A DNA stretch of 50,624 bases, taken from contig JAPPBX010000024.1 of NCBI GenBank assembly GCA_026702755.1, positions 1 through 50,624 of the forward strand, written 5' to 3'. The notes below the pieces were generated by a model. The model saw nothing but the letters and a program-made list of their open reading frames with translations. It ran no database searches and was not told where the DNA came from. The position numbers were made by a program, and so were the translations under genes. The stretch comes from Candidatus Poribacteria bacterium. Its GTDB lineage: Bacteria; Poribacteria; WGA-4E; WGA-3G. Positions 1 to 50,624 of the stretch are shown here, piece after piece. Each line of letters begins with the position of its first letter. Position 1 is the first letter of the stretch.

Positions 1-1437
1 GCGTTTGACGACGAAGAATCGCATGACCTCATCAATCGCGTCCTTGCCAGAGGGGATTCGAGCGTTGTCCAATTGATGCAGAATGGTCTGAGCCTTATTG
101 AATTTATCCCAGTCCTACTCACCAGTACCGTTGTTTTAGGCCTGATTTCAATTTGGATCCCCGCCATCATCATCAGTGGCGCGATATTGCTGCGAGTCTT
201 TGAAATTCGGATGGGGGCGCGCGTACGCCACTTTGAGGTAGAAAATACACGCAACAAACGACTCGCGGATTACTACGCCCAACTTCTAACAGAACGACGT
301 AGTGCCCCCGAAATCCGTTTATGGGCAATCGGCGAAACCCTTCTCCACCGTTGGCGGACGATCCTCGCCCAATATCTTCGGGAACGCTTGCATATCGACT
401 TTCAAAATGCCTCCCAAGGTATTTTCCAAGTGTTTATTTTCGTAGCTATCATCGCTGGGGCATTACTTGTTACATCGCTTTCACAAGGAAGGGTCGAAGC
501 CGGACTCGCCGCTTTGGTGCTAACAGCACTCCGAAATATTACTGCAGGTATGAACTCTATGCAGTATCTCGTCATCGGTTTTGTCCAACACGCTGGTTAC
601 GGAGAAGACCTCCGCCATCTGTTAGAAAAAGACCAAGATGAAGATTCCCCTACAAAGCGTACACCCTATCCTCACCCGATACGTGAAGGTATCCGTTTGC
701 ATGATGTCGCGTATCGTTACCCGGGTGCAAACACAGACGCGCTCTCCGATATTAACATTGATATTCATCCGGGTGAAATTCTCGCTATAGTCGGTGAAAA
801 CGGCGCAGGAAAAACGACTTTAGCGCACATCTTAGCAGGCTTACGTTCTCCAACGACAGGACACGTCACAATAGACGGTATAGATACCGCCACAATCCCA
901 TCCGAAGACCTCCGACGTGCTTGCACCGCAGTGTTTCAGCATCCAGCACGCTATCCGACCACCCTACAAGAAAATTTGGTTTTGGATAGTAGGGGCGAGG
1001 TCACCTCGCCCTTACCTGCCGCCGATGCGCATGTTGAGGCGGTCTTAACCCAAGTCGGATTGCCAGTAGAAAAGTTCCCGCTAAATTCGTTTTTAGGTCC
1101 CGAATTCGGGGGTGTAGATTTCTCCGGTGGCGAATGGCAACGCGTCGCTATCGCCCGAAGTCTGCTTAAAGAAGGAGGCGAATTTGTCATTTTTGACGAA
1201 CCCACGGCAGCCCTGGATCCGCTCGCTGAGTTGGAAATTTTTCAACAGTTCGTTGAATTAGTAGAGGGTAAAACTGCACTGCTCATCGCCCATCGACTCG
1301 GACCCACACGGCTTGCCGATCGCGTTGTTGTTTTGGATAATGGATACATTGCAGAAATCGGAAATCCCACTGAACTCCTACAGCGAAATGGAAAATACGC
1401 TGAAATGTTCGCAGCCCAAAGTGAGTGGTATCAATAA
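1..1437 (+). CDS. ABC exporter half-transporter (permease-ATPase), 5' truncated
   Basis: The reading frame is open from base 1, so the start lies upstream of the window. The visible part holds three or four membrane segments followed by a nucleotide-binding domain with Walker A (GENGAGKTT), signature FSGGEWQR, Walker B with catalytic Glu (VIFDEPTAALDP) and the H-loop (LIAHRLG). This is the type I exporter architecture of MsbA/LmrA-like proteins in the inner membrane. Substrate cannot be told. Its TAA overlaps the ATG of the next gene by one base, so the two are probably co-translated and form a heterodimer. A palindromic intergenic-type repeat (993-1011) is embedded in frame between the Q-loop and the signature motif and encodes the segment SRGEVTSPLP, which is unusual for this family. 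Family assignment is secure. Confidence 0.93.
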   Translation, partial: AFDDEESHDLINRVLARGDSSVVQLMQNGLSLIEFIPVLLTSTVVLGLISIWIPAIIISGAILLRVFEIRMGARVRHFEVENTRNKRLADYYAQLLTERRSAPEIRLWAIGETLLHRWRTILAQYLRERLHIDFQNASQGIFQVFIFVAIIAGALLVTSLSQGRVEAGLAALVLTALRNITAGMNSMQYLVIGFVQHAGYGEDLRHLLEKDQDEDSPTKRTPYPHPIREGIRLHDVAYRYPGANTDALSDINIDIHPGEILAIVGENGAGKTTLAHILAGLRSPTTGHVTIDGIDTATIPSEDLRRACTAVFQHPARYPTTLQENLVLDSRGEVTSPLPAADAHVEAVLTQVGLPVEKFPLNSFLGPEFGGVDFSGGEWQRVAIARSLLKEGGEFVIFDEPTAALDPLAELEIFQQFVELVEGKTALLIAHRLGPTRLADRVVVLDNGYIAEIGNPTELLQRNGKYAEMFAAQSEWYQ

Positions 1438-3245
1438 TGAAAAACACAAATACATTACCGCGACGCGCTGTTCTTCGCTTAATCTGGCGATTTATACGGA
1501 TTGCACCATTTCCGCTCCTTGTCATCCTTCTGCTCCGTTTGATAAACGCGGGACATCGCGGTTTTTCGCCGATTATCATCGCCGGATTCACAAACGCGTT
1601 AATAAACGCTGAAGGACTCTTTTTATGGATGGGGGTTTATCTCCTGCTAATGATCTTGGAGATACTAACCGATGTTTTCAACGGTGTAACACAGATGTGG
1701 TTCTCCAATAAAGCTGTGCTACATTTCCAGGAAGATCTTCTGCGTCAAGCTGGACAAACACCGCTCCTCCATTTTTTGGATGCTGACTTTCACGATAATC
1801 TTAGCCGGGCAACCCAAGGTTTCAGTGATCGCGTTGTCAGTTGGTTTCAGAGTGTTCTGGCAAATATCCATAGTGTTGCAGGCGTGTGCGGACTGTTGGG
1901 CGCGGTCCTCATTCTAAGTCGTAATATATGGTGTATGATCGCTTTGCTCGTCAGTTCCGCCATCATTCTCTTCACAAGGAAGCCCATTGCAAGGCTTGAA
2001 CTCGAACGAGACCGCGCAGCAGCACGTCCTAACCGAACACAGACAGCATGGGCAGCTCGACTCTACCAACGGGTCAGCAGCCCAGAGGTGCGTCTCTTTA
2101 CACTCCAACAGTGGCTGCTTTCAAAATGGGAAAACGCATATCATACGCTCGCTACGGTGGAAATAGGATCCCTGAAAAGGAAAACCGCTTGGAACGCACT
2201 TGCCAACCTCAGTTCTATCCTCGGATATTGCGTGATCGTTTTCATCGCAGCCCGAACTGCACATAGTGGAGATCCTGAAAAAATTGCCGGTATCTTCACT
2301 GGCTTAATTGCCGCCGCCGCTGGCTTACAAGGATTTCTCTCATATATGGCACACTCTATGGGAAATCTCGCCGAACAGAGCGGCATCTTACGTGACCTGG
2401 CGACACTGTTCACAACGCAATCTACGAAAGAGGAAAGCGTTTCTGATACGATGGAGAAACCTCAGGAGGGTCAGGGGCAACCACAAGGGATGCCCCTACT
2501 CGCCGCAGAAGCGAGAGAGATGACAGTTGCCATGAACGATCTCTCGTTCCAATACCCGCGCGCAGTGACGCAAACCCTCAAAGAGATTACCGCAAAAATC
2601 ACACCCGGTGAAACCGTCGCGCTCGTTGGAAAAAATGGCGCAGGAAAGACAACACTCGCAAACATATTACTCGGTCTGTACGCGCCAGATAGTGGGACAC
2701 TCACATTTTCACAGAGGGCACAGAACGGTATGACTTCCGAAAAACCTACAGCAAGTGCTGTCTTTCAAGACTTCACAAAGTTCCTACTGCCCGTCAGAGA
2801 CAACATTGGCTTCGCTGACCTGAATCGCATGCAAGACGACAACCGTATGCGGCACACACTCGACAGAGCAGGCTCCACTTTCTCACAAGAACTCGATACT
2901 TGGCTCGGACATGAATTCGGCGGACGTGATGTGTCTGGTGGAGAATGGCTGCGCCTCGCCGTTGCGCGTGGACTTTTCCGACAGAGCCAATTTGTTGTGT
3001 TTGATGAACCCACTGCCGCCATCGACCCAGTCGCTGAAGTTGAAATGATCCGAGAACTGCTCACCAAAGACGAATCGCGTACCACCCTTGTCATCTCACA
3101 TCGGCTTGGGGTCGCCCGCCTCTGCGACAGAATCCTTGTTTTAGATGAAGGACAACTCGTTGAAGACGGCACACATGAAGAGTTACTTGCTATGAACGGG
3201 TTATACGCCGAAATGTGGAACGCACAAGCGTCATGGTATGCTTAG
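1437..3245 (+). CDS. ABC exporter half-transporter (permease-ATPase)
   Basis: A 602-residue fused permease-ATPase that forms the likely partner of the preceding half-transporter. The N-terminal half has about five or six hydrophobic segments. The C-terminal ATPase shows Walker A (GKNGAGKTT), signature VSGGEWLR, Walker B plus Glu (VVFDEPTAAIDP) and H-loop (VISHRLG), so both ATP sites look catalytically competent. The ATG at 1437 overlaps the upstream TAA (TAATG), typical of translational coupling; a GTG at 1425 in the same frame is an alternative start. Both half-transporters carry SGGEW where most exporters have SGGQ. A long linker of about 60 residues rich in Glu and Gln (around residues 325-370) separates the membrane domain from the ATPase. 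Transported substrate is unknown. Confidence 0.93.
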   Translation: MKNTNTLPRRAVLRLIWRFIRIAPFPLLVILLLRLINAGHRGFSPIIIAGFTNALINAEGLFLWMGVYLLLMILEILTDVFNGVTQMWFSNKAVLHFQEDLLRQAGQTPLLHFLDADFHDNLSRATQGFSDRVVSWFQSVLANIHSVAGVCGLLGAVLILSRNIWCMIALLVSSAIILFTRKPIARLELERDRAAARPNRTQTAWAARLYQRVSSPEVRLFTLQQWLLSKWENAYHTLATVEIGSLKRKTAWNALANLSSILGYCVIVFIAARTAHSGDPEKIAGIFTGLIAAAAGLQGFLSYMAHSMGNLAEQSGILRDLATLFTTQSTKEESVSDTMEKPQEGQGQPQGMPLLAAEAREMTVAMNDLSFQYPRAVTQTLKEITAKITPGETVALVGKNGAGKTTLANILLGLYAPDSGTLTFSQRAQNGMTSEKPTASAVFQDFTKFLLPVRDNIGFADLNRMQDDNRMRHTLDRAGSTFSQELDTWLGHEFGGRDVSGGEWLRLAVARGLFRQSQFVVFDEPTAAIDPVAEVEMIRELLTKDESRTTLVISHRLGVARLCDRILVLDEGQLVEDGTHEELLAMNGLYAEMWNAQASWYA

Positions 3246-3659
3246 ACACAGAAATTCAATACAATTGTTGGTTCTAAAAATAGGCTTCTCGTTTTATAGA
3301 GAATGGCAGCCCAGCGAATGCGCGTGTGGGATTCCCAAAAAACCCTCTCCACGAAAGGCAAGCTTCCCTAAGCTAAAACGTGTCTTCGGCGTAAGACTTC
3401 TACCAATTTAAGATTCATGCAATCTTTTCGCGCTAAAATTGTATCTATAATAGTTGAGAAGAAAGAACACCCTTCTTTTTCAGAATTATGCCTACTTTTT
3501 TTGAATAGTTCGCGTCACTTATAGTGAATTGATAGAGTGCTTCTTTTTTTCATCAGACTTATGTTTCTGATATTGAAACTATATCCCTTTAATACACAAC
3601 AACAACAAATCTAATCGAAAATCAGTATACAAAGATTTCACTATAGTTTGGAGGATGAA
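3246..3659. other. Gene-free interval with a conserved regulatory block
   Basis: No gene is recognisable in these 414 bases, which are AT-rich. The interval holds a block of about 76 bases (3472-3547) that recurs at 5421-5499 in front of the sigma-clamp fusion; it is listed separately. The rest has no clear promoter or strong hairpin. The downstream permease gene has a strong GGAGG at 3650-3654. Confidence 0.6.
3472..3547 (+). promoter_or_regulatory. Shared upstream block, copy 1, with TCACT-N3-AGTGA palindrome
   Basis: This block matches 5421-5499 over nearly its whole length with few mismatches and one five-base insertion in the other copy. Both include CAGAATTATG, a T-tract, AGTTCGCGTCACT and TTGATA-AGTGCTTCTTT. 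An inverted repeat (3515-3527) has five-base arms TCACT/AGTGA with a three-base centre. It lies about 110 bases before the ATG of the MacB/FtsX-type gene. The duplication in front of two neighbouring but unrelated genes suggests a common promoter or operator. The function is inferred. Confidence 0.6.
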
Positions 3660-4961
3660 ATGCGTATAGTCGAGGCGGTATCTGTCGGAATCTCTGCGAT
3701 TCGTAGTAACAAAATGCGTTCATTATTAACCATGCTTGGTATTATCATCGGTGTCGCTTCGGTATTAGCAATGATAGCGATTGGTGATGGTGCCAAGGAA
3801 ATTGTCCGGCAAGATGCACAGAAATTAGGTGGTGCAAATCAGTTCTTCGTGTACCGTATGTGGTACAAACGCGTAAACAACCGGTGGGTCCGTAATCGTA
3901 GCAGCGAGTACCTGAAATACGAAGATGTGTTGGCAATGGAGGCAGAATGTCCAACTGTTCGCGCTGCCACGCCACAAATCTGGAACTGGGGTGGTGTGCT
4001 CATCCAAGCTTCAGGTGGCTCTGAAACCCGTGCAGGCTGGAACGGCGTAGATGCCAACTATAACACCGCAATGGACTGGAACGTTAAAGACGGACGTTTT
4101 ATTTCAGATGAAGAGGTCAGAAACGCATCAAAAGTCTGTGTGCTTGGGGATGAGGTTGCAACCGCCCTGTTCGGTGATAGATCACCGTTGGGGCAGGAAA
4201 TTAAAATCGCACGAGACAGCGAATATCACAACCGTTGGGGACAAAAAGAGGGGAGACGATCCACGGAACGCTTCACGGTTATTGGCACATTCGTGCCGAG
4301 AGGTACAAGTCTCCGGTTCGGTGTTAGTTTCGATAATCTTGTCTTCATTCCTGTATCAACCATTCAGGAACGCTTCACAGGCAATGACCAGATTCCGCGT
4401 ATCACGGTCTATGCACATACCGTTGACGATGTGCCACAGGCAGTTGAAGAGGTAAAAACCGTCATCCGGAAACGGCATAGAAATCAAGACGATTTCATCG
4501 AGATCTTTGAGATGCAAGCCGGTATGGCACAATTAGATAAAATCAGTAAAATCATAAAAATTACCTTAGGCAGCATCGCCGGATTCTCGCTCCTCGTCGG
4601 CGGCATCGGGATTATGAACATGATGTTAGTCGCTGTTACCGAACGCACTCGTGAAATTGGGCTTCGGAAGGCACTCGGTGCGAAACGGTTGGATATTCTA
4701 CTGCAATTTCTAATAGAGTCAGTGATCCTATGTGGTGTCGGCGGTGCAATCGGCGTTGGGTTGGGCATTCTCGCCGGTGAAGGGATGGCACTGCTCGCTG
4801 TCAAAATCGTCAAAATTGTTCCCGAATGGCCCGCAGTTGTCTCCCCACAATGGATATTGATTTCTGTATCGGTTTCAGCGATAATCGGCATCTCCTTTGG
4901 TCTGTATCCCGCGCTAAAGGCATCGTCCCTTTCTCCCATTGAAGCTCTGCGCAAAGATTAG
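3660..4961 (+). CDS. MacB/FtsX-type ABC transporter permease
   Basis: A 433-residue inner-membrane permease of the MacB-PCD plus FtsX type, found in macrolide and lipoprotein exporters and mechanotransmission complexes. One membrane helix sits near residues 18-45, followed by a large extracytoplasmic domain (about 50-290) and a C-terminal FtsX core with three helices, the first carrying GGIGIMNMM and followed by TERTREIGLRKALGA, a strong family signature. The start at 3660 is chosen over the TTG at 3648 because GGAGG lies at 3650-3654, five bases upstream. No ATP-binding partner is encoded nearby, so it is an orphan permease. It is followed by the sigma-clamp fusion gene and shares with it the duplicated upstream block. 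A terminator-like hairpin follows at 5019. Confidence 0.92.
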   Translation: MRIVEAVSVGISAIRSNKMRSLLTMLGIIIGVASVLAMIAIGDGAKEIVRQDAQKLGGANQFFVYRMWYKRVNNRWVRNRSSEYLKYEDVLAMEAECPTVRAATPQIWNWGGVLIQASGGSETRAGWNGVDANYNTAMDWNVKDGRFISDEEVRNASKVCVLGDEVATALFGDRSPLGQEIKIARDSEYHNRWGQKEGRRSTERFTVIGTFVPRGTSLRFGVSFDNLVFIPVSTIQERFTGNDQIPRITVYAHTVDDVPQAVEEVKTVIRKRHRNQDDFIEIFEMQAGMAQLDKISKIIKITLGSIAGFSLLVGGIGIMNMMLVAVTERTREIGLRKALGAKRLDILLQFLIESVILCGVGGAIGVGLGILAGEGMALLAVKIVKIVPEWPAVVSPQWILISVSVSAIIGISFGLYPALKASSLSPIEALRKD

Positions 4962-5018
4962 AATTTAGAACGACAAAGATATTTATGGTGAAATCTAAAA
5001 ATAATAGATCTCTTGTAG

Positions 5019-5051
5019 GGGCACCCCTTGTGGGTGCCCGCATACTTTTTT
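5019..5051 (+). terminator. Hairpin followed by T-run
   Basis: An eight-base perfect stem (GGGCACCC / GGGTGCCC, 5019-5026 and 5032-5039) with a five-base loop is followed by GCATAC and six T. It lies 57 bases after the stop of the FtsX-type permease gene and could end its transcript. The T-run also belongs to the leader block shared with 11899, so the terminator reading is not certain. Confidence 0.5.
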
Positions 5052-5256
5052 ACCCTTCCCTGAAAAAGCCCTTCTTTAACGCCAGTTTGAAAAAAGTCCG
5101 AGAAGTCAAGACCAAAGCACATTCAACAAAAAAGTCTCGATTTTTACGGAGTTAACCCCCTAAATCCCCCTTATCAGGGGGACTTTAAGAGGAAATGCGT
5201 CTGTCCTAAGTATTTATCAAACTCACGTTTCTTTAGGTTCAAATCTAATTGAGAAC
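5044..5256 (+). promoter_or_regulatory. Split copy of the sigma-FtsZ leader
   Basis: Two segments match the 60 bases before the sigma-FtsZ gene at 11963. Bases 5044-5079 match 11899-11938 (an ACTTTTTTA run, a C-rich stretch, then GAAAAAGCCC and TCTTTAA). Bases 5230-5256 match 11931-11957 with three mismatches in 27. The two pieces are separated here by about 150 bases flanked by TTCTTTA on both sides, which looks like an insertion with a short flanking duplication. No gene follows the second piece directly; the sigma-clamp gene begins 314 bases later. Confidence 0.55.
5154..5187. repeat. C/G-rich palindromic repeat
   Basis: The sequence holds CCCCCTAAATCCCCC followed by TTATCAGGGGG, giving a stem CCCCC/GGGGG with TTATCA between. 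It sits within the apparent insertion that splits the shared leader. I see no second copy in the window. Confidence 0.5.
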
Positions 5257-5420
5257 CTCTATCCACAAGTACATGGCAAAATACAATCAACCCAGAAAGA
5301 ACACACAAAACAGCGTGAAATCTGGGTTGAGTTAAAAATGGAATTCGGTTAAAATATGTATAGGTAGAAAACGAGAGGTATTATCGGCTTCCTTTCAAAC
5401 CTTTCAAAGGTGTTTTTTCG

Positions 5421-5499
5421 CTTCTTTTGCAGAATTATGCACACTTTTTTTTCGTAGTTCGCGTCACTATAGTGAAGTGAATTGATAAAGTGCTTCTTT
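5421..5499 (+). promoter_or_regulatory. Shared upstream block, copy 2, with perfect TCACTATAGTGA palindrome
   Basis: The second copy of the block at 3472-3547 lies 70 bases before the ATG of the sigma-clamp fusion. Its 12-base palindrome TCACTATAGTGA (5464-5475) is perfect, while the copy upstream of the permease has one extra base at the centre. The sequence CGCGTC just before the palindrome resembles the CGTC seen in some ECF -10 elements, but no matching -35 is evident. Autoregulation by the fused sigma factor is a possibility, not shown. Confidence 0.6.
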
Positions 5500-5569
5500 G
5501 CGATTTGTAACCGAAACATGGAAATCGCATCAGCTCCTTTGATGAAAACAGTCTTTCTGGAGATATTTG

Positions 5570-7288
5570 ATGAAAAACGACGATGTTGTGTTGATCCAAC
5601 GCATTCTTGCGGGTGATGAGACCGCCTTTGCAAGTCTGGTGAGAAAGTACCAGAAACAGGTCCACACGCTTGCATGGCGGAAAATTCGGGATTTCCATAT
5701 CGCTGAAGATATTACGCAGGAGACCTTTCTGCAAGCCTATCAGAAATTGGAAACCTTGGAAGACCCGACACGGTTTCCAAGATGGCTTTATGTGATTGCA
5801 GATCGGCTCTGTATTGCGTGGCTCCGAAAAAACCAGCGACAAACCGAACCTCTGGAAGAAGCCGACCTCTCAGGAATAGAGACAGAAGCATATTCCAGAT
5901 TTGTCGCAACAGAGCACGCCGAAATTTTTGCTGAAGCGCGACGCGACCTGGTCGAAAAGCTGCTTGCGAAGTTGAAGGAAAACAACCGAACAGTCATCAC
6001 GCTTCATTACCTTGAAGGCATGACTTATGCAGAAATCGTTAACTTCTTAGGTGTACCAGAAAACACGATTAGGAGTCGTCTCCGCCGCGCCCGGCAACAA
6101 CTAAAGAAGTATGAATTCATGATTCAAGAAGCGTTAGATATCACAATTGAAGCGGAACATCACTCCCAAAAACATTTGAACGGAGATTTCAGAATGAAAT
6201 TAACCTTTGAAAGAGATAACCTTTTGTCCTCTCTACAAGTGCTGCAGGGTGTCGCGAGTGAGCAGAATACGCCGCCTATTCTCATCCACGCCGAGGGAAG
6301 CACGATTGAATGTATGGCGACGGACATGGAAATCGGCATCAGAATGAAAGTTGACGGGACAGTCAAAGAAGCGGGTACAATCCTTATCCCCGCCGAAAAA
6401 TTGGCGGATATTGTTAAAGGATGGCCCACTGAAAAACCGATAGACTTGACAACTACGACAAACAATCGGATTGAAATCACTTCTGGAAATGGCATTCACA
6501 AAACGGTCAAACTCGCCGATGAAGAATTCCCACAACTCCCTTCCATTGACGAGGCAGCATTCGCTATTGATGGAAAAACCCTGCGGTCTGTTCTTCATAA
6601 AACTGAATTTGCTGCGCCTGCAAAGAAAGCCAGACAAGCATGCCTAAACGGACTCTATTTTAACCTGCTTGAGGACAGAACCGAGATCGTTGCAGCCGAT
6701 GGTATACAACTTGCCGTCGCACATTGTGAACCCCTTAAATTATCCCAAGAAAGCGATGGATTCATCGTCCCACTCAAAGCCGTCAAAGAGATTGAACGAA
6801 CCTTTGCTAACGCCCCAGAGATAAAAATCTCACGCATTGAGAACCAGATTCTCTTTGCGGATGAGCGCGCTACGGTGACGACGCGATTGGTAGACGCTGA
6901 ATATCCGCCGTATGAGAAACTCATTCCGGTGTCTCCTAAAGTGCGGACAGTTGTGCCGAAAGCGTCTATTGTGCATGCAATGGATAAAATTTTGTCGCGC
7001 GCAAATCCGGAACACTCTCGGATCTGTTTAGAAATAGATGAACAGCAGATTCGGATCTCGGCGAAGACCTCTGAGACAGATGAAATATATGAGACATTAG
7101 CGGTCGAGTCCAGCACTGGGAGCATCCGTATCGGTCTGAATGCTCAGCTGCTCATAGAGATACTCTTGCACATTGAAACGGAGTCTCTCGCACTAGAGTT
7201 CTCGAGTGGGTTGCAACCTGTCACTGTTAAACCGGTTGGGGCGGAAGGACATATCTGTCTCATCTGCCAGATGAACTTAGAATCCTAA
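5570..7288 (+). CDS. ECF sigma factor fused to DNA polymerase III beta-clamp domain
   Basis: A 572-residue protein with two complete modules in one open frame. Residues 1-190 are an ECF sigma factor: region 2 (about 10-80, with AEDITQETF) and region 4 (about 140-185, YAEIVNFLGVPENTIRSRLRRA). Residues 209-572 are a full-length sliding clamp of 364 residues with the three-fold repeat, including FRMKLTFERDNL at the start, the DEEFPQLP region and ADGIQLAVA. The family C-terminal partner-pocket motif (MPMRL in E. coli) reads CQMNL here, so the conserved Pro and Arg are gone, suggesting a specialised paralogue rather than the replicative clamp. The start ATG has GGAGA at 5559-5563. A second ATG at 6194 with GGAGA at 6182-6186 sits exactly at the module junction and could also yield free clamp. 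No dnaA is nearby. Confidence 0.9.
   Translation: MKNDDVVLIQRILAGDETAFASLVRKYQKQVHTLAWRKIRDFHIAEDITQETFLQAYQKLETLEDPTRFPRWLYVIADRLCIAWLRKNQRQTEPLEEADLSGIETEAYSRFVATEHAEIFAEARRDLVEKLLAKLKENNRTVITLHYLEGMTYAEIVNFLGVPENTIRSRLRRARQQLKKYEFMIQEALDITIEAEHHSQKHLNGDFRMKLTFERDNLLSSLQVLQGVASEQNTPPILIHAEGSTIECMATDMEIGIRMKVDGTVKEAGTILIPAEKLADIVKGWPTEKPIDLTTTTNNRIEITSGNGIHKTVKLADEEFPQLPSIDEAAFAIDGKTLRSVLHKTEFAAPAKKARQACLNGLYFNLLEDRTEIVAADGIQLAVAHCEPLKLSQESDGFIVPLKAVKEIERTFANAPEIKISRIENQILFADERATVTTRLVDAEYPPYEKLIPVSPKVRTVVPKASIVHAMDKILSRANPEHSRICLEIDEQQIRISAKTSETDEIYETLAVESSTGSIRIGLNAQLLIEILLHIETESLALEFSSGLQPVTVKPVGAEGHICLICQMNLES
6182..6196 (+). promoter_or_regulatory. Internal Shine-Dalgarno and ATG at sigma/clamp junction
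   Basis: GGAGA (6182-6186) stands seven bases before an in-frame ATG at 6194, which encodes the natural first residue of the clamp domain (MKLTFERD). It would allow a separate clamp polypeptide to be made from the fusion mRNA. The sigma-FtsZ gene has the same arrangement. Confidence 0.55.
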
Positions 7289-7310
7289 GCATCAAGGAAT
7301 CCCTCACTAC

Positions 7311-7394
7311 CGCTGGCGAGGATTGTATCCTCGCCTCAAACCTCCATCGCCGCTGGCGCGGGTGTTTTTGCGGATTTCCGCTAGTATCCTCGCC
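7311..7394. repeat. GGCGAGG palindromic repeat, two copies, second interrupted
   Basis: The first copy is GGCGAGGAT/ATCCTCGCC (7315-7335) with a three-base centre. The second begins CGCTGGCG at 7351 and ends TATCCTCGCC at 7394, with about 20 extra bases in the middle that contain their own small palindrome (GCGGATTTCCGC). It is the same core as in the MITEs at 8586 and 13232, without their terminal repeats. Confidence 0.7.
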
Positions 7395-7427
7395 TTCCCA
7401 CAATTAAACACTATGTGGAGAACTTTA

Positions 7428-8246
7428 ATGACCCCTGAAATCGCTTTACAAAAACGAGAGCAAATGATTCGCGATGGTTTCTGTGTCATCAACAACATTC
7501 TCACAGACGAATTTCTGCTGGCACTTCAAGACGAATCAGAACAACTTCTCGCTAATTATGTGCCACCAGAACACACCAGATACCATGGGCATCATCTACA
7601 AGTTACAAGCAAAGACAATACGCTCGTTCAGAAACTATTAGAATGGCACCCTACGCTCAATGCATTAGAAGAAATGGGGTTTGGCGATTTCACAGTCCCC
7701 GTAGGTATCACGATTCTGACGAAAGATCTAGGCGCACCGCCACTCTATTGGCATCAAGATTGGTACTATTGGAACGATCCAATTAGTTGCGCGCCTTGGC
7801 CCCAACATATCTTTATGAAATATTATCTCACCGATACAACACCAGAAAACGGCTGTTTAAAGGTTATTCCGCGGACACATCGCAAGCGCATTGATTTACA
7901 CGACAAACTTCTCCATGCAAGCAAACTCGGTAATGTCCTAAAACCAGGATCAGAATCTAAGGAAAAATATTCTGTGATGTTCAATGACCATCCGGGTCAG
8001 GTGGATGTTTGTGTCAAAGCAGGTTCATTGGTGATGCGAGATGCACGCCTTCTACATTCCGTCCGAAAAAACGATACGGACAAACGACGCACAATGCTTC
8101 TCGTATGGATTGTCCGCCCAAACACCATTCCAGACTATTGGAGCCACGAAATCCCCGAACCCGTTTTAAATCGAGATGAAACCAAGGACTATCCCAGCTC
8201 ACAGATCCCCAATGAATTTTTAACTTATAGTAAATCCCATAATTAG
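7428..8246 (+). CDS. Phytanoyl-CoA dioxygenase (PhyH) family protein
   Basis: A 272-residue Fe(II)/2-oxoglutarate dioxygenase of the PhyH superfamily, cytoplasmic, substrate unknown. The iron facial triad is visible: H109-Q-D111 (in LYWHQDWYYW) and a distal His in RDARLLHSVRK, with a following Arg-rich stretch (DKRRTM) suited to 2-oxoglutarate. The start at 7428 is preferred because GGAG lies at 7417-7420; the frame extends further upstream but only through the palindromic repeats. The last nine codons (YSKSHN region, from about 8220) lie in sequence that matches an IS630-family element end (TATAGTAAATCCC at 8226), so the natural C-terminus was probably replaced by the insertion. Function is otherwise likely intact because the triad is upstream. 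Confidence 0.9.
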   Translation: MTPEIALQKREQMIRDGFCVINNILTDEFLLALQDESEQLLANYVPPEHTRYHGHHLQVTSKDNTLVQKLLEWHPTLNALEEMGFGDFTVPVGITILTKDLGAPPLYWHQDWYYWNDPISCAPWPQHIFMKYYLTDTTPENGCLKVIPRTHRKRIDLHDKLLHASKLGNVLKPGSESKEKYSVMFNDHPGQVDVCVKAGSLVMRDARLLHSVRKNDTDKRRTMLLVWIVRPNTIPDYWSHEIPEPVLNRDETKDYPSSQIPNEFLTYSKSHN

Positions 8247-8450
8247 TTATACAGTTTTATGATTTGTTCAATAGTTGCTTCAGGGTTGTATTGATACTTT
8301 CGCTTAATATTAGCGAAGTCCTTCTCAATAGGGTTCAACTCCGGCGAATACGGCGGTAAAAATAGTAAACTCGCACCCATGCGGCATCCAAGAGATTTTA
8401 GCAGTTGAACCGGATGCAAAATTGCCGACAACATGGGGACATCTTAAACG
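8226..8450 (-). mobile_element. IS630-family insertion remnant
   Basis: The element end TATAGTAAATCCCATAATTA (from 8226) is directly followed by a reverse-strand transposase 3' fragment. The end matches one terminus of the MITE at 13232 (TATTGTAAAATCCGTAATTA, then CTTATACAC there and GTTATACAG here). The opposite end of the IS is not intact; the upstream limit near 8450 is approximate. Confidence 0.65.
8243..8434 (-). pseudogene. IS630-family transposase, C-terminal fragment
   Basis: A 63-codon reverse-strand fragment contains the hallmark of the DDE endonuclease of IS630/Tc1-mariner transposases: LLFLPPYSPELNPIEK, which includes the last acidic catalytic residue, followed by the usual IKRKY. 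The upstream two thirds, with the helix-turn-helix and the first two catalytic Asp residues, are missing. It overlaps the stop codon of the PhyH gene on the other strand. It cannot be active alone, but its ends mark the family that probably mobilises the MITEs in the window. Confidence 0.8.
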
Positions 8451-8585
8451 AAAGTACGGTGTGCGCGATGGGTCAAATTGACGTATAAAATCTCATCCCT
8501 TTTAAGATTATGCCAATTTGGCAGACGTTCAGTGGAAATTTCCACTATTTCAAGCAATTACTATTGGCATAGATATTGCCTACCA

Positions 8586-8700
8586 TATCAGTAAAATCTG
8601 AAAATATGTAGACAGTTATTCGGTGAAAAGCCCTCACCTTCGCTGGCGAGGTTTGTAACCTCGTCCTCATAATGTCGAAATAATTATAAGCTTTACTATA
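8586..8700. repeat. MITE (IS630-type ends), copy 2
   Basis: A 115-base element. The left end TATCAGTAAAATCT continues GAAAATATGTAGACAGTT; the right end, read in reverse, is TATAGTAAAGCTTATAATTA. The centre is the GGCGAGGTT/AACCTCGTC palindrome (8645-8665). Both ends match those of the MITE at 13232-13353 and the right end matches the IS630 remnant end. It abuts the ATG of the next gene (8702), so it supplies that gene's upstream region. Confidence 0.7.
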
Positions 8701-8701
8701 A

Positions 8702-10273
8702 ATGATGTTCCTAACCCTGATACGCCAAGAACTTTTGACCCATCTGATGAGCGCACGTTTTTTTGCTGCGGTCATCATTACACTCTTACTGGTTGTCGCC
8801 AATACGTTTGTCTTGATCGGGGCACACGAAGAGCGTCTCGCCGACTATAGCCAGAAAGAAGCAGTGAACCGCGAGACAGTCGCAGCAACACCTGCCTATT
8901 CGGTTTTAAAGTTGAAGGTTCAGCGTCCTCCCAATCCCCTGAGTCTCTTTAGTGCCGGCTTAGAGACGCGTTTCGGCAGCGATATTGACATAGCATTTAA
9001 CAGCGTGCCAGCCCTATCAAATCCCATAGCCGAGGTCAGACCAGACGAGGAATCTCAGTGGAAGTTTGATAGAGTGTCGTCCCTCTCAAGCCCCGGAGCA
9101 CTCCTCGGTATAAATAACCCATATCTGCTCCTTTTTTCACAGATAGATCTCGTCTTTATCTTTCAAGTTGTGTTGAGCCTGATTGCCCTGCTTTTCGCTT
9201 ATGATGCCATTGCAGGCGATTGGGAAACCGGCACCTTGCGCTTGGTGCTCTCACACCCTGTCGGGCGCGGGCACGTCCTGCTTGCCAAATATATTGCGGC
9301 GATGGTCTGTCTGCTGCTCCCTGTGCTAATGAGTCTGCTGCTCGCCCTGATTCAGTGTTCCTTCGCGCGTTCCCTGCAATTCAGCACAGAGGATTTTCTA
9401 CGAATTGGCGGTATTGTTTTGACAACTATTGTTTACCTATCGGTTTTCTACCTGATCGGTCTGCTCATTTCCACAACAACCCGCCGGGCTGCCACGTCCT
9501 TGATGCTCTGTATGTTCCTGTGGGTCGTTTTGGTGCTTGTCTATCCAAACTGGAGCCGGTTTGCCCTGAACCCGGTGGACGACATGCGTGCAGAGAAGTT
9601 ATCCGCTAACCAGCAGATAGCACAGATTCGGGAAGAGGCAGATCGAGAACAGAAGCGGTTCTTGGTGAACAGTCCACTTAAGGGAGACCCTCCAATATTT
9701 TTCGATACATTTACAGGTACCGACTTCTATAAAGGCGGGGCGTGGTATCTCGGAGATTTTCCTCGGGTTCACATCGAAATCGAATTGAAAAATACTGCGG
9801 ATCCCTTGGTAACACACTTGCGCCGTTATTATGAATTTGCCGCGACACTGCAAATCCAGAATGCCGAAAAGGTGTACTTAGTTGGGAAGCAACTGATGGC
9901 ACAGACATCCCTCCAGCAAGCACACTGGGATGAACGACTCATGAAACTTAGTCCGGTGAGTCTGTACACGTTCGCAACCGCCGCGTGGGCAGGTACCGAT
10001 TTAGACAGCATGACCGACTATATCCGAGCCGCACAGATATACCGGCGTACCCTCATTGACGCTTTTCATGAGAGAGATGTCTTCGCGAGTCTGCAGTGGT
10101 TTTCAACAAATCAAGGCACCGTAGACTGGTCGATTCTGCCTGACTTTCGTTTTGAGCATGCAGATGTCAGCATCAACGCACAGCGCGCCCTACCGGAATT
10201 ACTTTTGCTGGTCTTCATCAACCTCGTCCTATTCATGATAACATTTCTGGTCTTCATCAAAATTGAAGTATAG
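8702..10273 (+). CDS. ABC-2 type permease (membrane subunit)
   Basis: A 523-residue inner-membrane protein of the ABC-2 permease type with an N-terminal helix (LIRQELLTHLMSARFF then hydrophobic), a long extracytoplasmic loop (about 45-145), a central group of about five helices that includes the conserved DWETGTLRLVLSHPVGR segment, a second long loop and a C-terminal helix. This is the layout of NosY/DUF3526-like permeases. The ATG follows the right end of a MITE with no visible Shine-Dalgarno, so translation may be weak; the next codon is also ATG. The next gene is a diverged paralogue with the same layout, and the two probably make a heterodimer. No ATPase gene is adjacent. Confidence 0.85.
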   Translation: MMFLTLIRQELLTHLMSARFFAAVIITLLLVVANTFVLIGAHEERLADYSQKEAVNRETVAATPAYSVLKLKVQRPPNPLSLFSAGLETRFGSDIDIAFNSVPALSNPIAEVRPDEESQWKFDRVSSLSSPGALLGINNPYLLLFSQIDLVFIFQVVLSLIALLFAYDAIAGDWETGTLRLVLSHPVGRGHVLLAKYIAAMVCLLLPVLMSLLLALIQCSFARSLQFSTEDFLRIGGIVLTTIVYLSVFYLIGLLISTTTRRAATSLMLCMFLWVVLVLVYPNWSRFALNPVDDMRAEKLSANQQIAQIREEADREQKRFLVNSPLKGDPPIFFDTFTGTDFYKGGAWYLGDFPRVHIEIELKNTADPLVTHLRRYYEFAATLQIQNAEKVYLVGKQLMAQTSLQQAHWDERLMKLSPVSLYTFATAAWAGTDLDSMTDYIRAAQIYRRTLIDAFHERDVFASLQWFSTNQGTVDWSILPDFRFEHADVSINAQRALPELLLLVFINLVLFMITFLVFIKIEV

Positions 10274-10274
10274 G

Positions 10275-10415
10275 ACAGTTATCAGTTGTCAGTCGTCAGT
10301 TAAGAGATGTTTTGATTAAGTCAAAACCCTCTTTTAACGGATAACCGATGACTGATAACTGAAAATTAACGGATGACTTCTTAACTGAAAACTGAAAACT
10401 GAGAACCGAGAACTA
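10275..10415. repeat. CAGTTATCAG-type intergenic inverted repeat, copy 1
   Basis: The interval between the two ABC-2 genes is built of short degenerate units (CAGTTATCAGTTGTCAGT and similar) on the left and their complements (ACTGATAACTGAAAA) on the right, so the transcript can fold into a long hairpin. Six other copies occur in the window. Confidence 0.75.
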
Positions 10416-10420
10416 ATAAA

Positions 10421-11872
10421 ATGATTTGGCATATTGTTACACGTGAACTTTTGGATCATCTCACGAGTCTCCGCTTCGCCTTAACCACGCTTATCCTCGT
10501 AGCGTTAATGGTCACCAACGCCGTTGTGCATCTTCAGACACATCCTGAACGCATTCGGAAATATTCTGAGAACGTTAGTGCATCCCACACCGAGTTGAAA
10601 TCCCGCACACAGTTATATGCGCTGCTACAAAAGGGTCCGGGTAAACTATACAAACGACCTTCATCGCTCACCTTCATTGCCGATGGAGGGGACGCGTTTT
10701 TGCCAAGCAAAACCATGAGTGCCGGTTCCTGGAGACTCTACGGGTCCGCCAGCATTTGGGCAATGGGCGTTCCACGTCTGAATATGGAGGCGATCAGCAA
10801 TCACCGCCCGACCGCCGTGGTGATTGATTGGGTCTTTATCATCACCTATCTGCTCTCCTTCATTCCGCTCCTCTTTACCTTTGATGCACTCTCAGGGGAA
10901 CGAGAACGAGGGACGCTACGGCTATGTCTCGCAAATCCCATCTCGCGTCCTGCTTTGTTAGTGGGTAAATTCCTTGGCTCGCTGACCGCAGTCCTCATCC
11001 CTTTCTATTTCGCTGTGTTGTTCAATCTCGCCATCATTTCCACCGAGAATTGGACGCAGCTCAGTGGGACAGACTGGGGACGTGTAGGGCTCATCGTCCT
11101 GATTGCTTCTTGCTATGCTGGCATCTTCATTGCAGTTGGACTTATCGTCTCCGCGATGACACGAGAAAGCAGGTTAAGTCTCGTTGTCCTATTGCTAATT
11201 TGGGTGACCGCCGTAGTGTTTATGCCCTCAACCCTCGGCACTCTCTCAACAAAATGGATGCCCTCTGTCCAAACGCACCATCAATTTCGGATGGCAAAAG
11301 GGACCGCCTTCGACCAAATTTTAAGCGATTTCCTCAATAAAAAGGAAACTTTAAAAGAACGCCGTCAATCAGCAGGCACCTCTCAGGAAGAAGTTGCAGA
11401 GGTAGACACTTCAGAATTAGAGATCCAGCGCGAGTTCGTTAGCAAAGACATGGAAACACGGGAGCGGCTGAGCCGCCAGCATCTCGCTGCACAAAGCGCG
11501 CAAGTCCTCCACGCAAGACGAATAACTCGATGCTCCCCTGCAGCGGTTGTCCAATACGCCCTTGAATCCATGGCAGGTACAGGCTTTAATCGCCATTTGC
11601 AATTCTTAGAAAATTGTCATCTTCATATCCGTCAGTTCCGAGACTTTACCGTTGAAATGGATAGAGCAGATCCAGAAAGCCTTCACTTCATCGGCATCCC
11701 GAAAGGCATGTCAGAAAAGCCTGTCTCACCAGAGGCTATCCCGATGTTTGAGGATAAGTTAACTTTTCAAGATACACTCAATTCGGCTATAATGGATATA
11801 CTGTTGCTCATTTTACTACTCGGTATATTTCTTTCAGGTGCCTTCCTCGTCTTCCTACGTTCAGAGGTATAA
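10421..11872 (+). CDS. ABC-2 type permease (membrane subunit), paralogue
   Basis: A 483-residue permease with the same plan as its upstream neighbour: N-terminal IVTRELLDHLTSLRFA and a helix, an extracytoplasmic loop, central helices with GERERGTLRLCLANPISRP (the cytoplasmic coupling segment) and a C-terminal helix ending LVFLRSEV, comparable to LVFIKIEV in the neighbour. A charged region near residues 305-350 is likely coiled coil. It is 147 bases from the neighbour across an inverted repeat and 90 bases from the sigma-FtsZ fusion. A missing ATPase is odd; it must be supplied from elsewhere in the genome or the proteins have another role. Confidence 0.85.
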   Translation: MIWHIVTRELLDHLTSLRFALTTLILVALMVTNAVVHLQTHPERIRKYSENVSASHTELKSRTQLYALLQKGPGKLYKRPSSLTFIADGGDAFLPSKTMSAGSWRLYGSASIWAMGVPRLNMEAISNHRPTAVVIDWVFIITYLLSFIPLLFTFDALSGERERGTLRLCLANPISRPALLVGKFLGSLTAVLIPFYFAVLFNLAIISTENWTQLSGTDWGRVGLIVLIASCYAGIFIAVGLIVSAMTRESRLSLVVLLLIWVTAVVFMPSTLGTLSTKWMPSVQTHHQFRMAKGTAFDQILSDFLNKKETLKERRQSAGTSQEEVAEVDTSELEIQREFVSKDMETRERLSRQHLAAQSAQVLHARRITRCSPAAVVQYALESMAGTGFNRHLQFLENCHLHIRQFRDFTVEMDRADPESLHFIGIPKGMSEKPVSPEAIPMFEDKLTFQDTLNSAIMDILLLILLLGIFLSGAFLVFLRSEV

Positions 11873-11898
11873 GGTACAGCGAAAAATCAGGTAATTTT

Positions 11899-11959
11899 AC
11901 TTTTTTAAACCGCCCCCCGAAAAAGCCCACTCTTTAAGTTAAAATCTAATTGAGGACTA
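11899..11959 (+). promoter_or_regulatory. Leader of the sigma-FtsZ gene, shared with 5044-5256
   Basis: The 60 bases before the ATG match two segments upstream of the sigma-clamp gene, here contiguous (GAAAAAGCCC, TCTTTAAG, AAATCTAATTGAG). The end of the block contains the Shine-Dalgarno TGAGGA (11951-11956). Shared leaders imply common control of the two fusion loci or common ancestry. Confidence 0.55.
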
Positions 11960-11962
11960 TCT

Positions 11963-13183
11963 ATGCGATCAGATATATCAATCCACACCACTCTGAAAGA
12001 TGAAGAGCTCATCCAACTTGTACAAATGGGGAATGAGTCAGCATTTACAGAACTGATGTCGCGTTATAGTCCACGCATCTGGAAAGTGATTATCGCAAAT
12101 TCGAGACAACGCCGCGATGCCGAAGAAATTCTCATGGATGTCTGGAAATCCGTCTGGGAAAATATCAGTGGACTGCGGAGTGTTGAAAGTTTCGGTGGAT
12201 GGCTGCATCGCATCGCTTACAACGCTTGCAAGCGGTATTACGCTTCACTGCCTCATTCAACAGACGAGATGCCGTATAGTTACGCTGACTTAACCGATCA
12301 GATCGATCGGGACGCGGTTGCGCGTTTCTGGGAAACAGAACTCCACGATGCTGTGAGAGAAGCAGTGCATCACCTGCCAGATAAAGTACGCCGCGTTGCG
12401 GTCCTATACTATCTGGAATTGTGGAGCGTCAACGAGATCCATGCTGAACTCGGATTAGCGATAGGCACAATCAAGACGAAATTAAGACAGACACGCGAAC
12501 TTCTCCGCAAGGAGTTTGATGTCGAACTTGAAAGAGGGAGAACCATGTCATCTAAACAGGAAAAATCCAAACACATCCAACCCAGAATCAAGGTTATTGG
12601 GGTCGGTAGCGCGGGCGGCAACGCCGTCAAACGAATGATTGAAGCCGGTTTGACGGACATCGAATTTTATGCTGTGAATACAGACAAGGAAACACTCGAC
12701 AAGCACCATGAAGCAACACCGGTGCAGATCGGTGCTAACACCACCCAAGGGCTGGGTTGTGGCGCGAACCCAGAAATAGGTAGAAGGGCAGCTGAGGAAG
12801 ACAGGGAAAAACTCCACAGCCTCGTAGCAGATGCGGATATCGTTTTTATTATAGCCGGTATGGCGGGGGGAACAGGCGCGGGTGCTTCGCCGCTGATTGC
12901 TTCCCTCGCTCGAGAACAGGGTGCTTTAGCCGTAGGCGTTGTGGCACAGCCGTTCAATTTTGAAGGTCAACTTCGCAGTAAAAAAGCAGAACAAGGCTTA
13001 CAAGAACTTCAGAGAAATGCTGATTCCGTTGTGGTGGTATGGAACCAACAATTACTTGATTCAATAGAGAAGAAGCAGAAACTATCAATCACAATACGTG
13101 AGGCATTCCATCTCAGTGATGAAATGCTGTGCCGCAACGTTGAAAGAAGCATCTCGGAATTTCATGCCAGCACCCTGTCCTGA
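11963..13183 (+). CDS. ECF sigma factor fused to FtsZ N-terminal GTP-binding domain
   Basis: A 406-residue protein. Residues 1-190 form an ECF sigma factor: region 2 (about 25-90, with RDAEEILMDVWKSVW) and region 4 (about 140-185, VNEIHAELGLAIGTIKTKLRQT). Residues 209-400 are an FtsZ nucleotide-binding domain: GVGSAGGNAVKRMIEAGL (213-230), FYAVNTD, GCGANPEIGRRAAEE, the tubulin signature loop AGGTGAGA (301-308; usual GGGTGTGA), and PFNFEGQLR. The protein stops just after the core helix H7 (SISEF), before the T7 loop (NxDFADV) that completes GTP hydrolysis in the next subunit, and the C-terminal domain is absent. It should bind GTP but not form ordinary filaments. An ATG at 12545 with GAGGGAG lies at the junction. 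The gene follows two ABC-2 permeases. Confidence 0.9.
   Translation: MRSDISIHTTLKDEELIQLVQMGNESAFTELMSRYSPRIWKVIIANSRQRRDAEEILMDVWKSVWENISGLRSVESFGGWLHRIAYNACKRYYASLPHSTDEMPYSYADLTDQIDRDAVARFWETELHDAVREAVHHLPDKVRRVAVLYYLELWSVNEIHAELGLAIGTIKTKLRQTRELLRKEFDVELERGRTMSSKQEKSKHIQPRIKVIGVGSAGGNAVKRMIEAGLTDIEFYAVNTDKETLDKHHEATPVQIGANTTQGLGCGANPEIGRRAAEEDREKLHSLVADADIVFIIAGMAGGTGAGASPLIASLAREQGALAVGVVAQPFNFEGQLRSKKAEQGLQELQRNADSVVVVWNQQLLDSIEKKQKLSITIREAFHLSDEMLCRNVERSISEFHASTLS
12534..12547 (+). promoter_or_regulatory. Internal Shine-Dalgarno and ATG at sigma/FtsZ junction
   Basis: GAGGGAG (12534-12540) stands four bases before the in-frame ATG at 12545 (MSSKQEKSK). It precedes the FtsZ-type domain and mirrors the internal start in the sigma-clamp gene. 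It may yield a separate FtsZ-like polypeptide or be a relic of two formerly separate genes. Confidence 0.55.
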
Positions 13184-13222
13184 GCTACCTAACGCTCTCA
13201 GGTAGCACCAGAAAACACTTTT
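13184..13222 (+). terminator. Hairpin after the sigma-FtsZ gene
   Basis: GCTACCT (13184-13190) pairs with AGGTAGC (13200-13206) across a nine-base loop, right at the stop codon. T-rich sequence (ACTTTTT) follows about ten bases later. It is a weak terminator candidate. Confidence 0.4.
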
Positions 13223-13231
13223 TCACCCCTT

Positions 13232-13353
13232 TTTATTGTAAAATCCGTAATTACTTATACACCAACACAAGGGCGAGGATACAATCCTCGCCAGCGACAG
13301 TGGGCTGTTGTTCCCTGACGAACTGTAAACATATTTTTGGATTTTACTATAAA
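13232..13353. repeat. MITE (IS630-type ends), copy 1
   Basis: A 122-base element with 15-base terminal inverted repeats, TTTATTGTAAAATCC (13232-13246) and GGATTTTACTATAAA (13339-13353), one mismatch. The centre holds the GGCGAGGAT/ATCCTCGCC palindrome (near 13272-13292). The left end continues GTAATTACTTATACAC, which matches the IS630 remnant end at 8226. It is the best-preserved copy of the family in this window. Confidence 0.8.
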
Positions 13354-13388
13354 CGTGAATTCGACATAAGAAAAGGAAAGGCGAAATA

Positions 13389-15614
13389 ATGCATACTGAA
13401 ATGTTAAGAAGTATTGAAGACATCCTATCAATCGAACTACTCACGCTATTTGATCCAATTGCCGTTTCACCAGATGGGACACAACTTGCTGTTGCTGTCC
13501 AAAGTTATTCCAGAAAACGCGTAGGAACTGGAATCGATGGTTATATTCCAACAGGCTTACTTGACTTACAGGAAGGCAGTGAAATTTGGCTTGTCAATGT
13601 TCAAAGTGGCGAATCTCGGAACCTCACACCGAACTGGGGAACAAGTTACTGCCCTGCTTGGTCACCAGATGGGAAAACATTGGCTTTTTATTCGGATAAG
13701 CACGAAACAGCCCAACTGTGGATATGGGAAGTCGGCGAAGATGAACCACAACTCGCAAGTGATGTCATGATTCGACCTTTTTTGGCGTTCACACCCTCAC
13801 CGCTCTGGACACCTGATGGAACGCGTATCATCGTTAGGCTGCATGCAGAAACAGAGATAGGCGAAGAACCACCGCCAGACGAAGAAAAGACATCAGTGAC
13901 AGTCTTTGAGAGTCCGATTGCTGGACAATCGGAAAATGCATTCCGACCGCGACGAACTGCATGGTTTGATGCGCGGTATCGCGCAGACATTGGCATAATA
14001 ACGGTTGCCACAGGGGAAGTCCAAACGTTAGCGCACGGATTCTATCCATCCGGTATTCGCGTCGCCCCAGATGGAAGTGCCGCGGCGTTTATGAGTTTTC
14101 AAGGAATAGAAAGTAACTCGCAACTATTTTACGACCTCTATCTTTCGCCTCTGAATGGTGGACCCCCGAAATTACTTGCTGACTCGCTTAAATTTAGTTG
14201 GGGACTTTCGTTCACTTGGTCGCCAGATGGACGCTACATTGCGTACATGACAGAAAACAAAGAGGCAAAAGATGAACTTTTCCTTATTTCGACAACTGAC
14301 GGTAGCCAACTGAATCTCACTCAAGACACCGACATTGAACTGACAAATGGGTCGCATCCCCCTTTATCGCCTTTATGGAGTTCAGATAGCAAACACCTAT
14401 TCTGGGTTGCGCGAGGCGATCTCTGGCGAATCTCTGTCGCCGATAAAACTATTGAGAAACTCACAGATGGATTTGACCGTCACGTTGTCCGGATTGTTCG
14501 TTGTGCCCAAGCAGACACCGCCTGGGCACCGGACAACGCTGAAGTGATATACATTCATACAGTACACTTTAAAAGTGCTCAGTCCGGTTTTCATCGCGTC
14601 AACCTGAAAACGCGCGAAATCACACAGTTGGTTGAAGAAAAGCGTAATTACAATCCTATGGGTAGAAACATGGATGTTGCACCGCAAACGGGAAACATTT
14701 TCTACAGTATTGAGGATGTCCGTCATCCGCCCGATGTGTGGGTAGCGGATGCCAACTTTCAAAATCCACGGCAACTCACTCAACTGAATCCAAACATTGA
14801 AACAGATCCGCTTGGCACTTCACAGATCGTCACTTGGCAGACACCCTCTGGCAAGAATCTCAGAGGTGCCTTGTTACTCCCACCAGATTACGTAGAGGGT
14901 AAACGTTATCCGTTAATTACGCAGGTCTATGGCGGTAAATTTCTCTCATATCAATTTAACGATTTCGGCACAGATCACCATGGAGGCAATTTTCTGCTGA
15001 CGAATCAAGGTTACGCTGTCTTCCTTCCTGATACACCGATGGAAACCAACGCGCCTGTCCAAGAATTGGCAGAGATGGTGCTCTCTGGTATAGATACGCT
15101 AATTGACATCGGAATTGCCGATCCCAACCGTTTAGGAATAATGGGACATAGTTATGGAGGTTACTGCGTCAACGCCCTAATTACACAAACACCGCGGTTT
15201 GCCGCAGCTGTCAGTAGTGCCGGATGTGGGAATTTAATTAGTTCCTACGGACATTTGACAGAAGACGGAGATAGCATGTGGATTCATTGGACAGAAAGTG
15301 GACAAGCCAAAATGGGAGGATCGCTTTGGGAATTCCGGGACCGATATATTGAAAACTCACCGATCTTTTTCCTTGATAAGGTGGAAACACCGCTGTTGTT
15401 GGTTGTTGGTGCTTTAGATGTTCCTGCTGTCCCACAGTCAGGGGAAATGTTTTCGGGTTTGCGTAGACTTGGGAAAAAAGCCGTTTTAGCGCGATATGAG
15501 GGCGAAGGACATTCACAAGCTACATCATGGCGTTACCCAAATATATTTGACTATTGGCAGCGCGTGCTTTCTTGGTTTGATGAGCATTTCCCAGAAGATG
15601 ATATTCTAACCTAA
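13389..15614 (+). CDS. S9 family serine peptidase (prolyl oligopeptidase / DPP-like)
   Basis: A 741-residue peptidase with an N-terminal beta-propeller built of TolB/WD40-like blades (repeated SPDG, SPDGKTLAFYS, APDGSAAAFMS, SPDGRYIAYMT) to about residue 470 and a C-terminal alpha/beta hydrolase. The catalytic triad is visible: nucleophile Ser in GHSYGGY, Asp in GALDVPAVP and His in GEGHSQA. The family cleaves peptides after proline or releases dipeptides. No signal peptide is seen, so it is probably cytoplasmic. GGAAAGG precedes the ATG. It stands alone between a MITE and another palindromic repeat. Confidence 0.92.
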   Translation: MHTEMLRSIEDILSIELLTLFDPIAVSPDGTQLAVAVQSYSRKRVGTGIDGYIPTGLLDLQEGSEIWLVNVQSGESRNLTPNWGTSYCPAWSPDGKTLAFYSDKHETAQLWIWEVGEDEPQLASDVMIRPFLAFTPSPLWTPDGTRIIVRLHAETEIGEEPPPDEEKTSVTVFESPIAGQSENAFRPRRTAWFDARYRADIGIITVATGEVQTLAHGFYPSGIRVAPDGSAAAFMSFQGIESNSQLFYDLYLSPLNGGPPKLLADSLKFSWGLSFTWSPDGRYIAYMTENKEAKDELFLISTTDGSQLNLTQDTDIELTNGSHPPLSPLWSSDSKHLFWVARGDLWRISVADKTIEKLTDGFDRHVVRIVRCAQADTAWAPDNAEVIYIHTVHFKSAQSGFHRVNLKTREITQLVEEKRNYNPMGRNMDVAPQTGNIFYSIEDVRHPPDVWVADANFQNPRQLTQLNPNIETDPLGTSQIVTWQTPSGKNLRGALLLPPDYVEGKRYPLITQVYGGKFLSYQFNDFGTDHHGGNFLLTNQGYAVFLPDTPMETNAPVQELAEMVLSGIDTLIDIGIADPNRLGIMGHSYGGYCVNALITQTPRFAAAVSSAGCGNLISSYGHLTEDGDSMWIHWTESGQAKMGGSLWEFRDRYIENSPIFFLDKVETPLLLVVGALDVPAVPQSGEMFSGLRRLGKKAVLARYEGEGHSQATSWRYPNIFDYWQRVLSWFDEHFPEDDILT

Positions 15615-15941
15615 GTTGCCACCATTGTAGCACCAGCTGTACGAAGTTGAATATAGTAAAGCCCCAAAATACGTAGACACTCTGAAAAACACAAAATACC
15701 ACCCCTTCGCTGGCGAGGTTTGGAACCTCGCCTTTTCCTTATAAACATAAGCAAAAAAGTGCAACTTTTCTCCACCCCATTTGTAGTACCTATCACAAGC
15801 CTCTTGTCAGGTTTTCGTGCCCTGATTCAATCAAGGTTTGTCTTGCTATTTACTTAGCAGACCTCATTAAGTTTTTCCACTATCCCTTTCAATCTTAAGG
15901 GACTCTACATAGGTAAATCCACAGAAATAGGAGAAAACAAA
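15615..15941. other. Gene-free interval with partial MITE
   Basis: No gene is seen in these 327 bases. The first third holds a one-ended MITE copy (15652-15736, listed separately). The remainder is AT-rich; the region from 15860 to 15910 is pyrimidine-rich, with no convincing promoter. Confidence 0.5.
15652..15736. repeat. Partial MITE, copy 3
   Basis: The left end TATAGTAAAGCCCCAAAATA followed by CGTAGACAC matches the ends at 8586 and, in reverse, at 13353. The GGCGAGGTT/AACCTCGCC palindrome is at 15712-15732. No right terminal repeat is recognisable, so this copy has probably lost one end. Confidence 0.6.
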
Positions 15942-17960
15942 TTGAATAGAAATTCCACAACAATACAAAAAGGAACAATTGATAAACACATGAAAACAAA
16001 TTTGTTAATGATCATAGTCTTGACACTCACTATAGGCTCTCAATTAACGGCTGTTTCAAATGACCCAACAGTAAAAAAAGACCTAACCGCAGTAAAAACA
16101 GATCACCCCCCCACCATTGATGGCGTTCTCGACGATACCTGCTGGCAAGACGCACCACAAGCCACTGGGTTTACAGACGAACGCACCGAAAAACCGGCGA
16201 AGAACCAATCCATCGCTCGGCTCGTTTATACAGACAAAGCCATCTACCTCGGCGTTTATCTCTATGACGATATGCCCGATAAAATTGTGGCACGCCAAAC
16301 CAAAGACCAAACCCGATTTCAAGGTGAAGACTGGATGTCCTTCAGCCTTGATCCGTTCCACACGCACCAATTTTCCGATAGAAACTTCTTTATGGCGAAC
16401 GCGCTCGGCACGAAATTCGCGCATCTCGCCACCGGACGCGCCGAAAAAAGCGAATGGATCGGGTTATGGAAGGCTGCCGCACAGATTGTAGACGACGGTT
16501 GGATTGTAGAGATGGAAATCCCGTGGCAGATGCTGGATTACCCTAATACAACAGAACCTGTCCGGATGGGCATCAACATTGATAGGGGGCAGCAGCGGAC
16601 AGGAGAAAAATCGTGGTGGTGTAATTTAGGCGTTAATGAATTTAGAGAGAACGATGGCCAATGGGTTGATGTTCTGCCGCCGCCTCGGCAGCGCGAGTTG
16701 AAACTGCTGCCGTATCTCGTTGGTGGATACAGCGACAAGGAAACAACAAACAAGGCGTATACTGCCCGCGCGGGGGCGGACCTCCGTTATGAGGTTACAC
16801 CGCAGTTACGGCTCATCGGCACAGCCAATCCCGATTTTGACAACATTGAACAAGCCGTAGAAGGTATAGATTTCTCCTACGGTGAACGCTACGTACCCGA
16901 CCGCCGTCCCTTCTTCTCCGAAGGTGGTAATGTCTACAACGTTGGGCAGCTTTTCTATTCGCGGCGGATAGAGGATATGGACAGCGGGCTTAAACTCTTT
17001 GGGAAACTGGGGAAAAATACCTCAGTTGGCACCTTAGGTACGTACCATAAAAACAACCAAAACTTTATCCTTAGTGCCTCCCAATCCCTTACTGCGACAT
17101 CTCAAGTCAGTGCTGTGTTCTTATCACACCACAAACAAGGTAATCCGGCGAACAACGTCGGCTCTGTATCAGGTAGTGCGCGACGCGGAAGATTTGCAGT
17201 ATTCAGTGATCTCACGCAAAGTTGGGCGGATGAATCAGATGGAAGAACAGGAACTGTTGGTTTGGTTTACAAAAGTCACCTCATTGAAGCGGTTTCAAGA
17301 GTTTTCTTTACAGATCCAGATTTTGTGAACAATCTCGGTTACCATCCGTTCAAAGGCTACCGCGGTGTCAACCTCACTACTATGTTCAAAAACGAGTGGC
17401 GCGAAGGGATTGTCCGCCGTCTCACTCTCTTTACCCATACTGACGCTTCTAACACATACCAAGGTGAGGTTTTCAGTCGTGACATCAGGCTTGGTGCACA
17501 ACTCTTGACACACAGTGACTATTCAGTTTCTGCTTTCTGGAACGGTGGTCAATTTAAAGAATTCTCAGACTCATTGTTCAGCATCAGTTTAGGAGTTCGT
17601 GCCACGGATCGCTTTAACAACTTCAGTGTCAGCTATGACTGGGGTGAACAGGCAGGTGAGCAGTTTTATAGCATTAGTGGAAATCTGAATCTGCGTGCTT
17701 ACGGCTTCACCGCTGGCTTGACCTCCCAAGTCCAGTGGCATTTCAAGCGTCGTTACCAACAGATTTTAACGCTCACGTATGACTTCAGTCCTGCGTTAAG
17801 CCTCGGCAGTCGTTTGATCTGGCAAGCAGAAGGCATTAATACCTACTTCGCGCTGCGCCGCTCAGGTTACGCTGGCACCGATTTTTTCATCATCCTCGGC
17901 GATCCAAATGCCCAGGAATTCAAACAGCGTTTAGTTGCTAAGGTGATTCGGGCATTTTAG
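15942..17960 (+). CDS. CBM9-like / DUF5916 family outer-membrane-type protein
   Basis: A 672-residue exported protein. A signal peptide begins at the internal Met17 (MKTNLLMIIVLTLTI). Then comes a carbohydrate-binding family 9-like domain (about 45-230, PPTIDGVLDDTCWQDAP...DKAIYLGVYLYDD) and a DUF5916 domain with PDRRPFFSEGGNVYN and alternating hydrophobic strands to a C-terminal Phe (VIRAF), as in outer-membrane barrels. The family is thought to act at the cell surface, with unknown ligand. The TTG at 15942 has AGGAG eight bases upstream; an ATG at 15990 gives a cleaner signal peptide and is an equally good start. It is followed by a promoter and a secreted hydrolase-like gene. Confidence 0.85.
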   Translation: MNRNSTTIQKGTIDKHMKTNLLMIIVLTLTIGSQLTAVSNDPTVKKDLTAVKTDHPPTIDGVLDDTCWQDAPQATGFTDERTEKPAKNQSIARLVYTDKAIYLGVYLYDDMPDKIVARQTKDQTRFQGEDWMSFSLDPFHTHQFSDRNFFMANALGTKFAHLATGRAEKSEWIGLWKAAAQIVDDGWIVEMEIPWQMLDYPNTTEPVRMGINIDRGQQRTGEKSWWCNLGVNEFRENDGQWVDVLPPPRQRELKLLPYLVGGYSDKETTNKAYTARAGADLRYEVTPQLRLIGTANPDFDNIEQAVEGIDFSYGERYVPDRRPFFSEGGNVYNVGQLFYSRRIEDMDSGLKLFGKLGKNTSVGTLGTYHKNNQNFILSASQSLTATSQVSAVFLSHHKQGNPANNVGSVSGSARRGRFAVFSDLTQSWADESDGRTGTVGLVYKSHLIEAVSRVFFTDPDFVNNLGYHPFKGYRGVNLTTMFKNEWREGIVRRLTLFTHTDASNTYQGEVFSRDIRLGAQLLTHSDYSVSAFWNGGQFKEFSDSLFSISLGVRATDRFNNFSVSYDWGEQAGEQFYSISGNLNLRAYGFTAGLTSQVQWHFKRRYQQILTLTYDFSPALSLGSRLIWQAEGINTYFALRRSGYAGTDFFIILGDPNAQEFKQRLVAKVIRAF

Positions 17961-17998
17961 ATTTTCTCCGATATGTATGTTGCGTATAAACGGTTCAA

Positions 17999-18027
17999 TT
18001 GTATTCTCCTGAATCTTATGGTATAAT
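17999..18027 (+). promoter_or_regulatory. Sigma70-type promoter, homologous to the atp promoter
   Basis: TTGTAT (17999-18004), 17 bases, then TATAAT (18022-18027). The spacer and the sequence downstream (GTTGCTTAACGAGGA) match the promoter at 19692-19720 far beyond the consensus boxes, so the two are related by descent or bind a common factor. It drives the gene at 18117. Confidence 0.75.
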
Positions 18028-18116
18028 GCATCCGGTTGCTTAACGAGGACACCTGCTTCTAAAACCTTTGAGTCCTTTTAACAACTGTTATACCTAAGCA
18101 TTCAGGAGAATTTTTT

Positions 18117-19526
18117 ATGCGAAATCTGTGGGGACCATACAAACTTACGTTGGTTCTACTTTTATGTGTTTCCCTCTACGCAGCAGCACAAGAAACTAAA
18201 GTCGAAAAGGATACAGAAATGGAAAAAAACAGAATCCAGATTTATAAAGAAAACCCGCGTTACTGGCAGTATAAAGGCAAGCCAATTCTGCTCATCGGCG
18301 GTTCCGTCGAAGACAATCTATTTCAGATACCAAATCTTAAAGAACACCTTGAATTGCTGAAGTCGGTCGGTGGCAACTATGTACGCTCCACAATGAGTTG
18401 GGTCGATGAAGGCGATGTGCCACCCTTTAAAAAAGTCGGCAATCAATACGACTTAAATCAGTGGAACGACGAATTTTGGAACCGTTTTCAGAACTTCATA
18501 ACGTGGACGCACGAGATGGATATTATCGTCCAGATTGAGGTGTGGGCAACCTTCAACTATTACCGCGAACCGTGGGCTGCGAATCCTTTCAACCCAAAAA
18601 ATAACAGCAATTACACCGCAGAAGAGACAGAGTTACCGACTGCTGTTAACAGCCATCCCCTTGCAACGGGCAACAATTTTTTCTGGTCTGTACCGAAAGA
18701 GCATAACCAACAGATCGTCTTGAAATATCAGCAAAAATTTGTGGATAAACTCCTTTCCGAAACGCTTCCGTATGGCCATATACTCTACTGTATGGACAAC
18801 GAAACCGCCGTCACAGCTGCATGGGGTGAATACTGGGCAACCTATATTCAGCAGAAAGCAGCAGAGTCTGGACGCGTTGTTGAAACAACGGAGATGTGGG
18901 ACCCGTGGGATCTATCCGATGAGAAGCATAAAGCGACGTTTGACCATCCTGAAACCTATTCCTTCTGCGATATATCACAAAATAACCACCAGAAACGGCA
19001 GCGGCATTGGGATAACGCCCAGAAAATTCGGACACAACTTTCGCCGATCCGTCCCATCAATAATATTAAGATTTACGGTGCTGATGGCGGACGATTCGGC
19101 AGTACGCAAGATGGATTGGAACGATTTTGGCGAAATATATTTGGTGGATTTGCATCAGCACGGTTCCACCGTCCGGACAGCGGCGTTGGTTTGAACGAAA
19201 CCGCACAAGCACATATTAAAAGCATGCGAACCATCACAGACGAAATGGACATTTTTACGTGCGAACCCCACAATGAACTACTTTCCAATAGAGCAGATAA
19301 CGAAGCGTATGCTTTCGCAAATCTCGGACAAGAATATGCTGTCTACTTTCCAAATGGTGGTTCGGTCAATATCAACCTCAGTACAGATACCAAAAAACTA
19401 ACAGTCAGATGGCTAAATATCACTAAAAGTCAGTGGACACAAGAAGAGGAGATTTCCTTCAACGATAGTATCACATTATCTGCACCAACCGAAGATCACT
19501 GGGCAGTTTTGATTCAAACTAAATAA
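18117..19526 (+). CDS. Secreted glycoside-hydrolase-like TIM-barrel protein
   Basis: A 469-residue protein with a clear signal peptide (KLTLVLLLCVSLYAAA, cleaved near residue 24). The mature part resembles the DUF4038-type glycoside-hydrolase-like barrel: KPILLIGGSVEDN, YVRSTMSWVDEGDVPP, a strand with MDIIVQIEVWATFNYY, and YCMDNETA, where the Glu is a candidate acid/base. The C-terminal 90 residues form a small beta domain (YAVYFPNGGSVNINL...). The substrate would be a polysaccharide, not identified. AGGAG precedes the ATG. It has its own promoter at 17999 and no operon partner. Catalytic function is inferred from fold-level similarity only. Confidence 0.7.
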   Translation: MRNLWGPYKLTLVLLLCVSLYAAAQETKVEKDTEMEKNRIQIYKENPRYWQYKGKPILLIGGSVEDNLFQIPNLKEHLELLKSVGGNYVRSTMSWVDEGDVPPFKKVGNQYDLNQWNDEFWNRFQNFITWTHEMDIIVQIEVWATFNYYREPWAANPFNPKNNSNYTAEETELPTAVNSHPLATGNNFFWSVPKEHNQQIVLKYQQKFVDKLLSETLPYGHILYCMDNETAVTAAWGEYWATYIQQKAAESGRVVETTEMWDPWDLSDEKHKATFDHPETYSFCDISQNNHQKRQRHWDNAQKIRTQLSPIRPINNIKIYGADGGRFGSTQDGLERFWRNIFGGFASARFHRPDSGVGLNETAQAHIKSMRTITDEMDIFTCEPHNELLSNRADNEAYAFANLGQEYAVYFPNGGSVNINLSTDTKKLTVRWLNITKSQWTQEEEISFNDSITLSAPTEDHWAVLIQTK

Positions 19527-19555
19527 TCTCAGCAGTATTAAGAAACAAATTTTAG

Positions 19556-19642
19556 GTTTTCAGGAAGGTTGGAAAACAGGAAGACTGGAAGAAACGCTGT
19601 ATCTGCCACCTGCCAACTTCTATACTTCCAATCTTCCAACTC
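19556..19642. repeat. GTTGGAAGATTGGAAG-type inverted repeat
   Basis: The left side has GGTTGGAAAACAGGAAGAC and TGGAAG; the right side has CTTCCAATCTTCCAAC, its imperfect complement. The interval lies between the secreted hydrolase gene and the ATP synthase promoter and may form a hairpin in the transcript. Only one copy is seen in the window. Confidence 0.55.
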
Positions 19643-19691
19643 AATTGAAATTTGCTCCGCAAGCCCCTAATTTAGAAAATATTCCTTTTTT

Positions 19692-19720
19692 TTGCATTCT
19701 CCATAATCTTGTGATATAAT
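19692..19720 (+). promoter_or_regulatory. Promoter of the ATP synthase operon
   Basis: TTGCAT (19692-19697), 17 bases, TATAAT (19715-19720), followed by GTTGCTAACGAGGA. It is the last good promoter before the operon and resembles 17999-18027 across about 50 bases. Confidence 0.75.
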
Positions 19721-19784
19721 ATATACCGTTGCTAACGAGGAAATATGTTCCCAAAATCATTTTCACGTTATGGAAGTAACCGTC

Positions 19785-20078
19785 ATGTTCAAACATCGGC
19801 TAAATCAGCTCAAAAATGAAAATGTTGGGATGTTTGACCTCGCTTCTATCGGGATAACGCTTGCCCTTGCGATCTGTATCGGTTATTTCGGGGGTAAGTG
19901 GATCGGTGGAAAATTAGGCAACACAGCAGTTGGAGCATACATCGGTTTCGGAATGGGAGTTGCCGCCGGATTCATGGAAATGTTTCGTTCGGTAGCACGC
20001 TGGAACCGACGGCTTGAAAGTATAGAAAAACAGCGTCGTGGCGATTCACACCAAGTACAGAACACCGAAAAAGAATAA
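19785..20078 (+). CDS. atpZ: AtpZ/AtpI-type F0F1-ATPase accessory protein
   Basis: A 97-residue membrane protein with two hydrophobic helices (about 17-37 and 48-66; LASIGITLALAICIGYFGG and a glycine-rich second helix GAYIGFGMGVAAGF). That is the pattern of the small 'F0F1-ATPase gene 1' proteins that stand first in many atp operons and are linked to assembly or Mg handling. The ATG at 19785 is chosen because GGAAG lies eight bases upstream; an in-frame ATG at 19770 lacks a Shine-Dalgarno. It is the first gene after the operon promoter. The gene name is by position and topology. Confidence 0.75.
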   Translation: MFKHRLNQLKNENVGMFDLASIGITLALAICIGYFGGKWIGGKLGNTAVGAYIGFGMGVAAGFMEMFRSVARWNRRLESIEKQRRGDSHQVQNTEKE

Positions 20079-20153
20079 CGTCTGAAAGTATCAGGGATCT
20101 GGAGATTTCGGCATCTATAATTCGCCGTTATTTTGACAAAGGAGTCCCTTACG

Positions 20154-20564
20154 ATGGGTCCCGTTTTGGAATTTGGCGACCGATTCATCCGCCACGTTTA
20201 TGTCTTAACAATCTGCCTCACCATCGTTGTTGCCGTAGTATTGTTAGGATTCAAACGCCCCGCACTCCCAAGTTTTCTGATTGGAAGTGCTATCGGACTC
20301 ATGCTATTCTGGTCTATCGAATTCATGGTTCGGCGACTTATCCGGCCCGGGAAAACTCAAAAAACAAAATACTTATTCGGAGTCATTACCCTCGGCAAAT
20401 ACGCAGTCCTCGGCGTGTGTCTCTATTTTCTATTTAATAAGTTAGAGTGGATGAATGTCTATGCCTTCGCCGGGGGGATCGCTTTAGTACAAGGTGCCAT
20501 CATTATCAAAGCGATCGGCTTGATGATGACTATCCTTTCAAACAAGGATCCTAATCAGTCTTGA
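20154..20564 (+). CDS. atpI: ATP synthase subunit I-like membrane protein
   Basis: A 136-residue protein with four hydrophobic segments (about 15-35, 40-60, 77-97 and 103-125). The size, four-helix topology and place directly before atpB fit AtpI, the assembly helper of the c-ring. Sequence conservation in this family is low, so the call relies on context. AAAGGAG precedes the ATG by nine bases; a TTG at 20133 in frame is less likely. The pair with the preceding gene mirrors the atpZ-atpI order of other bacteria. Confidence 0.7.
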   Translation: MGPVLEFGDRFIRHVYVLTICLTIVVAVVLLGFKRPALPSFLIGSAIGLMLFWSIEFMVRRLIRPGKTQKTKYLFGVITLGKYAVLGVCLYFLFNKLEWMNVYAFAGGIALVQGAIIIKAIGLMMTILSNKDPNQS

Positions 20565-20644
20565 GACGAAACTTGCACGTTGAACTCAAGTTGGGAAATG
20601 TTCGTATTATTCGCACATTCATTTAAGAAACACTAAAACACAAG

Positions 20645-21472
20645 ATGAAAAAAATATCGTTTATCTGCTTGGTTGTGGGACTCAGTTTGGCAATAGTAGT
20701 TGGAAGTTTCGCAGCCGAGAATGGTCACCGTAGTTTGCTCTCTCCGATTTCACAGCTTTTACCGGATGAAATAATCCCGGAACCGGCTCGGTGGCATCAG
20801 CCCGATCTAATCCCCAACACATACTTTGCTGTTCTCGTCTTAGTGCTATTTTTTATTTTCGCCACCCGGAAGTTGAAGCGGGTCCCTGAAGGGAAAGGAC
20901 AAACCCTGTTAGAGGTGTTTGTCGGCAGTATTACGGACTTCTTTGGCGGTATTTTGGGTGACCACGGCAAAAAGTATGTGCCATTCGTTGGCTCCTACTT
21001 CATCTTCATTCTCTTCCTAAACTATCTCGGGGTCATTCCGGGTCTTCAACCGCCAACAGCAGATTTGAATACAACGCTTGCCCTCGGTATAACAGCTGTG
21101 TTAGGCGTTCAAATTATCGCTATTAAAGAGAATGGAGTCGTCGGCTATCTCAAGCATCTTGCAGGCAATCCACCGTGGTTAGGTGTCTTGATGTTCCCAC
21201 TTGAGGTGATCGCGCAACTCTCACGCGCGGGTTCGCTCGCCATCCGGCTTTTCGGAAACATTTTTGGCGAAAAATCGGTTGTTATTGAATTGACAAAACT
21301 CGGAGTGGGCATACTGATTCTTGATGCTATTCCGTTCGTACCAGTTCAAGTCCCGATGCTGTTCTTTGGGCTGTTTGCTGGCTTTCTGCAAGCGTTCGTT
21401 TTCACTATCTTAACATCCATCTATATAGTGATGTTTATTGAACATGATGAGGCACATGAAGCACATCATTAA
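20645..21472 (+). CDS. atpB: F-type ATP synthase subunit a
   Basis: A 275-residue integral membrane subunit of F0 that forms the ion half-channels beside the c-ring. The essential Arg is R201 in SLAIRLFGNIFGEK, followed by the usual last helices (LQAFVFTILTSIYIVMF). An N-terminal signal-like segment (FICLVVGLSLAIVVGSFA) precedes the first conserved helix. The C-terminus is His-rich (HDEAHEAHH). The ATG at 20645 has only a weak ribosome-binding site (ACACAAG). It is followed by the c subunit, in canonical operon order. Assignment is firm. Confidence 0.96.
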   Translation: MKKISFICLVVGLSLAIVVGSFAAENGHRSLLSPISQLLPDEIIPEPARWHQPDLIPNTYFAVLVLVLFFIFATRKLKRVPEGKGQTLLEVFVGSITDFFGGILGDHGKKYVPFVGSYFIFILFLNYLGVIPGLQPPTADLNTTLALGITAVLGVQIIAIKENGVVGYLKHLAGNPPWLGVLMFPLEVIAQLSRAGSLAIRLFGNIFGEKSVVIELTKLGVGILILDAIPFVPVQVPMLFFGLFAGFLQAFVFTILTSIYIVMFIEHDEAHEAHH

Positions 21473-21588
21473 TCCCACTCAATCGGAAGAAGGTCTGGCA
21501 TTTACGCTAACCCTCCGAGTCTCTAAATACATGTAAGCGCGACCTCCAAGTTGCGACTTCTTAAAAAAATAACAATAGGAGAACTTTC

Positions 21589-21888
21589 ATGACTTATTTA
21601 GCAGTGTTGGCATTTGGTGTAACATTAGGTTTGCCAATCGCCGTCATCTTCGCCTCAAGGGCACAAGGGAGTGCTACAAGCACCGCTCTTGAGGGAATCG
21701 CGCGTCAACCCGATGCCGCGCCGCGTATCCAAACCGCAATGATTATCGGTTTGGCTCTCATCGAATCACTCGTTATCTACGCTTTGTTGATGTTCTTTAT
21801 TTTGCAGCTCAACAACCTCCCAGACAAAACTATGCTATTAGATTTGATCCGCGCTTCAGCGGAACAGATGGGTGGGAATGGGAATTAG
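21589..21888 (+). CDS. atpE: F-type ATP synthase subunit c
   Basis: A 99-residue two-helix hairpin proteolipid. The polar loop is IARQPDAA (37-44) and the ion-binding carboxylate is E59 in ALIESLVIY. Aligned on the ARQP loop with the Na+-type c subunit of Ilyobacter, the ligand positions Q26, E59, S60 and Y64 all agree, so Na+ coupling is possible; T67 of that protein is Leu here. Helix 1 lacks the GxGxGxG glycine motif (it reads FASRAQG) and has an Arg at position 24, which is unusual. The C-terminal tail is about 20 residues longer than usual. AGGAG stands before the ATG. Confidence 0.95.
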   Translation: MTYLAVLAFGVTLGLPIAVIFASRAQGSATSTALEGIARQPDAAPRIQTAMIIGLALIESLVIYALLMFFILQLNNLPDKTMLLDLIRASAEQMGGNGN

Positions 21889-21993
21889 TAACATCAGTAG
21901 CAAAATCAATAACTTCAAACCTCCACAACGTTGGGGCACCCCGCAGACTGTCCCAACTTGCTGGAGCCCTTTACAGTAAAACATAGGAAATTT

Positions 21994-22584
21994 ATGCGAG
22001 AAAAGATATATGGATTTTGCTTCATTTTTATGTGGGCGTGCGTCACAAGCGCATTTGGTGCCGAGGCACCTGCCGGCGAAGGAGACTTACTATCAGGACT
22101 TGGGATCGACCCCAAGACGATTATCATCCAAGTCATCGGTTTTCTGATTGTGCTCGCCGTACTTTGGAAGTTTGTCTTCGGCAAGGTAGGTGGGCTTTTA
22201 GAGGAACGCAGATCTGAAATCACCACGCAAATAGAACAATTGCGGACCGATCGCGAAGAGTTGGACAGGCTCACCGCAGAGACGCGCCAACGCCTCGCCG
22301 ATATTGAAACCGAAGCACAAACCAAGATTCAAGCAGCTATTGAACAGGGAAACGTCGAGCGTCAAGACATTCTCACACAGGCACGACAAGAGGCTGAGGA
22401 TGAAGTCGCCAGAGCCAGAGCAGAAATTCAGCGTGAGAAAGATGAAGCCATCTCCGAACTCCGCGGTGTTGTTGCTGAACTCGCGATTGACGCTGCCAGC
22501 AAAATCATAAGCGAAGAACTCAACGCAGAGAGACATCAGCAGATTATTGAGGCATCCATTAGCAGGTTGCCAACGGATCTTTAA
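21994..22584 (+). CDS. atpF: F-type ATP synthase subunit b
   Basis: A 196-residue peripheral-stalk subunit. It opens with a hydrophobic signal-like segment (IYGFCFIFMWACVTSAFG), then the membrane anchor (IIIQVIGFLIVLAVLWKFVF, about 43-62) and a long charged coiled coil to about residue 180. The leading segment means that the start may be processed, as in some Bacteroidetes and deltaproteobacterial b subunits. The ATG at 21994 with AGGAAA is favoured over an in-frame ATG at 21931. It lies 105 bases after atpE, and the delta subunit follows after a 256-base gap. Confidence 0.94.
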   Translation: MREKIYGFCFIFMWACVTSAFGAEAPAGEGDLLSGLGIDPKTIIIQVIGFLIVLAVLWKFVFGKVGGLLEERRSEITTQIEQLRTDREELDRLTAETRQRLADIETEAQTKIQAAIEQGNVERQDILTQARQEAEDEVARARAEIQREKDEAISELRGVVAELAIDAASKIISEELNAERHQQIIEASISRLPTDL

Positions 22585-22840
22585 ACAACTGAATCTGGTC
22601 ATTCTTCACTTTGTTTCATCGAAGAAACGCCCAAGCAAACCCCTTCCCCGTAACGGTCAGGGACCCTGGTTTTCGGTTAAGTGCAACTGCCTGGCTTTTT
22701 GATCGTTGAAATACTGCTTGCGCCTTACAGACATTGCTTCGCAGTGAGACCACTACGAGGTTTAACCCTCGGTGAAATTGACCAAAAACCATCACAAAAC
22801 GTAGTGGAGTGATGTTCAGAAAGACATAAAAGAACAAACT
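22585..22840. other. Non-coding gap between atpF and atpH
   Basis: No gene is seen. There are two weak inverted repeats: CACTACG near 22750 against CGTAGTG near 22800, with a small CGAGG/CCTCG hairpin between them. A long spacer inside an atp operon is unusual and could hold processing or regulatory structure. Confidence 0.4.
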
Positions 22841-23380
22841 ATGAGAGACATTCGGGTTGCGAAACCTTACGCCCGTGCCCTATACGATGCAGCGGTGGAA
22901 CAAAACGCGTTGGCTGATATTGTCCGTGATGTAGAGAGGCTGCGAGAATTGATTGAAGCGTCCGAGGAACTCACGCAATTAATCCACAGTCCTGTTTTGT
23001 CTCCACAATTTAAAAGCGAGACATTTCAGCAGCTTTTCACAGACGCGATGCATCCGCTGACGATTAATTTTTTCCGGCTACTCACATTAAAGCAGCGTGA
23101 ACGTTACCTGACTGCAATAATGGATGTCTTTTCAGTGATCGTTGACGAAGCTGCGGGTAGACTCGTTGCACAAGTGACGACAGCCGTGCCGCTAACGTCG
23201 GAGCAAGCGGAACGCCTTACAGAGCAACTCAGCGCGTACTCGGGAAAACAGGTGCGATTGGAAACTACAACCGATGCACAAATCCAAGGCGGATTCATTG
23301 TGCAATTAGATGATACAGTTTTTGATGCAAGTGTCGCAACACAACTCCAACGCTTACGACAACAACTCGCAAAAGGGTAA
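22841..23380 (+). CDS. atpH: F-type ATP synthase subunit delta
   Basis: A 179-residue OSCP/delta subunit linking the peripheral stalk to the alpha3beta3 head. It starts AKPYARALYDAA, the family signature, and ends with the C-terminal beta-alpha domain that contains QIQGGFIVQLDDTVFDASV, in which GGF and the following D are conserved. The ATG lacks a strong Shine-Dalgarno (AAAGAACAAACT). The 256 bases before it hold no gene; a small CGAGG-TTTAA-CCTCG hairpin lies within them. A repeat interval separates it from atpA. Confidence 0.95.
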   Translation: MRDIRVAKPYARALYDAAVEQNALADIVRDVERLRELIEASEELTQLIHSPVLSPQFKSETFQQLFTDAMHPLTINFFRLLTLKQRERYLTAIMDVFSVIVDEAAGRLVAQVTTAVPLTSEQAERLTEQLSAYSGKQVRLETTTDAQIQGGFIVQLDDTVFDASVATQLQRLRQQLAKG

Positions 23381-23382
23381 TA

Positions 23383-23514
23383 GTTATTAGTTGTCAGTTC
23401 GGTTGCTACGCAACTTTTCAGTGGTCAGTTAACCCCTTGTGGTTGTCAGTTTTCTTGTGGAATCCACAACATATCTGAATGCCACAAAAAATTAACTGAT
23501 AACCGATAACTACT
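23383..23514. repeat. CAGTTATCAG-type inverted repeat, copy 2 (atpH-atpA)
   Basis: The left side TAGTTATTAGTTGTCAGTTC is answered on the right by ATTAACTGATAACCGATAAC. Nested smaller palindromes include GTTGCTACGCAAC and the pair TTGTGGAATCCACAA. It separates atpH and atpA by 150 bases and will be in the operon mRNA. Confidence 0.75.
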
Positions 23515-23533
23515 CCTCACAGAGGACCGAAAT

Positions 23534-25114
23534 ATGGCAAGAGAAGTCCGACCAGACGAAATATCAAATATCCTTAAACAACAACTACAACAGTTTGAAC
23601 AGGACGTGGATGTCTATGATTCCGGCACTGTGCTGGAGGTAGGCGATGGTATCGCGCGGGTGCATGGACTTGCCAATGCTATGGCAAGTGAAATGATTGA
23701 ATTCCCTAACGATATTTACGGTATCGCTTTTAACCTTGAAGAAGATAACGTCGGTTGCGTCCTGTTCGGCGAAGACCAACTCATACACGAAGGCGACACC
23801 GCCAAACGGACAGGACGACTCGCCGAAGTCCCGGTTGGTGAGGCACTCCTTGGGCGGATCGTCGATGCACTCGGTCAACCTATCGATGGTTTGGGCGATA
23901 TTGAGACAGAACATCGACTGCCGGTTGAACAGAAAGGTTTGGGCATTGTCCAACGGCAACCGGTTAGCGAACCGCTTTACACAGGTTTAAAAGCCATTGA
24001 CAGTTTGACACCAATAGGGAGAGGTCAACGGGAACTGATTATTGGTGACCGGCGAACCGGTAAAACCGCGATCGCTATAGATGCTATTCTGAGTCAGAGG
24101 AACACGGATGTTTACTGCATTTATGTCGCTATCGGTCAAAAAGGATCTACGCTGGCACAAGTTGCCAATACCCTTCGCGAGCATAACGCGATGGAGTATA
24201 CGACTATCGTCTCTGCACCTGCAAGTGATCCATCCCCGCTTCAGTACCTTGCGCCTTACTCAGGCACTTCAATGGGTGAATACTTCAGAGACAACGGCAA
24301 ACATGCCCTCATTATCTACGATGACCTGACGAAACACGCCTGGGCTTATCGTCAGATGTCCCTGCTTTCAAGAAGGCCTCCGGGCAGAGAAGCCTATCCG
24401 GGTGATGTCTTTTACCTCCATTCACGCCTCTTAGAACGCGCCGCAAAACTGAGCGACGAACTGGGTGGCGGTTCCCTCACGGCTCTACCGATTATTGAAA
24501 TCTTTGAAGGAGATTTAACAACCTATATTCCCACGAATGTTATCTCTATCACCGATGGGCAAATATACCTCACAACAGACCTGTTTAACCAAGGTGTGAG
24601 ACCTGCTATCGATGTCGGCACCTCCGTTTCCCGGGTCGATAAGGATGCACAGGTTCCAGCCATGAAAGCAACCGAGGTTGCGGGGACCCTTAAACTCGAT
24701 CTCGCGAGTTTCCGAGAAGTTGCTGCCTTTGCGCAATTTGGATCGGATTTAGATGCGTTAACACAATCTTTGCTCCTACGTGGCACACGGCTTGTTGAAT
24801 TATTGAAACAACCCCAATATCAACCGATGCCTGTGGAACGCGAGGTTACCTCTATCTTCTGTGGCACCAACGGTTACTTAGATGATGTAGCGGAAACGGA
24901 AGTGGCTCGGTTTGAATCCGAGTTCTTGCAATACCTTGATAGGAATCATGCAGAACTCCTCTCAGAAATCGCAGAAACCGGTCAGTTGAGTGATGAATTG
25001 CTTGAAACCCTGCATGCTGCCGTAAAAGCATTCAAGGAAAATTGGAGTGATACCCCACCGCAAGTACAAGGACAGGATGCAGACACAGAAGAAGCACCGG
25101 TAGAAGGTGAATAG
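23534..25114 (+). CDS. atpA: F-type ATP synthase subunit alpha
   Basis: A 526-residue non-catalytic nucleotide-binding subunit of F1. The P-loop GDRRTGKTA, the [11 protein letters not shown] segment, and the arginine finger in [10 protein letters not shown] are present. The stretch after the Arg finger is normally VGGAAQ or VGGSAQ but reads VDKDAQ here, a rare change at a catalytic interface. The last 20 residues form an acidic tail ([12 protein letters not shown]). It is followed by atpG after two bases. AGAGGA precedes the ATG. Confidence 0.97.
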
Positions 25115-25116
25115 TC

Positions 25117-25995
25117 ATGGCAACCCTACGAGAGATTCGGCGGCGTATCGCCAGCATTCAAAATATTGAGCAGGTGACCGATGCAATGCGCGTTGTCGCT
25201 GCAGCGCGCCTCCGCCGTGCACAAGAAAATATCGTTGCAACGCGACCTTACGCTGAAAAACTGAACACTATCCTCGGGCATCTTATCTCACAGATAGATA
25301 TGGGAGAACAGGCGTTGACACATCCACTTCTTGAAACGCGTGAGATAAAGCATGCCTGCATCATCTCTGTCTCCGCCGACCGAGGGTTGTGCGGAAGTTT
25401 CAACAGCAACGTTATTCGGACAACCACACAACGTATAGAACACTATCAAGAAAGCGGCGCGAATGTAACGCTTATCTGCATCGGGAGACGAGGGCAAGAG
25501 CATTTTACCCGCCGCGGCTACGACATTACTGATTCATACATTAATATTTTCCGCCAACTTGAATTCCAAACAGCCATTGACGTTGTCCACGAGTTTGAAC
25601 ATCTTTATACTGATAAAAAAATTGACAAAGTTGAGGTTATCTACAACAATTTCAAGTCTGCTATTCTCCAGACCGTGCTTGTTGAGCAACTCCTTCCGTT
25701 AGTACCTGAGATACCTGAAGGTGATACACATTTCTTAGATTATGTCTATGAGCCAGGGCAGATCGAACTCTTTGAAATGTTACTTGGGAAACACTTGAAT
25801 ATGCAAATGTGGAAAGTGCTTCTGGATTCCAACGCGGCGGAGCAAGCCGCAAGGATGGCAGCGATGGAAAACGCCACACAAAAGGCGAAAGAACTCATCG
25901 ACGAGTTGATTCTCCAGCGCAACAGAGCACGTCAAACACAGATTACAACAGAAATTTCTGAGATTGTAAGCGGTGCAGCCGCACTAGAGAGTTAA
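25117..25995 (+). CDS. atpG: F-type ATP synthase subunit gamma
   Basis: A 292-residue central rotor shaft. The N-terminal coiled-coil helix is RRIASIQNIEQVTDAMRVVAAARLRRAQ, followed by the Rossmann-like domain with SADRGLCGSFNSN and the C-terminal helix with the conserved ENATQKAKELIDELILQRNRARQTQITTEISEIVSGA (split here only in description). Length and motifs are typical. It is separated from atpA by two bases, so translation is probably coupled. The next gene is not atpD but a DUF1992 gene, an insertion in the standard order. Confidence 0.97.
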   Translation: MATLREIRRRIASIQNIEQVTDAMRVVAAARLRRAQENIVATRPYAEKLNTILGHLISQIDMGEQALTHPLLETREIKHACIISVSADRGLCGSFNSNVIRTTTQRIEHYQESGANVTLICIGRRGQEHFTRRGYDITDSYINIFRQLEFQTAIDVVHEFEHLYTDKKIDKVEVIYNNFKSAILQTVLVEQLLPLVPEIPEGDTHFLDYVYEPGQIELFEMLLGKHLNMQMWKVLLDSNAAEQAARMAAMENATQKAKELIDELILQRNRARQTQITTEISEIVSGAAALES

Positions 25996-26036
25996 AGGTA
26001 GCAGGCAGACTCCGTTCTGCCGTGAGGAGGTTCCAG

Positions 26037-28138
<2,102 letters not shown>

Positions 28139-28218
28139 TAGTTATCAGTTATCGGTTTTCAGTTTGCCTCGCAGTGAGAGTTAAAAGAGAAACCTTCTCA
28201 CTGATAACTGAAAACTCT
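28139..28218. repeat. CAGTTATCAG-type inverted repeat, copy 4 (atpD-atpC)
   Basis: AGTTATCAGTTATCGGTTTT on the left and CTGATAACTGAAAACT on the right form a hairpin with CCTCGCAGTGAGAGTTAAAA in the loop. The same loop wording (CCTCGCGGTGAGAGTT) recurs at about 43395, so the family has a conserved centre. Confidence 0.8.
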
Positions 28219-28245
28219 ACTTTTGACAACAAAAACAGAGTAGAT

Positions 28246-28656
28246 ATGTTAGATAGAAGTTTTCATCTTGAAATTCGGACACCGGAACAGTTGATTTATG
28301 AAGGGGACGTAACAAGCGTTCATGCGCCCGGAGTCGAAGGCAACTTTCAGATTCTCGCCGGGCACATCCCGTTTCTTACTGCCTTGGAAGTTGGTGAGAT
28401 CCGCATCCGTGAATCGTCGGACACACCGCAGTTAATGGCAACAAGCGGCGGTGTCTTTGAGGTCCTCCGCACAGGTGTCACTGCGCTCGTTGAGACTGCG
28501 GAGTGGGCATCAGAAATTGATGTGGAGCGTGCAGAGAGCGCACTTGAGCGTGCCCAAGCACAACTCGCGGCGAACGCACCCGACCTGAACCGCCCACGCG
28601 CAGAAGCAGCACTCACACGCGCACAGAACCGCATCAAAGCCGCGAGCAATTTGTAA
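28246..28656 (+). CDS. atpC: F-type ATP synthase subunit epsilon
   Basis: A 136-residue regulatory and rotor subunit. The N-terminal beta-sandwich contains RTPEQLIYEGDVTSVHAPGVEGNFQILAGH (the family pattern PEGxFGILPGH is seen as EGNFQILAGH), and the C-terminal two-helix domain is Ala- and Arg-rich (ERAQAQLAANAPDLNRPRAE). The ATG at 28246 is preferred over a GTG at 28174, which lies in the repeat. A second, broken copy of the last 87 bases occurs at 29486-29572. Confidence 0.94.
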   Translation: MLDRSFHLEIRTPEQLIYEGDVTSVHAPGVEGNFQILAGHIPFLTALEVGEIRIRESSDTPQLMATSGGVFEVLRTGVTALVETAEWASEIDVERAESALERAQAQLAANAPDLNRPRAEAALTRAQNRIKAASNL

Positions 28657-28681
28657 GCATCACTCCGATGCGTCCGTTTTT
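28657..28681 (+). terminator. Weak Rho-independent terminator after atpC
   Basis: GCATC (28657-28661), loop ACTCC, GATGC (28667-28671), then GTCCG and five T. The stem has only five pairs, but the position straight after the atpC stop fits the end of the ATP synthase operon. Confidence 0.5.
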
Positions 28682-28692
28682 ACGCAAAAAAC

Positions 28693-28721
28693 TTGAGACC
28701 GGTTAGAATTTTCGGTATAAT
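28693..28721 (+). promoter_or_regulatory. Sigma70-type promoter for the nucleotidyltransferase module
   Basis: TTGAGA (28693-28698), 17 bases, TATAAT (28716-28721), 25 bases before the ATG at 28747. It follows the atp terminator candidate, so the module is a separate transcription unit. Confidence 0.7.
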
Positions 28722-28746
28722 TATTACCCATAAGAAGACTTAATTG

Positions 28747-29187
28747 ATGGCTCTTCCCAATTTGAACGATGCAGGTGAATTGCCTATAGGAATACATCAA
28801 GCCACGATCAATGAGGTAATTGCTCAATTTGGTAGCGGAACCTTACAGCGAGAAGTTGTGACTGCGCGTTTGGAAAGAATCTATCAAATTGCCAAAGATA
28901 CAGGAAATCTTCAGCAATTGATTATTTTTGGGAGTTATATTACAGCGAAGCCTGAACCTAATGATGTGGATGTTGTAATCATCTTCAATGATGATTTTGA
29001 CCTAACAGTTTGGAGCGAGGAAGTGAAAAGGCTTTTGAACCATCAACAAGCAGAAAATGAATTCGGAGCCAGTATTTTTTGGATCCGCCCGTCCTTACTA
29101 TTGTTTGAGACACTTGACGAGTTTATCGAAAGTTGGCAAGTCAAACGGGATGGAACGCGACGCGGTATCATAGAGGTAAGAAGATGA
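28747..29187 (+). CDS. Nucleotidyltransferase-fold protein (DUF6932-like)
   Basis: A 146-residue protein with the minimal nucleotidyltransferase motif: IIFGSYITAKPEPNDVDVVIIF, i.e. GSY followed by a DxD pair that binds metal. The N-terminus (LNDAGELPIGIHQATINEV) fits the DUF6932 pattern (LPxGIH). Such proteins often belong to toxin-antitoxin or defence modules, but no activity can be stated. The ATG at 28747 is preceded by an in-frame TTG. The downstream gene overlaps by four bases (ATGA). The module is inserted between atpC and a second fragment of atpC. Confidence 0.8.
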   Translation: MALPNLNDAGELPIGIHQATINEVIAQFGSGTLQREVVTARLERIYQIAKDTGNLQQLIIFGSYITAKPEPNDVDVVIIFNDDFDLTVWSEEVKRLLNHQQAENEFGASIFWIRPSLLLFETLDEFIESWQVKRDGTRRGIIEVRR

Positions 29188-29432
29188 TTCACAACGACAA
29201 AGAACTCAAAGCAAATCAGAAACGCATAGCGTATTTTCAAAACTTGCTCTTACAACTGCGAGTTAAGGCAACACCTGAAGAATTTTCGCTCATCTCAACT
29301 GGATATCGGACAGAGATTCTGAAAATGCAAGATGAAGTACTTGAATATCTGACTCGACATTCATGTGAACCGATATCTGTGAAAGCAGTTTCTGCGGAGG
29401 CATTAGATACTTCAAATAACAGGAAACAATAA
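29184..29432 (+). CDS. Small partner protein of the nucleotidyltransferase
   Basis: An 82-residue, largely helical, charged protein starting MIHNDKELKANQKRIAYFQNL. It overlaps the nucleotidyltransferase stop codon by four bases, so the two are translationally coupled. Its size and coupling suggest the other half of a toxin-antitoxin-like module. I recognise no domain. Its last residues (SNNRKQ) run into the atpC fragment region. Confidence 0.7.
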   Translation: MIHNDKELKANQKRIAYFQNLLLQLRVKATPEEFSLISTGYRTEILKMQDEVLEYLTRHSCEPISVKAVSAEALDTSNNRKQ

Positions 29433-29449
29433 TTTTCAAGCATTCCTAT

Positions 29450-29572
29450 TGGTTGAAACAGCAAAATGGGCGAGCGCAATTCGCTGCAAACGCACTCGAC
29501 CTGAATCGCCCACGCGCAGAAGCAGCACTTGCACGCGCACAAAATCGCATCAAAGTCGCGAGCAATTTGTAA
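29450..29572 (+). pseudogene. Broken second copy of the 3' end of atpC
   Basis: Bases 29486-29572 match 28570-28656, the end of atpC including its TAA, with about eight differences in 87 bases by eye. The preceding 36 bases match the VETAEWAS codons of atpC (as VETAKWAS), with the intervening segment deleted and the frame shifted. There is no start. The copy therefore is an old partial duplicate; the nucleotidyltransferase module lies exactly between the two copies. Confidence 0.85.
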
Positions 29573-29595
29573 TTACCCTCTTCCAATTCTCCGGT

Positions 29596-29619
29596 AGGTG
29601 CGCTTCTCCAAGCGCACCT
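29596..29619. terminator. Perfect 10-bp hairpin between convergent units
   Basis: AGGTGCGCTT (29596-29605), loop CTCC, AAGCGCACCT (29610-29619). It lies between the atpC fragment and the end of a reverse-strand gene (29628). There is no T-tract, so it may be a repeat element or a bidirectional processing signal rather than a true terminator. Confidence 0.5.
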
Positions 29620-29627
29620 CTCCATCC

Positions 29628-30452
29628 TTACACCGTCAGTTTAATCTCATCCTGCTTTACAATTTCCTTGATATGTCCATACGCCGCAGATTCCACCAAT
29701 TCCAACGTCTCTGGAGATAACCGATCCAGAATAGGTTGTGGGAAACTATGCGCACCAGCGTATTGTGGCGCATATCGTAGGACGAGAAACCGCCGATCCC
29801 GATCCTTTGGTTTCCAACGCAGCACACCATGCGTCAGCAATTCCGAAATAATCACAATATCGCCCGCCTTCGGTGTAATATTGACAAAAACTGGATCGTC
29901 AAGTGGATCAATGCCATCCTCTTCGTTAAGTGTCAGCAGCTGCTCCGGCCGCTTAAACTCACTCTTATGTGAGTTAGGAATCACGATGAGTCCTCCGTCA
30001 CCCGGATAGACATCCGTAAAATAGGGGAAACAGACAAAGTTATCGCAATAGATACGTCCATTGTCAATCTCGTAGCGTGTGCTATACCACCCGTAATCAT
30101 CACGAGCGCAGTGTAGTCCACCAGGGTTCACGTTTGCGCGTTCACCCGCCTGCCACAAATCGTGTTTATCATGCTTCAACGAACCTCTGGCAAATCGTGG
30201 CTGATTGTCTGTCAACTCCTTGATAATCGGCCATAGTGCTGTGTGCATCGTTAAGCGTTCAAGCGATTTATCGAAAGCGAACCCGTGCTGATGGAGTCCT
30301 TCTTGCTTAAATCCAGGTGGCAGTTCGTCAGGGGGTGTCGTTATATATCTATCGACAGCTTCAGCGGCTTCCGCCAATGCATCGCCAGTGATGACATTTT
30401 CTAAATGGAGATATCCGGTTACATCAAAAAGATAACGTTGTTTCGGGGTCAT
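29628..30452 (-). CDS. PhyH family protein with HxA in place of HxD
   Basis: A 274-residue PhyH superfamily protein. The first metal motif reads H114-C-A116 (GGLHCARDDYGW), where hydroxylases have HxD; 48 residues later comes PNSHKSEF, the usual landmark, and the distal His is H208 in ELLTHGVLRW with Arg near 221 for 2-oxoglutarate. HxA or HxG is the substitution that opens a halide site in Fe/2-oxoglutarate halogenases such as SyrB2 and WelO5, but some PhyH subfamilies (LHGG type) share it and have unknown chemistry, so this is only a candidate. It is the last gene of a reverse-strand cluster and follows a related enzyme. Confidence 0.85.
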   Translation of the reverse strand: MTPKQRYLFDVTGYLHLENVITGDALAEAAEAVDRYITTPPDELPPGFKQEGLHQHGFAFDKSLERLTMHTALWPIIKELTDNQPRFARGSLKHDKHDLWQAGERANVNPGGLHCARDDYGWYSTRYEIDNGRIYCDNFVCFPYFTDVYPGDGGLIVIPNSHKSEFKRPEQLLTLNEEDGIDPLDDPVFVNITPKAGDIVIISELLTHGVLRWKPKDRDRRFLVLRYAPQYAGAHSFPQPILDRLSPETLELVESAAYGHIKEIVKQDEIKLTV

Positions 30453-30510
30453 GTTTTTAATTTTCCTTGCGGTTCGGTTAGGTAGGACCGCGCTGACTGC
30501 TGACCGCTAT

Positions 30511-31401
30511 TCATAATGCCATATCAAAATCTGTGCCGGTTACATTGCCTTTTACATAGGCATCACGGAAGAGGGTCTGGCGTTTCGGAGGCATCTCCTC
30601 AAGTAACGCTTGTGGCGGTTTAGACCGGGTCCACCGCTTATCTACTGAGTTATACGCGTTAAAAACAGCGACCCGATCAACATCAGGATTTTGCCACGCT
30701 TGTCCACTATGCGTAATTGCTTCCGTAAAAATAATAACAGATCCGGCAGGACAAGAATAAGTGTCCCAAAATTCCCAGTCTTGTATGTGGGCATCCTCCG
30801 GTGCAGTATAAGCTGCCTTGTGGCTACCTGTAATGAACATGGTGCCGCCATCGCCTTTTTCTACAGGGTTAAGTTCCCATACAACGCGCGTCAAACCGCT
30901 ATACGCTTGTCCGGGTAAACATTGGTATTGGTGGCAATCACCCGGCATCCGAAACATACCGTTACCGTTATGCGGACTGAACGTGAAGGGCGGATCGTCC
31001 GTTGTAGAACGCAACGCCATAAAACTCATCTCCATGCGGAAGCCGTAGCAGGTATCCGAGGCGAGATAGGGGGATGCGAGAAACTCATTTCCGAATGCTA
31101 CCACAACCGGATGGTCTGTTAACTTCTCCAAGGGCCCGCCGTAAGTCGAGCGATGGTGTTGCGGAATCGTTTCAGGGTCGCTTTTTAAACGGTAACAGAA
31201 ATCACGCATCTCCTCGACCTCCGATTCTGTCAGCACACCCGGCACCAAGAGCCATCCGTTTTTGTCGAAGAGATATTTCTGTTCTTGTGTCAAAGGGACA
31301 ACGGGTTTACCGTCGGCATTTGTCTGTGTAATATCGGCAGGTGCCGTTGCCAACGGATTCCCGAAATCTTTGTTGAATTTAATACCGATCTGTTCTGCCA
31401 T
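30511..31401 (-). CDS. PhyH family protein with HxG in place of HxD
   Basis: A 296-residue PhyH superfamily protein. The N-terminal region (QKYLFDKNGWLLVPGVLTESEVEEM) is typical. The metal motif is H144-N-G146 (FSPHNGNGMFR); the landmark TGSHKAAY lies 50 residues on, and the distal His is H231 (EAITHSGQAW) with R243 after it. The Asp of the triad is thus Gly. It heads the reverse-strand run together with an aldo/keto reductase (gap 15 bases). GAGAGGAAC precedes the ATG. Substrate unknown. Confidence 0.85.
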   Translation of the reverse strand: MAEQIGIKFNKDFGNPLATAPADITQTNADGKPVVPLTQEQKYLFDKNGWLLVPGVLTESEVEEMRDFCYRLKSDPETIPQHHRSTYGGPLEKLTDHPVVVAFGNEFLASPYLASDTCYGFRMEMSFMALRSTTDDPPFTFSPHNGNGMFRMPGDCHQYQCLPGQAYSGLTRVVWELNPVEKGDGGTMFITGSHKAAYTAPEDAHIQDWEFWDTYSCPAGSVIIFTEAITHSGQAWQNPDVDRVAVFNAYNSVDKRWTRSKPPQALLEEMPPKRQTLFRDAYVKGNVTGTDFDMAL

Positions 31402-31416
31402 AAGTCCGTTCCTCTC

Positions 31417-32400
31417 TTAATGAATACGCGCGCCTGTGAAATAGTCAGGGTTTGCTCCCATTTTTTCTAAAAGCGGTGCAGTCACCGTGTCAAGCCTCTC
31501 AATCACATCATCAGACGGCGTGTATTCAATAACGTTCAGGTTTTCCTGCAGTTCATTTATATTTCGGGTGCCAACGAGCATACACGTAACTCCGGGTCTC
31601 GCCATCGCCCAAGCAATAGCAAGCCGAGCCATTGGGACCTGCTCAGCGTCCGCAATTTTTCGGATGCTTTCCAAGGTCTCAAACATCTCTTCCTCGGCAC
31701 CCTCTTCGCCGTGTGAAGCCTGTGCTCGGTCATCTCGAAAATGGCGAAATCGGGAATGCACTGGGGGTATTTCCTCTGCCCTCTTATACTGTCCAGTCAA
31801 GATTCCCTGCAACAATGGCATATACCCCAAGATGCCGACGTTATGCTTGCGACACAGCGGAAGCAACTCAGGCTCTATTGCTCGCGACAAGAGGTTATAA
31901 CAGAGTTGATTCACAGCAATAGACGCGCCTGTATCAAGTGCTGCTGTAAGTTGTTCCACCCCGAAGTTGCTTACACCGATAGCACGGATAAGTCCATCTT
32001 CCTGTAAGCGCGTCAGTTCAGCCATGCTTTCTTTGATAGCAATCTCGTCGTCGGGCCAGTGAATCATATAGATGTCAACGCAATCCGTTTGCAATCGTTG
32101 GAGACTCGCCTCGCAATGTTCACGGATTGTAGCCGGATCCGGTCGGCTTACCTTCGTGCCGATGACTGCTTCGTGTCGTCTGCCGTTCAGTGCGACAGCA
32201 AGTGCTTCCTCACTCCGTCCGTCGTTATATCCTTCCGCTGTATCGAAAAAATTGATGCCAGCATCCAATGCAGCGTTCGCAACAGCGGTAACATCCGATT
32301 GCGCTTGTGGTCCCCAATAATCACCACCGCCATAGGACCAGCATCCAATGCCCATCGATGAGATTTCAATTCCAGATTTTCCGCACGTCCGCATCTCCAT
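31417..32400 (-). CDS. Aldo/keto reductase
   Basis: A 327-residue NAD(P)H-dependent reductase with a TIM-barrel. The catalytic tetrad is visible: Asp and Tyr in NFFDTAEGYNDGRSEEALA, Lys in VIGTKV and His in YMIHWPD. The cofactor-binding end reads LVGTRNINELQENL. It reduces a carbonyl or oxidises a sugar alcohol; the substrate cannot be told. It lies upstream of the PhyH gene pair in the same orientation with 15 bases between, so probably co-transcribed. An alternative ATG lies six bases downstream. Confidence 0.93.
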   Translation of the reverse strand: MEMRTCGKSGIEISSMGIGCWSYGGGDYWGPQAQSDVTAVANAALDAGINFFDTAEGYNDGRSEEALAVALNGRRHEAVIGTKVSRPDPATIREHCEASLQRLQTDCVDIYMIHWPDDEIAIKESMAELTRLQEDGLIRAIGVSNFGVEQLTAALDTGASIAVNQLCYNLLSRAIEPELLPLCRKHNVGILGYMPLLQGILTGQYKRAEEIPPVHSRFRHFRDDRAQASHGEEGAEEEMFETLESIRKIADAEQVPMARLAIAWAMARPGVTCMLVGTRNINELQENLNVIEYTPSDDVIERLDTVTAPLLEKMGANPDYFTGARIH

Positions 32401-32424
32401 TTTTCAGCCTCCATGATGTGTGGC

Positions 32425-32541
32425 GGTCAGCTGTCAGTCATCAGTGAGGCAAGTCTTGTGCCTGTCCAATTGGGTATCCGCAACGGATATCGGTACACAA
32501 GAAACCTCTTTGCTGATGGTTTCCGACAACTGATGGCTAAT
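32425..32541. repeat. CAGTTATCAG-type inverted repeat, copy 5 (diverged)
   Basis: GGTCAGCTGTCAGTCATCAG on one side and TTGCTGATGGTTTCCGACAACTG (partial) on the other, with the GAAACCTCTTTGCTGATG tail seen also at about 43410. It lies between the aldo/keto reductase and the next reverse-strand gene. Confidence 0.6.
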
Positions 32542-32549
32542 ATTACGAC

Positions 32550-33386
32550 CTATCCCAATTCTGCGAAAAGTTCTGTAACCAACGCCGCATTTTCACCGAT
32601 CTGGTCGCCGAATTGTTGATACATACCGAGCAACAACGGATCAATCGGCTTGGTATTGTCTATAGCGAACTTCACTTCTGTCCGAATCTGTTCCGGGCTT
32701 CCAATTGTTCTACCCGCCGCGAGTACCTTGAAAAGGAGGCACGGTTTCTCTGTCCGTCGTATTGCCTCGCACATCTCATCTCGGTCTTCTCGCGCGTAGA
32801 CTTCACCCAAAGCGGCGTAACCGAATTTCTCCCTGAACTTATCGGCACCACCGTGAAGATTATAGAGTCCTGTCATGTAATAGTCTATATCCCACGCCTC
32901 GTCTTCAGCGATGTGTAGAAGTTTCGGATCATGTACAGATAAACCAACTAAAACTCCTGTATCGCGAATCCGTTTGAGAATATCCTGCAGATAATCGAGC
33001 CTGTTTTCACGCAAACACCTTTGCCCAACACCACCGCCGTGTGGTGCCATACCGATCGGATTATGTTTCGCAGCCTCAAAAACATGGTCAGGATCCTCGT
33101 ACCAGCGGGAACCTTGGCTAAGGCAAAACCAGTTTATCGTGCCACCCGCATCTCGGTAAAGTTGTAGATCAGACATCGAGCGTTCCGTCATACTATTCTG
33201 CCAACCATTGATCCCGACTTCCTCTGCCCGTTTGAGTGTCGCCACAACACGCTCCGGTGTATGATATTCCTGCTGGTGCTGTGAAAGAAGTTTATTGAAG
33301 TGAGAATAGCCGTAGATTGGGTTATCCCCAATCACCAGTTTACTGATTTGATGACCACAAAACGAGACTTTCGGTAAGGTTGTCAT
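32550..33386 (-). CDS. Uncharacterised protein, possibly a TIM barrel
   Basis: A 278-residue protein without a family I can name with certainty. It has features of a barrel enzyme: KLVIGDNPIYGYSHFN near the start, alternating beta-alpha elements (GVLVGLSVHDPKLL, CLLFKVLAAGRTIGSP), and KPIDPLLLGMYQQFGDQ at the end. The GDNP motif and the arrangement resemble aldo/keto-reductase-like or dihydroorotase-like barrels only loosely. There is no signal peptide. It sits in the reverse-strand cluster with an aldo/keto reductase and an M42 peptidase, 45 bases from the latter. Coding is secure because of the long frame and the context. Confidence 0.75.
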   Translation of the reverse strand: MTTLPKVSFCGHQISKLVIGDNPIYGYSHFNKLLSQHQQEYHTPERVVATLKRAEEVGINGWQNSMTERSMSDLQLYRDAGGTINWFCLSQGSRWYEDPDHVFEAAKHNPIGMAPHGGGVGQRCLRENRLDYLQDILKRIRDTGVLVGLSVHDPKLLHIAEDEAWDIDYYMTGLYNLHGGADKFREKFGYAALGEVYAREDRDEMCEAIRRTEKPCLLFKVLAAGRTIGSPEQIRTEVKFAIDNTKPIDPLLLGMYQQFGDQIGENAALVTELFAELG

Positions 33387-33430
33387 TGTTTATCCTCCGA
33401 TGAAGTGAAGTGCGTGTCTCCAAAGCGTGC

Positions 33431-34501
33431 TTAACCGAACAGAAACCCTTCCAAAACGGATGCATCAATTTCACGTACGAGATGTTTCGTCAAATCCAAC
33501 GCTGCGGTGTAGTCATCAATGTTAATAATTGAGACATGGCTATGGATATAACGCGACGGCACACCGAGCACAACGGACGGCACCCCTCTACCGAATTGAT
33601 GAATCGCGCCGCCATCCGTCCCGCCAGATTGACGTACTCCAAGTTGATACGGTATCTCATGTCGTTTCGCCGTTTCAACCACATAATCTGCCAATTTTGG
33701 ATTGACAATCATTGAAGAATCAATGATCCGAATTTGTACACCGCCGCCAAGTTTCCCTTGTGAATTTCCGACGCTTAACCCCGGGGTATCGTCAGCAGGG
33801 GGTCCTTCAAGCACAATAGCGAGATCGGGTTCCACACTGGCGACCATTGTCTTTGCCCCTCGCAATCCTACCTCCTCTTGAACGCTCCCCGCTCCGATGA
33901 CAGTGTTCGGATGTTCATCAAGTTCTAAAAGCGATTCAATTACAATCGCAACACCGACACGATTATCGAAGGCTTTCGCGGCAAGCAATTTCTCATTTTT
34001 CATCCGCGTAAAGGGACCGTAAGGGGCGATTGGACACCCGGGTAACACACCATATTCTTCTGCTGCTTGTTCTTCGCTTTCCGCACCGATGTCAATGAAA
34101 AGGTCTTTCATATCTAAGACTTTGTCACGTGACCCTGAGAGCAGGTGAGGTGGTGTAGAGCCGACCACTCCCGGTACTTTTCCTAACTTCGTCGTGATCG
34201 TGACCCGTTGCGCTAACAGTGTGTGTGCCCACCATCCACCGAGCGGCAGAAACTTGACGAACCCGTTATCCGTGACATTTTGTACAACAAAACCGATTTC
34301 GTCTAAATGCGAATCAAGCAATATACGGGGATGTTCAGTACTGCCAGCGTGCGTACAGAAGATACCCCCTAATTTGTCAGTCTCAATCGGACCAACACCG
34401 GAGACAGCCTCGCGGAAAACGTCTCGCACCTCGCCCTCGTAACCCGGGATTCCGTCCGCTTGTGTTAATGATTTAAGTAACTCAATTGAAGTTTCGTTCA
34501 T
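33431..34501 (-). CDS. M42 family metallopeptidase
   Basis: A 356-residue M42 aminopeptidase or glucanase-like enzyme. The binuclear zinc ligands are visible: His in LDSHLDEIGF, Asp in KAFDNRVG, Glu pair in VQEEVGLRGA, Asp or Glu in LEGPPADD and His in SRYIHSHVS. TDGGAIH completes the site. The enzymes are large tetrahedral assemblies that cut N-terminal residues of peptides. It is the first gene of the reverse-strand cluster, with the promoter and operator at 34522-34569 directly upstream. Confidence 0.93.
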   Translation of the reverse strand: MNETSIELLKSLTQADGIPGYEGEVRDVFREAVSGVGPIETDKLGGIFCTHAGSTEHPRILLDSHLDEIGFVVQNVTDNGFVKFLPLGGWWAHTLLAQRVTITTKLGKVPGVVGSTPPHLLSGSRDKVLDMKDLFIDIGAESEEQAAEEYGVLPGCPIAPYGPFTRMKNEKLLAAKAFDNRVGVAIVIESLLELDEHPNTVIGAGSVQEEVGLRGAKTMVASVEPDLAIVLEGPPADDTPGLSVGNSQGKLGGGVQIRIIDSSMIVNPKLADYVVETAKRHEIPYQLGVRQSGGTDGGAIHQFGRGVPSVVLGVPSRYIHSHVSIINIDDYTAALDLTKHLVREIDASVLEGFLFG

Positions 34502-34521
34502 TATTGTATTCCTTTAGCAAT

Positions 34522-34551
34522 CGTGCTATAATTTGAGTGTATTATAGCACG
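34522..34551. promoter_or_regulatory. Operator-like inverted repeat over the M42 promoter
   Basis: CGTGCTATAAT (34522-34532) and ATTATAGCACG (34541-34551) are perfect 11-base arms around eight bases. The second arm contains the -10 box of the reverse promoter. A repressor bound here would block the cluster at 34501 and downstream. Confidence 0.65.
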
Positions 34552-34569
34552 CTTGATGTTTTGTGCCAA
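34541..34569 (-). promoter_or_regulatory. Sigma70-type promoter of the reverse-strand cluster
   Basis: Read on the minus strand: TTGGCA (34569-34564), 17 bases, TATAAT (34546-34541), 40 bases before the ATG of the M42 peptidase. It overlaps the inverted repeat. Confidence 0.75.
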
Positions 34570-34689
34570 CTTTTAAGTAGCATTCACGTCCAATGCAAGT
34601 TTATTCTTTCCTTATTCACGTTTAGTGATGTAAACGTTCACAATACCGTTATCACCAGCGTAAAGTGACCAATTTGGAGGTAATAGGCT

Positions 34690-34902
34690 GTGGAAATCAG
34701 ACTTTTAGATGTCGTTGTGCTCACGCAGAATGTCCCCAAATATAATCTGAAGCGAGGAGAATCCGGCACAGTCGTCGAAATCCTTACAAACGGCGAAGCA
34801 TTTGAGGTTGAATTCATTGACAGTAGTGGATACACGTATGCCTTGGTTACTCTGTGCCCGAATCAACTTCGTGTGCTTTATACTTATGGTATTGATGAAT
34901 GA
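34690..34902 (+). CDS. DUF4926 domain protein
   Basis: A 70-residue protein matching the DUF4926 pattern: LLDVVVLTQNVPKYNLKRGESGTVVEI, then FEVEFIDSSGYTYALVTLCPNQLRVL. Such short proteins are frequent partners in gene pairs that resemble toxin-antitoxin or immunity genes; the fold is a small SH3-like barrel by pattern. The start is GTG at 34690 with GGAGG at 34676-34680. No partner gene is adjacent here, so it is solitary. Function unknown. Confidence 0.8.
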   Translation: MEIRLLDVVVLTQNVPKYNLKRGESGTVVEILTNGEAFEVEFIDSSGYTYALVTLCPNQLRVLYTYGIDE

Positions 34903-34946
34903 ACTGAGCGATGTAAAAACGATTCAAAATTTAACTTCTTTTTAAT

Positions 34947-34976
34947 TTGACACCAACTCGTTTAAGATGCTATATT
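34947..34976 (+). promoter_or_regulatory. Sigma70-type promoter before the HNH gene pair
   Basis: TTGACA (34947-34952), 18 bases, TATATT (34971-34976). It stands 120 bases before the ATG at 35098. Confidence 0.65.
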
Positions 34977-35097
34977 AATCTTAATCGTTCATAAGGCAAG
35001 GTCCATAAACTACCGTCAATAATGTCTATGCTGAACACTTAGCTAAGTATCTACGGTTCAAAATCTATCTGGAATTGATGGCAAACGAGGAAAACTC

Positions 35098-35424
35098 ATG
35101 GCAAGACCAAGCACGCGGAATCCCAATTACGATCAAGTGGAAAAATATAGGAACGATAGGGAAACCACTCTGTTAGCAACCATTCAAGAAAACTCGCAAT
35201 TGCCGAAAAAAGAACAACAGCGGTATCAACAGTTGTGGCGTAAGTGCGAAGATGAAACTCTAAGCGAAGATGAACTGACAGAATATCAGGCATTGCTTAG
35301 CCAATTAGAAGTCCAGAACCTGAAGCGCATCGAAGCACTCATCGCCTTAGCCGAGAGTAGAGGAAAAACTTTAGGTGAGATTACTACTGAACTGGGATTA
35401 AAAGAGGGAATTAATGCCTTCTGA
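35098..35424 (+). CDS. Hypothetical protein coupled to the HNH nuclease
   Basis: A 108-residue, charged, helical protein (QVEKYRNDRETTLL..., ALLSQLEVQNLKRIEALIALAESRGKTL) without a domain that I recognise. The next gene starts 11 bases before its stop, so the two are translationally coupled. The high Glu and Gln content and the small size would fit an accessory or antitoxin-like protein, but nothing in the sequence shows this. GAGGAAAACTC stands before the ATG. Confidence 0.7.
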   Translation: MARPSTRNPNYDQVEKYRNDRETTLLATIQENSQLPKKEQQRYQQLWRKCEDETLSEDELTEYQALLSQLEVQNLKRIEALIALAESRGKTLGEITTELGLKEGINAF

Positions 35425-35839
35425 GTCCATTCCTACTGCTTTACGCCGTCGTGTCCGAGAGCGGGCAAACGGGCTTTGCGAGTATTGCCGATCCTCTGAT
35501 AACATCAGCAACGCTTCCTTTCACTGTGATCACATCCTCCCACGAAATGCTGGTGGAAAAACCGAATTAGCCAATTTGGCATGGGCATGTCCATGGTGCA
35601 ACACGCATAAACACACTAAAACACACGCCCGCGATCCACAGACAGGCCGACAGGTACCGCTCTTTAACCCACGACTCAAAAAATGGGAACGGCATTTTCT
35701 GTGGAGCGAGAGCCTTCTTTATATTTTTGGACGCACGCAGATAGGTAGAGCTACGGTTGATGCTTTGAATATGAACCGTCCTGAACATGTTAATCGGAGG
35801 AGACTGTTGCAATTTACAAGAGAACACCCACCTACATAA
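35414..35839 (+). CDS. HNH endonuclease
   Basis: A 141-residue protein with a classical HNH domain: two zinc Cys pairs (CEYCR and CPWC) and the catalytic HCDHILPRNAGGKTELANLAWAC with the His-Asp-His and the later Asn, then NTHKHTKTHA. HNH proteins of this size act in DNA mobility, restriction or homing. It overlaps the upstream hypothetical gene by 11 bases. No methyltransferase is close. Function beyond nuclease is not determined. Confidence 0.9.
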   Translation: MPSESIPTALRRRVRERANGLCEYCRSSDNISNASFHCDHILPRNAGGKTELANLAWACPWCNTHKHTKTHARDPQTGRQVPLFNPRLKKWERHFLWSESLLYIFGRTQIGRATVDALNMNRPEHVNRRRLLQFTREHPPT

Positions 35840-35889
35840 GACATCAGAAAAAAAATAATACTATCACTCGAAAAAACAAGGAAAAGATT

Positions 35890-36921
35890 ATGAAAAACTA
35901 CACATTCATCCTTATACTCCTACTTGCCACCCCCGCCTGTGCAACCGCCGCAGACTATACTGACGACGCAATCCGAACCTTACTACCGTTCGACGCTATC
36001 CCTGCCATTACCGAACCACAATTTGTGTCAGCAAGTGAAGCAAAATTAGACGCGGATGCCCCCGTCATCGGCGTAACCTTCAACGATGAAAGCCACGCCT
36101 ATTCGCTCTATCTGCTAAATGGACACGAGATCGTCAACGACATTGTCGGTGGACAGAAAATTGCAACGACGTGGTGACCACTCTGCAAAACGGCTATCGT
36201 GTATAGTCGAGAACTTGACGGTAAGACTTATACTTTCGGGGTGAGTGGCAAGTTGTGGCGAGACGCATTGTTGATGTATGACCATCAGACGCGTTCCCTC
36301 TGGTCGCATATTACTGGAGAGGCGATACAGGGACCGCTCAAAGGCAAGCGGCTGAAGTCCCTCGCCTCCATGCCACAGATTGCGTGGAAAACATGGCAAT
36401 TCAACTATCCAGAGACGCGGGTATTATCTGTGCCCACCAGAATTGGCATGCAAGAGAGTAGAAGCCGGGATGTCTATGCGGACTACCACACCAGTCAGCG
36501 TGCCGGTGTAAGTGGGATGAAATACACTGACAACAGACTGCCGAATAAATCCCTCGTGATCGGCGTTCAGGTGCCAGGGAAGGACGGCACCACACAGTTC
36601 CGTGCCTATCCGTTGACCCATTTCGCCGAAACCGCTGTCATCAACGATACCCTTGGCGAGGTGCCGCTGTTGATTTTCCATGACAAAGCGTCGTTCGCAA
36701 CGGCAGTTTTTGTCCGGAAAGTTGGGGAGGACGTACGAACCTTCAATCTTCAAGACCAGCACTTCGTAGAGGACAATACGGGAACACGCTGGAATCTCAT
36801 TACAGGAGAGACGGCATCCGGTAAAGAGAAAGGCACGCGTTTGGAACGGCTGCCTGCTGTCAATATCTATTGGTTCGCGTGGGCGCGCTACTACCCTGAA
36901 ACGACAATTTACAGTCAATAA
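35890..36921 (+). CDS. DUF3179 protein, in-frame TGA at conserved Cys (candidate selenoprotein)
   Basis: One frame runs from ATG 35890 to TAA 36921 and is open except for TGA at codon 96 (36175-36177). The protein has a signal peptide (FILILLLATPACATA) and a DUF3179 domain: HEIVNDIVGGQKIATTW, TGA, PLCKTAIVYSRELDGKTYTFGVSGKL. In this family the motif is TWCPLCxTA, so TGA replaces the first Cys of a CxxC. Thirteen bases further on is a perfect seven-pair hairpin (36191-36209) with loop CGTGT; the loop lies 20 bases from the TGA and has G at its second position, meeting the bacterial SECIS description. About 248 codons remain intact after the TGA. A recent nonsense mutation in the Cys codon is the main alternative. 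Confidence 0.75.
36191..36209 (+). promoter_or_regulatory. Candidate bacterial SECIS hairpin
   Basis: CGGCTAT (36191-36197), loop CGTGT (36198-36202), ATAGTCG (36203-36209): seven pairs, one of them G-U. The loop begins 20 bases after the TGA. It overlaps coding sequence, as bacterial SECIS elements do. Confidence 0.6.
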
Positions 36922-37683
36922 TCAATCGTCCAATTCGACGATTTCGCCTGTCATATTGCGATGCATTGTCGGGCGGATGACTAACTCCGGGATGTTGCTC
37001 CGCTGCGGCAGTGTAGCGATAAGCAGTATCGCCGCTGAGGTCTCATTGACATCTACCATCATCGCGCGAGCGTCAGCACCCGGTGGAATTGGACGTTTGT
37101 CCAGAATTGGCGTTGCCACTTCACCGGGAACGACGACACTTGCCCGGATACCTGTGTTTCTTAAATCGGCGTTGAGAAACTCGGTGAAGTTGATAACCGC
37201 CGCCTTCGCCGCGCCGTAAGCGAAACCGCTAAATGGACCCGGCGTGACCGCCGCAAGCGACGAGATATTGATGATCGTTCCCGATTTCGCTTCCAGCATT
37301 GCTGGCACAACTGCTTTCGTACAGAAGAACGTGCCTATCAGATTAGAATCAATAACCAATCGCATCTCTTCAGGGGTCGTGTTGAGGAGCCGCCGATGAT
37401 GCGAACTGTGTCCAGCGTTGTTCACAAGCACATCAATCCGTCCGAACTTATCGAGCACATCGGCAGCCATCCGCTCGACCGTATCGTAGTCAGCCACATC
37501 AAGCGCGTAACTTGCGGCTTTTCCGCCTGCTGCTTCAACTTCGGCTTTAACATCTGTCAATTTCGATTCTGTTCTACCGATAATTACAACCGTCGCTCCC
37601 TCTTGTGCCATTTCGAGGGCAGCACCGCGACCAATACCGCTGCCCCCCCCTGTGATGATACAAACTTGTCCTTCTAAACGCAT
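36922..37683 (-). CDS. Short-chain dehydrogenase/reductase (SDR)
   Basis: A 253-residue classical SDR: cofactor motif TGGGSGIG (about 11-18), NNAG (about 88-91), catalytic Ser in INISSLAA and YGAAK (YxxxK). The NAD(P) specificity is not clear; an acidic residue at the end of beta2 is lacking (IIGRTESK), which fits NADP. It is convergent with the DUF3179 gene and their stop codons abut. The product is cytosolic; the substrate is unknown. The start codon is followed by RLEGQVCIITGG, typical. Confidence 0.94.
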   Translation of the reverse strand: MRLEGQVCIITGGGSGIGRGAALEMAQEGATVVIIGRTESKLTDVKAEVEAAGGKAASYALDVADYDTVERMAADVLDKFGRIDVLVNNAGHSSHHRRLLNTTPEEMRLVIDSNLIGTFFCTKAVVPAMLEAKSGTIINISSLAAVTPGPFSGFAYGAAKAAVINFTEFLNADLRNTGIRASVVVPGEVATPILDKRPIPPGADARAMMVDVNETSAAILLIATLPQRSNIPELVIRPTMHRNMTGEIVELDD

Positions 37684-37707
37684 TTTTACCTCCGACTGAT
37701 AAAGACT

Positions 37708-38376
37708 TCAATCGTTTTGTTCTGTGTCGCGTAGTTCTTGAATCCCCTTCAGAATGGTATCAAGATCAAGGTTATCCACCCATGCATGCCGATCAATGGA
37801 GTAATCACCTTTGCCACCCTTGTATTGGAAAATTTTATCCAAAAGTGCGCGCAATTCGGTATCTTTACATTGATCTACCTCTATATTCAGTTCTTGGATT
37901 TCGCGTACACGCATTGGGAGCACCTCCCGTAACCATATATATGGGTTTTCAAGACGAACGCGAAGCTGAAAATGATAATTTTTCGCCCTTTTAAGCATCC
38001 ACCTATCGGTTGTCAACAAAATATCGGCATCGGCATTTTCCGCACAAGCAATATGCAAGGCATCTAACGGCTTAAACCCGAACGACTCAAGCTGTGTACT
38101 TCTCAATTCCTCCATCGCCCCAACTGAAACATACTGATGTGCATTACGGAGCAGTTTCTTTATATCCTCGCGTTGCGTCAAATTAGGGTTTCTGTTGACC
38201 TCAAAAACTATTACCTCACTCGTAATCCAACGCCACTGTTGGATCTGAAGATAGTCAATAATTGTCTCAATAGCCGTGACTTCACGAAAAATCTGAGACT
38301 GCCTTTCATCATCATACAGACGACTGTAACAACAGGTATCAAGATAGATTTTCAGGCTTTGTAAGTAGGTCCGCAA
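37708..38376 (-). CDS. PIN-domain protein with a C-terminal extension
   Basis: A 222-residue protein. Residues 1-150 are a PIN-like ribonuclease domain: IYLDTCCYSRLYDD (first Asp), FEVNRNP (Glu), KPLDALHIACAE (central acidic pair) and ADILLTTDRWMLKRA (last Asp). The last 68 residues (MRVREIQELNIEVDQCK...) look like an independent small protein, possibly the antitoxin. At 37914 a good start exists: ATG with GGGAGG eight bases upstream (minus strand 37928-37923). So this is either a fused toxin-antitoxin, or two genes in one frame without a stop. The first start is TTG at 38376 with AGGAAGAG. Confidence 0.8.
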   Translation of the reverse strand: MRTYLQSLKIYLDTCCYSRLYDDERQSQIFREVTAIETIIDYLQIQQWRWITSEVIVFEVNRNPNLTQREDIKKLLRNAHQYVSVGAMEELRSTQLESFGFKPLDALHIACAENADADILLTTDRWMLKRAKNYHFQLRVRLENPYIWLREVLPMRVREIQELNIEVDQCKDTELRALLDKIFQYKGGKGDYSIDRHAWVDNLDLDTILKGIQELRDTEQND

Positions 38377-38498
38377 TTGCTCTTCCTATGCTGTGGAAGT
38401 TCACACCTTAAATTATGAAACCGCAGTATAAAAATATATCATATCAGGCTAACAAAAGGAAGGAAACCGTTCAAAGTTGGCCAAAAGCAGTTTATAAC

Positions 38499-39323
38499 CT
38501 ATTTTGGTAAAACGGGTTTCACTGCCGCCTTTACCTCTTTTGATAACGATTCCAGTTCATATTGTGCATCCGAGATTTTATCGCGATGTTCGTCAAAAGG
38601 GTATCCGCCCTTTCCAGTCTCATTGAAATAGACACTCAATTGGTAGCGCTGAAAGATGTTCATGCGCGGGTAATCCTCCGTCCATGGACTTGCATCGTGG
38701 AGCAGATTCGTCGAGAAGATCGCCACATCACCTGCCGCCATGGGCAGTGTAATTGAGGTGGGTGGATCATGCTTCACAGGTAGATTCGGCGGTGTCTGAA
38801 ACAGAGATTTATGACTGCCAGGGACGAGACAAAAACCGGTTCCGGGGGGTACATCTACGAGTGCAACCCACGTCGCGATGTGGCTACAATAGATATGTCC
38901 AGCGGCAGCCTGATAATCGTTGTGTGGATTGCGAAATCCCAGAGGGAATTTAAAGCCGCTATCATCACGATGAAAATGTTGCGGAGCATCGTGTTTCGTC
39001 ATCATCGTGAAATTGCAGTGAAACAGACGTGGGGCGTTCATTGTCAAACCCGCTACAACCCGCATAATATCAGGGTTCATCGCGAGATCTTCAAAGAGAC
39101 AATGCCCATATTGGATATGCCCAATGTGTGTTTTACAAGGCTCCTGCCGTCCACGGTCAAGCGGCGGGGGGATGTCGGCTTCATCAATCGTTAACCAATG
39201 CCGAAGCACCTTTAACATCTCCTCAATCTCGTCCTTCGGGACAACGTTCCGCAGAACGAGAAACCCGTGTAAGTCAAAGTACCACTTCTCCTTTTCCGTC
39301 AATGTGGAATGGATGGTATACAT
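38499..39323 (-). CDS. Phytanoyl-CoA dioxygenase (PhyH) family protein
   Basis: A 274-residue Fe(II)/2-oxoglutarate dioxygenase with the canonical triad: H118-R-D120 (PQHFHRDDSGF), the VPGSHKSLF landmark and the distal His in LLHDASPW, followed by an Arg in YPRMNIFQRYQ. This copy, unlike the two at 29628 and 30511, keeps the Asp and should be a hydroxylase. It faces away from the aldolase gene at 39506. The divergent spacer of 182 bases holds that gene's promoter. Confidence 0.92.
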   Translation of the reverse strand: MYTIHSTLTEKEKWYFDLHGFLVLRNVVPKDEIEEMLKVLRHWLTIDEADIPPPLDRGRQEPCKTHIGHIQYGHCLFEDLAMNPDIMRVVAGLTMNAPRLFHCNFTMMTKHDAPQHFHRDDSGFKFPLGFRNPHNDYQAAAGHIYCSHIATWVALVDVPPGTGFCLVPGSHKSLFQTPPNLPVKHDPPTSITLPMAAGDVAIFSTNLLHDASPWTEDYPRMNIFQRYQLSVYFNETGKGGYPFDEHRDKISDAQYELESLSKEVKAAVKPVLPK

Positions 39324-39437
39324 TAATTTTCTCTCTCCGCAGTTCCTGAATGTGTTGCCTGAATGTGTTGAAAGTACAGATTAGCAGAATTCCGCGAAAT
39401 TTTCAACATGTTGCTGCTGAAAATGATTTCAAAACTC

Positions 39438-39465
39438 TTGACAAAAATCTGGAAACACCTATAAT
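39438..39465 (+). promoter_or_regulatory. Sigma70-type promoter before the aldolase gene
   Basis: TTGACA (39438-39443), 16 bases, TATAAT (39460-39465), both perfect consensus. It stands 40 bases before the ATG at 39506 and should be strong; it probably drives the aldolase and the oxidoreductase gene after it. Confidence 0.8.
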
Positions 39466-39505
39466 AGACATCATAATCTGGTTGAACTTCAAGGAGGTTA
39501 TCCCA

Positions 39506-40168
39506 ATGTCCTTAAAACAACGCATCCACAATAAAGAAGCGATTAAGATCGCCGGTGTTCCCTTCGGCTGCACCCGTGACGAGATGGAAGCCGCTCTTAG
39601 CCAAGACGACTACGATTTAATCGGGACTGACCACCAGCATGGACCGGCGAACGAAGATACACTCGTCGAATATTGCAAGATGGCAAACGAATTCGGTATC
39701 GGTGTGCAACTTCGCATCAAACACACCCGTCACGCTTATCTCGTAGGTAACCTATTGGATCTCGGTCCGCTCGCAATTGTCGTGCCACAAGTCGAGAAAA
39801 TCGAAACGGTGGACGAGGCAATCGATGCGTTCTATTATCCGCAGAAAGGAAAACGGAGTTGGGGTCCCAGTAGTGGATACGGGATCGACCGCGGCATGGA
39901 CCGCCTTGAATACGCTGAGTGGTGGAATAACACCGGTATCCTTATCTTACAGATTGAGTCCGTTGATGCTGTCATCAACGTCCGAAAATTGGCGAAACCG
40001 GGCGTGGATATGGTAACTTTCGGCGAGAACGATTTGAATTTTAGCATAGAGTCATATCCGAGTTCTCCGTTTAAGAACCTTCAAGAGTGTATCGCCCACG
40101 TAGAAACTCAGTTGGCAGATACACACGTCAAAGTAGGTGCCGGAGCCTCGCCATCAGGAAATCTATAA
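39506..40168 (+). CDS. HpcH/HpaI aldolase family protein
   Basis: A 220-residue class II pyruvate aldolase-like enzyme. The conserved elements are LIGTDHQHGPAN (general base region; usual DxEHG), GVQLRIKHT, AIVVPQVEKIET, the substrate loop RSWGPSSGYG and metal ligands Glu in LQIESVDAV and Asp in FGENDLNFS. It is shorter than HpaI (about 260) and is most like the hydroxy-keto-acid aldolases of sugar acid degradation. The start at 39506 with AAGGAGG is clear; an upstream extension lacks homology. The next gene starts after 24 bases. The second motif, DHQHG, differs from the common DxEHG. Confidence 0.88.
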   Translation: MSLKQRIHNKEAIKIAGVPFGCTRDEMEAALSQDDYDLIGTDHQHGPANEDTLVEYCKMANEFGIGVQLRIKHTRHAYLVGNLLDLGPLAIVVPQVEKIETVDEAIDAFYYPQKGKRSWGPSSGYGIDRGMDRLEYAEWWNNTGILILQIESVDAVINVRKLAKPGVDMVTFGENDLNFSIESYPSSPFKNLQECIAHVETQLADTHVKVGAGASPSGNL

Positions 40169-40192
40169 AACTGGAACTTAAGGAGCATCATA

Positions 40193-41437
40193 ATGGCAAA
40201 ACGGATTAAAATCGGGATTATCGGATGCGGCATGATATCCGGTTCACATGTCAACGGGTATCTCGCACATCCGCAGCACGCCGAAATCGTCGCTGTCTGC
40301 GATACAGTGGATGCGAATGTAAAGCGTCGCCATGCAGAAGTCCTGTCAGGTGCAGCATCCCGCGCACAAGCCGCAACTGAGGAAGCAGAAAAGGCAGGGA
40401 CAGTAGAAGCACGCGAGGAATTGAAAGCAAACGCGGCACTCTGGGCAGAATATGCCGACAACGGTGTTAAAATCTTTAGCGACTACAATGAGATGATCAA
40501 AGAATGCGAATTAGATGCCGTCAGTCTTGCAACACCGCCGTTTGTCCATGAGGGTCCTACCGTTGCAGCTGCGCAAGCTGGAAAACACGTCTTCTGTGAA
40601 AAGCCGATGGCACGTACAGCAACAGAAGCAAGGAACATGCGTGACGCATGCGACGCGGCTGGCGTTAAACTCGCATATCAGAGCGGTGGCACATGCCTTG
40701 ACCCAACGAGTTATGCCATACGGGACTACATTACCTCTGGAAAACTCGGCGATGTTTATTACGGCAGACTCACGAGTTACCGCGTTCGCGGCAGACCGAA
40801 TGTCGATATGTTCGGTTTCGGCAGATGGTTCCTTAATTCCGCCTATAGCGGCGGTGGTACAGTATACGACACGGGTGTCTACGATATAAACCGTTCTATC
40901 TATCTACTCGGTTCTCCACAACCGGCAACAATCAGTGGAATTGCCTATCGTGGGATGCTCCCTGAATACACGGGTGAAGAAATCAACGACGTTGAGGAAC
41001 ATGTGTCTATCTTCGTCCGGTTCACCAACGGCATGTCCTTTACATACGAACACGGTTGGGCAGGCAATTTGGCAGAACATCCGCAAGGCATTTTCATCTT
41101 CGGCTCTCTGGGTTCGTTCAGCGGCAATAAACTCTTCCTTGAGAAAGGGAAATGGGATACCGACGATCAGGGTAACCGCAGACGTTATCAAAGCGACCTC
41201 GTTGAAACGGCGTTGGAGCTGCCAGATAACTCCTTCCCCGATAAGTTCCGGGATTTCCTTGATGCTTGTAACAGCGACGCGCAACCCGCCAGCAACGGGG
41301 ATGTCGGTTTGAAGGTTACAGAGATCATGAGCGGCTCGCTCTTGTCAGCGAAACTTGGACGCGAAATCAGCGTAGAAGAACTTTATGAGATAGAAGCACT
41401 CCGCACTGAGCCAACACCGGGTTGGCCGATTCCATAA
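40193..41437 (+). CDS. Gfo/Idh/MocA family oxidoreductase
   Basis: A 414-residue NAD(P)-dependent sugar or inositol dehydrogenase. The Rossmann motif is IGIIGCGMISGSH (about 6-18), the family motif EKPMARTATEA includes the conserved Lys, and the C-terminal domain follows with the GGGTVYDTGVYDINR segment (the catalytic DxGxH region reads DTGVYD). It is longer than average (about 350) because of an N-terminal insertion rich in Ala and Glu (about 46-84, HAEVLSGAASRAQAATEEAE). AGGAG precedes the ATG. It is likely in one operon with the aldolase. Confidence 0.92.
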   Translation: MAKRIKIGIIGCGMISGSHVNGYLAHPQHAEIVAVCDTVDANVKRRHAEVLSGAASRAQAATEEAEKAGTVEAREELKANAALWAEYADNGVKIFSDYNEMIKECELDAVSLATPPFVHEGPTVAAAQAGKHVFCEKPMARTATEARNMRDACDAAGVKLAYQSGGTCLDPTSYAIRDYITSGKLGDVYYGRLTSYRVRGRPNVDMFGFGRWFLNSAYSGGGTVYDTGVYDINRSIYLLGSPQPATISGIAYRGMLPEYTGEEINDVEEHVSIFVRFTNGMSFTYEHGWAGNLAEHPQGIFIFGSLGSFSGNKLFLEKGKWDTDDQGNRRRYQSDLVETALELPDNSFPDKFRDFLDACNSDAQPASNGDVGLKVTEIMSGSLLSAKLGREISVEELYEIEALRTEPTPGWPIP

Positions 41438-41460
41438 AGGCAGTCGCAACGAATTTAAGG

Positions 41461-41490
41461 TTGACAAACAGCCCATCAATCGGTTATCCT
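41461..41490 (+). promoter_or_regulatory. Possible promoter for the molybdenum hydroxylase operon
   Basis: TTGACA (41461-41466) is perfect; an 18-base spacer leads to TATCCT (41485-41490), a poor -10. It is the only candidate found before the start at 41570. Confidence 0.4.
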
Positions 41491-41569
41491 TTAATGTGTT
41501 GTTGGGCGTGCGGAAATAGTATTAGGTAGAAGGTATTATCTTGAAGGAACATGATATGGAGGATTAGAT

Positions 41570-42424
41570 TTGAACAGTTTTGAGTTTCATGAACCTACCA
41601 CCCTCGCGGAAGCCTCCCGCCTGTTTGCTGAAGAGCATTCACAGCTCCTTGCAGGCGGAACGGACCTCGTTATCGGGATGAAGGCACTTACCGAAACACC
41701 ACAGTCTGTGATTAGTTTACAGAAGATCCCGGGATTGGCGGGTATCACCACTGAAGCCGATAATAGTATCAGCATTGGTGCGATGACGAAGGTGCGGGAA
41801 ATTGAGATATCCGCAGATATTCAGCAACACCACACCGCGCTGGCGGAAGGTGCCGCAGAAATCGGCTCTATACAAATTCGGAATCTTGCAACTATCGGTG
41901 GAAACATCGCGCACGCTTCTCCTGCAGCGGATACAGTTGCGGGTTTGCTGGTTGCGGATGCACAGGTTGACATCGCAAGTACCGATGGCGAACGCACTGT
42001 ACCAATTGACGAACTTTTCACGGGACCGGGTCAGACCGTCTTAGCACCCGGTGAGATTATCACAAGTTTTCGTCTGCCAAGCCCCGCATCCGGTTCTCAC
42101 TATATTAAGCACAAAATCCGTGAAGTTATGGATTTGGCGTTTATCGGTGTCGCGGCCGCTATTAATCTGGACGGCGGAACAATCACAGATGCCCGAATTG
42201 GGCTTGCCGCTGTCGCCCCTACACCGATTCGCGCAACAGAAGCAGAGAATCTCCTAAATGGAAACGCACCTACCGCAGAACTTGTGAAACAAGCAGGCGA
42301 AGCGGCGGCAGCCGCATCCAGCCCTATATCTGATTTACGGTGCTCTGCTGAACATCGCAAGGAGATGGTCGATGTCCTTACAAGACGAACCATCCAGCAA
42401 GCCTTAGAAAGAGCAAGAGGATAA
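41570..42424 (+). CDS. Molybdenum hydroxylase FAD-binding (medium) subunit
   Basis: A 284-residue CoxM/XdhB-like flavoprotein that passes electrons from the Fe-S subunit to FAD. It has LLAGGTDLVIGMK (AGGT[DN] flavin motif), SIGAMTKVREIE, and the second motif ATIGGNIAHASPAAD. The start is TTG at 41570, supported by GGAGG at 41558-41562. The gene precedes the 2Fe-2S and Mo subunits in the order M-S-L, the CO dehydrogenase-type order. The substrate of the holoenzyme (purine, aldehyde, nicotinate or CO) is not clear. It is cytoplasmic and has no signal sequence. Confidence 0.93.
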   Translation: MNSFEFHEPTTLAEASRLFAEEHSQLLAGGTDLVIGMKALTETPQSVISLQKIPGLAGITTEADNSISIGAMTKVREIEISADIQQHHTALAEGAAEIGSIQIRNLATIGGNIAHASPAADTVAGLLVADAQVDIASTDGERTVPIDELFTGPGQTVLAPGEIITSFRLPSPASGSHYIKHKIREVMDLAFIGVAAAINLDGGTITDARIGLAAVAPTPIRATEAENLLNGNAPTAELVKQAGEAAAAASSPISDLRCSAEHRKEMVDVLTRRTIQQALERARG

Positions 42425-42493
42425 AGAAGCATTCATATCTGACGCGAGGACCGACGCTCATGCCTCGCATTGCATAAATCAAGGAAAGGAAAT

Positions 42494-42964
42494 ATGGCAA
42501 AACATCCTGTCAGTCTAAAGGTTAATGGAGACGAACACGATTTACTTATTGAACCGCGCAAAACCTTACTCGCTGTGCTTCGCGATACGATCGGTTTGAC
42601 AGGTACCAAAGAGGGATGTAGCACAGGCGATTGCGGTGCTTGCACTGTTATCGTTGATGGTAAAGCCGTCACATCCTGTATGGTACTTGGTGTCACCGCT
42701 TCTGGCAAAGAAATTACGACCATTGAAGGTCTCGCCAGTGATGGTGAACTCCATCCGGTCCAACAAGCATTTATTGACACGGGCGGTTATCAGTGCGGTT
42801 TCTGTACGCCGGGTTTTATCATGGCATCAAAGGCACTCTTAGATGAGAACCCCAATCGGAGCGAAGAGGAATTCAGACATGCGCTCGGTGGGAATATATG
42901 CCGTTGTACCGGATATACAAAAATTCTTGAAGCAATTTTGCAAGCGGCAGAAGAGATCCGCTAA
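42494..42964 (+). CDS. Molybdenum hydroxylase 2Fe-2S (small) subunit
   Basis: A 156-residue CoxS/XdhC-type iron-sulfur protein. The plant-type 2Fe-2S cluster uses KEGCSTGDCGACTVIVDG with the later CMV Cys; the second cluster uses QCGFCTPGFIMA and NICRCTGY. The start at 42494 with AAGGAAAGGA is preferred over an upstream ATG at 42470. It is separated from the catalytic subunit by a repeat and a small zinc-ribbon gene. Confidence 0.95.
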   Translation: MAKHPVSLKVNGDEHDLLIEPRKTLLAVLRDTIGLTGTKEGCSTGDCGACTVIVDGKAVTSCMVLGVTASGKEITTIEGLASDGELHPVQQAFIDTGGYQCGFCTPGFIMASKALLDENPNRSEEEFRHALGGNICRCTGYTKILEAILQAAEEIR

Positions 42965-42972
42965 ACTGTAAA

Positions 42973-43104
42973 ATAACTATCAGCCATCAGTCATCGGTAT
43001 TGAACCGCAAGCCCACACGTGGCTTGCGTCAAGAGGGCATAACTGAACCAGAAACCCTCTTCACTGATAGCCGAAGGTCTCCGAGTGCTGATAGCCAACG
43101 TTAG
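42973..43104. repeat. CAGTTATCAG-type inverted repeat, copy 6
   Basis: AACTATCAGCCATCAGTCAT on the left, and TTCACTGATAGCCGAAG and GTGCTGATAGCCAACG on the right. An additional palindrome (CAAGCCCACACGTGGCTTG) lies inside. It precedes the zinc-ribbon gene. Confidence 0.7.
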
Positions 43105-43113
43105 GAGAAAAAA

Positions 43114-43344
43114 ATGGCAAAGACGCATCGTGGAACAGGCATAAGACACCTCTATGTCGATCCAAATGGAACCGTCCACCAAGGCGAATATAATAACGGT
43201 CGTGGAACCTGTCCAGTTTGTGAACGCACCGGTGTGAAAGTGCTCTATGAACGAGAAGTTGGTGAGGAGACTGTGAAAGTCTGTAAAAGATGTAACACTG
43301 CTATCGGACGCGGTAAACTCCACCACCTCGTTGCAAGTGCATAA
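43114..43344 (+). CDS. Small zinc-ribbon protein within the molybdenum hydroxylase operon
   Basis: A 76-residue protein with two CxxC knuckles (TCPVCERTG and VCKRCNTAIGR) separated by 24 residues, an evident zinc ribbon. The N-terminus MAKTHRGTGIRHLYVDPNGTV is basic and the C-terminus ends HHLVASA. AGGAG precedes the ATG. I know no such member of the operon family. It may be an RNA- or DNA-binding protein unrelated to the enzyme, or an accessory factor. It lies between the small and large subunit genes, with an inverted repeat on each side, which could mark an insertion. Confidence 0.8.
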   Translation: MAKTHRGTGIRHLYVDPNGTVHQGEYNNGRGTCPVCERTGVKVLYEREVGEETVKVCKRCNTAIGRGKLHHLVASA

Positions 43345-43346
43345 TA

Positions 43347-43457
43347 GTTATCGGCGGTCAGCAGTCAGCAGTTAGCATTCAGCAAGAGAATTGCCTCGCG
43401 GTGAGAGTTCACCAGAAACTTCTTTGCTGATGACTAATAGCCGACAGCCGACAGCCA
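43347..43457. repeat. CAGTTATCAG-type inverted repeat, copy 7
   Basis: ATAGTTATCGGCGGTCAGCA and GTCAGCAGTTAGC on the left; GCTGATGACTAATAGCCGAC on the right. The middle contains CCTCGCGGTGAGAGTT, shared with copy 4. It separates the zinc-ribbon and catalytic subunit genes. Confidence 0.75.
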
Positions 43458-43475
43458 TGAAAAAAGGAGATCGAG

Positions 43476-45779
43476 ATGTCAGATTATACTGTTGTTGGGC
43501 AAAAGGTCGCACGGGTTGATGCCGTCGAGAAAGTGACGGGTGCTGCCCAATACGGTGCAGATGTCCATCCGCCCGGTATGCTCTACGGGAAAATCGTCCG
43601 TAGTAAACAGGCGCACGCCAATATACTCAGCATCGACACCAGCGAAGCCGAAAAACTTCCCGGTGTCAGGGCGATCATTACGCAAGATGATGTGCCAAGC
43701 GGCAGAAGAGTTTTCGCAACGGATAAAGTGCTGTACTTAGGTGAACCGCTCGCTGCCGTTGCAGCAACCGATCCAGATATTGCTGAAGAAGCCGCCGAAC
43801 TCATTAAGATTGAATACGAAGTTTTACCGGTCGTGCAGGACGTTATGGAAGCGATCCAACCTTCCGCCCCGAGACTTCACGGCGACGACACAAAGGACGG
43901 ACCGAATCGGCGAGAAATCAGCACACAAATCCGGAAACTCTCGCGCGATAAGGAGAACGACCACAGCGACGAAATCAGCAAACTTGAAGCAGAATTAGAG
44001 AATTATCCTGATGAAGTCTACTATAATATCTCCGCCGAAAGCCATTCCGATGCTGGTGATGTTGAAAAAGGATTTGCTGAATCTGATGTCGTTGTTGAAG
44101 ATACGTATGTGATTCCACGGGTACATCAAACCTACATGGAACCGCACGTCTCTGTTGCCAGTGCAGATTCAGCCGGCAAAATCACTGTTTGGGCATCCAC
44201 CCAAGGTCCATTTGCTATCCGTTCCGGTATCGCTGGAACGCTCGGTATCCCGTTGACGCAAATTAACGTCATCGGCACAACAATGGGCGGCGGTTTTGGT
44301 GGACGTTTTGGTGTTATCATCACGCACGTTCCCGCCGTGCTGCTCTCACAGAAAACAGGTCGTCCGGTTCGCGTGCAGATGACGCGTGAAGAGGAATTCA
44401 CCGATGGCAGACCGGCACCCGGATGTGTTATCAAACTCAAGACAGGTGCAACGAAGGACGGTCACATCGTCGCACGGGAAGCAGTCGCCTTTTGGGACTC
44501 AGGTTCCGTTTCCGGCGCATCCATCGGCAGCACGATTCGAGTTCGTGGTGTCTATAAGATTCCGAATCTCAAGATAAGTGCTTACGGTGTCCACACCAAC
44601 AAATCCGGTACAGCCGCCTACAGGGCACCGGGTGCACCACAAGCCATTTTCGCAGGTGAATCCCAACTCGATGAAATTGCGGAACGTATCGGTATGGATC
44701 CCGTTAAATTCCGTCTGATGAATATGCGCGAAGAAGGTGATGCCGTCCCCGCAGGCGCAGCTGAACCGAAAGTCGGTTACAAAGAGACCTTAGAAGCGGT
44801 TGCTGATGCCGCCGGATGGTGGGATCGGGAAGCCGGTGAAAATCAAGGCTGGGGCGTTGCCGTTGGTGATTGGACGAATGGCTGTGGTCCCGGTGGTGTC
44901 TACGTTTCTGTCCATGAAGACGGTAGTGTTCGTATCTTCCACGGCTCCATGGACATCACTGGAACAGATACCGCGATTTCCCAGATTATCGCTGAAATCC
45001 TGACGGTGCCATACGAAAGTGTCACAATCCGACGCGGCGACACAGATTCCGCGCCGTATTCTACCGGTTCAGGTGGAAGCGTCGTCACCTTTACAATGGG
45101 CAACACTGCTAAGTTAGCGGCTGAAGACGCGCATCGGCGGATTCTTGAACTCGCCTCAGAACGGCTCAACATGAATGTAGATAACCTCGAACTCAGAGAC
45201 GGAGAGGTTCACGTTATCTCAGCTGACCCGCCAAAGTCAATTTCGTTGGGCGAACTCGCGGCGTACAGTCTGTCCACCACGGGTGGTCCCATCGTCGGAA
45301 AAGGCTCCTTCGCGCGGCAACCCAGTACACCTGCACTCGCGGCACAGATTGCCAAAGTTGAGGTAGACCCAGATACTGGCAGAACCAGAGTCCTTAAGCT
45401 CGTCGCTTCGCAAGATGTCGGCTTCGCTATCAACCCAATGGCGGTTGAAGGGCAGATTGAAGGTGGAACGGTACAAGGCTACGCATGGGCGATGATGGAA
45501 GAGATGCAGTACGGTGAAGAAGGGAACATCAATCCCGGCTTCGTCGATTACCGCGTTCCAACTTCCGCAGACCTCCCAACGGTAGAATCCGTTATTGTCG
45601 AGGTGCCTGCACCGAATGGTCCCTACGGTGCTAAAGGTGTCGGTGAACCGCCTATCACGCCAACGTTGGCAACGATGGCAAATGCCGTTAAAGATGCCGT
45701 TGGTGTGCGGATTAACGAGTTACCGATTAAACCTGAGAAGGTTGTTGATGCCCTAAAAAACAACGGGCATGCCGTGTAG
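43476..45779 (+). CDS. Molybdenum hydroxylase catalytic (large) subunit
   Basis: A 767-residue CoxL/XdhA-like subunit that binds the molybdopterin cofactor. It shows GGGFGGRFG (around 270-278), AAYRAPGAPQAIFAGE, the GTDTAISQIIAE segment and the catalytic base Glu in GAKGVGEPPITPT near the C-terminus. The residues RAPGAPQ in place of the AYRGAGRPE or SYR forms suggest an aldehyde or purine-type member. About 40 extra, highly charged residues (around 145-182, RREISTQIRKLSRDKENDHS onward) stand between the first two core domains, which is unusual. AAAGGAG precedes the ATG. It forms a complex with the two preceding subunits. Confidence 0.94.
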   Translation: MSDYTVVGQKVARVDAVEKVTGAAQYGADVHPPGMLYGKIVRSKQAHANILSIDTSEAEKLPGVRAIITQDDVPSGRRVFATDKVLYLGEPLAAVAATDPDIAEEAAELIKIEYEVLPVVQDVMEAIQPSAPRLHGDDTKDGPNRREISTQIRKLSRDKENDHSDEISKLEAELENYPDEVYYNISAESHSDAGDVEKGFAESDVVVEDTYVIPRVHQTYMEPHVSVASADSAGKITVWASTQGPFAIRSGIAGTLGIPLTQINVIGTTMGGGFGGRFGVIITHVPAVLLSQKTGRPVRVQMTREEEFTDGRPAPGCVIKLKTGATKDGHIVAREAVAFWDSGSVSGASIGSTIRVRGVYKIPNLKISAYGVHTNKSGTAAYRAPGAPQAIFAGESQLDEIAERIGMDPVKFRLMNMREEGDAVPAGAAEPKVGYKETLEAVADAAGWWDREAGENQGWGVAVGDWTNGCGPGGVYVSVHEDGSVRIFHGSMDITGTDTAISQIIAEILTVPYESVTIRRGDTDSAPYSTGSGGSVVTFTMGNTAKLAAEDAHRRILELASERLNMNVDNLELRDGEVHVISADPPKSISLGELAAYSLSTTGGPIVGKGSFARQPSTPALAAQIAKVEVDPDTGRTRVLKLVASQDVGFAINPMAVEGQIEGGTVQGYAWAMMEEMQYGEEGNINPGFVDYRVPTSADLPTVESVIVEVPAPNGPYGAKGVGEPPITPTLATMANAVKDAVGVRINELPIKPEKVVDALKNNGHAV

Positions 45780-45833
45780 TTCGTCACATAAGGATATTTG
45801 CGAGACATTCATTCGTGCCTCACACATCCGAAT

Positions 45834-45871
45834 ATAGGTAGGTGCACAGTAGAAGAAGTACACCTACCTAT
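45834..45871. repeat. Inverted repeat (11-bp arms)
   Basis: ATAGGTAGGTG (45834-45844) pairs with CACCTACCTAT (45861-45871) across 16 bases. It lies after the catalytic subunit gene and may help to end or protect that transcript. There is no T-tract. Confidence 0.6.
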
Positions 45872-45897
45872 CAACAAGCCTGTGAAAAAGAGGAGAA

Positions 45898-45936
45898 GGC
45901 GTAGAAAACTTGACTAAAGTTAAAGTTTTCTACGCC
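45898..45936. promoter_or_regulatory. Perfect 14-bp hairpin before the toxin-antitoxin operon
   Basis: GGCGTAGAAAACTT (45898-45911), an 11-base loop, and AAGTTTTCTACGCC (45923-45936). It ends ten bases before the ATG of the antitoxin gene, which has no other ribosome-binding site, so in mRNA it would sit on the initiation region. It could be an operator for the antitoxin or an mRNA structure. Confidence 0.6.
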
Positions 45937-45946
45937 CAAAATATTA

Positions 45947-46165
45947 ATGACACAGCTTCTTGAAAAAGCCCTCAGCGAAGTTTATAAACTGGCACCTGAA
46001 GAACAAGATGCCATTGCTGCTGTAATTCTTGAAGAGCTGGAAGATGAACAGAGATGGAATAAGGCTTTTGCCGAATCACAAGAGAAACTCGCCCAACTCG
46101 CACACAAAGTCCGTGCTGATATTAAAGCAGGGCATAGTAAAAAGATGGACATTGATGAGTTGTGA
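45947..46165 (+). CDS. Antitoxin-like protein
   Basis: A 72-residue, acidic-helical protein (TQLLEKALSEVYKLAPEEQDAIAAVILEELEDEQRW). The pattern, with EEQDAIA and ELEDEQRWNKAF, is common in antitoxins that partner RelE/ParE toxins. Its stop overlaps the GTG start of the next gene (GTGA). The similar gene at 50214 belongs to the same family. There is no clear DNA-binding domain. The hairpin just upstream may regulate it. Confidence 0.75.
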   Translation: MTQLLEKALSEVYKLAPEEQDAIAAVILEELEDEQRWNKAFAESQEKLAQLAHKVRADIKAGHSKKMDIDEL

Positions 46166-46431
46166 ATTCACATTTAACAAGAGATTTTCTTGCTCGTTTT
46201 CGGCAGTTACCGGAAAATGTCAAGGAAAAAACACGCAAAAACCATCGCCTCTGGCAACAAAACCCTAATCATCCAAGTTTGCGATTCAAGCGAGTGCATA
46301 CCATAGAACCGATTTACTCAGTCCGAATCGGAATTGAGTGGCGTGCTTTAGGTTTACGGGAAGGTAATGCAATCCACTGGTTTTGGATCGGTCCTCATGA
46401 CGAATATGACAGATTACTTCGTCAATTTTGA
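46162..46431 (+). CDS. RelE/ParE-family toxin-like protein
   Basis: An 89-residue protein with the RelE/ParE fold pattern: RDFLARFRQLPENVKEKTRKNHRLWQQNP, HPSLRFKRVHTIEPIYSVRIGIEWRALGLR, and the C-terminal IHWFWIGPHDEYDRLL. The HPSLxFK motif and basic residues are typical of the HigB/RelE-like toxins that cut mRNA on the ribosome; activity is not shown. It starts with GTG at 46162, overlapping the antitoxin stop by four bases. It is complete, unlike the relic at 50444. Confidence 0.8.
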   Translation: MNSHLTRDFLARFRQLPENVKEKTRKNHRLWQQNPNHPSLRFKRVHTIEPIYSVRIGIEWRALGLREGNAIHWFWIGPHDEYDRLLRQF

Positions 46432-46468
46432 CTCTAAATAAGCCATTACTTTTGGAAACCAAAAACTT

Positions 46469-47185
46469 ATGTTTAGCGAAATTAGAAATGAACATGGTGA
46501 ACGCCTCGATTACACCTTTCACGAAGGCAAAGGCGATAGAATTGTGGTGATTGGACACGGGGTCACCGGTAATAAAGACAGACCTGCTCTTGTCGCTTTG
46601 GCACAAGGACTCGCCGCGGCTGGCATCTCTGCCTTGCGCTTCTCCTTCTCCGGCAACGGTGAATCGGAAGGGGCGTTTACAGATTCCACTATCACCAAAG
46701 AGGTTGCGGACCTCGGTAAAATTATTGACGCACTCAGCGATTATAAAGTCTGCTATGTCGGACACAGCATGGGGGGTGCAGTCGGCGTGCTGCGTGCCGC
46801 CACGGATGAACGCATTGAAGCACTGGTCTCGCTTGCGGGGATGGTACACACGAAAGCGTTTGCAGAACGTGAATTCGGTGATGTTACACCCGACGAAGGC
46901 TTCATGTGGGATGAACCCGATTGTCCGCTCTCAAAAATGTATATGGACGACATGGCAACAATTGACAGCGTTGCGAAACGTGCCAGTAAGTTTGCCGTGC
47001 CTTGGTTATTGGTTCACGGCACAGAAGACGACATTGTTCCACCTGAAGATAGCCACGACATCCTTCAGTTCGCAAACGAAGAAACAGAACTCCTTGAGCT
47101 CCCCGGCGTAGATCACGTTTTCTTTGACGATGGTACCGCTATTATGGTCAGAAAAGTCGTCGCGTGGATAGACCAAAAGTTGTAA
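46469..47185 (+). CDS. Alpha/beta hydrolase
   Basis: A 238-residue serine hydrolase. The triad is Ser in GHSMGG, Asp in GTEDDIVPP and His in GVDHVFFDD, with the oxyanion region HGVTGNKDRP. The size and motifs fit an acyl- or carboxylesterase, or a prolyl-aminopeptidase-like enzyme; the substrate is not given. The start at 46469 has no strong Shine-Dalgarno. No operon partner is evident; it sits between toxin-antitoxin genes and a short membrane peptide gene. Confidence 0.9.
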   Translation: MFSEIRNEHGERLDYTFHEGKGDRIVVIGHGVTGNKDRPALVALAQGLAAAGISALRFSFSGNGESEGAFTDSTITKEVADLGKIIDALSDYKVCYVGHSMGGAVGVLRAATDERIEALVSLAGMVHTKAFAEREFGDVTPDEGFMWDEPDCPLSKMYMDDMATIDSVAKRASKFAVPWLLVHGTEDDIVPPEDSHDILQFANEETELLELPGVDHVFFDDGTAIMVRKVVAWIDQKL

Positions 47186-47243
47186 TCGCCTCGGTAGGAG
47201 CAACCTGTGATCACAATGCATGAAATGAATTGGAGGAACTGTG

Positions 47244-47342
47244 ATGGATTGGATGGAATGGGTTGTCGCTGGTGTGTTTATAGCGTTCCTCTTTACGCTC
47301 GGAAGAATCGTACGAAGAGCTACAAAAAGCACCAATGAATGA
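47244..47342 (+). CDS. Small single-span membrane protein
   Basis: A 32-residue open frame, MDWMEWVVAGVFIAFLFTLG plus a basic tail (RIVRRATKSTNE), with GGAGG seven bases before the ATG. It forms one membrane helix with inside-positive C-terminus. It precedes the methyltransferase gene by eight bases. Its function is unknown; small membrane proteins of this type can be toxins or regulators of a neighbouring system. Confidence 0.55.
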   Translation: MDWMEWVVAGVFIAFLFTLGRIVRRATKSTNE

Positions 47343-47350
47343 ATTGAAAA

Positions 47351-48562
47351 ATGAGTCAAGCACACTTAGCGTATGAGAGTAGAGTGAATTTGGGGAGCTA
47401 CTACACGCCGCCTGAAATTGTAAATATAGCGTGGGAGATGATCGCGCCTTACCTGAATTCACAGACCACTGTCATTGATAGTGCATGTGGATACGGGGAT
47501 TTTCTGAGAAGTTGTGGGCAGGCTATCACAATCGGATGTGATATAGACGAAACTGCAATTGATGTAGCTAAAAAGAAAAATGATAAAGTTCAGTTTTTTC
47601 AAACGAACGCTTTATGCGACGTATCAAGGGCAAAATTCGGTATTCCGCAGCAGTCTTATTTGATAATGGTTGGAAACCCACCCTATAATGATAAAACATC
47701 GCTTATTCGTCACAGTATCAAAGACGTTGATTTTGACATCGATAAAGATATAGCGAGTCGGGACTTAGGCATATCATTTCTCCGTTCCTACAATAAACTC
47801 AAAGCAGACCTTATTTGCGTTTTGCATCCACTATCCTATTTAATCAAGCCTACCAATTTTAGACACCTAAAGGAGTTTACTGCAAATTACAGATTGATAG
47901 ATGGCTTATTAATCAGCAGTTCAAAATTTCCTGAATCCGCGAAACACACGTCTTTTCCAATTGTCCTCGCGCTTTACCAGAGAAACACGCAAGGAATGGA
48001 ATATAGTTTCATCCGTTCTTTTCGTTTTCGTATAGCGGGTAAAGATAACCAAAAGCGCGCAGTGCCGATAAAGCCCCAGCGGGGTGCAATGTCTATAGAA
48101 GATTTTTGCCTTGGCGACTTCGATTATATTACGGGTTACGTCGATAAATATCCAAAGAAGAAGCGACCGACATCTGTGGAGGGAAACAGCCATCACTCCG
48201 AAAAAGATAATCCTCTGTTTTTTTGGACAATGCGAGACATCAACGCCCTAAAAAGAAATCGCACCTTTGTTGAAGGTTATAGCGCGAATACAATCGTGAT
48301 CGACAAACGAAAATTAGATTACTATGCTTATGTGGATGTGTTCAAAAGAAACTTGCATAGACTCCCTTTCTATTTCGGGAATTGTGATGTGCTTATAGAT
48401 GATGAATTGTTCAGGCAATATAAATCTGCTTTCATCAGCGATACCGTTAAACATCACCCATTCCTGAAAAAGCATTTTCAGATACATCCGATAGAGGAGC
48501 AACAGGTAAATTCTGAATTGGATATATATTTCAAATTGCTGTTAGGTGAGCATCATGTTTGA
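47351..48562 (+). CDS. N6-adenine DNA methyltransferase
   Basis: A 403-residue m6A methyltransferase. The SAM motif I reads VIDSACGYGDFL and the catalytic motif IV is VGNPPYND; GSYYTPPEIV is the usual N-terminal motif of this gamma-type class. The C-terminal half (from about 190) is the target recognition domain. It overlaps the downstream gene by eight bases and together they form a restriction-modification unit. The partner resembles R.PabI, so the predicted target is GTAC or a related site, an inference. Codon use is AT-rich against the neighbours, suggesting transfer. Confidence 0.9.
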   Translation: MSQAHLAYESRVNLGSYYTPPEIVNIAWEMIAPYLNSQTTVIDSACGYGDFLRSCGQAITIGCDIDETAIDVAKKKNDKVQFFQTNALCDVSRAKFGIPQQSYLIMVGNPPYNDKTSLIRHSIKDVDFDIDKDIASRDLGISFLRSYNKLKADLICVLHPLSYLIKPTNFRHLKEFTANYRLIDGLLISSSKFPESAKHTSFPIVLALYQRNTQGMEYSFIRSFRFRIAGKDNQKRAVPIKPQRGAMSIEDFCLGDFDYITGYVDKYPKKKRPTSVEGNSHHSEKDNPLFFWTMRDINALKRNRTFVEGYSANTIVIDKRKLDYYAYVDVFKRNLHRLPFYFGNCDVLIDDELFRQYKSAFISDTVKHHPFLKKHFQIHPIEEQQVNSELDIYFKLLLGEHHV

Positions 48563-49295
48563 TGAAAATAACAAGAAAATCTTTGTAGATATTCCTCTGA
48601 CAAGACCTAGCGGAAAAATAAGAATTAAGTCAAGAAGCATGTTTTATGAATATGGTATACCACATGCTACCAGAAGTGTACCTCTCACTCAAAACAATTA
48701 TGTTGAGTGGCAAATAGGTTACGATTTAGAATACAAGAAAAGAGATATTTCCTCGCTTCCTCACATATCGTTTAGGGCGTATAACGGTACGAAAAAGGTC
48801 CTGTATGAGTTATCTGAATATTTGTATTATTTTTATTCTTGGGGTATTTTCACTTCTTCAGAATTAAAGGAGACTGTTGACTTTGTATCTAATCTGGAGG
48901 AAAAAAACTTAATCTCTAATCATCCTGATTGCCAGATAACCAGAACACATCCTATTGAGAAACAAATCAATAACACGACATTTTTTGGGATGACACTGAA
49001 GTATCCACAACTTGTATATAAATTTGGAAAATATGAAATTATTGCAGAGATTACCATCAGAGAAAAGCAAAAAGCAATTGGTGTTCAACCAATGCTTTAC
49101 TTATGTTTTCCTATAACAGAACTTCAGACAAGTGCAAACCTAATTGGGCGTATCACACAGGTAAATGAAACAGCACAATTTGTAATCGATAAGAATAATT
49201 ACAGAATAGTTATAGAGATGATAAAAGTGTTTGGGATGCTCAGCCCTTCACACCATAAGGATATTCTTGAGATACTAAAGTCTATACTCATATAA
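48555..49295 (+). CDS. R.PabI-like restriction enzyme (base-excision type)
   Basis: A 246-residue protein without a PD-(D/E)xK or HNH motif. It matches the R.PabI pattern in order and spacing: K21 and R23 (GKIRIK) correspond to PabI K30/R32; E51 and Y56 (VEWQIGYD), five apart, to E63/Y68; and H233 and D236 (SHHKD), three apart, to H211/D214. R.PabI cuts by removing adenine from GTAC and then breaking the abasic site. The catalytic map is from memory of the literature on PabI. The gene overlaps the methyltransferase by eight bases; an in-frame GTG at 48546 is an alternative start. Base composition is AT-rich. The match is by motif positions only. Confidence 0.7.
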   Translation: MFDENNKKIFVDIPLTRPSGKIRIKSRSMFYEYGIPHATRSVPLTQNNYVEWQIGYDLEYKKRDISSLPHISFRAYNGTKKVLYELSEYLYYFYSWGIFTSSELKETVDFVSNLEEKNLISNHPDCQITRTHPIEKQINNTTFFGMTLKYPQLVYKFGKYEIIAEITIREKQKAIGVQPMLYLCFPITELQTSANLIGRITQVNETAQFVIDKNNYRIVIEMIKVFGMLSPSHHKDILEILKSILI

Positions 49296-49360
49296 GCCCC
49301 TTTTAGGATCTACGTAACGGCACAACGGAGTGTGCCTACTACTTTAGGAGAATTACAATT

Positions 49361-50185
49361 ATGTCAACACCTCGTCTTTCAGTCTCAACGTGGAGTTTGC
49401 ATCGCCAACTTGGGAAACCCGGCTTCACCGGACCCACGCACGATATGCAGATCCCCCTCGAAACCCACAATCAGGGACCTATTTCACTCTTGGAATTACC
49501 CGCACGCGTTGCCGAATTCGGCATTCGCACCTTAGAGATTTGCCATTTTCATCTGCCCTCTGTCGAGAAGTCTTATGTCGCTGAACTTCGCGCCGCACTT
49601 GCAGATGCTGATGTTGAACTTTTTTCCGTGTTGATTGATGATGGCGACATCACGCACCCATCTGAGGCAGCGCGCGACATCGCGTGGATTGAGAAGTGGA
49701 TTGACATCGCTGGTGAACTGGGTACGAAATGTGCGCGCGTCATCGGTGGGAAAGCGGATCCGTCCGCTGAAACCGTGGCACAGAGCCGCGATGTTCTCTC
49801 GCAACTCACTGAACGCGCCGATACCGCAGGCATCCGCCTGATGAGCGAAAACTGGTTCTCTATCTTCTCTACCCCTGAAAACGTCAATACCATCTTAGAC
49901 GGATTAGACGGTAAGGTGGGACTCTGCCTCGATTTCGGTAACTGGCGTGGCGATACGAAATACGAAGACCTCGCAGCGATTGCGCCGTTAGCAGAGTCGT
50001 GTCATACCAAAGCCCATTTCGCTGCGCCGCGCGAAATGGACAAAGAAGATTACGTGCAATGCCTTGAACTCACGCAAGAAGCGGGTTTCGCCGGACCCCA
50101 TACCCTCATCTACGATGGACCCGGTGATAACGAATGGGAAAGCTTGGCACTGGAGCGTGAAGTCGTGAACCCGTACCTCAACTAA
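49361..50185 (+). CDS. Sugar phosphate isomerase/epimerase-like TIM-barrel protein
   Basis: A 274-residue AP-endonuclease family 2 / xylose isomerase-like barrel. Metal-ligand strands are seen: TLEICHFHLP, ELFSVLIDDGDIT, IRLMSENWFS (Glu), VGLCLDFGNW (Asp) and HTKAHF (His). Such proteins act in sugar and inositol catabolism and could work with Gfo/Idh/MocA enzymes. AGGAG precedes the ATG. It stands alone. It has no known substrate here. Confidence 0.88.
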   Translation: MSTPRLSVSTWSLHRQLGKPGFTGPTHDMQIPLETHNQGPISLLELPARVAEFGIRTLEICHFHLPSVEKSYVAELRAALADADVELFSVLIDDGDITHPSEAARDIAWIEKWIDIAGELGTKCARVIGGKADPSAETVAQSRDVLSQLTERADTAGIRLMSENWFSIFSTPENVNTILDGLDGKVGLCLDFGNWRGDTKYEDLAAIAPLAESCHTKAHFAAPREMDKEDYVQCLELTQEAGFAGPHTLIYDGPGDNEWESLALEREVVNPYLN

Positions 50186-50205
50186 GATGGGGAGGATTTA
50201 ACAAT

Positions 50206-50231
50206 GGCTTCTAATGCTGGCTTCTAATGCT
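50206..50231 (+). repeat. 13-bp tandem duplication over the start of the antitoxin gene
   Basis: GGCTTCTAATGCT occurs twice in tandem (50206-50218 and 50219-50231). The ATG at 50204 with the good Shine-Dalgarno (GGGGAGG, 50189-50195, eight bases upstream) now runs into a TAA after seven codons. The frame used by the gene starts from ATG 50214 inside the first unit, 18 bases from the Shine-Dalgarno. A single copy would restore M-A-S-N-A-I-V in frame from 50204. Confidence 0.8.
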
Positions 50232-50447
50232 ATTGTCACGATTACCCGAATGATAGAAACATTACCTGAAGCGTTGCAGGATCAAGTTGTAGAGCATCTA
50301 CGAGAGTATATTGCGGAGTTAGAGGATGAACTTCGTTGGGAGACTTCCTTCAACAATACACGAAAACAACTTACCGCGGCCGCGCGGCGTGCCAAACAGG
50401 AAATCGCCGAAGGAAAAGTTGAACCGATGGATCTGGATCGGCTATGA
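50214..50447 (+). CDS. Antitoxin-like protein, start region damaged
   Basis: A 77-residue helical protein (ITRMIETLPEALQDQVVEHLREYIAELEDELRW...AARRAKQEIAEGKVEPMDLDRL) of the same kind as the protein at 45947; the ELEDELRW segment is shared. The tandem duplication at its start moves the ATG 18 bases away from the Shine-Dalgarno. The toxin gene that follows is a fragment, so the locus is probably decaying. Confidence 0.7.
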   Translation: MLASNAIVTITRMIETLPEALQDQVVEHLREYIAELEDELRWETSFNNTRKQLTAAARRAKQEIAEGKVEPMDLDRL

Positions 50448-50557
50448 AGTCTGCAACATTACCTTCATTTTGGACAACTTATCAAATGACAATCACAAAT
50501 CCGGAAATTTTCCGAATTGTGCTTCTAAAAAACGTCGATAAATGGAGCGGGCAATGA
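50444..50557 (+). pseudogene. Truncated toxin remnant
   Basis: An open frame of 37 codons that begins MKSATLPSFWTTYQ, similar to the N-terminus of RelE-type toxins that follow such antitoxins. It then loses similarity and ends at 50557, with none of the remaining toxin domain. Its ATG overlaps the antitoxin stop (ATGA). The next gene starts inside its last codons. Confidence 0.55.
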
Positions 50558-50624
50558 ATAATGATTTTATCTCAATCATGACAGAGCGCATTGTGCGTGA
50601 ATTTGACCCGCTGCAGATTATCCT
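50554..50624 (+). CDS. Nucleotidyltransferase-like protein, 3' truncated by the window end
   Basis: The frame MNNDFISIMTERIVREFDPLQII runs to the window end. The opening matches the usual start of minimal nucleotidyltransferases (RIVxxFxPxxIILFGS), with the GSx10DxD part beyond the window. Its ATG overlaps the stop of the toxin remnant by four bases. The call is tentative because of the length. Confidence 0.5.
   Translation, partial: MNNDFISIMTERIVREFDPLQII

Follow-up and report, generated by a model that had tools for sequence, protein, structure and literature searches.

An in-frame TGA within a gene that is otherwise open may have several explanations: the codon could specify selenocysteine (Sec), or it could be a true stop, an error, or a sense codon under another genetic code. 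A gene of the DUF3179 family raises this question in the window, by which we mean the whole stretch of 50,624 nucleotides of a Candidatus Poribacteria contig analyzed here. The gene very probably encodes a true bacterial selenoprotein, a DUF3179 member that carries Sec at the UGA of positions 36175-36177. What comparison of sequences demonstrates is the Sec position, the SECIS element, the Sec machinery, purifying selection, and a two-lobe architecture.

The DUF3179 gene and its surroundings

The gene occupies positions 35890-36921 of the forward strand and, when TGA is translated as U, encodes 343 residues followed by a TAA stop. Its frame is interrupted solely by the TGA at 36175-36177, around which it reads ...ATTW-U-PLCKTAIVYSR... 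and continues to the TAA; there is no frameshift and no second stop. The whole protein matches the Pfam profile PF11376 (DUF3179) at 261.8 bits (E = 1e-77), far above the curated cutoff of 27 bits, over profile positions 2-292 of 292, and DUF3179 is the only domain in the Pfam scan. No NCBIfam model matched the protein, and a sequence search for relatives among solved structures returned chance matches only. The TGA specifies residue 96, the first position of a UPLC motif, and the aligned codon is TGA in Poribacteria orthologues and TGC or TGT in Cys homologues. Cys99 (36184-36186, forward strand), the presumed resolving partner in the UxxC motif, is invariant in Poribacteria and is replaced by Thr in a distant Sec protein, L029 (UxxT). 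The first-pass annotation of this DNA had described one open frame, save for the TGA, over the length of the family, with the TGA replacing the first Cys of TWCPLC; the profile coverage and the codon alignment bear out both points.

At the N terminus, a Lys followed by a hydrophobic stretch (MKNYTFILILLLATPACATAAD; 35890-35955, forward strand) forms a likely export signal, predicted from sequence alone, and the 343-residue product is probably exported. This end of the protein differs among the aligned DUF3179 homologues. The neighboring genes encode an M42 peptidase, an HNH protein, an SDR, a PhyH protein, and an aldolase, and give no clue to function. The SDR and PhyH genes (36922-39323, reverse strand) adjoin DUF3179 in most Poribacteria loci. 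Because they lie on the opposite strand, they do not form an operon with it; no operon partner was found at the locus, where the downstream SDR gene is convergent.

Selenocysteine machinery and conservation of the TGA

The host assembly (Poribacteria; 5.84 Mb, 96% completeness) holds selA (C10, 598 bits), selB (C86:3666-5561, 351 bits), and, directly downstream of selB, selC (C86:5684-5773, 78 bits), which ARAGORN reports as tRNA-SeC with anticodon TCA. It also holds selD (L097; G000:C96:159939-160862, reverse strand; 356 bits), whose catalytic loop (AGUASK) likewise contains an in-frame TGA and whose product is likely a selenoprotein itself. Given this TGA in selD, Sec decoding in the organism is most likely not confined to the DUF3179 gene. 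The SelD and DUF3179 proteins are unrelated, although both genes carry an in-frame TGA and would be served by the same machinery. Enrichment of selA and selB has been described for sponge symbiont bins (PMC5649159).

Conservation of the TGA was surveyed in 73 genomes of the same order, 68 of which had any DUF3179 match. A TGA-containing copy was present in 66 of these 68; of the two exceptions, one has a C-terminal fragment (G041) and the other has only Cys-type copies (G072). At the aligned codon, TGA is universal among the retrieved Poribacteria orthologues whose sequence reaches the site; TGC and TGT do not occur there. Overall, selB was found in 68 of the 72 genomes with a TGA copy, and the four lacking it are only 73-83% complete. 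Cys-type copies occur in genomes with and without selB alike, and Sec and Cys paralogues coexist in some genomes. Three checks proposed in the first-pass annotation have thereby been answered: selA, selB, selC, and selD are all in the genome, Cys homologues have TGC or TGT at the TGA site, and every close relative covering the site has TGA rather than TGC.

A hairpin downstream of the TGA

The bacterial SECIS has been defined as a hairpin just past the TGA with a small apical loop containing a G (PMC1088965). Such a hairpin lies at 36191-36209 (forward strand), where the arms CGGCUAU (36191-36197) and AUAGUCG (36203-36209) form seven pairs, one of them G-U, around the loop CGUGU (36198-36202). 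Counted from the TGA, the stem begins at +13 nt and the loop at +20 nt, and G is the second loop position. The element fits the bacterial SECIS in its position, in its small loop with a G, and in its retention across orthologues. Folded as a single sequence, it has no extra stability over shuffled sequence (z = 0.11); the case for a SECIS therefore rests on comparison. The hairpin proposed from the window by itself (seven pairs, loop CGTGT 20 nt past the TGA) thus stands in its geometry, with its G in the second loop position, and gains comparative support.

Among 43 unique TGA segments, all seven pairs form at the exact position in 40 and six pairs in 2, while the remaining segment closes its seven pairs over a nine-base loop. 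The corresponding position in 14 Cys homologues yields 2-4 of the seven pairs, and the general frequency of seven pairs at this geometry is 0.15% of positions. The hairpin codons T101-Y105 are nearly frozen at synonymous sites in 55 orthologues (ACG in 53/53, GCT in 54/55, and ATC, GTG, and TAT in 55/55 each), and S106 is encoded only by AGC or AGT, both of which retain the pair. The rest of the gene has a median relative codon entropy of 0.76, and not one of the 150 other conserved degenerate codons has a value of 0.1 or lower.

This synonymous freeze is a stronger test than covariation. Across 27 distinct segments, 98.9% of cells are paired (0 of 500 shuffles reached as high a value, and slid structures gave 16-57%), and three of the seven pairs have changed on both sides. 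These changes trace to a handful of distant sequences, chiefly L029 and L031, and so represent few events. Namely, the TGA copy L029 has a fully compensated stem (CGGGAGU/ACUCCCG, loop GGUCU), and L031 keeps six of seven pairs. A third distant copy, L021, has CCGCCGU/ACGGCGG around a nine-base loop, and the divergent copies L104-L106 have hairpins at about the same place as that of the window. These comparisons show selection on the hairpin at the RNA level.

Alternatives to selenocysteine decoding

A single draft metagenome-assembled genome could, on its own, carry a sequencing or assembly error at this codon, and a gene on its way to loss that had lately acquired a nonsense mutation would look similar. 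Yet several studies have contributed dozens of independent assemblies with the identical TGA, single-contig genomes among them, and dN/dS 3' of the TGA is 0.035-0.097 in comparisons with ten orthologues, in a gene with no other lesion. Error or decay is thus vanishingly improbable, and the absence of downstream decay noted at first pass is confirmed. The frame would also stay open if this organism read TGA as one of the standard amino acids, as happens in codes 4 and 25. Here too the probability is negligible: TGA terminates 5 of the 26 major ORFs of the window and is therefore not reassigned, in-frame TGAs occur in known Sec genes (selD and DUF3179) and are absent from selA, selB, and Rieske genes, homologues have Cys at this residue, and selC, with its TCA anticodon, is a proper tRNA-Sec.

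Automatic annotation would write two proteins at this locus, one stopping at the TGA and another restarting at GTG 36199. An ORF at 36199-36921 does begin with that GTG, which is conserved in all 55 orthologues, but the codon freeze covers the whole hairpin, beyond the GTG, and distant TGA copies with GTT or other codons there still keep a hairpin. Restart would, moreover, break lobe 1 of the protein within a strand and drop the most conserved motif of the family, and the Cys homologues are single proteins. We give it a very slight chance. Error, pseudogene, code reassignment, and restart were all rejected, on the conservation of the TGA, the codon freeze, dN/dS, and the TGA terminators.

Under Sec decoding, the hairpin at 36191-36209 would direct SelB and Sec-tRNA(Sec) to insert Sec at the UGA of 36175-36177, and translation would then run through to the full-length protein. 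The first-pass proposal that DUF3179 uses selenium here is backed by the machinery, the conserved TGA, and selection on the downstream codons.

Sec and Cys forms of DUF3179

The first-pass annotation knew of no Sec-containing DUF3179 member, but the family already appears in the tables of two reviews as a selenoprotein family with the motif UxxC/T (PMC9312934, PMC13188914). Both credit its first description to work from 2007 on the Delta 1 symbiont of Olavius algarvensis. Compared with that case as the reviews list it, the gene studied here shares the Pfam family (PF11376) and the motif class UxxC/T, which takes the form UPLC in the window copy and UPLT in L029. It differs in its host phylum, Poribacteria, and in its clade, which contains only Sec forms and has a SECIS that is nearly frozen. 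Sec-DUF3179 as a kind is therefore already known, and the Poribacteria gene is a well-supported further example; no paper joining Poribacteria and selenoproteins was found in the literature searched.

In a tree of 39 proteins, 21 Sec proteins form one branch, composed of the Poribacteria clade, the distant lineage L031, and a UHLC group (L104-L106). Two further Sec proteins, L021 and L029, fall among Cys forms, and the well-supported branches force at least two Sec/Cys changes. Cys-type proteins such as L022, L023, and L025 have the same two-lobe organization, with CPLC at the same place, but their genes have TGC or TGT instead of TGA and lack the hairpin (2-4 of seven pairs). The residue before Sec is W in the Poribacteria clade, whereas Cys forms have F, Y, or C there.

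Several variants were observed in this family. L029, from a genome of a different lineage, is a UxxT variant (F-U-P-L-T) that combines this motif with its fully compensated SECIS stem. L104-L106, from relatives at the level of another class or phylum, form a divergent Sec group with W-U-H-L-C and without the histidine of the HE motif; the loss of this residue (His79 in the window copy) coincides with a His adjoining Sec. A collagen-like Gly-X-Y insert (e.g., GADGQDGADGQDG) separates lobes 1 and 2 in several Poribacteria orthologues (L070, L075, L077, L083, L084, L086, L116, and L117) and is lacking in the window copy.

Two lobes and a possible role for Sec

The protein consists of two duplicated lobes, which hhalign relates to each other with 99.3% probability (E = 2e-20). 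Lobe 1 (approximately residues 59-181; 36064-36432, forward strand) carries His79, Sec96, and Cys99, and the UxxC motif is restricted to it. Lobe 2 (approximately residues 215-343; 36532-36918, forward strand) is a duplicate without the U/C motif and looks structural. The position of Sec/Cys and the UxxC spacing point, by analogy with established selenoproteins, to a redox role, and we infer that a Sec96/Cys99 redox pair is the best-supported one. In this mechanism, which we favor somewhat, lobe 1 would be the redox lobe: Sec96, as a low-pKa selenolate, would attack a substrate or be oxidized, and Cys99 would resolve the product as a selenenylsulfide. His79 of the LNGHE motif (36124-36126, forward strand), 17 residues before Sec, is a candidate second functional residue, possibly equivalent to the box 1 His of Rieske proteins.

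The comparison with Rieske proteins comes from an AlphaFold model of the protein (pLDDT 75.6). Model residues 65-169 in lobe 1 match NirD Rieske-fold structures with Z scores of 8.1 and 7.7, and residues 233-328 in lobe 2 match Rieske ferredoxins with Z up to 9.0, against a background of 7-8 stated for the tool; the fold matches listed for both lobes are essentially all Rieske-fold (Z 7.7-9.0). The LNGHE His stands 17 positions ahead of Cys/Sec in 33 of 35 DUF3179 members; in five Rieske proteins that this genome also encodes, the box 1 His stands 16-17 positions ahead of the box 2 Cys. On the model, the Sec site may occupy the place of the Rieske Fe-S cluster, with His79 nearby, and the site may bind metal instead. 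Sec, Cys, and His would then hold a metal or Fe-S center on a Rieske-derived scaffold rather than act as a thiol-type redox pair, and the resemblance of C-P-x-[H/C] to Rieske box 2 would agree with this.

Other observations make such a metal site unlikely. The comparison of DUF3179 with same-genome Rieske profiles was empty (hhalign probability 0.1%), no Rieske match (PF00355) was found in the Pfam scan of the window protein, lobe 1 was poorly predicted when modeled alone (pLDDT 42.7), and Z scores of 8-9 barely exceed the background. The classical ligand set CxH...CxxH is not kept: in N-G-H...U-P-L-C, the spacing accommodates His79 and Sec96 but not the other two ligands, the first Cys of box 1 being absent and the His of box 2 being Cys. 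UxxT and UHLC variants also exist, and His79 is missing in the UHLC group (L104-L106). Thus, DUF3179 resembles NirD and Rieske ferredoxins in the predicted fold of each lobe and in the spacing of 17, but no sequence relation was found; given this, the failed prediction of lobe 1 alone, and Z scores near background, we treat the likeness as a lead and make no claim of membership. It is possible, but rather doubtful, that DUF3179 represents a degenerate version of the Rieske fold, present in duplicate, with Sec in place of the box 2 Cys and Cys in place of the box 2 His. If it is so, Sec would have taken over a position that once held an Fe-S ligand, and would serve there as a metal ligand or as a redox center derived from one. 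The two duplicated lobes with a Rieske-like predicted fold are, tentatively, a possibly new aspect of the family.

Significance

With the very probable Sec decoding of this gene, the range of Sec-DUF3179 grows by an entire order of sponge-associated Poribacteria, in which the Sec form is nearly universal, and gene models that automatic annotation would truncate at the TGA are corrected. The at least 55 orthologues, together with Sec copies in other lineages, make a strong natural data set for the bacterial SECIS. For the uncharacterized DUF3179 family, the hint of a Rieske-like fold may offer a first testable mechanistic idea.
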